DNA from: Microcaldota archaeon
Lineage (GTDB): Archaea; Micrarchaeota; Micrarchaeia; Micrarchaeales; CABMGC01
Length of the DNA: 38,854 nt
Assembly (NCBI GenBank): GCA_021828295.1
Contig: JAKASF010000007.1
Location: forward strand, 1 to 38,854
Direction: 5' to 3'
A model generated the notes under the pieces. The model saw nothing but the letters and a program-made list of their open reading frames with translations, made no database searches and was not told the origin of the DNA. A program made the translations under genes and the position numbers. This document shows positions 1 through 38,854 of the stretch, in pieces (positions within the stretch are counted from its first letter, which is position 1; every line of letters begins with the position of its first letter).

Positions 1-30
1 GAAGGTATAAAAGAGGGGTCTAGGCTAGGC

Positions 31-1683
31 CTAGTCGGCCTCCCCTCCCATGCCAGGCATGCCCCCGCCGCCAGGAGGGCCGGCGGGCCTGCTGCCCTTG
101 CTGCTTATCATGTCGTCTATCCTGAGGATCTGCACACTCGCCTCCATGGCGCTCGACACTGCCTGAAGCTTTATCTTCACGGGCTCGATCACTCCGAGCT
201 TGTCCATGTCGCCGATCACGCCGCGGTGCACATCGACGCCGAAGCTCTTGCCCTCCTTGCCCTTCTGCTTGCTTCTTAGCTGGACTATCGTGTCTATGGC
301 GTCCATGCCGGCGCTGTCGGCCAGCGTCTTGGGTATCGCCTCGAGCGAGTCGGCAAACGATTGTATGGCCAGCTGCTCCCTTCCGCCAACGTTGTTCGCA
401 TAGTCCCTCAGGCCCTTTGCAACATACTCCTCGGTGCTCCCGCCTCCGTAGACGTACTTGCCGACCTCGAGTGCGCTTGTCAGCGCGCCTATCTCGTCAG
501 TGAGCGCTCTCTCTGTCTCGTCAACGACCTGCTTCGTCCCGCCTCTCACGAATATGGTTACGCTCTTCGGGTCCTTGCACTTCTCCACGAAGACCATCTG
601 CTCTCCCGATATCTTCCTTTCCTCGACCATTCCGGCGAAGCCCAGATCCGTAGCCTTGAGATCGTCAAGGCTCGTAACGACCTTGGCTCCAGTTGCCTTG
701 GAGAGCTTCTCCATGTCGCTCTTCTTCACCCTCCTTACCGCCATCACTCCCGACTTGGCCAGGTAGTGCTGCGCGACGTCGTCTACTCCCTTCTGCACGA
801 AGAGGACGTTGGCGCCGCTCTTTGCTGCCTTGTCCGCCATGCCCTTTAGCATCTTCTCCTCCTGCTGCAGGAAGCTCTGCATCTGCTCCGGAGAGGTGAT
901 CTCTATCCTCGCATCGGTCTCTGTCTTCTCGATCTCGAGAGCGAGGTCGAGGAGTGCTATCTTCGCCGATTTGATGCTCTTCGGCATTCCGGGGTGCGCG
1001 ACCTCCTTGTCTACAAGCACTCCGTTTATGTACTGCGTCTCCTCGACGCTTCCGCCTTCCTTCTTCTCAAGCTTGATGAAGTCCTTGTCTATCACTACCT
1101 TCCCGTCTCGCTTCTCCGCGACCTGCTTTATCGCCTTTATCGCCAGCCCAGATAGGTACTTCCTCGTGGAATCGTTGCCTATGTTCTTCGAACCGACAGA
1201 CACCATGGCTATCTTCTCCAGCTTCTCGTCGTCGTTGAGGGTCACTGACTCGGAGCAGTCGAGGAGTATGCCCTTCGACTTTTCCGCTGCCATCTCGTAG
1301 CCCTTGATTATCGTGTTGGGGTTTATTCCCTTCTCTATCAGGTCCCCAGCGTTCTTGAGCAGCTCGCCCGCGATTATAACAGCGGTGGTAGTTCCGTCGC
1401 CCACCTCCTTGTCCTGGCTCTTGGCTATCTCCACCATGAGCTTCGCGACCGGGTGCTCTACGTTCATCTCCTCAAGTATCGATGCACCGTCGTTCGTTAT
1501 CACTATGTCCCCGAGCTCGCTAACGAGCATCTTGTCCATTCCCTTGGGCCCGAGCGTGCTCCTGACTATGCTAGCCACCGCATAGCCAACGGCTATGTTG
1601 GTTCGCTGCGCCTCCCTTCCGAGAATCCTGCTCGCCCCTTCGGGCAATATCATGTACTGCTGTCCTAGTTGGTTTTCCGCCAT
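31..1683 (-). CDS. thsA: Thermosome (group II chaperonin) subunit
   Basis: 550-aa ORF with chaperonin motifs ([46 protein letters not shown]-rich C-terminus); TATA-like ctttatac just upstream on the minus strand. Confidence 0.97.
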
Positions 1684-1795
1684 GGTCTCACTTTGTAGTA
1701 TAAAGCCCCCAAAATCGTGTCAAAACTGTATTGTATATTTTATAAGTATACGATGATAATTTATGCAGGAATACCCTTTTATACCTTTCCGAGCG

Positions 1796-2320
1796 CTAGT
1801 TCCCAAGCGGCGCGCCGCAGCGCGAGCAGTACTTAGAACCGGGCTGGTTCTTGGCACCGCACTTAGAGCAGTAAACGGCAACCTCGCTCCCTGCATCCGC
1901 ATTGCTGCTTTCAGGTTCCTGCTCTGCATCTTCAAGTTTCCTGTTAAGATAGTCGGCGAGCGTCTTGGCGTCGCTGTTGCTGAGCCCGTCTATCTCGCCC
2001 TCTTCCTTCCCGTTTTTCAGCAGACCCTGGTCCCTATCGTAGCCCATGACCCTGACGAAAACCGATGAGGAGATCATTCCGTGTTCGAGCCTTACACTGG
2101 TGATCTGCCTATACGGTATGGCCTCGTAGTCCTGCCTTATGCCGAGCGTGGCCCTGTTGAGTATGATTATGCGCTTGTCTGTAGCAAGCACAGAAGTGGG
2201 AGCGGTGGCCGAGCCCCCGGGGCCTATGCGCCTCTGCCTGACAGTGACCTCCACCTTTTCATCTGGCCAGAGAATGCTCTTTGCGGCCTTAACGTCCTCG
2301 TCGTTGACTGCCATAGGCAT
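1796..2320 (-). CDS. Bacterial-type PH-domain-like protein with C-terminal double-CxxC zinc ribbon
   Basis: N-terminal LATDKRIIILNR...IPYRQITSVRLEHG is typical of bPH domains; C-terminal YCSKCGAKNQPGSKYCSRCGAPL is a zinc ribbon. Confidence 0.7.
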   Translation of the reverse strand: MPMAVNDEDVKAAKSILWPDEKVEVTVRQRRIGPGGSATAPTSVLATDKRIIILNRATLGIRQDYEAIPYRQITSVRLEHGMISSSVFVRVMGYDRDQGLLKNGKEEGEIDGLSNSDAKTLADYLNRKLEDAEQEPESSNADAGSEVAVYCSKCGAKNQPGSKYCSRCGAPLGN

Positions 2321-2358
2321 ATTTGCACATCAAGAAATTTTAAGGCTTGCACTGAAGG

Positions 2359-5300
2359 TCAGCCGGGCATCGTGAAGTTGTTCACCACCCATGCGGGCTT
2401 GGGAGCCACGGTAGGAAGCGGGCCGGTGTAGTTATCGACCCGGTAGACCATGACCGGCCAGGTGCCATTCACATAATTTATGCCAGTGAAGTTGCCGGGA
2501 TATGCGAGCGTGAAGCCGGGCAGGCTGCCGAGGTAGAACGCGCGGTAGTAGTTGCTGTCGTAGAACTTGGTGGGCGCGTTGGTGATTGTGTCGTTGGGTC
2601 CGTTGGGCAGATAGAGCGGTATGAACGTGAGATACTGCTGCCCGCTCAGGTTACTGACGCCTGCGAAGAACTGCGTGCTTGGTATGATGAGTATGTTTGT
2701 CTTGTTGCCGTTAGAGTTGAGCAGCCTCACAGAGCTGCTGGTGAAGTTAACAGGGGCGCAGTAGGTCTCGTTCAGGGCCTGCGAACCAGCGAGTATTATG
2801 GTCTTGAGCGCCGATACGTTGCTGTTCTTGAACTGGCAGTAGTTGTTTATGTTACTGGTCGAGAACGGGATGAAAGCATATGCAGGGTCGTGTGAGAGCT
2901 CGCACTGCGAAGTGCCTAGCGCGTAGGGCTGGCCCGTTCCATTAGCTGCCTGTATAGCATACGCCCTGCTGGTCTGGTTTGTGTGAACGCATGCGAGGAA
3001 GTCGAGAGCCTGCCACTTCGCAGTGAGCTGGTCGTCGAATATCACGTACTTGGCGTACACGACGTTGTTCATGAAGCTGGAGAGGTTGGCTGGGCCGTAG
3101 CCATCTGCCTGTCCGAGCACGTACCTGGCGGCTGTGGCGTAGTCGAGGGTTGCTATGGAGTTATCGCCCCTGAGAACGGCGTTGCTGTTTCCGAACCAGT
3201 TTATCCAGTCGCCGTAGTCCCACCACGAAAGGATGCGCGGGGCGTACGGGCCTATGTTCTGCTGCGCCCACGCCATTGCACTGAGCCACGCCTGGGGCAC
3301 TGTGTTGCAGAACACGTCAAATGCCAGGGAGTTGCCCTGGGAATTTATCGTGGGGCACGAGCTTGATGACGCGCCTACGAGGCTAATCAGCGAGGTCGAT
3401 TCAAGAAGCACGATGATCGCTACTGCGAACAATACGATCCATCTGCTCAGCTCCCTCTCCTTGCCTTTGGTCATGAGCAGCAGCTCTCCGATTATGATCC
3501 CGAGTGCCAGTATGTACCCGACGCCGAAGTGCGGCAGGTACTTGACCTCTATCATGCCGGCTATCGCAAGCGGCCATATCGCGGCTAGGGCCAGGATGCC
3601 GCCCTTGGAGTCCTTCTTCAGCACAGCAAGCACCGCCAATGCAGTAAATACGATGAGCACGAACCACACGATGGCGTTGACGCCGTAGAAACTTGCGCCT
3701 ATGGGACCGAAGCCGGCCGACCCGAAGTTGAAGTTGAAGCCCGTAGGCTCGTACTCCTGGACAGTCATGAAGAGCGCTATCGAAGGCGTGGTGTAGTGAG
3801 AACTGAGCGCGAGGTACCTGTCCACGGGTTTGCCAAGAGGGGTGAAGAGCACGAGCAGCAGGGCGATGACGACCATTGCCGCGAGCCACGCGAGCTTGAG
3901 CTCGAAGTTCATGTCCCTGCTGAGCAGCCTGTACTTCTTAGCGTATATAGGCGCGTACTCGAACACGGCCACGAGCGCCAGTGCAAGAAGCGGGAAGGAT
4001 ATTATGACCGGCACTCCGAGGACGCTTGGTATGGCGTTGGCGAGCACAGAACCGTAAGGGCCGAAAGGAATGTAGAAGAAGATGATTATGCCTATCACGA
4101 TCGCGTTCATTATGTAGAAGTCCTTCATCTTCTTCCCACGCAGCACATCGAGCATGCCCTGCACCGCTATGTAGAGGGCGAACACTCCTGCTATCGCAGT
4201 GTAGTAGTGCGCACCAAGGAACGAGGATACGAATGCTATGCCTGCCAGTATCGCGAACCGTTTCTCGCCAGGATTCTGGACCGCAAGCAGATAAGCGGCG
4301 TAGAAGAAGAACATGGCGAATATGCCCCACGGCTCCACGAGCTGCTCGCCTGCTATGAACGTTGTTATCAGCGCAGGCATCACGGTTGTCAGTGCAGCCC
4401 CTATCAGGGCAGGAATGTCGCCGTACATATGGTAGAGGAACATGAAGACTATGAAGACCAGGAGCGCCGCAGTTATCGGAGGATAGATGCTGCTTACGTT
4501 GCTCAGCAGCGTCGTGCTTATCTGATTGCTAGGCGGATTGCTTATCTGGTACCAATAGGCTTCAAGATACGGAACTATCGGCTCTATCCTGTGCGGCGTG
4601 CCGTTTATGGCGGTTGGCCACGATGAGGTGTCGTAGAGCCACTGGTATCCGTGCGAGATGAGGAACTGGGTGCTCTGCATGTCGAAATAAGGGTCGAACT
4701 CGAAGAAGTGCGGCGCTATGCCGATGCTCATCATCCTTGTGCCAAAGGTGAGCAGAATGAGGACTAGCAGCGTGCCCCAGACGACCATGGCCCTTGTATC
4801 CTCGGGTTTCTTGTTCTGCAGCAGCATGCGCTCTTCGCGCTCGTGCTCCTCTATCAGCTTCCTTTCCTCTGCAGAATGCATAGCTTCGAGCCTAGACCTT
4901 TCCTCCTGCGGCAGCGATTGCGACCTGGCCCGCTCCTCGGCGTGCCTCCTCGCCAGCTCGGTCTCCTCGCTCTGGTGCTTCCTTATCAGGTCTGTGTCTA
5001 TGCTGAGGCTGGCGAGTTTTGCCCTCAACTCTGAGAGCCTCTGCTTGTACGCGGCGCTTGCCTCCTTCTCTATCTTGCCCATCGGCTCGTGTTTTAGCAT
5101 CCCGAGATCGAGGACGCCCTGCTGCACGCAGAGGGCTATGCCCGCTATAGTCAGTATTATGACGTTTGCAGCATAGAGGGCGGACGAGAAGGTGAAGATA
5201 TGCACGTAGTTCATGAGGTAGGACTCAAGCCACGTGAGAGTTGGGGGGAAGATCAGGCCGAACATGAAGCCTATCGCGCTTATCTCGAACATGTTCAGTT

Positions 5301-5388
5301 TTGTCTTCTTGAGCAGCGCCAGCGCAAGGAAAAATCCGGGCAGTATTATGGATAATAGCGCTATGATTGCCGTGACAATTAGCGACAT
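2359..5388 (-). CDS. aglB: AglB/STT3-type oligosaccharyltransferase with N-terminal TM + coiled-coil extension
   Basis: WWDYGDWINWFGN catalytic motif, EFDPYFDM first-loop motif, multiple TM segments, 1009 aa. Confidence 0.93.
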   Translation of the reverse strand: MSLIVTAIIALLSIILPGFFLALALLKKTKLNMFEISAIGFMFGLIFPPTLTWLESYLMNYVHIFTFSSALYAANVIILTIAGIALCVQQGVLDLGMLKHEPMGKIEKEASAAYKQRLSELRAKLASLSIDTDLIRKHQSEETELARRHAEERARSQSLPQEERSRLEAMHSAEERKLIEEHEREERMLLQNKKPEDTRAMVVWGTLLVLILLTFGTRMMSIGIAPHFFEFDPYFDMQSTQFLISHGYQWLYDTSSWPTAINGTPHRIEPIVPYLEAYWYQISNPPSNQISTTLLSNVSSIYPPITAALLVFIVFMFLYHMYGDIPALIGAALTTVMPALITTFIAGEQLVEPWGIFAMFFFYAAYLLAVQNPGEKRFAILAGIAFVSSFLGAHYYTAIAGVFALYIAVQGMLDVLRGKKMKDFYIMNAIVIGIIIFFYIPFGPYGSVLANAIPSVLGVPVIISFPLLALALVAVFEYAPIYAKKYRLLSRDMNFELKLAWLAAMVVIALLLVLFTPLGKPVDRYLALSSHYTTPSIALFMTVQEYEPTGFNFNFGSAGFGPIGASFYGVNAIVWFVLIVFTALAVLAVLKKDSKGGILALAAIWPLAIAGMIEVKYLPHFGVGYILALGIIIGELLLMTKGKERELSRWIVLFAVAIIVLLESTSLISLVGASSSSCPTINSQGNSLAFDVFCNTVPQAWLSAMAWAQQNIGPYAPRILSWWDYGDWINWFGNSNAVLRGDNSIATLDYATAARYVLGQADGYGPANLSSFMNNVVYAKYVIFDDQLTAKWQALDFLACVHTNQTSRAYAIQAANGTGQPYALGTSQCELSHDPAYAFIPFSTSNINNYCQFKNSNVSALKTIILAGSQALNETYCAPVNFTSSSVRLLNSNGNKTNILIIPSTQFFAGVSNLSGQQYLTFIPLYLPNGPNDTITNAPTKFYDSNYYRAFYLGSLPGFTLAYPGNFTGINYVNGTWPVMVYRVDNYTGPLPTVAPKPAWVVNNFTMPG

Positions 5389-5482
5389 GAGTACCAGTCC
5401 CAGTTATATCGCATGCGCGCTATTATAACCCTTGCTAAAACGAATGCTTTTATAGTGCGGATGGAAACAGAAAAAGGAGCGA

Positions 5483-6115
5483 ATGGAGGAAAACGGGGCA
5501 ACGAAGCCAGTGCAGCAGGGCTCGGTTTACAATGAAGGGCTTAGCAGGAAGCTTACGGCTGCGCTTCGCAAAGAGTATCCGGACCTGGAGGGCATAGAGT
5601 TTCGGGTGCTAAGGGAGAGCGAGGGGCACGTGCATTCCCAGAGCCTGCACCTGCTTCCTAGCCACAAGGTCGACCTCGTGCTCTGCGAGACGGCTGCAAA
5701 GATGCACCTGGCGATACTGAGAGAGAAGGAACTGGAGGAGATGCGCGATGGCCTGTTCATATACTTGCACGAGCAGAGGCATGCTGAAGGCATAAGCTCG
5801 CACAGGCAGGCGGAGAAGGAGGCGCTGGAAGGAGTAGACAACAAGGTCAAGGCGTACGCCATACACTTCGCCATAGACACGCTCATGGCCGGGGGCAAAG
5901 AGATCGACATAGACAGGAGCATAAAGGAACTGATGTTCTACATCGATGACAGCACCATGAGCAGGGTCGAGTCGTTTGAAGACGCCCTGGAAGCCGGCCT
6001 TGTAAGGAACACTAGTGATCTTGGCGGCGACCAATGGGAGAAGGTCAAGGAGCTTATCCCGAAGTATGTCGAGTACGCCAGGTTTTTGCCCTTCCTTATC
6101 TCTTCCGGGAAGTAG
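5483..6115 (+). CDS. Hypothetical protein with HEQRHAEGISSH (HExxH) motif
   Basis: 210-aa ORF, upstream TATA-like cttttatag; HExxH in LFIYLHEQRHAEGISSHRQAEKEAL. Confidence 0.8.
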   Translation: MEENGATKPVQQGSVYNEGLSRKLTAALRKEYPDLEGIEFRVLRESEGHVHSQSLHLLPSHKVDLVLCETAAKMHLAILREKELEEMRDGLFIYLHEQRHAEGISSHRQAEKEALEGVDNKVKAYAIHFAIDTLMAGGKEIDIDRSIKELMFYIDDSTMSRVESFEDALEAGLVRNTSDLGGDQWEKVKELIPKYVEYARFLPFLISSGK

Positions 6116-6160
6116 CGACAGCTTCGACTAATCTATAAATAGCTAAAATGAGAAGCGTTA

Positions 6161-7273
6161 GTGCTTTCGATGAAGGACAACGTTGCTGTCATAGGCGCCG
6201 GGACATCCGGATTGATAGCGGCAAGGAGGCTCGCTTCGCTGGGAATACGAACTAGGGTCTACGACCAGAAGACCAGGCTTGGGTATCCGGCCAAGGCGAG
6301 CGGCATAATCTCGATAAGCGGGCTCAAAAGCCTAGAAGTAGGATACGAGAAGGCGATCACGAACACGCTCTTCGGTGCAAACATCCACTCTGGCGACGCC
6401 ACGATGCGGATAGTGTCAAAGAAGCCGGAGGCGCACGTGCTTGACAGGGAGAAGCTCAACGGCATATGCAGCGATGAAGCCGAGGCTGTGGGTGCAAAGA
6501 TCAGCAGGGGCGAGAAGGTGGACGGCGCAAGGCTTGACGGGATTGGCAGCGAGAGCATAATCGTGGGCGCTGACGGCCCGGTCTCGAGCGTCGCCAGGCA
6601 TTTCTCCATGGGAGCGATAGAGAGGTATACGCTTACCTACAAGGCCGAATTCGAGGTTTCTGCGCCGGATCCGCGGATGGTCGACCTATTCTTTGACAGC
6701 AGCATAGCGCCGAAGTTCTTCGCCTGGCTCTGCCCCAACTCGAAGAGCGTGCTAGAAGTGGGCATAGGCATCGGAGGAAAGAACGGGAACAGCAAGGCCG
6801 CTTTCGACAGGTTCGTCAGGCTGAAGGAGGTCGCACAGCTCCTTGACGGTGCGCGCATGATCGACGGATATGCTAGCTTAATACCGATGCAGACGGCCAG
6901 GAAGGTGGTAGACGCTGAGAGGGAGGTGTTGCTTGTTGGGGACGCCGCAGGTCAGGTGAAGCCGACTACCGGAGGTGGGATAGTATTTGGCGGTAACGCC
7001 GCAATCATAGCCGCTGACGTTATAGAATCTCACATAAAGCGCGGAACCGGACTCGGGGAGTACGAGAAGAGGTTCAGAAAGGCCTTTGGAAAGGACATTG
7101 CGCTCCACGGAGTGATAAACAGCATATATTCGAACCTTGCCCCGAGCAGGCTGGCGTTCCTGATAAGCGTCTTTAAGGCCCTGGGCTTCGAGAGCTTCTT
7201 CTCCAAGTACGGGGATATGGACAGGCCGAGCACGATGCTGAAGAGGTTCTTCCTCAGGGGGCTGGCAAAGTAG
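6161..7273 (+). CDS. Geranylgeranyl reductase family FAD-dependent oxidoreductase (probably archaeal lipid saturation)
   Basis: VAVIGAGTSGLIAARRLASLGIRTRVYDQ Rossmann motif, LLVGDAAGQVKPTTGGGIVFGG motif; start may be ATG 6170; TATA ctataaata at about 6131. Confidence 0.9.
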   Translation: MLSMKDNVAVIGAGTSGLIAARRLASLGIRTRVYDQKTRLGYPAKASGIISISGLKSLEVGYEKAITNTLFGANIHSGDATMRIVSKKPEAHVLDREKLNGICSDEAEAVGAKISRGEKVDGARLDGIGSESIIVGADGPVSSVARHFSMGAIERYTLTYKAEFEVSAPDPRMVDLFFDSSIAPKFFAWLCPNSKSVLEVGIGIGGKNGNSKAAFDRFVRLKEVAQLLDGARMIDGYASLIPMQTARKVVDAEREVLLVGDAAGQVKPTTGGGIVFGGNAAIIAADVIESHIKRGTGLGEYEKRFRKAFGKDIALHGVINSIYSNLAPSRLAFLISVFKALGFESFFSKYGDMDRPSTMLKRFFLRGLAK

Positions 7274-7277
7274 CGCG

Positions 7278-7802
7278 CTACTTCTTTGCGTCGGGAGCCT
7301 GGCCCTTCTTCTCCAGAAGCTTCTTCCCCAGTTCCTCCCTGTTCTTGACCTGCTGCTGTATCTTCTGGTAGTCCTCGGGCTTGAGCACGCGGCTGAGTAT
7401 GTAGTTGCTGTAGTCGAGCGATACCTGCGCCACGTTCAGGAGTATGGACTGCAGCTCCGATGGCTTGAGGACGTAGTCCCTGCTGGGCTTCATTATCTCC
7501 ACGCCTGCAGGCGTGAAGTCGAACATCACCTTTATCAGTGGCCACATGCCGTCGAAGAGCGCGGTAACCTCGGCGCTTGTAGAGTAGGTGTCCTTGAGCT
7601 TCATAGGCTCGTCTATCGCGCCTACGCAGTACACAACTCCTGGGGTCTTGAGCAGGCGGTTGTTTATCAGGTCGACCATGAGCGGCTGCAGCTCCTCCTG
7701 CTTCTCGCTCTCCATGTCGAAGTACAGCTTTACCAAGAGGCCCCCTTTCTCCAGCGTGCGCTGGGTCACTTCCTCTACCTGCTTCTTCCCTTCGTCGGCC
7801 AT
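7278..7802 (-). CDS. Hypothetical protein, 174 aa
   Basis: Coherent intact ORF with good codon composition in a tightly packed minus-strand series; family not recognised. Confidence 0.75.
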   Translation of the reverse strand: MADEGKKQVEEVTQRTLEKGGLLVKLYFDMESEKQEELQPLMVDLINNRLLKTPGVVYCVGAIDEPMKLKDTYSTSAEVTALFDGMWPLIKVMFDFTPAGVEIMKPSRDYVLKPSELQSILLNVAQVSLDYSNYILSRVLKPEDYQKIQQQVKNREELGKKLLEKKGQAPDAKK

Positions 7803-7806
7803 ATCG

Positions 7807-8229
7807 TCACTTTAGTATTCCCTTACGAATCAGATCCGGAAATATCCTTGTTCTTATAAACTCCGATGCTCTTAAATCAGTTTGGTATTCCTTTCCGATC
7901 CAGTGCAGGCTTTTTATCTCACTGGAAGGTTTCGGATCTCCAATCAGCTCAGCCCTGTAGATGGTCATTGTCAACAAGCCTCCGCCAGCGGCTGGACCTT
8001 CATACTTACCGACATACTCTACCGATTCAGACTTTATTCCGCAATCTAGCTCTTCTTTGGTTTCTCTTTTCAGGCAGTCCATTTCAGTTTCCTTTTCGAT
8101 CTGCCCTCCCGGCATCTGATATTCCTGGTAGCCCACATCGCCATGGAACTTCTCTATGACCAAGAACTTTGTGCCTTCTTTGTTGAGAGTGAGCAAACCA
8201 ATCTTATAGTAGTGCTTTACCTTCTCCAT
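7807..8229 (-). CDS. Nudix hydrolase
   Basis: Nudix box GGQIEKETEMDCLKRETKEELDCGI. Confidence 0.9.
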   Translation of the reverse strand: MEKVKHYYKIGLLTLNKEGTKFLVIEKFHGDVGYQEYQMPGGQIEKETEMDCLKRETKEELDCGIKSESVEYVGKYEGPAAGGGLLTMTIYRAELIGDPKPSSEIKSLHWIGKEYQTDLRASEFIRTRIFPDLIRKGILK

Positions 8230-8238
8230 GCAGATTTG

Positions 8239-9510
8239 CTACCTCAGTTTCTCTATTGCCTCCTGCAAAGTAATAAGCTCTTCATCACCGCTGCCCATGT
8301 TTCTTAGCTTGAGCTTGTTGGCCTCGCGCTCCTTGTCCCCAACGATTATGACCCAGGGTATGCCCAGCGACGAAGCATACTCCATCTGCTTCGAGAGGTT
8401 CCGGCCCAGAGGATTCATGTCCAAATATATGCCGTTGCCGCGCAGCGCGGTCGCGGCATTGAGGGCGTACTCGCTATTCTGTTGCCCTATCACCGCAACA
8501 AATACCTTGGCGTATGTCTTGCTCGCAGAGGAGCTGCCCATAACATCGAAGATCCTGCTTATGCCCAACGATGAGCCCGTTGCGGGGGTGTTCCTCTTGG
8601 AGTACATGCCGATCAGGCTGTCGTATCTCCCGCCGCCGCCCACGCTAGGCAGGCGCTTGCCCTCCTCCTCTATCGCGAACTCCCAGACGAATCCGGTATA
8701 GTAGTCGAAACCCCTGGCCAGCGCCATGTCGAATACGATCTTGCCGTTGAGCTTGTAAGCGGAAAGAAGTTTGAGTAGTTCCTGCATCCTCGCAACCTCG
8801 TCCTTGGATTCGGCAACGTTCGCAGACACTCTCTGAAGCTTCTCTTCGTTGCTGCCTTCCTGCTCCACGAAGCCGAGCAGCTTCTCAGCGACCTGCCCTT
8901 CGGGAACCAGAGCCGAGAGCTGCGCCAGCGACTCCTCGCGCTTTAGCTTCTGCAGCTTGTCCAGTATCCTTATCGCCTGCACCTCCTTGTCTGCGGGCAC
9001 TCCAAGGCCCAGTATAACCTGTTTGAGGAGCGAGCGGCTGTTGACCAGTATTACGTAGTTTCTCATTCCGAGCTCTTCGAGCACCAGGGCCGCTGCCGCT
9101 ATCACCTCTGCATCGCTGCCAGTCTCGGCGCTGCCAACTATGTCAACGTCTGCCTGCGCGAACTCCCTGTAGCGCATCTTCTGCGGTTCGTCCTTCCTCC
9201 ACGCACTGCCTATCTGGTACCTCTTGAAGGGAAGCACAAGGTCCTTGTTGGCTGCGACGTACCTTGCGAGCGGAACTGTGAAATCGTACCTCAGGCCGGT
9301 CTCTTCGTCCTTCATGACGAAGATCTCCTTGCTGGGCTCGTCGCCGTACGCCTTTGAGTTGAGCACGCTCATGTTCTCAAGGGCTGGGGTCTCTAAAGGA
9401 TAGAAGCCGAAGCGCTTGAACACCTCCTCGGCAATGCCGCTTATGCGCTTAAGAGATATCGCCTCGGCTGGGGAGAAGTCCCTTACCCCTCTGGGTGTGT
9501 TATCCGACAA
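8239..9510 (-). CDS. hisS: Histidyl-tRNA synthetase
   Basis: Class II aaRS N-terminus (RGVRDFSPAEAISLKRISGIAEEVFKRFGFYPLETPALE), RYQIGSAWRKDEPQKMRYREFAQADVDIVG, ARGFDYYTGFVWEF. Confidence 0.96.
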   Translation of the reverse strand: MSDNTPRGVRDFSPAEAISLKRISGIAEEVFKRFGFYPLETPALENMSVLNSKAYGDEPSKEIFVMKDEETGLRYDFTVPLARYVAANKDLVLPFKRYQIGSAWRKDEPQKMRYREFAQADVDIVGSAETGSDAEVIAAAALVLEELGMRNYVILVNSRSLLKQVILGLGVPADKEVQAIRILDKLQKLKREESLAQLSALVPEGQVAEKLLGFVEQEGSNEEKLQRVSANVAESKDEVARMQELLKLLSAYKLNGKIVFDMALARGFDYYTGFVWEFAIEEEGKRLPSVGGGGRYDSLIGMYSKRNTPATGSSLGISRIFDVMGSSSASKTYAKVFVAVIGQQNSEYALNAATALRGNGIYLDMNPLGRNLSKQMEYASSLGIPWVIIVGDKEREANKLKLRNMGSGDEELITLQEAIEKLR

Positions 9511-9566
9511 AGCATCACAGATAAACTCTGCACTGGAGCAAATAAAGACTTATCTGATAAAAGGAC

Positions 9567-9818
9567 TCAGATGTTGCTGTCGAGCCACTTCTTGAACTCG
9601 GTCTTGGGAACCGCGCCGACAGACATGGCCTTCGCCTGGCCGTTCTCAAACAGCATGGCCGTTGGGATGCTCATTATGTTGTACTCCTGGGCGATGTCAG
9701 AATTGTCGTCTGTGTTGAGCTTGACGAACTTCACCTTGCCGTCATACTCCTTCGAGACCTCTTCTATGGTGGGGCTGAAAATCCTGCATGGACCGCACCA
9801 CACAGCCCAGAAATCCAC
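9567..9818 (-). CDS. Thioredoxin; the listed GTG start truncates the fold (see finding)
   Basis: VDFWAVWCGPCR active site; IMSIPTAMLFENG cis-Pro motif. The same frame continues upstream to a TAG at 9966-9968 with thioredoxin-like sequence. Confidence 0.9.
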   Translation of the reverse strand: MDFWAVWCGPCRIFSPTIEEVSKEYDGKVKFVKLNTDDNSDIAQEYNIMSIPTAMLFENGQAKAMSVGAVPKTEFKKWLDSNI

Positions 9819-9954
9819 GACTACTGGGGTTTTTGATTTGAGAACCTCTGATTCAAAACTTTTGCTAGTTACATCTGCGACCAGAAAATCACTGAGTGTT
9901 ATTGTGCCGTTATAAATATATATTGTTTCCTGAATTTTTGAGAAGCTGAGTGCA

Positions 9955-10980
9955 TTATTTAAGGTCTAGCGCTGTTAGCGAGTCGTTAAAAACTTTGACT
10001 CTAACGTCACCGGTTCCGAGTATGTTGGCGCGAATGGCATAAACCATCTTCCATAGCATTGTGCGCAATCGATAGATCTTCATCTTCTCTTCAAAATCGC
10101 TCGGTAATTCAGTGACGCTTTTATATCCCTCAATGAGTTTTTCTTCTCTTGGGTAGTGCGTCTTCCAGGTGGGACACGATGCGAGATCTAGAACTGGGTC
10201 TCCAACCACGCATGCTTCCCAGTCAAAAATACCTGTAATCATAGCACCCTCAAACATTATGTTATGGTCGGCCAGGTCGTGATGAACCAGGACGCCTTGT
10301 TTAATGTTGATTATTTGCTTGCGCTCTTGGAATGCGTCAAGAATCTTGTCGGAAATGGCAGCGGTTATGAGTTTTGCAGCTCTCAAATATTCCAAATCAG
10401 AATCCAGTCGCACGGTCACGTATTCGTAGAAGGTTGTTTTGCTCCCCCTCAGTTCGCCTCGCAGCGCAGACTCGAAATCGAACCTTCCGAATCCCGGATA
10501 CTCTAACGTGTGAATTTTAGCAACTAAAGAACCTAACTGGAAAGACATCTCGTCGTAGGTTTTTTTGTCGCCTTTGAAGTGGTCTTCTAAATCTTGGCCT
10601 CGAAGCATCTCTTCGATTTGATAGTCGAATGGGAACTTCTTTCGGGTTACATCAACAAATCTGACTGTGTTGGTTGGCACACCTAAGGATGCCACGTCTC
10701 CTGTGACCATCTTTTCCACCAACATCATCGTTTCGGGTTCTTTGTTGAAACCGGTGTTTGCACGCAGAACAAGTGGTTTTTCCTCTCCTTTAACTTCTAC
10801 AAAATAGATAACGTGGGAGCTGCCCCAGGACTTAGATCTGTCCCACTTAACAGCGTCGATTCCAAGAGACTGCTGAAATATTTTGGGAATTAAAGAAGTG
10901 TCGAATACATCATAACGCTTTTTGAAAGAATCTATCTCTTCCTGTTTGCGATGGGCCACAGCATAGTAAACGTCTTCCAT
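9955..10980 (-). CDS. Aminoglycoside phosphotransferase (APH)-family kinase
   Basis: Brenner-type motif VLVHHDLADHNIMFEG and metal-binding ITGIFDWEACVVGDPVLDLAS. Confidence 0.88.
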   Translation of the reverse strand: MEDVYYAVAHRKQEEIDSFKKRYDVFDTSLIPKIFQQSLGIDAVKWDRSKSWGSSHVIYFVEVKGEEKPLVLRANTGFNKEPETMMLVEKMVTGDVASLGVPTNTVRFVDVTRKKFPFDYQIEEMLRGQDLEDHFKGDKKTYDEMSFQLGSLVAKIHTLEYPGFGRFDFESALRGELRGSKTTFYEYVTVRLDSDLEYLRAAKLITAAISDKILDAFQERKQIINIKQGVLVHHDLADHNIMFEGAMITGIFDWEACVVGDPVLDLASCPTWKTHYPREEKLIEGYKSVTELPSDFEEKMKIYRLRTMLWKMVYAIRANILGTGDVRVKVFNDSLTALDLK

Positions 10981-11046
10981 TTCAGTCCCTGATAGACAAG
11001 AGGGTATATGCTCAACTATTAAAAATTAGTTTGCATCAATAGGCTT

Positions 11047-11091
11047 GTGATGAGGTCTCTTCTGATTCGTGATGAAGATCTTGAGTGCTGA
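11047..11091 (+). ncRNA. Candidate archaeal C/D-box guide sRNA
   Basis: C box GTGATGA (11047-11053), D' CTGA (11062-11065), 3-nt spacer TTC, C' GTGATGA (11069-11075), 12-nt guide AGATCTTGAGTG (11076-11087), D box CTGA (11088-11091). TATA-like ctattaaaaatt lies about 25 nt upstream of the C box. Confidence 0.7.
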
Positions 11092-11314
11092 GATGGCAAG
11101 CATACCTAAACGAGCCATAAAGAAGATGATTCAGAACAGCTTCGGCATGCGGATAACAGACGACGCCGCTGGGGCGATGGCGCGCATGCTGGAGAGCAGG
11201 GCGAAGAAGATATCGCGCTTTGCGGTGAGGAACGCGGAGCACGAGAAGAGAAGGAAGGTTATTAGGAAGGACATTGAGGAGTATGTGGTCAGGGTGGGTC
11301 TGGATGAGGATTAG
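11069..11314 (+). CDS. Archaeal histone-fold protein (likely true start ATG 11093)
   Basis: IPKRAIKKMIQNSFGMRITDDAAGAMARMLESRAKKISRFAVRNAEHEKRRKVIRKDIEEYV matches the HMf-type histone fold pattern. Confidence 0.85.
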   Translation: MMKILSAEMASIPKRAIKKMIQNSFGMRITDDAAGAMARMLESRAKKISRFAVRNAEHEKRRKVIRKDIEEYVVRVGLDED

Positions 11315-11864
11315 AGCGTACAGGAGCCCAGACAAGAGGCTGCGCACAGAGACTTTCACCTCGAAGCAGGGCAGGGTCTTCTGCGTCGCGGAGACCACAG
11401 CGTGGGGCAGCCTGGTCAGCACGTTCAAGCCTACGGGCGAGATACTAGACAGGGTGGAGAACGAACGCACAAGGAACGCAGCGACCGCGCTCGATATGTA
11501 CCTCACAGGAATCGGCATGCTGGAGGTTCAGGAGACGCAGTCGTTCGAGCACGTGAAGGCCCAGGCGGCGTGCAGCAAGTGCGGCAACAGGAGCGTTGAG
11601 AGGGAGCAGGACAGCCAGGACACTACGAACATGCGCGAGTTCCAGGTAGTGCCGATCTTCATCTGCACCACCTGCGGGAGCAGGTTCTGCATCGTCGGAG
11701 ATGAGTACATCAGGAACCTGGTCTCAAAGTACAGCCGCTACATAGCTATGGAGAAGGGCCAGACCGGCAGCGATGCCGCTTTTGTCGGCTCGGTCAGGGA
11801 CAACATAATAAGAAACTTTGCCTCTCAGAATATTAACGAATTGGAGATAAGGGCGACCGCATGA
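11304..11864 (+). CDS. Hypothetical zinc-ribbon protein
   Basis: ATG at 11304 overlaps the end of the histone gene; CSKCG...CTTCG pair of CxxC motifs; ATGA overlap with the next gene. Confidence 0.8.
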   Translation: MRIRAYRSPDKRLRTETFTSKQGRVFCVAETTAWGSLVSTFKPTGEILDRVENERTRNAATALDMYLTGIGMLEVQETQSFEHVKAQAACSKCGNRSVEREQDSQDTTNMREFQVVPIFICTTCGSRFCIVGDEYIRNLVSKYSRYIAMEKGQTGSDAAFVGSVRDNIIRNFASQNINELEIRATA

Positions 11865-12100
11865 CAATAAGCGTATCTGGACTGTATGGAAAGAAGATAA
11901 TGACCAATACCGGGCGATGGCTCGGGGAGGTTGGCGAGGTTGTGATAGACACAGAGAACAAGTGCGTCTCGCACCTGCTTCTTGGCAAGATAGACGCATC
12001 GAAGACAGGGGAAGTGATAAAGGGCCTGTTCAAGAATAGCGTAGAGTACAACCGTGTGAAGAAGGTGTCAGAAAGCATAGTGGTAAGCGGCAACAGCTAG
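11861..12100 (+). CDS. PRC-barrel domain protein
   Basis: 79 aa, SGLYGKKIMTNTGRWLGEVGEVVIDTENKCVSHLLLGK is characteristic of archaeal stand-alone PRC-barrel proteins. Confidence 0.85.
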   Translation: MTISVSGLYGKKIMTNTGRWLGEVGEVVIDTENKCVSHLLLGKIDASKTGEVIKGLFKNSVEYNRVKKVSESIVVSGNS

Positions 12101-12101
12101 G

Positions 12102-12236
12102 CTAGCTTGACGATACTTCCTTGGCCAGAGATGACCTCTTTTTGCCGAGCACCCTGTAGCCGCAGTACGGGCAGCGCACGAAGTTCTTCTCCAGCGCCTT
12201 CACCTCTCTCTTGCAGTGGATGCAAACATATGCCAT
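12102..12236 (-). CDS. rpoP: DNA-directed RNA polymerase subunit P (Rpo12/RPB12-like), 44 aa
   Basis: Manual reverse-strand translation: MAYVCIHCKREVKALEKNFVRCPYCGYRVLGKKRSSLAKEVSSS*. CxxC...CPYCGYRVL signature. Below the ORF-track size cutoff. Confidence 0.9.
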   Translation of the reverse strand: MAYVCIHCKREVKALEKNFVRCPYCGYRVLGKKRSSLAKEVSSS

Positions 12237-12278
12237 TAGAACACGCAGTTAGCATTGGCGCGAACTTGTATTTAAAGC

Positions 12279-13769
12279 TTGCACACAGGAATAATGCCTA
12301 ACTATTTAAAGGGGGAGACGCAACTTGGAGTGGTTCTTATGAGGAAGGCCGGACAGCCGGCGCAAGCTGTGAAAAGCGAGGTTTCTTTCCCTGAGGCTAT
12401 CGTGCTTGTCAAGAGGAAGGGCGAGGAGACCGAGGATGGCGCATTCTACGACATGCGTGCAGCCGGTGGATCCGAAGCGATCCAAACCGAGAAGCGTGGT
12501 GGACTGCCAGCCACGACGTCCGATGGAAGGAAAGAGGTGGGGAAGACCAACAGGGAAAGGGTAAGGGACGCACTGGAGAGCAAGAAGGCGGACACGACGG
12601 CTGGGCTGAAGGGGCTGCTGCACCTGAGCGAAGTCACGATCATAAAGCACGCCAAGGATCTAGGCTACGCCGTCAGAAGAGGACCAGGAGCAAGGATAGT
12701 CAAGGAAGCAAGCGGCAGCAAACACGAGGCTGCAGAGAGCGAGAGCCGGACATTGGGCGAGCACGGCAGCAGACGAGAAGAGCTGCGAATGCAGGATGTC
12801 GCGAAGATAACCGCTGCAATGAAGGAGAAAGGGCTTGTCACGGCAACGGACATCGCGGAAGAGACCGGAATGAGCTACTGGAGAGTGCTGAAGCTAATGC
12901 ACAAGGAAGGGATGCAGGTCAGGCGAGGACGCTGGCCGGGCCCCAAGAAGGCAGAAGAGAGAGACGCGGCCGAGGAGCGGGAGCTTGATGCCAGCGGGCT
13001 CTGGAAGGAAGATGCTGACAAGATAAGGCTTGCCATAGGGAAGGGACTGAGGAAGGGCACCGACATATCCATGGAGAGCGGGGTGAGTTACAGCGTAGTC
13101 CTGCGCTTTATGAAGAAAACCGGGATGGAGGTCAGGAGGGGCCGCGCCGTGAAAGGCGAAGGCAGAATAACTGAAGAGGAGCCTAGCCGCGATGCCAAGA
13201 TTGCTGAAATGATGAAGGGCGCGCCCAGATGGATGCTTGCGACAATGAAGAGAAAGGAGGAGGGCCAAGATAGCGGGTCGGCGATTGTAGTGGCAAACGA
13301 ACCGAACATGAATAACTTGGATCTTGAGGAAGCGATGAAAAACTATGAAAGCAAGACTGTGCCAGCGGGGATGCTGCAGGAGATAGACTCGCTGCGCCGG
13401 CATCTGGCCGACAAGCACAACGAGGCGCGGGAAAGGGCCGTGGGCAGGCTTGTCTTGGAGCTTATAGAGATAAACGAGAACGGGATACACAGAGACTACC
13501 ACAGAAGTGAGGAGACCGTGCCTGCAGCCTTGTTTGTGCAAAACGGCAGGGGTTTGAAGCCTAACCCCGAGGTCATTGATGAAATAAAAAGAAAGATGAA
13601 CACAGACACAGATTTCTCGATGTCGTACTCAGATCATGCCAGCCATTTCTTCAGGGGCGCGATGAGGGCCCTGCACCAAGCACGAGGGAACCCGCTTGGC
13701 AGGCTTAGCCCAGATACGAGAGCCTTGCTGGAAGCAATCGATGCTAGATTAGAACTCGGAGGGGACTAG
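12279..13769 (+). CDS. Orphan putative DNA-binding protein with three tandem HTH-like repeats (possible start ATG 12339 or nearby)
   Basis: Three internal repeats ending in VRRG (aa ~90-140, 172-224, 244-296); long intact ORF. Confidence 0.8.
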   Translation: MHTGIMPNYLKGETQLGVVLMRKAGQPAQAVKSEVSFPEAIVLVKRKGEETEDGAFYDMRAAGGSEAIQTEKRGGLPATTSDGRKEVGKTNRERVRDALESKKADTTAGLKGLLHLSEVTIIKHAKDLGYAVRRGPGARIVKEASGSKHEAAESESRTLGEHGSRREELRMQDVAKITAAMKEKGLVTATDIAEETGMSYWRVLKLMHKEGMQVRRGRWPGPKKAEERDAAEERELDASGLWKEDADKIRLAIGKGLRKGTDISMESGVSYSVVLRFMKKTGMEVRRGRAVKGEGRITEEEPSRDAKIAEMMKGAPRWMLATMKRKEEGQDSGSAIVVANEPNMNNLDLEEAMKNYESKTVPAGMLQEIDSLRRHLADKHNEARERAVGRLVLELIEINENGIHRDYHRSEETVPAALFVQNGRGLKPNPEVIDEIKRKMNTDTDFSMSYSDHASHFFRGAMRALHQARGNPLGRLSPDTRALLEAIDARLELGGD

Positions 13770-13774
13770 AGGCA

Positions 13775-14140
13775 CTATTTCTTCTTGGCGTATGTCTTCA
13801 GCCAGCGAACGAACTCGTTGTGGAGCTCTGATGCGCTGGTGTCTATGACCTTGACGTTCATGGTGGACCTGTACTCTGGCGATTCGAAGCTTATCACGGG
13901 AACGTGCTTGTCCATCCTCGTGAAGTGAACCTCGAGCCAGTGTATCCTGCCCTTCAGGTACTCCTTGATTATCTCCTCTGTCATAGGCACGGAGGAGAAG
14001 CTGAAAAGTATGCCGTTGCACCAGTAAAGCGGCATGTTGCCCTGAGGCGTAATTCTTTCCAGAAGCAGGTCATCACGGGTAGCCTCGACCACCTCGTGCA
14101 CCACGAGCTCTGTAGCAGGAGAGAAGCTTATCTTCACCAT
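13775..14140 (-). CDS. Hypothetical protein, 121 aa, downstream of rpl37ae in the superoperon
   Basis: Intact ORF abutting L37Ae gene by 1 bp; same strand and direction. Confidence 0.8.
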   Translation of the reverse strand: MVKISFSPATELVVHEVVEATRDDLLLERITPQGNMPLYWCNGILFSFSSVPMTEEIIKEYLKGRIHWLEVHFTRMDKHVPVISFESPEYRSTMNVKVIDTSASELHNEFVRWLKTYAKKK

Positions 14141-14141
14141 G

Positions 14142-14393
14142 TCACTCCGCCTTCTTCATCTGGCCGAGTATTCGCTCTACCGTCCTGCCGGCCTCGGTCT
14201 TCAGGTTGTATGCGCCCCCTGCGAAAGTTGCGCCGCAGTGCTTGCATCTCCATACTCCGGTGCTTATCCTCTTTACGGCCTGTCTGCCGCAGAGTCCGCA
14301 CTCATAGAGCGCTTTCTTCTCTTTTGCTACTGCGAGGTAGCGCTTGCGAAGATTTACCCCGTATCTAACGTTCCAGTTGACCAATCTACTCAC
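14142..14393 (-). CDS. rpl37ae: Ribosomal protein eL43 (L37Ae)
   Basis: YECGLCGRQAVKRISTGVWRCKHCGATFAGGAY zinc-ribbon signature. Confidence 0.96.
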   Translation of the reverse strand: MSRLVNWNVRYGVNLRKRYLAVAKEKKALYECGLCGRQAVKRISTGVWRCKHCGATFAGGAYNLKTEAGRTVERILGQMKKAE

Positions 14394-15165
14394 CGACTGC
14401 TTTGTTTACCATATCCCTTAGCTGCTTAGACTTATCAAATGTTGCGTCCACCAGATCCGTCAGCTCCTTGTAGGAGAACGAACCGCGCAACCCCTTCTGC
14501 ATTGCCTTTACCACGTCCTGGTCGTTTGCTATGGTAAGCCTGGCGCTCATGATCCTCTCCTCGTTCCCGTTTGGGTCCAGAAGCACATTCTTGCCCACCT
14601 TGGCGAACGTGCACGAAGTTACAGATCCTTTTGTCTTCAGCCTGCCGAGATTTCCCTCCCTTATCACATTACCGTCCTCGTACTTGGGCATGCGCGCACC
14701 CAGCAGCGCTGTGGTGGATGCAAGTGTAGCTGCATCGAAGAGGTTGCCGTCATAATTAAGCACGTAGATGTCGACGAACGTGGTCCAGACCTTGTCCTTC
14801 TCTATGAAAAGGGCGTCCAGATCCACAACCTCCGCGGCTCTTATGCCCCTGTCCACCACTCTGGCAAACTCTATCGCTTCGGGGCTGGGGGGCCCGGTCT
14901 CGTACTCGGCGCTTGCAAGCGGAAGGAGTTCTGCCCCAGTGACCAGCGCGCCCTCGTCCGGCTTGTCCGGAAGCGGCGCACCTACGGCCAGCTTCACGCC
15001 GACAAGCACCTTGGTGTTGCCTATGTCGACAGTCGCGGAGCCTTCCGCGTGGGGAATCGTGTTGGTCTGTATCTTTATCTCCCTGTACTGCATGTGCTCG
15101 CGCTCGTGCTCCCTTGCACCCTTGCCGAGCATCTCAAGTATGTACTCTTCGTTTTCTGCTCTCAT
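14386..15165 (-). CDS. rrp42: Exosome complex subunit Rrp42
   Basis: RNase PH fold; AEGSATVDIGNTKVLVGVKLAVGAPLPDKPDEGALVTGAELLPLAS; adjacent to rrp41. Confidence 0.96.
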   Translation of the reverse strand: MRAENEEYILEMLGKGAREHEREHMQYREIKIQTNTIPHAEGSATVDIGNTKVLVGVKLAVGAPLPDKPDEGALVTGAELLPLASAEYETGPPSPEAIEFARVVDRGIRAAEVVDLDALFIEKDKVWTTFVDIYVLNYDGNLFDAATLASTTALLGARMPKYEDGNVIREGNLGRLKTKGSVTSCTFAKVGKNVLLDPNGNEERIMSARLTIANDQDVVKAMQKGLRGSFSYKELTDLVDATFDKSKQLRDMVNKAVGE

Positions 15166-15173
15166 AGGCTCAC

Positions 15174-15899
15174 CTATCTGTACCTGGCCTCCAGCGCATC
15201 GCGCTGCAGCTTCGTCACAGTCTCTCCGGCTTTCTGTATCATCTCCATCGCCTTTGACACCTGCTCCTTGCTCAGCGAGCCATCCATCTGGAGCAGCAGT
15301 ATGTCGTTGTTCCTTGGCGCTATCGCCACTGGCATGTCGGCGTCGGAGTAGTTGTCCTCTATCTTGTTGAGATCAAGGATTATCTGGTCGCCGGCCTTCC
15401 CCGCCGAGACAGCGTAGGGTATGTCGCGCATAGGTATTCCGCTGCTTGCTACGGCCACAGCCGCAGCAGTTATGCCCGCGGCCCTTGTGCCGCCGTCGCT
15501 CTGCAGCACCTCTACGAAGATGTCTATCTCGCTGCCTGGGAAGTTGTCAAGCAGTATCACGTTCTCGAACACCTCCTTCGTGACCTTGGATATCTCTATC
15601 GCCCTCCTGTTGGGCCCTGACCTGTTGTGCTCCTCCAGAGAGGAGAACGGCGCCATCTGGTACCTGCACTTGATTATCGCCCTGTCTGGGTCCGCTATGT
15701 GTTTCGGCTGCGCCTCCTTTGGCCCGTACACTGCAGCGAGCACCTTGTTGTTGCCCCATTCCAGATACGCGGAGCCTTCCGCGTTCTTCAGCACTCCCGC
15801 CTCTATCTTTATCGGCCTGAGCTCGTCAAACGCCCTGCCGTCTGTCCTCTTGCCGTCTACTATAAGTTCCGGCTTGTTTTTTCCTCCTCCCATGATCAA
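15174..15899 (-). CDS. rrp41: Exosome complex exonuclease Rrp41
   Basis: KRTDGRAFDELRPIKIEAGVLKNAEGSAYLEWGNNKVLAAVYGPKE; VLQSDGGTRAAGITAAAVA. Confidence 0.97.
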   Translation of the reverse strand: MIMGGGKNKPELIVDGKRTDGRAFDELRPIKIEAGVLKNAEGSAYLEWGNNKVLAAVYGPKEAQPKHIADPDRAIIKCRYQMAPFSSLEEHNRSGPNRRAIEISKVTKEVFENVILLDNFPGSEIDIFVEVLQSDGGTRAAGITAAAVAVASSGIPMRDIPYAVSAGKAGDQIILDLNKIEDNYSDADMPVAIAPRNNDILLLQMDGSLSKEQVSKAMEMIQKAGETVTKLQRDALEARYR

Positions 15900-16579
15900 C
15901 TACCTCCGTTCTGGCTCGCCAGCAGCTCGGTCACCCTTTCGGTAAGGCCGCTGATGTGCGCCTCTTCCTGTATCTTGTTTATCGCCTTCTGTGCAAGCGG
16001 CACGTTCTCTCCTTTCATCCAGACTATGCCGTTAAGCCCAACGAGTATTGTGCACTTAGTTCCGTCCTCGAGCTGCTTCAGCATAGTGCTTGCCTTGCCT
16101 ATCACCCTAGGAATCTTCGATGGCCTGACTTCAACGAGCTTGCCCCCGAAGAGCCTCCTGGGCCTCTCGAGTATCAGTATTATCTGATCGGCTTCACGCT
16201 TCACGTCCTTGACGAAGCAGCTTACAACATCGCCGACACGTAGTATCTCCTGCCTCTCCTCCCTCTGTGGCCTGCCACCGAACCTGTCGTCCCTTCCCCT
16301 GCCGAATCTCGGCCTGGGAGGCGGAAGTATGAGGCCGCGGAACGGCGAGTCGAGCTGCACCGTGTGCACGTTGTTCTTCGAGTTCTCGACTATTCCTATG
16401 ACGAAATCTCCCTGTCTCGGGTACCACACGCTCTCCAGAGGTATGAACGAGCCGTGCTCATCGTCGAGCATGCCCATCACTGTCGCATATGTCTTCCCGT
16501 TCTCCACTATCGCATTCTCCATCCTGACCGGGTTATCGGATATCTTGTCTCCCGGCAATATTATTCTCATTTCACACAC
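15896..16579 (-). CDS. rrp4: Exosome RNA-binding subunit Rrp4 (S1/KH)
   Basis: S1-like and KH-like segments (VRPSKIPRVIGKASTMLKQLEDGTKCTILVGLNGIVWMKG); overlaps rrp41 start; true start may be ATG 16570. Confidence 0.95.
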   Translation of the reverse strand: MCEMRIILPGDKISDNPVRMENAIVENGKTYATVMGMLDDEHGSFIPLESVWYPRQGDFVIGIVENSKNNVHTVQLDSPFRGLILPPPRPRFGRGRDDRFGGRPQREERQEILRVGDVVSCFVKDVKREADQIILILERPRRLFGGKLVEVRPSKIPRVIGKASTMLKQLEDGTKCTILVGLNGIVWMKGENVPLAQKAINKIQEEAHISGLTERVTELLASQNGGS

Positions 16580-16588
16580 TTCGTTTGT

Positions 16589-17275
16589 TTATACACTAAC
16601 TATCTTGGTTATCGCGCTGCCCTTCGTGGCGCTGTTGAGCTTGTCGAAGAACTCGCTCTGCAGGCCTGCGGGGAACTCGAGAGTAGCAAAGAGCGAACCG
16701 TCGTTGAGCCAGCGCTCTGACTTCAGCCCGTACTGCTTCAGCAGGCCATAGCACCTGTTCGTGAACTGCGGCGATATCGTCACCTCCATTCTCACGCTCG
16801 AGAATTTGAGCGGCAGCTTAATGCTCAGTTTCTTGACTATCTCCTCCACCTGCTCCGTGGCGGGCTTGAACGGGTCTATAGAAATCCTGCTCTCGTTCAT
16901 CGCGTTCTCTATCCTCTGCGGCGTATGCGGCGCGTTCGTCCTTGGGTCGATTGCGTTCGTTGCTATCACGTTTATTATCTGCCTTCTCTTCTCCTCCAGC
17001 AGCCTGTTCCTCTGCTCCGTGGTGAGCGGCACGTTGCCGTTCTTGAGTATGATCCCGGCGATCTTGCTCAGGTCCTCTGTGTTGAATGCCTTCTTCAGTT
17101 TCTCTTGGCTCTGCCTGTCTCCCTTGTTCGCGTCCTTGAATACGTCCTCGACCTCGAGGGCCGAGAGGGGGTCTTGGAGCTTGCCCGTTATGTAGTCGTA
17201 GGCCTTGTCCGAATCAACGAAGATTTCGAAGCTTTCTCCTGCGACAATATACTTAGCTATGACAGTCTTTGACAT
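16589..17275 (-). CDS. sbds: SBDS/Sdo1 ribosome maturation protein
   Basis: TVIAKYIVAGESFEIFVDSDKAYDYITGKL; RRQIINVIATNAIDPRTNAPHTPQRIENAMNE. Confidence 0.97.
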   Translation of the reverse strand: MSKTVIAKYIVAGESFEIFVDSDKAYDYITGKLQDPLSALEVEDVFKDANKGDRQSQEKLKKAFNTEDLSKIAGIILKNGNVPLTTEQRNRLLEEKRRQIINVIATNAIDPRTNAPHTPQRIENAMNESRISIDPFKPATEQVEEIVKKLSIKLPLKFSSVRMEVTISPQFTNRCYGLLKQYGLKSERWLNDGSLFATLEFPAGLQSEFFDKLNSATKGSAITKIVSV

Positions 17276-17289
17276 AATTACACGAACAA

Positions 17290-18006
17290 TCAGAAGTACT
17301 TTGCGGTTTCCTGCTCTGAGAGCACTGTAAACTCTTTGCCCTCTTCGATGTATCCAATATCTACGTGATCTCCCTGGAGTTTGCCCTCGGTTATCTTGTT
17401 TATTATCTTGATGCCGAGCTTGAGAGCGTCGTCTGTGGACATGCCGTCCTTGTACTCCTTGACAAGCATGTCTGTTGCTATCTTCTTCCCCGCGCCTATC
17501 GCGTCCGCCTTGTAGCCTAGCAGCGCGGCGTCTGGGCCCACCTCGAAGAGCCTCTTCTCGGTGTCTATGCCCCCGACCAGGAGCGAAACCCCGTAGGGCC
17601 TCACGCCTCCGTAGAACGTGGCCTGAAGTATGTACGATGAAAGGCCCTTCGCTATGGCCTCGACAGACTTGACCTCGTCGAATACCATTCGGTGGCTCTG
17701 CGCCGCGGACCTGGTCTCATCGATGACGTGAAGGCCGTCGGCGACTATTCCGCTGTACGCCGCGCCTATGTGCGCGTCTATGCGGAACACCTTCTGCATG
17801 CTCGAGAGCACCGCCATCGGTTCGTCGACGTTCTTGTGCGCCACGAACGCAACGCCGCTCTTTGTAATCATGCCTATCGCCGCGCCGCCCCTTCGTACGG
17901 CTTCCTTGGCGTACTCCACCTGGAAGAGCCTGCCGTCAGGGTTGAACATCACTCCCCTATCATATGCTTGTATGTTTGGGTACACTTTTACACCGTTTAA
18001 CGTCAA
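17290..18006 (-). CDS. psmA: Proteasome alpha subunit
   Basis: YDRGVMFNPDGRLFQVEYAKEAVRRGG signature; start of superoperon block. Confidence 0.97.
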   Translation of the reverse strand: MTLNGVKVYPNIQAYDRGVMFNPDGRLFQVEYAKEAVRRGGAAIGMITKSGVAFVAHKNVDEPMAVLSSMQKVFRIDAHIGAAYSGIVADGLHVIDETRSAAQSHRMVFDEVKSVEAIAKGLSSYILQATFYGGVRPYGVSLLVGGIDTEKRLFEVGPDAALLGYKADAIGAGKKIATDMLVKEYKDGMSTDDALKLGIKIINKITEGKLQGDHVDIGYIEEGKEFTVLSEQETAKYF

Positions 18007-18074
18007 AACAGAATAGAATTTGTAGAAGCCAGAAGGCTATTAATTCTCTTCTCTAGTTACGGAAAGTATATTGG

Positions 18075-19976
18075 CTAACCACTATTATATACCTTTTGCT
18101 GGGCGCTTCTTATGACTGGGACTATGGCTGTCTGAAGCGTCTTGTGCTCTCCGTCAAGGCGAAGCGCGAACGCGAGGGAGTCCTTCTTTGTCTCTAGGTA
18201 CAGTTCGCTTCTCTTCTTTGGCAGGTCCATCGAAACGCGCTCTTCCCGCAGCCCCTGACTGCGAAGATAGTTTATGAACGCTCTGGGGGTTTTGTTTGCT
18301 CCGTTCTTCCCGAACAGCAGGACCTCAGCCCCGTGAGCTGCGGCCCTAACTTTCATGTCTTCGAAGACCACCTTGAATATGTCAGGGTCTATGAAAGCCC
18401 CGGTACCTTCCACCGAATCTACAAGGAACCTGCCCCTGTCTAGGTAGCAGATGGCGCTTCCGACCTCGAGCGGCTTGTTACGAAGGACAAGCGCCTCGTA
18501 TCTGACGAGCACGCACCTGTCATTGGTAGAGTATTTGATTATGTCCTCTTTGTAGGGCAGGTAGGCACAACATTTCTGAACATCATTGTTGAACTTCAGG
18601 GGATTCTTGGTTTCATATGCAGAAATTCCGTGAAGATCAGCGAGATACGCCTTGTTCGTAAGGAAAAGGAGCCTGTTGAACACCTCCGGTATTGAAGATC
18701 TCCTCTTCTTTCTCTCCTTTGCCTCATTTGCCTCCTTTCTTTTCTGCTCGCGGCGTTCCACAGCGCTTGCAAGCACAAACGCGGCCTTGAGGTAGTCTGG
18801 CAGCTTCTTCAGCATCTTTGGCAAAATGTCCTTGTGCTCTGTCCTAAATTCTGTGCGGGCGCGGTCAAGAAGAGACTGGCCAACTATGCCACCGATTATA
18901 GATACAGAATTGGCTTCCTTCGCCTTGTCTTTGGAGCCAACAACAGATATGACTGCATGGCGCACATAACTTTCGAACATTTCCTTTCGGTCTTCGATGC
19001 CCTTTGCTCTTACTGGATATTCTGCTGCCATTGATTCTGAGCTTCTGCTGGCAAGTTCTCCAATCTCATCTACGTTCCTGGAGTGAAGCAGCATCCTGAG
19101 CTGCCCATAGGTGATGGGTCCCTTTATCCCATAATTGTGAATGCGCGAGAACAGATCCGCCTGGGTTACCGTTTCTCCGTGCTGTTTCCCGAAGAATTTC
19201 ACAACCGATGCTGTTATCATCAGGCTTGTGTCGTCCTTGATCTTCGACCCCCATCCGCGCTTGATTGCGCCAAACAGGTATTTTCGCGGAACAAGAAGTG
19301 CGTGTAGCACCCCGATATTCTCGATTGTGCTTATCGCGTCGTCCCTTTCTTCGTCCTTTAACTTGTGGAAGATGTCGTTTGCCAACCGTACTGCGACAAG
19401 TCTGCTTTCGTAAGTATGTCTGGCCGATATAAAGTCTACCACGCGCCAAGAAGAAAAGAACTTGCACTTACTCAGGTAATCGTCATACAGGCGTTGCGCC
19501 TCCGCCTTGTACAAGTCTATTTCCAAGTCTGTACGCTCTCCAAAGGCGAGCGACATCCATCTTAGCTGGTTCTGAGCCCGAATCGCGCCCTCGGCCGTAG
19601 TGGCCAGCTTGCCTGCGATTTCTGCGGCTTCGTATCCTCTGTAGTTAGATATCACATCTGCAGCTTCAATCACGAACCTGGAGTTCTGAGTCACGCGTGC
19701 GATATATGCAAGCCAGTACCCTACATCATCTCTATATCGGGGTCCGTATCTCAGAGGCACGGCAAGAACCTGCGGGTCGAACAGGCCGGTTCGCTCGAGC
19801 TCTTCTGCATCAAACAAGGTAAGGACCTCGCCGCCGATTACGAACCTTGACCAGAAACGCATGGCCCGAAGCTTCTCCTCGAGGTGCTTCTCAGCAAGCT
19901 TAACCTTTGCTTCGGCCCGCTCGATGTTAGCGAGAGGCTCTTCGTTCTGCCCTATAGTTTCTGTAGGCTCCCCCAT
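18075..19976 (-). CDS. Hypothetical protein, 633 aa, unrecognised family
   Basis: Long intact ORF, single large frame with consistent composition; helical, charged; no recognised motif. Confidence 0.85.
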   Translation of the reverse strand: MGEPTETIGQNEEPLANIERAEAKVKLAEKHLEEKLRAMRFWSRFVIGGEVLTLFDAEELERTGLFDPQVLAVPLRYGPRYRDDVGYWLAYIARVTQNSRFVIEAADVISNYRGYEAAEIAGKLATTAEGAIRAQNQLRWMSLAFGERTDLEIDLYKAEAQRLYDDYLSKCKFFSSWRVVDFISARHTYESRLVAVRLANDIFHKLKDEERDDAISTIENIGVLHALLVPRKYLFGAIKRGWGSKIKDDTSLMITASVVKFFGKQHGETVTQADLFSRIHNYGIKGPITYGQLRMLLHSRNVDEIGELASRSSESMAAEYPVRAKGIEDRKEMFESYVRHAVISVVGSKDKAKEANSVSIIGGIVGQSLLDRARTEFRTEHKDILPKMLKKLPDYLKAAFVLASAVERREQKRKEANEAKERKKRRSSIPEVFNRLLFLTNKAYLADLHGISAYETKNPLKFNNDVQKCCAYLPYKEDIIKYSTNDRCVLVRYEALVLRNKPLEVGSAICYLDRGRFLVDSVEGTGAFIDPDIFKVVFEDMKVRAAAHGAEVLLFGKNGANKTPRAFINYLRSQGLREERVSMDLPKKRSELYLETKKDSLAFALRLDGEHKTLQTAIVPVIRSAQQKVYNSG

Positions 19977-20088
19977 TCAAGTCAACTTTAGTGATTTTGG
20001 CCCTTTAATAAGCATTTCTAGAAGTTTTGCTCTCTGCAGTTAGCACTATTTAATATTTGATTAGAGAGAATATAATCTGCTGATTTTG

Positions 20089-20910
20089 ATGGAGGAGAAG
20101 CAGGGGGCCCAGAAAGTGAAGATTGGGAACGCTGAGGTGAACGTGGTCCATCCCTCCATCTTCAACGTGGTGAAGCAGAGGCAGCGCATAAAGGAGAAGC
20201 TCTCCGGCATAAAGCACAAGATAGGCGTGTACAGCGCCAAGGGAGGGGTTGGCAAGACAACCGTGGCTGTGAACATCGCATTCACGCTCAGGGACATGGG
20301 CTTCAAGGTCGGCCTGCTCGACGCTGACATAGACTGCCCAAACCTACACCTCTTCCTCGACATAAAGAACGCGGGAGAGCCCGTATACCCTCTAAAGCCG
20401 CTTGAGAAGGATGGGGTCAAGGTTATCTCCACTGCCATGTTCGTCGACGAGGCGAAGAGGCCTATAATCTGGAGGGGGCCGATGGTCGCAAAGATGCTCT
20501 CCGAGTTTCTCGAGATGACCGAATGGGGAGAGCTCGATTACCTCATACTGGACTGCAGCCCTGGAACCAGCGACTCCAACCTCTCGATAATGCAGCTTCT
20601 CGACATGGACGGCTTCGTGCTCGTGACTACGCCGCAGCACATAGCTGCGATAAACGCCATACGCTCGGGCATGATGGCCAAGCGCCTGGGCGTGTCGGTA
20701 TTGGGCGTGGTTGAGAACATGTCGAATGGAAAGACTGGCGGAGGGAAGGAGGTTGCCGACGCGCTCAAATGCGATCTGTTCGGGGAGATAAAGAGCAGCA
20801 ATATTTTCAACACGGCGAGCGATTCTGGCAAGATACCTGTATCAGAAGATAGCGAGATCAAAGAAGAGTTTATAAGAATAACAAAGAGATTGATAAGCGG
20901 GGGCGACTGA
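20089..20910 (+). CDS. Mrp/NBP35-family (ParA/MinD-like) P-loop ATPase
   Basis: GVYSAKGGVGKTTVAVNIAFTLRDMGFKVGLLDADIDCPNLH; DYLILDCSPGTSDSNLSIMQ. TATA-like motif upstream (ctatttaatattt). Confidence 0.93.
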   Translation: MEEKQGAQKVKIGNAEVNVVHPSIFNVVKQRQRIKEKLSGIKHKIGVYSAKGGVGKTTVAVNIAFTLRDMGFKVGLLDADIDCPNLHLFLDIKNAGEPVYPLKPLEKDGVKVISTAMFVDEAKRPIIWRGPMVAKMLSEFLEMTEWGELDYLILDCSPGTSDSNLSIMQLLDMDGFVLVTTPQHIAAINAIRSGMMAKRLGVSVLGVVENMSNGKTGGGKEVADALKCDLFGEIKSSNIFNTASDSGKIPVSEDSEIKEEFIRITKRLISGGD

Positions 20911-22142
20911 TGGACGGAAAATTCGCTGAACTATTTAAGGAATCGAAAATCTTCGCCAACCGCGAGGTGCTCTCTCCTCATTACCTTCCAGCGAACCTTC
21001 TCTTCAGGGACAAGCAGATAGACGACATAATAAAGGCGCTGACGCCCTCGCTGAAGGGGGAGCGGGGAAGGAATCTCTTCGTATACGGGAAGGCCGGCAC
21101 TGGCAAGACCTCGTGCGTAAGGCACGTGATTGACGAGGTGAAGAGGCTGCCCGTTGTGAAGGCGAGGCTCTCTTACATAAACTGCCGCATCTACAACTCC
21201 AGGTATAGGGTATTGAGCAAGATAGTCAGCGATCATCTCCCATTCCTGGCGAAGCGGGGCTACGGGCTTGTGGAGATATACGAGAAGATAATCAACTGGA
21301 TAGAGGAGGACGGCAAGGTGCTCGTAGTTGTCCTGGACGAGATAGATATGGTGAAGGACCTTGACGATCTCGTGTACACGCTCACCAGGGCGAACAGCGA
21401 CATACGCTCAGGGGGCATAACGATAGTAGGCGTTTCAAACAGGATCGACTTCAAGGAGCTGCTCGACTCGAGGACCCTGTCAACGCTCTACGAGCGGGAA
21501 CTTGCTTTCCCTCCGTACAATTCCACAGAGCTCGCCGCCATAATAAAGGACAGGGTGGAGAAGGGATTCAAGCCGGGGGTGCTGGGCCAGGAGATAATTG
21601 GCCTTGTCGCTGCGATATCGGCGAAGGAGAGCGGCGACGCGAGGCTTGCGCTGAAGGTCATGTCCAGGGCAGGCGAGATAGCAGAGGAGGAGGGCAAGAC
21701 GAAGGTGGGCGATGCTGAGGTGAACGAGGCGCAGAAGGACGCCGAGGAACAGGTAGCCTACGACGTGATCTCGACGCTGCCCGAACACCAGAAGCTCGTG
21801 CTCTACTCCATCGCGCTGCTCTCGCTGCAGGGCAGCAGGTACAAGAAGCTGACCGACGGGAACGACATGTACATCTTCAGCGGAGAGGTCTACAACAAGT
21901 ACAGCAGGATAAGCAGCACGCTCAGCAAGGAACCGAAGAGCAGCAGGTGGTACAGGAAGTACATCGCGGACCTGGAGATGCAGGGGCTCATCGACACGTA
22001 CGAGAGCGGCAAGGGTATAAGGGGGCACACGAAGCTGATCAAGCTAGCATATCCTGCAGACAAGATCAAGGAGACGATAGAGAAGAGCATGTTCGCTGAG
22101 AGCGAGGCCAAGGGAGACGCGCAGCCCAAGCCTGCCGTGTGA
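20910..22142 (+). CDS. cdc6: Orc1/Cdc6 origin-binding initiator ATPase
   Basis: NLFVYGKAGTGKTSCVRHVIDEV Walker A; VLVVVLDEIDMV Walker B; GITIVGVSNRIDF sensor 1; C-terminal winged-helix-like region. Confidence 0.95.
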   Translation: MDGKFAELFKESKIFANREVLSPHYLPANLLFRDKQIDDIIKALTPSLKGERGRNLFVYGKAGTGKTSCVRHVIDEVKRLPVVKARLSYINCRIYNSRYRVLSKIVSDHLPFLAKRGYGLVEIYEKIINWIEEDGKVLVVVLDEIDMVKDLDDLVYTLTRANSDIRSGGITIVGVSNRIDFKELLDSRTLSTLYERELAFPPYNSTELAAIIKDRVEKGFKPGVLGQEIIGLVAAISAKESGDARLALKVMSRAGEIAEEEGKTKVGDAEVNEAQKDAEEQVAYDVISTLPEHQKLVLYSIALLSLQGSRYKKLTDGNDMYIFSGEVYNKYSRISSTLSKEPKSSRWYRKYIADLEMQGLIDTYESGKGIRGHTKLIKLAYPADKIKETIEKSMFAESEAKGDAQPKPAV

Positions 22143-22146
22143 TCCG

Positions 22147-22659
22147 ATGCGGTTCTTTGATCTTGTTTCTTTTTCGGGGGGCATCGACGACTCAATGCCC
22201 AGCAGGCTTGGATACAAGAAGATACTCGAGGCGGGCAAGGATATCGAAGTTATGGATTCTGTTGGTGCTGCTACACTGACAAAGAAAATAGTCAGGAGCG
22301 ACAGCATCGAGACAATAACAAAGGGCGTGAGGCAGAACCGGACGATTGGGGTGCTGCCAAAGAATGCGTCGCTTAGTGGGAAGGCTCTTGACGCGGTGAA
22401 GGAGAACGGGAAGCTGGTTCTCATTCCGCTCAGCGAGGCGACCTGCGCTCAGGGGCCAGATAGGGCGCACGCGCTGCCTAGATTCAGGAAGCTTGTACGG
22501 AACGTGCTTATTGCTAAGGTGCCATTCGCGCTCGTCTCCATGGCCGAGACGCGTGAGGGCATGATGTCGAGCCTGCAGATGATAGAGGTCGCTGGCTTCC
22601 TTGGGGTGGACCAGAGGCGCGCGAAGGAGGCGCTTGCCAAACTGGGTGAAGTGCTGTGA
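22147..22659 (+). CDS. rnp3: RNase P protein component 3 (Rpp30-like)
   Basis: RLGYKKI near N-terminus, late segment RNVLIAKVPFALVSMAETREGMMSSLQMIEVAGFLGVDQRRAKEAL typical of Rpp30; directly followed by Pop5-like gene. Confidence 0.75.
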   Translation: MRFFDLVSFSGGIDDSMPSRLGYKKILEAGKDIEVMDSVGAATLTKKIVRSDSIETITKGVRQNRTIGVLPKNASLSGKALDAVKENGKLVLIPLSEATCAQGPDRAHALPRFRKLVRNVLIAKVPFALVSMAETREGMMSSLQMIEVAGFLGVDQRRAKEALAKLGEVL

Positions 22660-22988
22660 TATTCAGGAGAAAGCTGAGGTACGTGCTTGTCGAGGCCAGC
22701 GATGACGTCTCGATGGCCGATCCAAGAAATGCTGATGCGCTTAGGGCAGGCACGAAGGCCTTCCTTGGAGAGCTAACGTACTTCAAAGCCAACCCTCAGA
22801 TCACGGCGCAGCTCGAGAACCGGTTCTTTGTGATCGGGGTAAACAGGGGCTACGAAAGAAGCGTTGTACTAGCACTATCCTTCATCAAGGAGCTGGACGG
22901 ACGACGCGTTGGTTTCTATACACTAAAAACTTCTGGCACTATCAGAAGCTTGAAGGACTACTTTGCTGGTATACGGGGCGCCCGATGA
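22656..22988 (+). CDS. rnp2: RNase P protein component 2 (Pop5-like)
   Basis: RRKLRYVLVEASDDV...GYERSVVLALSFIKELDGRRVGFYTLKTSGTIRSLKDYF (Pop5 SGTI motif); overlaps rnp3 stop. Confidence 0.8.
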   Translation: MIFRRKLRYVLVEASDDVSMADPRNADALRAGTKAFLGELTYFKANPQITAQLENRFFVIGVNRGYERSVVLALSFIKELDGRRVGFYTLKTSGTIRSLKDYFAGIRGAR

Positions 22989-23671
22989 TGATAAGGCTGG
23001 TGGTCTTTGATTTCAGCGGGGTGATAGCAGACCGGAGCCTCGGAGACGCATATTTCGAGAAGGAGTTCGCCAAGTTTCTGCGACGGAATGGAGCCGGAAA
23101 CAGAGATGCGAACAGGGCGTGGAAAGGTATACCTGAAAGAATACATAGGGGGAGGATGACAATGGCGGACGGCAGAAAGATATTCTTGCGAAGGCTGGGC
23201 CTGCCTTTGACGTTGCTGAGCGAATACAGGAAGATAGACAACGAGTCGTGGAGGCGTGTGAAGCTTTCAGAAAAGAGCGTCGCCGGCACTTTGTCGAAAC
23301 TCAGAGAAGACGGAGTCAGGCTCGCAGTGCTCTCTGATACGCTTTACGGGTCACGCAACCTTAGGAAGATGTCGCGGATGCTAGGAATCGGAGATCGCAT
23401 CGATGCTCTTTACGTTTCTGCCGAGATGGGGCTGAAGAAACCTCACCGGAGAACCTACGCAACGGTGCTCGCCGCCTTTAAGGTCAGGCCGGAGGAAACG
23501 CTCTACGTAGCGCACGATGACGACGAGCTTGTTGGAGCGCGAAGGCTCGGTATAAGGACGGTTTCGTACAGGGGCGACAAGAATGCCGATTACAGAATAA
23601 GCAGGTTCTCTGACATTGCGGAAATCGTTCGCGCCCTTAACGACAGAGGCAGTACCGAACGCTTGCGCTGA
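22985..23671 (+). CDS. HAD-superfamily hydrolase
   Basis: VVFDFSGVIADRS, LAVLSDTLYGS, GLKKPHRRTY, YVAHDDDELVGARRLGIRTVSY. Confidence 0.9.
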   Translation: MMIRLVVFDFSGVIADRSLGDAYFEKEFAKFLRRNGAGNRDANRAWKGIPERIHRGRMTMADGRKIFLRRLGLPLTLLSEYRKIDNESWRRVKLSEKSVAGTLSKLREDGVRLAVLSDTLYGSRNLRKMSRMLGIGDRIDALYVSAEMGLKKPHRRTYATVLAAFKVRPEETLYVAHDDDELVGARRLGIRTVSYRGDKNADYRISRFSDIAEIVRALNDRGSTERLR

Positions 23672-23685
23672 GCCTCTCTTTTGAA

Positions 23686-23753
23686 TGCTGAGGTGCACGG
23701 AAGGATGGGATGTTTAGGAGTGGGCATCTCAAAATGAGCCGCGCACCTCTGCA
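23686..23753. repeat. Long imperfect inverted repeat able to form a two-helix hairpin (possible structured RNA or terminator)
   Basis: Arms 23686-23700 TGCTGAGGTGCACGG and 23739-23753 CCGCGCACCTCTGCA (13/15 complementary); inner arms 23706-23712 TGGGATG and 23725-23731 CATCTCA (one G.U). Confidence 0.65.
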
Positions 23754-23800
23754 ACGTGAGATAATGAGTTACTCCTCGTGGGTAGTTGGTCATGAGCGTA

Positions 23801-23834
23801 TAAATACTTTTGGGAAAAGAAATACCAGTATTTA
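23801..23834. repeat. Perfect 8-bp inverted repeat in AT-rich intergenic DNA
   Basis: TAAATACT (23801-23808) and AGTATTTA (23827-23834), 18-nt spacer. Confidence 0.7.
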
Positions 23835-23948
23835 GTGATATTTATAGATTATAGGCTAAATTTTTTATAATTTTGAGATTTATTTAATGGCAGAATACAC
23901 GAAACCTTTATGTGGATAAATAGCGGAATTTTTACCTCGACGGCAAGA

Positions 23949-23962
23949 AAACCTTTTATACC
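23949..23962 (+). promoter_or_regulatory. Archaeal TATA-box-like element for the SSB gene
   Basis: aaaaccttttatac about 35-45 nt upstream of ATG 23995. Confidence 0.55.
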
Positions 23963-23994
23963 CCTACAGGCAATATCTAGCTCACGGTGAACTG

Positions 23995-24294
23995 ATGAAG
24001 ATATCCGAGCTGAAGGCAGGGGCTACTAACGTAGAACTTGAAGGCACAATCACTGAGAAGAGTGACCCTAGGGAAGTGGTTACAAAGTACGGAAAGAGGC
24101 TGAACGTGGCCGACGCTGTGATAAGCGACGACACAGGCAGCATAGCCATATCTCTATGGGAGGGCAACATCGATCTCGTGAACGTTGGTGACAAGGTAAA
24201 GGTAACCAACGGCTACGTGAGCGAGTTCAAGGGCAACCCGCAGCTGAGCACTGGCAAGTACGGCAAGATAGAAGTCGTAGGAAAGGGAGAATAA
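23995..24294 (+). CDS. Single-stranded DNA-binding OB-fold (RPA/SSB-like) protein
   Basis: MKISELKAGATNVELEGTITEKSDPREVVTKYGKRLNVADAVISDDTGSIAISLWEGNIDLVNVGDKVKVTNGYVSEFKGNPQLSTGKYGKIEVV is the archaeal SSB OB-fold pattern. Confidence 0.92.
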   Translation: MKISELKAGATNVELEGTITEKSDPREVVTKYGKRLNVADAVISDDTGSIAISLWEGNIDLVNVGDKVKVTNGYVSEFKGNPQLSTGKYGKIEVVGKGE

Positions 24295-24360
24295 TAGTAC
24301 CCTGATTCTTGGCGTTTTATCAAGGCGAGCAGAGCCTATGCAGGAAACGTACCGCTAGGA

Positions 24361-24810
24361 ATGCGTATAAACACAGAAACGAAAGCTGATTGTATGGAGG
24401 CTTTGTTCCTATCGCAGAAGAGGCGGGATGAGAGAGGCGAGGGCCAGAAGCTGTCTGAAGAAGAGCTCTACTCCGCTGGGGCTTCGGCGTACAGGGCGGC
24501 ACTGCTGTTGACCGGAGGGGACGTGCAGAGGCTTGGTCCGGGGATGACAGAACAGATCCTAAACGCAAAGATACTTACAGAGATTACTTCAGGAGAGCTG
24601 CGAATGCACGTATTCGTAGAGAAAGACGTGCCGGCCCTGTCTGCGGCAGTTTCAACAACCCAAAACGGGGGCCTTTTGGTGGGACCCGTCTATGTTTACA
24701 GCAAACAGATCGATTGGCGGCGCGCGCTACTGCTCTGTGGAATGCTTAGGCCATCGAACTTTACCGTAAGCGTCACTAAAGATCGATCTGCACTGTGTCG
24801 CCCTGCTTAG
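24361..24810 (+). CDS. Hypothetical protein, 149 aa
   Basis: Intact ORF in otherwise empty plus-strand space; 3' end overlaps the convergent beta-CASP gene by 35 bp. No recognised motif. Confidence 0.5.
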   Translation: MRINTETKADCMEALFLSQKRRDERGEGQKLSEEELYSAGASAYRAALLLTGGDVQRLGPGMTEQILNAKILTEITSGELRMHVFVEKDVPALSAAVSTTQNGGLLVGPVYVYSKQIDWRRALLLCGMLRPSNFTVSVTKDRSALCRPA

Positions 24811-26035
24811 GTACCGACGCGTCGTATCCCTCTTCTCTAAGGCTTTCAGCGAAAGCGCTAGCGGTCTTCTGCTCTCCGTGCACGCAGATAACCTTCTCGG
24901 GATCGCTCTTCCTTACATATTCGTAGAGATCTGACTTGCCTGCGTGGGCGGAGAAGTCGTAGAAGGTCCAAGGTGCCTTCACCACCTCCTTCCTGCCGTC
25001 TATCAGAAGGGGCTTGCCGTCCATGAGCTTCCTGCCGTTCGTCCCCTCGACCTGGTATCCTGTGAGGAAGATCTTGGAGTTGGGGCCAAGTTTGGTTATG
25101 TAATTGAGTACCGGACCTCCGTTAAGCATGCCCGCGGTGGTGAGTATTATGCTTGATCCGCTGATTGCGTGGCCGCGGTGCTCCTCGCTGCCCACCCACG
25201 CTATCCTCTTTATCGCATCGTGGAGCAGGTCCACGTTCCTTATGTACTCCGGATATCGCATCGCTATCTGCGTCGCCTTGCGCGCCATGCCGTCGATGAA
25301 AACGCTGTCTGTGAGCCCATGCTTGTGCAGTATCGCGAGTATCTCCTGCGCCCTCCCTACTGCAAAAGTCGGTATGAGAGCCGTGCCGCCGTTGTCCAGC
25401 GTCTGCCTCACGTCTTCTGCGAACTTCTTGGTCAGCTCTTCCCTTTCTGGATGCTCCCTGTTCGCGTACGTCGTTTCTGTAATGAGCACGTCGCTCTTCA
25501 CTATGTCGGCGCTGCCCTGGATCATCTGCGGCTCGAGCTTGAAGTCCCCAGTGTATACCAGCCTTTTCCCCGTCTTCCTGCTCTCTATCTTTGTTATAGA
25601 GCTACCGCTTATGTGACCAGCGTCATAGAGCGTTATCGTGTACTCGCCAAGATCCACCTCCTCCCCGAACTCGTGCGACGAGTACCGCTCGAGCATGCTG
25701 CGCAGGTTGTGCTTGTTGAACTTTGGCGGCTGGTGGTTCTTCTTGCCTACTTTCATCGAGTCCTCGACAAGCAGCTGGCTCAGCTCCTTGGTCGGGTCTG
25801 TGCCGTAGGTTGTCGGCAAATTGTCCTTGTAGAGGAACGGGAAGTTGCCGCTGTGATCTATGTGCGCGTGGCTCAGCACGCACGCATCGACCCCGCCTGT
25901 GGGCAAGGGGTACTCTGTCTTGTGGTTGAGCTTTATGCCGTAGTCCATGATTATGTGCTTGCTGCCCTTGAAGAGTATGGCGGACCGACCAACCTCGCTT
26001 GCGCCGCCTAGAAAATGGAGCTCCAAATAAACCAC
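24776..26035 (-). CDS. MBL-fold beta-CASP ribonuclease (CPSF-like, no KH domain)
   Basis: VLSHAHIDHSGNFPFLY, YTGDFKLEP, LTTAGMLNGGPVLNYI, FSAHAGKSDLYEYV, VICVHGE. Confidence 0.93.
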   Translation of the reverse strand: MVYLELHFLGGASEVGRSAILFKGSKHIIMDYGIKLNHKTEYPLPTGGVDACVLSHAHIDHSGNFPFLYKDNLPTTYGTDPTKELSQLLVEDSMKVGKKNHQPPKFNKHNLRSMLERYSSHEFGEEVDLGEYTITLYDAGHISGSSITKIESRKTGKRLVYTGDFKLEPQMIQGSADIVKSDVLITETTYANREHPEREELTKKFAEDVRQTLDNGGTALIPTFAVGRAQEILAILHKHGLTDSVFIDGMARKATQIAMRYPEYIRNVDLLHDAIKRIAWVGSEEHRGHAISGSSIILTTAGMLNGGPVLNYITKLGPNSKIFLTGYQVEGTNGRKLMDGKPLLIDGRKEVVKAPWTFYDFSAHAGKSDLYEYVRKSDPEKVICVHGEQKTASAFAESLREEGYDASVPKQGDTVQIDL

Positions 26036-26458
26036 TTATTTCTTTTGCGTTCTCAAAAAGTCAACGATGTTCCTTCTCACATAAGCTGAGATTGGCATCC
26101 TTAGCGCTTTGCTAGGTGTTACCCATATGAAACTTTTGCTTTCCTCGTTCAGTCTTACAATACTAGATTTAGCTCTGCAAGAATATTGGAAGGCTAGGAA
26201 GTGCGCCTTTCTTTTGTAATCTGACGGAAATAGCGACTCCCTGAAGTTCAAGAAGCGGACGTTTGTGACGGTCAGACCGGTCTCTTCCTTTACTTCCCTC
26301 TTAACGGCGTTGATGAGCTTTTCACCGTATTCTACGTGCCCTCCAGGAATCCTATACTCGTTGTCTTTCCATTTGTGAGATTTTATTAGCAGTACTTCTC
26401 CTTTTTTATTAGTAATGAGCGTTCCCACTATTGCTTCTGGGTAATTCGGAATTTTCAT
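26036..26458 (-). CDS. Nudix hydrolase (ORF-track start at 26584 likely too long; MKIPNYPEAIVG start used)
   Basis: Nudix box GGHVEYGEKLINAVKREVKEETGLT. Confidence 0.88.
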   Translation of the reverse strand: MKIPNYPEAIVGTLITNKKGEVLLIKSHKWKDNEYRIPGGHVEYGEKLINAVKREVKEETGLTVTNVRFLNFRESLFPSDYKRKAHFLAFQYSCRAKSSIVRLNEESKSFIWVTPSKALRMPISAYVRRNIVDFLRTQKK

Positions 26459-26516
26459 AGCACTTCTCCAACAACTTATAAATTCACAAACAGATTGATA
26501 ATACGGTGGCTTTGAA
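26459..26516. promoter_or_regulatory. Putative divergent promoter region
   Basis: 58-bp AT-rich gap between divergently oriented genes containing acttataaattc, TATA-like on both strands. Confidence 0.4.
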
Positions 26517-27299
26517 GTGAGAGAAACCGCAATTACTTTTAGAAACAGGAATGATAGTTTTAAGGGTAGGCTTGTTTCCCCCACAAAGCGGACTGAATGT
26601 GTGGTAATAGTGGCTCCTGGATTTGCGGTTGACGTTAACTATCTGCATGGCGAGGGAAAACTGCTGAACGATTTGTCAAAAATGCTTGCGGAGCGTGGAA
26701 TCGCCACACTGCTTTTTAACTATCGTTTTGTTACTCCTGACTTAAAGAAATTCAGAAAGGCGTCTATGAGCAGCGAGATAAGCGACCTTAAAGTAACCAT
26801 CAAAGAGATGCGAAAGCGGTTCAGAAACGTGGGTTTGCTGGGAGCAAGTGTAGGCGGTTTAGTTGCTGCTTCGGCTTACAGCCACGACATTGACTGCATG
26901 GCGTTTTGGTATGTGCCTACGGCAACAAAAATGAGCACTCCTTCGCGCAGAGACAGATACAAGAAGCATAGAGAAGGATACAGGGGGTACACACGGCTGA
27001 AAAACATCAATTACATTATAGGCAGACAGTTTGCATACGAAAGAAACACGTTTAGGGCTTCTCCAGTATTCCGCCGATTAGATTGCCCAGTTCTTGTTGT
27101 GCAGGGAGACGCTGACAAACGCGCATCTCTGAGAGATGCCAACAAGATACTTGGTTTTGTAAAAGGGGAGAAGCTTCTGCACGTCATTCATGGTGGAGAT
27201 CATGGATTCAAGACGCAGGACGGCAAGTCAATTGTCAAGAGCCATGCTAAACAAGCACTCAGAGCCACTGCTAGATGGTTCGAAACCAGCTTCGGCTAA
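26517..27299 (+). CDS. Alpha/beta-hydrolase (serine esterase/peptidase-like)
   Basis: VIVAPGFAVD, nucleophile elbow GLLGASVGGLVAASAY, LVVQGDADKRA, HVIHGGDHGFK; GTG start. Confidence 0.87.
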   Translation: MRETAITFRNRNDSFKGRLVSPTKRTECVVIVAPGFAVDVNYLHGEGKLLNDLSKMLAERGIATLLFNYRFVTPDLKKFRKASMSSEISDLKVTIKEMRKRFRNVGLLGASVGGLVAASAYSHDIDCMAFWYVPTATKMSTPSRRDRYKKHREGYRGYTRLKNINYIIGRQFAYERNTFRASPVFRRLDCPVLVVQGDADKRASLRDANKILGFVKGEKLLHVIHGGDHGFKTQDGKSIVKSHAKQALRATARWFETSFG

Positions 27300-27356
27300 T
27301 CGAACTGATGCAAGTGTTATAATCCTTGACGTGCTAAGGCTAAATGGCATGGGAGC

Positions 27357-28073
27357 ATGGCGTCTAATCCTGAAAATCTAAATTTCCTTGATCTGGCGTG
27401 CCTCTTCAAGATAGAGAAGGACACGACGCTCGAGCGCTTCGGGAGCGTGATAAACGCCAGCGTCTTCGACGCCGCTAACATAACCGGATCGCTCAAGCAG
27501 AAGGGGCTCATAGACTTCACCGCGTACTACCCGGGTCCTAACAGCATAGTGATAACAGAGGCGGGGACGAAGCTAAAGGCCGACGCCGATGCGAAGAGCG
27601 CGGAGAGCCTCGACAACCTCGACGAGGAGATACTGAGGCAGATGTCAGGCGGGAAGAGGTACCCGACGGAGTTGCAGAGCACGCTGAACGTGCGTTCAAA
27701 GGATCTCGCATTCCGAATATACAAGCTGTTCAAGCAGAACTTCCTGAGCTACGAGCTGAAGAACGGCAATGTGGAGCTTATGCTTACAGAGCAGGGCTTC
27801 CTCAAGGCGAAGCCGGTCATACAGGCGGTCCAGGTTCCGAAGCCCCAGCCAAAACAGCAGATGCAGGCTATGGGCCACCAAGCCGCACCGCAGCAGGCGC
27901 AGACCGCCGCACAACAGCCTGGCAACAACACACAGGATGCGGAACAGATGGTCAAGGAGATAAAGCTCCATGGGAAACCACGCAGGGGGCTTTGGATTGG
28001 GATCGTGGTCGTGATAGTCGTAGCGGCTGCGGCTTACTACTTATACGCTGCGGGGATGCTCCCCGCAATATAG
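27357..28073 (+). CDS. Putative winged-helix protein with Q-rich linker and C-terminal TM anchor
   Basis: Winged-helix-like N-terminal halves, linker PQPKQQMQAMGHQAAPQQAQTAAQQPGNN, TM WIGIVVVIVVAAAAYYLYAAGML (27987-28061). Confidence 0.8.
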   Translation: MASNPENLNFLDLACLFKIEKDTTLERFGSVINASVFDAANITGSLKQKGLIDFTAYYPGPNSIVITEAGTKLKADADAKSAESLDNLDEEILRQMSGGKRYPTELQSTLNVRSKDLAFRIYKLFKQNFLSYELKNGNVELMLTEQGFLKAKPVIQAVQVPKPQPKQQMQAMGHQAAPQQAQTAAQQPGNNTQDAEQMVKEIKLHGKPRRGLWIGIVVVIVVAAAAYYLYAAGMLPAI

Positions 28074-28080
28074 TGAATAA

Positions 28081-28698
28081 ATGGCTCTGCTAGACTACAT
28101 GCAGGCTAAAAAACTGCTGGACAGGTACGGGATAAGAAGCGCGGATAGTGCTTATGTCAGCAGTGCCGATGCTGCTGCGAAGTTCGCTAAAGGCAGAAAG
28201 ATAGCGCTGAAGCTCGTCTCTGACAAGGCGCTGCACAAGAGCAAGGCGGGTCTTGTGAAGCTTGACCTGGAGAACGACGCCGCAGTAACCAAGGCGTATG
28301 ACGAGCTGGTTGGGCTCGGGAAGAAGCTGAAGCCGTACAAGATACTCGCTCAGAACATGGCAGGAGCCGGAGTTGAGATAATAATAGGCGGGAACACTGA
28401 CAAGCAGTTCGGCAAGGTGCTGCTCGTTGGCCTCGGGGGCATCTACGTGGAGACGTTCAAGGACGTGCAGATGAGGCTGTGCCCGATAACCAAGATGGAT
28501 GCGAAGGAGATGCTCGATGGCCTAGAGTCAAGGAAGGTGGTGACCTACGATGGCAGATCCGAGAACGAGGTGGCTGACCTGCTTATGAAGGTCTCGAAGC
28601 TGCTTACCGAGAACGCGAAGATAGCGGAGCTGGACCTCAATCCGGTCATAGTGCGTCCGGGCTCGTACGATGTTGTCGACATAAGGATTTTGGAGTGA
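28081..28698 (+). CDS. acdB: ADP-forming acetyl/acyl-CoA synthetase, beta (ATP-grasp) subunit
   Basis: KIALKLVSDKALHKSKAGLVKLDL; GAGVEIIIGGNTDKQFGKVLLVGLGGIYVETFKDVQMRLCPI. Confidence 0.92.
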   Translation: MALLDYMQAKKLLDRYGIRSADSAYVSSADAAAKFAKGRKIALKLVSDKALHKSKAGLVKLDLENDAAVTKAYDELVGLGKKLKPYKILAQNMAGAGVEIIIGGNTDKQFGKVLLVGLGGIYVETFKDVQMRLCPITKMDAKEMLDGLESRKVVTYDGRSENEVADLLMKVSKLLTENAKIAELDLNPVIVRPGSYDVVDIRILE

Positions 28699-28702
28699 AA
28701 CG

Positions 28703-30085
28703 ATGGCTAGAGCTGACCTTACACCGATGATGAAGCCGAGGAGCGTGGCGATAATCGGAGCGTCGCGAGACCCGGCGAAGGTAGGGAATGTGATACTCCA
28801 GAACTACATAGGCGCAGGCTACGAAGGCAAGCTCTACCCTGTTAACCCGAATGCAGATGAGATACTGGGGCGCAAGGCCTACAAGACAGTACTAGAGATC
28901 AAGGATACGATAGACCTGGCAGTGATTGCCATACCCGCGCCGCTGGTGCCCAAGGTGCTGGAGCAGTGCGGGAAGGCGAAGGTGAGATCGGCTGTAGTGG
29001 TCAGTGGAGGCTTCGCGGAGGTGGGGGAGACGGAGCTGCAGGAGAAGATAACAGAGATAGCGAAGAAGTACAAGATAGCGATGATAGGCCCGAACTGCCT
29101 CGGAGTCATGGACACGCGCTCGAAGGTCGATACGCTCTTCCTGCCGATGAAGAAGATAAGCAGGCCGAAGGTTGGCTACGTTAGTTTCGTTTCTCAGAGC
29201 GGCGCGGTCGGCAGCACGGTTCTTGACGTCATAGCTGGCGAGGGCTTTGGTCTCTCGAAGTTCGTCTCGTACGGCAACGCGGCCTATCTTGACGAGACAG
29301 ACATACTCGAATATTTGATGAACGACGAGGAGACGAAGGTGATTGTCGTCTACCTCGAGGGAATAAAGCGCGGCAAGGAGTTCGTGGAGCTTGCAAGGAA
29401 GATAACAAAGGTGAAGCCCGTGGTTGTGCTGAAGGCCGGCAGAACCGAGGCAGGCACAGCAGCGGCGCACTCGCACACGGCTGCGCTTGCGGGAAACTAT
29501 GCGGTGCAGGAGGCGATATTCAAACAGTTTGGGTTCACTGTGGCCAGCGACCTCAGCGAACTCATCTACTATGCGAAGATATTCGCGTCGGAGGTTAAAC
29601 CGAAAGGGAACAGGGTCGCGGTCATAACGAATGGCGGCGGGGCCGGGGTGGTCGCAGCAGACGAGATTGCATCGTCGCGCTACCTGAAGATGGCAGAGCT
29701 GTCTGCAGGCACCAAAAAGTCACTGCGGAAGGTCATGCCCGCGCTCGTCAACATGACCGATCCTCTCGACCTGGCGGGCGACGCCGACTCGAGAAGATAC
29801 GGAGACGCGTTGAACGCTCTGGGCGCAGACCCGAACATCGACATGCTCATGGTCATAGTCCTTTACCAGACCCCCGGAGCCGATCCCGCGGTAACGCACG
29901 AGATAGTGCAGAAGAAGATTACGCTGAACAAGCCGCTCCTGGTGGTAAGCGTGGGCACCGAGTACACGCACAAGCAGACCAGGCTGCTCGAGGACAAGAA
30001 CGTGCCCGTATACGATTCGCCGATCTCAGCCGTAGACGCCCTGGAGGCGCTTTTTGAGTATGCCGAGTACAAGTCAAGGCACTGA
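28703..30085 (+). CDS. acdA: ADP-forming acetyl/acyl-CoA synthetase, alpha (CoA-binding) subunit
   Basis: SVAIIGASRDPAKVGNVILQNYIGAGYEGKLYPVNPNADEILG; IGPNCLGVMD; AAHSHTAALAG. Confidence 0.94.
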   Translation: MARADLTPMMKPRSVAIIGASRDPAKVGNVILQNYIGAGYEGKLYPVNPNADEILGRKAYKTVLEIKDTIDLAVIAIPAPLVPKVLEQCGKAKVRSAVVVSGGFAEVGETELQEKITEIAKKYKIAMIGPNCLGVMDTRSKVDTLFLPMKKISRPKVGYVSFVSQSGAVGSTVLDVIAGEGFGLSKFVSYGNAAYLDETDILEYLMNDEETKVIVVYLEGIKRGKEFVELARKITKVKPVVVLKAGRTEAGTAAAHSHTAALAGNYAVQEAIFKQFGFTVASDLSELIYYAKIFASEVKPKGNRVAVITNGGGAGVVAADEIASSRYLKMAELSAGTKKSLRKVMPALVNMTDPLDLAGDADSRRYGDALNALGADPNIDMLMVIVLYQTPGADPAVTHEIVQKKITLNKPLLVVSVGTEYTHKQTRLLEDKNVPVYDSPISAVDALEALFEYAEYKSRH

Positions 30086-30146
30086 ATTTCAAGCCAACGT
30101 ATTTATAGCAAGGAAGGCCACTCTGATTGTTTTAGTCCGGGATTAG

Positions 30147-30881
30147 ATGCAGAGCCACCTGAAAAGAGCTGATATCAAGATCTACGTAGGGGCGTCAATG
30201 TTTGCAGTAGGAGAGACGTGGAGGAACGCCACCCTCACCGCCGAGCTTGAGAAGCGGGGCTATCTACAAGTATACAACCCGCAGAGGGATGGGTTCGAGT
30301 TCACGGGGCTGATACGCGAACTTTCCACTATACAGAGAAGCGAAGAGGCCGAGCGCACGTCTAAAGCGGTCATCTACCTGCTCGACATGAAGAAGAAGAC
30401 AGAGTCTGACGTGATGATTGCAAATGTTGACGAGCCCGTCGACCCTGGAGTAATCGTTGAGGCCACAAAGGCGAAGCAGGAGGGCAAGATGGTGATACTA
30501 TACAGAACAGATGTGAGGACGCCGTTCGGAAGCTACTCGAGCGATTTCGGAGGGCTGCATGATTTTGTAGGTTTTCAGGGAGAGGTCTTTATACAGCACG
30601 CAATGCAGAGCGGGAGCGTGGCCGAAGGCCAGAAGGAGTTCGAGGTGCTTGTAGACAAGATGGATACCGAGATGCTTGGCGCCGTCCTTGCACCCAGGCA
30701 CTATGTAAGGAAGTACGCACGGTCTGTGCCGCAGACAGCGAAAGAGCTTGCGCTCGCTGGGATCTTATTTGGCGGCCTGGACACAAGACGCCTGAATACG
30801 CAGCTGAGAGAGGTTGTTAGGAGGTGCGAAGCCAATAAAGAAAGTCTTGACGCGCTCAGGCCAAAAATCGTCAAGTGGTAG
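30147..30881 (+). CDS. Nucleoside 2-deoxyribosyltransferase-like protein
   Basis: IKIYVGASMFAVGETWRNATLTAELEKRGYLQVYNPQRDG; DVMIANVDEPVDPGVIVEATKAKQEGKMVILYRTDVRT. Confidence 0.75.
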   Translation: MQSHLKRADIKIYVGASMFAVGETWRNATLTAELEKRGYLQVYNPQRDGFEFTGLIRELSTIQRSEEAERTSKAVIYLLDMKKKTESDVMIANVDEPVDPGVIVEATKAKQEGKMVILYRTDVRTPFGSYSSDFGGLHDFVGFQGEVFIQHAMQSGSVAEGQKEFEVLVDKMDTEMLGAVLAPRHYVRKYARSVPQTAKELALAGILFGGLDTRRLNTQLREVVRRCEANKESLDALRPKIVKW

Positions 30882-32084
30882 CTAACTGGAGAAAAGCTGC
30901 TCCAGCGCCTTCTTCAGCACCTTGTCCTTGCTTGCGTCCTCGCTGAGAAGCTCGAATAGTTCCGATGGGCTTATGTCAAGGGAGTACTTGCTCGCCTTGA
31001 GTTTCTCCACAAAAATACCTAACCCGTAATCCTTGACTGACATGTTCTCCAACGAACCTTTCCTGAGCGCCTCGACATCGGTGTTTGTCTCTATGGACTC
31101 CATGCCTGGTTTGACTATCTCGACCAAAGCATTGCCCTGGTATTCTTTCGCTATTCCTTGGAAGTCTACGTCTATGCTCCTGACCCCTTTCTTCAGCGAA
31201 CCGTCAACCTCGACCCTGACGATTGGCACGTCGCCCTTTGAGCCTACCGCCGCATCTATCGCCCTCCTTATCTCAGCGCCCAGCTCGTCTGCGCTTTTGC
31301 CGTCGGCATGCAGCTTCGCTACAACGAAGCGCCTGGATGTTATCTTGTGGAACTCGTACATGCCGGTGCTTGTGTCGAACACAAAGAAGCCCTTGCCCTC
31401 CTGCTCACCGTCCTTGAGCTGCGTAAGCACGGTGCTGCCGGGTATGAGGAAGTTCTTGCCGTGCACCTTCTTCTCGACCCTGTTGTGTATGTGCCCGTTT
31501 ACGTAGAGATCGAACCCCACTGGCAGCTGATCCAGATGTATGAAGTCGTCGCTGAACGGCAGGAGTTCGTAAGCTGATTGGTGGAACATGAAGATACTGA
31601 AATGGCCTGGCATGGGTTTGGGGTTAAGGCCGGTTATGGTGTCGAGGAAGCGCTCCTCGGCCACGCCGCCTATGCCAAACACCATCGCCTTTTCGCTTCC
31701 CTTCTCGATTACAGCATAGCCGTCGCTTACGTCAACAAGCAGTCCAGCAAGGCCGAGCAGGTTGACGGGGTTTTCGGCCCCCTGGGCGCGACGTTCGTGC
31801 GTTCCGGGTATGGCAATTACCGGCACGCTTGTGTACGCCCTGTTGGCCGCCTTCACCTCGATGACCCTGGCCTTCCAGTCTTTCTTCGAAAGGTTGCGGA
31901 ACAGGTTTATAGCTTCTGCGAGAACGTCCGGCTTTGGGACGCGCATGTCGAATACGTCGCCAGGTATGATTATTGCGTCCGCCACTTTTGAGGCTGCTTC
32001 CAGGGCCTCCTCTGCCTGCTTGAACGCGTCTTCCCTGAACCTGTCGTAGCCAAGGTGGAAATCTGAAGCTATTGCTATCTTCAC
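30882..32084 (-). CDS. mre11: Mre11/SbcD-type DNA repair nuclease
   Basis: MKIAIASDFHLGYDRF; DAIIIPGDVFDMRVP; VIAIPGTHERR; DLYVNGHIHNR; metallophosphoesterase motifs. Confidence 0.92.
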   Translation of the reverse strand: MKIAIASDFHLGYDRFREDAFKQAEEALEAASKVADAIIIPGDVFDMRVPKPDVLAEAINLFRNLSKKDWKARVIEVKAANRAYTSVPVIAIPGTHERRAQGAENPVNLLGLAGLLVDVSDGYAVIEKGSEKAMVFGIGGVAEERFLDTITGLNPKPMPGHFSIFMFHQSAYELLPFSDDFIHLDQLPVGFDLYVNGHIHNRVEKKVHGKNFLIPGSTVLTQLKDGEQEGKGFFVFDTSTGMYEFHKITSRRFVVAKLHADGKSADELGAEIRRAIDAAVGSKGDVPIVRVEVDGSLKKGVRSIDVDFQGIAKEYQGNALVEIVKPGMESIETNTDVEALRKGSLENMSVKDYGLGIFVEKLKASKYSLDISPSELFELLSEDASKDKVLKKALEQLFSS

Positions 32085-32153
32085 GCAATCTATCTGATTT
32101 CGCTGGGAAAGTATTTTAATTGGGTTTCAACGAACTGGGTGCAGATAGAGCCG

Positions 32154-33146
32154 CTATTCTCCAGCAAGAAGTTTCTCTTTGATTCTTTTCACTGCCTCCC
32201 CTCCCGCGAGCTGCGCTGCCTCTCTCCTTATTCCGTAAGCGCCTGCGGCGCACGCGTGGCCGCCGCCGGTCCCGCCTATCAGTCTTCCTATGTCCTCCAT
32301 TATGACCCCGAGGTGCATCGAGAGCTTCTTGTCAAGCGGAGGCCTGAGCCTGGCAGAGATGGAAGCTTCGGTGTTGCTGGTGACCCAAAAGACAGAAGCG
32401 TCGGCCTCGAGCTTCAGCGCGGCGTCGGCGACGACGTTGGCATGCTCTGTTGCCCTTCCGTACACAAGCAGGTACTTGCCGACAGCCTCCACGCTGGCTG
32501 AGGATACGTCCTTTATGACCTGGTACCTGTTGCCCACGGGTATGTTCTCATGGAAGTACTCTGAGAAGAAGGAGAAGTCTACCTTTGCGATCTCCAGCAG
32601 ATCGGCGACCTGCCTGAACGTGAGCGGCGACGCGTTCTGCATCTCTGCCGAATCGGCAATTATGCCGTTAAGAAGCAGCGATGCCGTTGTTTTGTCGATA
32701 TCTGCGCCAACGCGCTTCATTGCCTCGTACACTATGCTGGCCGTGGAGTTGTAGGTCTCGTCGTTGAACGCAATTGCATCCATGTTCGTTTCTCTGTGGG
32801 GCGCGTGGTGGTCGATGAAGATAAGTTTTGCCAGAGAGGGAACGAGCCGCTCCCCCAGTCGGCCTAGCGCGAACGTGTTGTTGGCATCAAGAACGATGAC
32901 CAGATCGACAACCTCTGGAAAATTGGCAGTAACCCTGTCTGAAATGCCGAGATAGGAGAGCATGCGCCTGGCGTTGTTGGTTATGAAGTCGGGGGTGACG
33001 ACGCTTGCGTTCGGGAAATAGCTAGACAGCGCAACCGCGGAGCCTACCGCGTCCCTGTCTCCGATCGTGTGAAACGTAAGCACTACGCGTTTGTCCCTAT
33101 GCTTCCCAAGTTCGCTGCAAAGCTCATCGAATCCGATGGCGCGCAT
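32154..33146 (-). CDS. DHH-family phosphoesterase
   Basis: TFHTIGDRDAVGSAVALSSYF; LVIVLDANN; LIFIDHHAPH; GGTGGGHACAAGAYG. Confidence 0.92.
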   Translation of the reverse strand: MRAIGFDELCSELGKHRDKRVVLTFHTIGDRDAVGSAVALSSYFPNASVVTPDFITNNARRMLSYLGISDRVTANFPEVVDLVIVLDANNTFALGRLGERLVPSLAKLIFIDHHAPHRETNMDAIAFNDETYNSTASIVYEAMKRVGADIDKTTASLLLNGIIADSAEMQNASPLTFRQVADLLEIAKVDFSFFSEYFHENIPVGNRYQVIKDVSSASVEAVGKYLLVYGRATEHANVVADAALKLEADASVFWVTSNTEASISARLRPPLDKKLSMHLGVIMEDIGRLIGGTGGGHACAAGAYGIRREAAQLAGGEAVKRIKEKLLAGE

Positions 33147-33150
33147 GGTA

Positions 33151-33510
33151 TCAGCTCGGCCCTTGGCTCTGCTTGTACAACTGCGTCAGCTTCTCCCCGA
33201 GCTGCTTCTCCTTGGCGCGCAGGTCGTTCAGCTGCTTGGTGAGAGACCCGATGCGCACGTCGGCAAGCTCTGACTTGTCTTTTATGTCAGCTAGCGCCTT
33301 GTCCTTCGTGGTCTCGACTATCACCCCGCCCATGGTTATGTACACCTTGCCCGAAGATCCGCTTACCTCGTCCTTCGCCTTTGCCAGCTCCGCCTTCTGA
33401 ACCTGGAGCTGGTCGAACTGCAGCGTTGCAGAGCGGAGCTGCTCCTGCACTGTCTGGTAGTCCCTCACCGCCTTCTCTGCGTCGTTCTCCTGTGGTGTTG
33501 CCTGTTGTGC
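33151..33510 (-). CDS. pfdB: Prefoldin beta subunit
   Basis: Coiled-coil/beta-hairpin pattern with VRDYQTVQEQLRSATLQFDQLQVQKAEL...GKVYITMGGVIVETTKDKALADIKD; MAQQATPQ start preferred over track start 33552. Confidence 0.9.
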   Translation of the reverse strand, partial: AQQATPQENDAEKAVRDYQTVQEQLRSATLQFDQLQVQKAELAKAKDEVSGSSGKVYITMGGVIVETTKDKALADIKDKSELADVRIGSLTKQLNDLRAKEKQLGEKLTQLYKQSQGPS

Positions 33511-33520
33511 CATACAATCA

Positions 33521-33745
33521 CTATTTCCCTGGGTCCTCCAGCTCCTCAACATGCACGTCTTTGGAGTCGACGCCCTCGAAAAGGTTCTTGAGTAGGTTAT
33601 CTATCCCAAATTTCATAAGCTTTGCCTGATACTTGGAGAGGAAGACCTTCCTGCCCGCCTCGTCTTTTATTATCACCGCACCGCCGTCATCTACGGTAAC
33701 GAAGAGCGCCTGCTTGCTGTCGTGCACTTTGTAGTACTTGGCCAT
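33521..33745 (-). CDS. Hypothetical small protein, 74 aa
   Basis: Intact ORF immediately upstream of pfdB, same strand. Confidence 0.7.
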   Translation of the reverse strand: MAKYYKVHDSKQALFVTVDDGGAVIIKDEAGRKVFLSKYQAKLMKFGIDNLLKNLFEGVDSKDVHVEELEDPGK

Positions 33746-33835
33746 ATGGTAACGTCCAGCGCTGCAGATGCTGCATATAAACCTATTCTGATTACAAATA
33801 TAAGCATTCAGCTGACAATATTTTGGTTTGACACG

Positions 33836-34318
33836 ATGCCAGAGCTAAGCGAATCGGAGCTGATAGACAAGGAGGTCACTCTAAGGAACATGCGCCTTAC
33901 GAAGGAGGTGCTGGAGACGCGCAGATCCATCGCGCGATGGTTGGCCCTCTCGCTCGGGGTCATAAATCCCGGCGAGTCAAGGCTAAGCTCCGTCGCGGTG
34001 CTAGATGCGCTGGTGAACTTCCAGTTCGTAAAGAAGAACGACCCTAGCGTGGCCGACCTGCAGGAGTACATAACCAAGAACTGGGAACCCATGAACGAGA
34101 AGACACTTCGCTACCACCTGCTAAGGATGAAGAAGATGGGGATAGTGGAGAACTCGCAGGGCAGGTTCTACCTGAAGCCGCCGGCGATGGGCGACAAGTA
34201 CGATGCGCTTACGTGGGCAGCGGGGCTCTACGAGACAGACTACAAGGAGATAGCGGGCAAGATAGGCGAAGCGATACGCGAGCTCAGGAGCAAGAGCAGC
34301 ATGGATGTGGTGCAATGA
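33836..34318 (+). CDS. Putative winged-helix protein
   Basis: MPELSESELIDKEVTLRNMRLTK...; MNEKTLRYHLLRMKKMGIVENSQGRFYLKPP is a wHTH recognition/wing pattern; ATGA overlap with next gene. Confidence 0.75.
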   Translation: MPELSESELIDKEVTLRNMRLTKEVLETRRSIARWLALSLGVINPGESRLSSVAVLDALVNFQFVKKNDPSVADLQEYITKNWEPMNEKTLRYHLLRMKKMGIVENSQGRFYLKPPAMGDKYDALTWAAGLYETDYKEIAGKIGEAIRELRSKSSMDVVQ

Positions 34319-35952
34319 ACAAGGAGATCTACATATGGGTGGCTGTGATACTTGCGATAGTATCGGTTGCGCTATACTTCAGGTACTTCTATCAGCCGGC
34401 GGTGAGCATCGCGCTGGGCCTGAGCCCGAGCTCGCAGCCAGCGCTCTACCCGTACCAGAAGGCTGCTTTCGAGATAAACGTGTTCAACAACGGCAGCAGC
34501 GCCATAAGCAACATGAGCCTCGGCGTGGTGATTAATGGAAACCTCAGCACGCTCTACAAGGTCACGCTCCCCGCAGGGAAGCAGACCTCCATCGCATTCA
34601 ACTATTCGCCCACCGCGGCCGGCAGCTACAACATAAGCGTGGTGGCCGACCCGGGCAGGCTCTACAACATAGCTGACAGGTCGCACTCGAGCGCAGGCGC
34701 ATCGATAGCGGTGCTTGCTGCCGAGAATGCCACACCGTCTGCCTTGCTGCCAAAGGACAACATAAGCTCGTTCAGGCAGGCGACGGTCACGAATGGCGCA
34801 TACCTGCTCGGCACATATCTCTACGACCAGTTCAACATCAGCACATTCACGCTTACGGGCAACGGACAGGTCAATGCCTTCCTGAAACCCATCCTCAACC
34901 TCACCGCCGACTACATAAGGAACATAAGCGTGGCCGAGGCAGACTACCTTGGCAACGGCAGCGTCTATTCCGTCTGGATAAAGGGATACATCTCGCCCAG
35001 TATATTTGCAGCCGCGACAACGGGATCTGCGCTCAGCACAGTAAACGTGAGCACGAACGACGGCACCGCCACGTTCATCAAGATGCTCAACGACACCACT
35101 TTCTGCGGCTGGTACTCTGACGGCTGGATAAAGATACTTGCGGAGAACGGCACAGCGCCGTGCTACTCGATAATAAACCAGAGCGTGAACGCGGGCGCTG
35201 TAAATGAGGGCGGACTCGGAAGCAGGTTCTCCAGTAACCTCACTGCGGATAACGCGACACTGCTTGCCAACTACAGCACCACAGGCGCCAGCGGAGATTC
35301 CCTCGCAAAGCTCTTCATAGTGAGCAACTCCTCTTTTGTTTACGATACCGTGTCTAACGTGAGCAGCGGTTGGAACACTACCTGCTTTGGAATCATAAGC
35401 GCGGCCAACAATACATCCTTCTGCAGCAGCTACGTCTTCCCTAAGTCGGGATCCATAGGCGCGATCTCGCTTGTCAAGACCACTGCCTACAAAGGAGCGT
35501 ACAACCTTACGGCCTTTGCTCTGATAAACACGAGCAGCGTGCTGAGTCGGGTCGGAACGCTGACAGGAATGCTATCGAGATTGAACGTAAGCGGACCTTC
35601 GTTGACATTTACTTCGGGCATTGTAAACTCGTGCGCCTTCAACGCTTCTGTAGGATGCAGCGGCCTCGTCTACAACAACGGTACCGTCTCGTTCACTCTG
35701 AAGAACAATGCGGGAGATGGCATACACCTGAACAGCGTGAGCTGCTACACGCAAGCGAGCGTGTTCAGCACACCGCTCAACTACACGCTCAGGGCGGGGA
35801 ACGAGTCTGACGTGAGCACGCCATGCTACAGCTTCACTACGAAACTAGGAGGGGGCATCTCGCTCGACCTTCACCTGAACCTGCTCCTGAACTACACTAT
35901 CTCCAACTCGACGCAGCTGCTCAACGGAACCGCGTTCGTGCCATTTGGCTAG
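34315..35952 (+). CDS. Membrane-anchored, sequon-rich putative surface glycoprotein
   Basis: N-terminal TM IYIWVAVILAIVSVALYFRYFY; CARDB-like FEINVFNNGSSAISNMSLGVVINGN...; over 30 N-x-S/T sequons counted by eye in about 545 aa. Confidence 0.85.
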   Translation: MNKEIYIWVAVILAIVSVALYFRYFYQPAVSIALGLSPSSQPALYPYQKAAFEINVFNNGSSAISNMSLGVVINGNLSTLYKVTLPAGKQTSIAFNYSPTAAGSYNISVVADPGRLYNIADRSHSSAGASIAVLAAENATPSALLPKDNISSFRQATVTNGAYLLGTYLYDQFNISTFTLTGNGQVNAFLKPILNLTADYIRNISVAEADYLGNGSVYSVWIKGYISPSIFAAATTGSALSTVNVSTNDGTATFIKMLNDTTFCGWYSDGWIKILAENGTAPCYSIINQSVNAGAVNEGGLGSRFSSNLTADNATLLANYSTTGASGDSLAKLFIVSNSSFVYDTVSNVSSGWNTTCFGIISAANNTSFCSSYVFPKSGSIGAISLVKTTAYKGAYNLTAFALINTSSVLSRVGTLTGMLSRLNVSGPSLTFTSGIVNSCAFNASVGCSGLVYNNGTVSFTLKNNAGDGIHLNSVSCYTQASVFSTPLNYTLRAGNESDVSTPCYSFTTKLGGGISLDLHLNLLLNYTISNSTQLLNGTAFVPFG

Positions 35953-35958
35953 AGGCAT

Positions 35959-38727
35959 ATGCCTGTCGATCCCTACCAGATATTCCTGAGGCGATTCGGA
36001 AGCTTCACAGACATACAGAATGCGGCGTTCAAGCGAATAGAGAACGGGGAGAACTGCGTAATAACTGCCCCTACAGGCAGCGGCAAGACCGAGGCGGCGG
36101 CGCTGCCGCTCTTCGGAAGGGTGGGAAAGGAGGAAAACAAGGCTGGTATACAGCTCATCTATATCACCCCGCTAAGGGCGTTGAACAGGGACATGATGAA
36201 GCGACTGAACGTGCTTGCCGAGGAGATGGGAATAAGCATCTCGGTAAGGCACGGCGACACGCCGACGAAGGAGAGACAGCTCCAGGCCGCAAAGCCGCCG
36301 CAAATCCTGATAACCACGCCGGAGACGCTGCAGAACCTTTTCCTTTCGAATAGGCTGAGGAACGCGCTGGCTAACGTCAAGGCGGTCGTGGTCGACGAAC
36401 TGCACGAGCTGTACTCGAACAAGAGAGGGGCGCAGCTGGCCGTGGCGCTGGAGCGCTTGGAGGAACTAGCCCATGGCTATCAGAGAATAGGGATAAGCGC
36501 GACGCTGGGCAACTCTGAAGAGGCGCGCAGGTTCCTGTGCGGAAGCAGGCCGTGCGCTCTAGTCGACGCGAAGAGCGAGAAGGAGATAAGCGTGGTCATA
36601 GAGATGCCACAGCAGCCCGAGAAAGCCTATGCTGAGTTCAGGCAGAAATTCAACCTGGATGCGCCAACTCTCGCAAGGATAGAGAGGGTTTCGGCGCTCG
36701 TGAAGGACTCGGAGTCTACGCTGATCTTCGCTAACACGAGGCAGGTGGTCGAGTCCCTCGGAAGCAAGCTCGTATACTTCAACAGGATGGAGCCTTTCGG
36801 GGGAATAGGAGTGCACCACAGCTCTCTGGACAAGGAGGAGAGGATAAAGGTGGAGAACGAGTTCAAGGAGGGAAAGGTAAAGAGCATAATAGCGACGAGC
36901 TCTCTCGAGCTGGGCATAGACATCGGCTCGATAAACTTGGTGGTGCAGTACGGGTCTCCGAGACAGGTCGTAAGGCTCGTACAGAGAGTGGGGCGGGGAG
37001 GACACAGGACCAAGGAGGTCTCCTACGGAAAGGTCATAGTGGCCAACAACATAGAAACCCTCGAGTCGCTCGCGATAATCAGGCAGATGGAACGCGGCAA
37101 CATAGAGAAGCACGAGATAGAGGACGGCGCACTCGATGTACTTGCAAACCAGATCTGCGCCATGGCGCTTGAATACAAGAAGCTCGAATCGAAAAAAATC
37201 CTTGAGATAGTAAGGCGTTCTGCGCCCTATTCTGGACTCAAGCAGCAAACGTTTGACAAGGTGCTGGCGTTTCTGGACGGCGAGCGGCTGGTGAGGTCCA
37301 AGGACGGGAATGTAAGCATAGGCTACAGATCCAGGGGCTATTTCTTCTCAAACATAAGCGTGATACCAGACACGATACGGTTCTTCGTGAAGAGCACGAT
37401 AGGCAACAGGATAATATCAACAGTGGATGAGCAGTTCGCGACAAACTACCTTGAGGAAGGGGCCACGTTCATAACAAAGGGGTTGCCGTGGAAGGTTGTC
37501 AGCATAGAGAAGGACACGATATTCGTAGAGCAAAGCGATGAGTTTGAGGCCGCGATACCTGACTGGGAGGGAGAGGACATACCCGTCTCTAGAGACACGG
37601 CGGAGGGGGTGTACGATATATTTGATGAGGGGATACTGGACGAGAGCGCTAATGTAGGGAAACCCACTGCCAGCACAGCAGCCAAGTTCATTGAGTCGCA
37701 GAAGAAGTACTTCAAACCTGCAAAGGACACGCTCGCTATAGAGGAACTCGATGGGTATTCGGTGGCCCATATGCCGCTCGGCAAGCTCGCGAACGAGTTC
37801 TTGGGAAGGATCGTGAGCTACATAGCCACGCAGACGGCAGGCGGAAGGGTATCTGTAAGGGCGACTCCGTATGCGCTGATTGTGGACTTTGCCGGGGCGA
37901 AGCACAGGCCCAGCATAAAGAAAGTGTTCGAAACGATGAAGAACTACGATCTGGAGGGCGTGGTGAGCAGCGACAGCTTTATCGCAAGCACCGACCTCTT
38001 CAGATACAAGTTCGTGCAGGTGTGCAAGCTCTTCGGGATAGTGGAGAAGAAAGCCACTATAACAAAGAGCAGCGCCGACAGGCTTATCGGCTTCTACAGG
38101 GACTCGCCGCTTGCAGAGGAGACAATCAGGGACCTGAAGAAGAACTACTTCGACATGCCGGACGCGCTGGAGTTCATCAACGGACTAAGGAAAGGAAGCA
38201 TACGCGTGGCTGTTTTTGAGGGCCCGGCATCCCCCTTGGCAGAGGAGATAATGCGGGCGACTTATAATTACAGGGAGCTGCTGTTGCCTGTTTTGCCAGA
38301 CGAGGCCTCGATCAACGAGCTGGAGCACAAGATTAACGAGAAGAAGATCGAGCTGCTGTGCACGTATTGCGGGATGGAATTCGCGAAACAGGTCTCGGTG
38401 CAGAAAGAGGAACCGATAAGGTGCCCGAGGTGCAAGAGCCCCATGATATGCATGGGGGGCGATGGCAAGGCGAGGGCCGTGAAGAGGAAGATCGCTGGCA
38501 AAGAGTTAGATTTCACCGATAGAAAGAGCCACGGGGAGGCGCTGCGCGAGGCGGGGCTCGTGGAAGCGTACGGGAGCAAGGCGGTCGCCGCTATGTCCGT
38601 GTATGGCATCGGCACTGCCACGGCAGCAAGGATGCTGAAACTGCTCAGGAAGAGTCACAGGCAGTTCCTGATCGACCTGATAGAGGCCCAGAAGAACTTC
38701 GTGAGGACTAAGAAGTACTGGAAATGA
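35959..38727 (+). CDS. lhr: Lhr-type (large helicase-related) superfamily 2 helicase
   Basis: ITAPTGSGKTEAAALPLF; VVDELHEL; GISATLGN; IATSSLELGIDIGSINLVVQYGSPRQVVRLVQRVGRGGHR; C-terminal CTYCG...CPRCKSPM. Confidence 0.95.
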   Translation: MPVDPYQIFLRRFGSFTDIQNAAFKRIENGENCVITAPTGSGKTEAAALPLFGRVGKEENKAGIQLIYITPLRALNRDMMKRLNVLAEEMGISISVRHGDTPTKERQLQAAKPPQILITTPETLQNLFLSNRLRNALANVKAVVVDELHELYSNKRGAQLAVALERLEELAHGYQRIGISATLGNSEEARRFLCGSRPCALVDAKSEKEISVVIEMPQQPEKAYAEFRQKFNLDAPTLARIERVSALVKDSESTLIFANTRQVVESLGSKLVYFNRMEPFGGIGVHHSSLDKEERIKVENEFKEGKVKSIIATSSLELGIDIGSINLVVQYGSPRQVVRLVQRVGRGGHRTKEVSYGKVIVANNIETLESLAIIRQMERGNIEKHEIEDGALDVLANQICAMALEYKKLESKKILEIVRRSAPYSGLKQQTFDKVLAFLDGERLVRSKDGNVSIGYRSRGYFFSNISVIPDTIRFFVKSTIGNRIISTVDEQFATNYLEEGATFITKGLPWKVVSIEKDTIFVEQSDEFEAAIPDWEGEDIPVSRDTAEGVYDIFDEGILDESANVGKPTASTAAKFIESQKKYFKPAKDTLAIEELDGYSVAHMPLGKLANEFLGRIVSYIATQTAGGRVSVRATPYALIVDFAGAKHRPSIKKVFETMKNYDLEGVVSSDSFIASTDLFRYKFVQVCKLFGIVEKKATITKSSADRLIGFYRDSPLAEETIRDLKKNYFDMPDALEFINGLRKGSIRVAVFEGPASPLAEEIMRATYNYRELLLPVLPDEASINELEHKINEKKIELLCTYCGMEFAKQVSVQKEEPIRCPRCKSPMICMGGDGKARAVKRKIAGKELDFTDRKSHGEALREAGLVEAYGSKAVAAMSVYGIGTATAARMLKLLRKSHRQFLIDLIEAQKNFVRTKKYWK

Positions 38728-38854
38728 CTACTCTCTTTTTGAAAGAATCTCGCCTTTCACAGCCCAGCTTTGCGAATCTCCTTCAAACACGTTTGCTTCC
38801 ATATCGGCTGCCCTTACGCTGAGAATGGAAGAGACGTCATCCACTATAGATCGG
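38728..38854 (-). CDS. 3' end of an unidentified gene truncated by the window edge
   Basis: Manual translation ...SIVDDVSSILSVRAADMEANVFEGDSQSWAVKGEILSKRE*, open to the window edge; convergent with lhr. Confidence 0.55.
   Translation of the reverse strand, partial: RSIVDDVSSILSVRAADMEANVFEGDSQSWAVKGEILSKRE

Follow-up and report, generated by a model that had tools for sequence, protein, structure and literature searches.

In three Pyrococcus species, a C/D box sRNA is directed at the first letter of the tRNA-Leu(CAA) anticodon (reviewed in PMC7994747); the corresponding methyl was predicted, but not detected, in a tRNA survey of P. furiosus (PMC7668247). Elsewhere, C/D genes can lie at the very start of a protein-coding gene: 5′ ORF overlaps make up 7% of the C/D genes of six model archaea (Tripp et al. 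2017, reviewed in PMC7994747), and in a Sulfolobus reporter a 5′ sRNA-ORF overlap lowered downstream transcription (PMC7994747). A third point of reference is the l7ae mRNA, where L7Ae binds a K-turn in its own leader and represses (PMC5539422).

Here, we describe a C/D element directly in front of an archaeal histone gene in a Micrarchaeota genome, within a window of 38,854 nucleotides (the whole stretch of DNA that was analysed). With the Pyrococcus sRNA, it shares the box architecture and the predicted target, C34 of tRNA-Leu(CAA); the review of that sRNA makes no mention of a histone context, and the two are likened here by description. As in the overlaps compiled by Tripp et al. (2017; via PMC7994747), the sRNA sits directly before or overlaps a start codon. 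Whereas such overlaps were harmful in the reporter, however, the Micrarchaeota element has kept one partner gene over 45 genera and has a TATA box of its own. The l7ae leader (PMC5539422) is alike in placing K-turn elements in a transcribed leader—here a predicted one—but it consists of a simple K-turn over a Shine-Dalgarno site, while the Micrarchaeota element is a full C/D sRNA that includes a guide, and no Shine-Dalgarno site was seen with it. In the literature covered (most subscription papers fell outside it), we found neither a described C/D box sRNA from Micrarchaeota nor an sRNA-histone arrangement with a TATA box at a fixed distance before each parsed C box and, in the majority of loci, no space for a second promoter. 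The RNA class and the predicted reaction are thus already known; the surprising part is the deep, fixed pairing with a histone gene.

On the plus strand, the element extends from box C to box D at 11047–11091, as assigned from the sequence, its relatives, and sub-threshold Rfam matches. It comprises a C box (GTGATGA, 11047–11053), an 8-nt D′ guide (GGTCTCTT, 11054–11061), a D′ box (CTGA, 11062–11065), a TTC spacer (11066–11068), a C′ box (GTGATGA, 11069–11075), a 12-nt D guide (AGATCTTGAGTG, 11076–11087), and a D box (CTGA, 11088–11091); both D-type boxes were assigned from the sequence and its relatives. The order C-D′-C′-D with RUGAUGA and CUGA boxes is that of an archaeal C/D guide sRNA. 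A single base, G11092, separates the D box from ATG 11093, the most likely start of a 73-amino-acid archaeal histone (11093–11314, plus strand; Pfam CBFD_NFYB_HMF, E=3.6e-8). An earlier note, made from the sequence alone, had placed the C/D element at 11044–11092; its boxes, spacing, and histone ATG were confirmed, and only its start moves, to 11047, 3 nt later in the sequence.

We searched for the histone in 98 genomes and read the sequence flanking it at 90 loci, each from a different genome; the named histone relatives were Micrarchaeota MAGs and one genome labelled Marsarchaeota. In 89 of the 90 loci, representing 45 genera from two families of a single order, the histone gene was immediately preceded by a C/D sRNA; G055 was the sole exception. 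Although the sRNA was located in each locus by its guide core, the count is not circular, as the denominator is histone loci. Five further genomes of the family studied here, f1 (G017, G026, G033, G040, and G053), yielded weak histone matches only and also lacked the guide pattern, a joint absence attributable either to loss or to assembly gaps. Parsing recovered a C box at 86 loci (53 from f1 and 33 from f2), and it reads RTGATGA in every one of them. The D guide is NGATCTTGAGTN in all but two of these loci and its core, GATCTTGAGT, is nearly invariant, although this near-invariance is in part a product of the search, in which one position was restricted to G or T. The D′ guide, the spacer, the distance to the histone start, and the reading frame all drift. 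With 39 different forms among the 53 f1 loci, the D′ guide is probably an orphan, and its absent conservation among relatives is consistent with the suspicion, voiced in the earlier note, that a guide of 8 nt is non-functional. Within genera g31 and g40, a D′ guide near AATGCACTACG is shared (f2 loci such as L109, L117, L125, L127, L128, L130, L131, L135, L140, and L142). Many f2 loci also carry a D′-C′ spacer of the form GC...GC, which could form a stem and hence a K-turn rather than a K-loop.

Two other readings of this conservation can be weighed against these data. As the boxes are short, they might have been matched by chance; however, the 768,693-base assembly contains a single instance of the pattern C-N6-14-D′-N1-20-C′ and the reversed control none, and retention of the element at nearly every histone locus already refutes this reading, to which we assign a negligible probability. 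Rfam points in the same direction as the box pattern: although a scan of the window returned no family at or above its cut-off, the best sub-threshold matches of the element were archaeal C/D box families, topped by snoPyro_CD (RF00095), a Pyrococcus family whose covariance match spans the whole length (11044–11094; 30.2 bits, E=5.5e-5) and stays below the gathering score of 45 bits, for which reason the element was not assigned to that family. Judged by the comparative evidence, the element is more than a chance match and is a genuine C/D box guide sRNA. Alternatively, what is conserved could be an N-terminal histone extension (MKILSAE...) encoded from GTG 11069 or ATG 11072, both of which lie in the C′ box. 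The intervening frame is indeed open in 27 loci, among them the six species of the genus studied here that have a 1-nt gap, and in one locus, L139 (G077), and probably a second, L137 (G059), we found by eye no ATG, GTG, or TTG in the histone frame between the D box and the histone fold. Yet between the C′ box and the histone the frame is shifted in 31 loci and interrupted by a stop in ten (21 were left unclassified by the script), with the same nucleotides kept, and the C and D′ boxes fall outside any such extension, leaving this explanation very improbable. The earlier note would have abandoned the sRNA had the peptide frame been kept and the boxes lost; we saw the opposite, with boxes and D guide kept while spacer, D′ guide, and histone frame vary, the frame being broken in many loci. 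Coding conservation was accordingly rejected as the main cause on the frame data, but an additional start in some genera could still hold: initiation at GTG 11069 or ATG 11072 is possible in the genus studied here, and the histone coding sequence of L139, and probably that of L137, may have its start within the sRNA, in the C′ box or in the guide. An ATGGC-type histone start is retained in most relatives.

As for the target of the D guide, RCTCAAGATC is found at four places in the genome, one being the complement of the guide itself; of the remaining three, only C16:27146 lies in a tRNA, namely tRNA-Leu(CAA). The guide, 5′-AGATCTTGAGTG-3′, is antisense to the anticodon arm of this tRNA and pairs with GACTCAAGATCT over 11 contiguous bp, leaving unpaired only the base that adjoins the D box. 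Archaeal C/D guide sRNAs have a guide of 10–12 nt before the D box that is complementary to rRNA or tRNA, as is the case here, and the fifth base from the D box, G11083, stands opposite C34, as expected from the N+5 rule. The search for a tRNA complement to the D guide had been proposed in the earlier note, whose suggested complement, CACTCAAGATCT, was very nearly right; the actual site is the one given above. On this pairing, the D guide should direct a methyl onto C34 of tRNA-Leu(CAA). The genome encodes fibrillarin and Nop-domain proteins, and genes for each were found in 29 of the 30 genomes searched.

Within the order, the tRNA-Leu(CAA) genes found contain GACTCAAGATCT or GACTCAAGATCC. 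Outside it, the guide changes together with its target: TATCTTGAG accompanies the tRNA precursor CTCAAGATA in G135, G136, and G138, and AATCTTGAG accompanies CTCAAGATT in G142 and G143. One guide position thereby forms three different standard pairs—G-C in the order, U-A and A-U in the outgroups—which amounts to covariation of guide and target. In several genera outside the order, tRNA-Leu(CAA) carries an intron; ARAGORN did not call these intron-bearing genes, and the exon-intron border was read by eye. At loci L239–L243, read against the guides of the five outgroup genomes just named, the match spans the exon-intron border of the unspliced tRNA-Leu(CAA) and not the spliced sequence, which suggests that wobble methylation would precede splicing in these organisms.

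A Watson-Crick pair forms at the target nucleotide in all parsed loci but two. The exceptions, G013 (L021) and G037 (L107), both belong to genus g7 and share the guide GATCTTTAGT, which places a T opposite C34 of an unchanged tRNA-Leu(CAA) and should stop methylation there. Both have nonetheless kept every box and the position in front of the histone gene. Methylation may have been lost in these genomes, the guide may have another target, or the element may act as a leader without guiding. We considered tRNA-Phe as a new target of this guide; the tRNA-Phe of the genome studied here (CTGAAGAGC), the only one read, fits poorly.

Archaeal TATA boxes lie ~26 nt before the start site, as in N. equitans (PMC3491384). 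The TATA-like stretch that the earlier note had seen 5′ of the C box corresponds to CTATTAAAAATT at 11016–11027 (plus strand), and it is borne out by the relatives, as all 86 parsed loci have only A or T at positions –28 to –26 relative to the C box; a second A/T-rich block occupies positions –11 to –6. Given the usual position of a TATA box, the expected transcription start is at the C box or slightly 5′ of it. Upstream, the nearest long gene of the window is an APH-family ORF encoded divergently on the opposite strand, which argues against excision of the sRNA from an upstream mRNA. On the other side, the D box is followed by the start codon within 1–14 nt in the 49 f1 loci with an assigned start, the distance being 4 or 5 nt in 36 of the 53 f1 loci. 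A separate histone promoter in f1 would thus need to sit inside the guide and C′ box, and gaps of 1–5 nt are too short for a Shine-Dalgarno site. Most simply, both genes probably belong to one transcript, first sRNA and then histone. In two f2 loci, L118 and L140, the histone start lies 55 nt past the D box with an AT-rich stretch in between; here, the histone may have its own promoter and the pair may have parted, which makes these loci a ready contrast to the proposed shared transcript.

We consider it highly probable that the sRNA guides 2′-O-methylation of C34 and shares a TATA promoter and a primary transcript with the histone gene. Points that count against this view are the 8-nt D′ guide, the T opposite C34 in G013 and G037, the sub-threshold Rfam scores, the wide gap in L118 and L140, and the loss of downstream transcription in the Sulfolobus reporter (PMC7994747). 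That a guide sRNA is co-transcribed with a histone mRNA had been one proposal of the earlier note, and it is now strongly supported by conservation, by the tRNA target with its covariation, by promoter placement, and by the fibrillarin and Nop-domain genes. In such a scheme, transcription would start from the TATA box at 11016–11027—the only plausible promoter for the histone, too—and the primary transcript would run from the sRNA into the histone mRNA. L7Ae, Nop5, and fibrillarin would assemble on the C/D and C′/D′ motifs and thereby protect the sRNA, while fibrillarin, directed by the D guide, would 2′-O-methylate the wobble C34 of tRNA-Leu(CAA). Trimming or cleavage past the D box would yield the mature sRNA and may leave a histone mRNA with little or no leader to be translated; protection of the sRNA body and trimming of its ends have been proposed for other archaea (PMC7994747, section 9). 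In the genus studied here, one base separates the D box from the ATG. Any 3′ tail on the mature sRNA, however short, would therefore remove that codon, and a given transcript may serve only one purpose.

Two further explanations compete with this shared-transcript guide. The sRNA and the histone gene could be independent neighbours, held together through inherited gene order and expressed from separate transcripts. This would fit the conservation of hisS, a thioredoxin-like gene, and one unannotated downstream family around the pair, but is difficult to reconcile with the short gap in 49 of 49 assigned f1 loci, where a second TATA box is only possible inside the guide, and with a pair that stays intact where the upstream neighbours differ; we regard it as unlikely. 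Slightly less likely still is that the element is chiefly a cis-regulatory K-turn leader, in which L7Ae or the sRNP on the histone mRNA leader lowers or couples translation, with guiding being secondary or absent. In almost every locus, the boxes do fall inside the predicted mRNA leader, and the precedent of l7ae is compatible with an L7Ae-controlled histone leader. A pure leader, however, could do without a D guide, whereas no part of the element is better conserved than the guide core, which also co-varies with tRNA-Leu(CAA). Outside the order, the guide is present without a histone.

Guiding and leader function could also be combined. As a tentative and rather doubtful extension of the shared-transcript guide, the wobble-methylation guide might serve throughout the order as an obligate 5′ leader of the histone, each transcript either maturing to the guide (with release of a leaderless mRNA or, in the genus studied here, loss of the start codon) or staying sRNP-bound. 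If so, histone output would be tied to the supply of C/D RNPs and to tRNA-Leu(CAA) modification.

The guide pattern occurs in 213 of 301 genomes of the class, the order included, and the flanks of 30 outgroup guide loci (up to 1.5 kb) contained no histone ORF. Since the guide persists outside the order without the histone, guiding appears to be the older, ancestral function and the histone link special to the order. In the genome studied here, two other histone-fold matches had no complete C/D element around them. Among 30 compared loci, hisS and the thioredoxin-like gene are often divergently upstream and one unannotated family is downstream in most; the sRNA-histone link is therefore partly plain synteny, yet the pair stays where the upstream neighbours differ. 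For this order of Micrarchaeota, the element provides a specific tRNA-modification guide whose predicted target can be named. Conservation of a start region common to an sRNA and a protein gene is, moreover, unusually deep here, across 45 genera; elsewhere, 5′ overlaps of the two are reported to be rare and costly to the downstream gene.

Some outgroup loci of f3 and f4 (L175, L180, L185, L187–L190, L195, L196, and L198) carry tandem extra copies of guide and D box, GATCTTGAGTTCTGA, after the sRNA at a spacing of ~45–75 nt. Between these copies are often stretches containing CTCAAGA or CTTGAG, some of them complementary to the guide. In the window, the histone gene is followed by an unannotated ORF (11307–11861, plus strand) that has CxxC-type motifs and matches no Pfam family. 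This ORF is a member of the largest neighbour cluster, the downstream family noted above. Further along, a 496-amino-acid ORF (12279–13769, plus strand), likewise without a Pfam match, contains repeats of the form TDI..E.G.SY..VLK.M that, by eye, resemble helix-turn-helix repeats.
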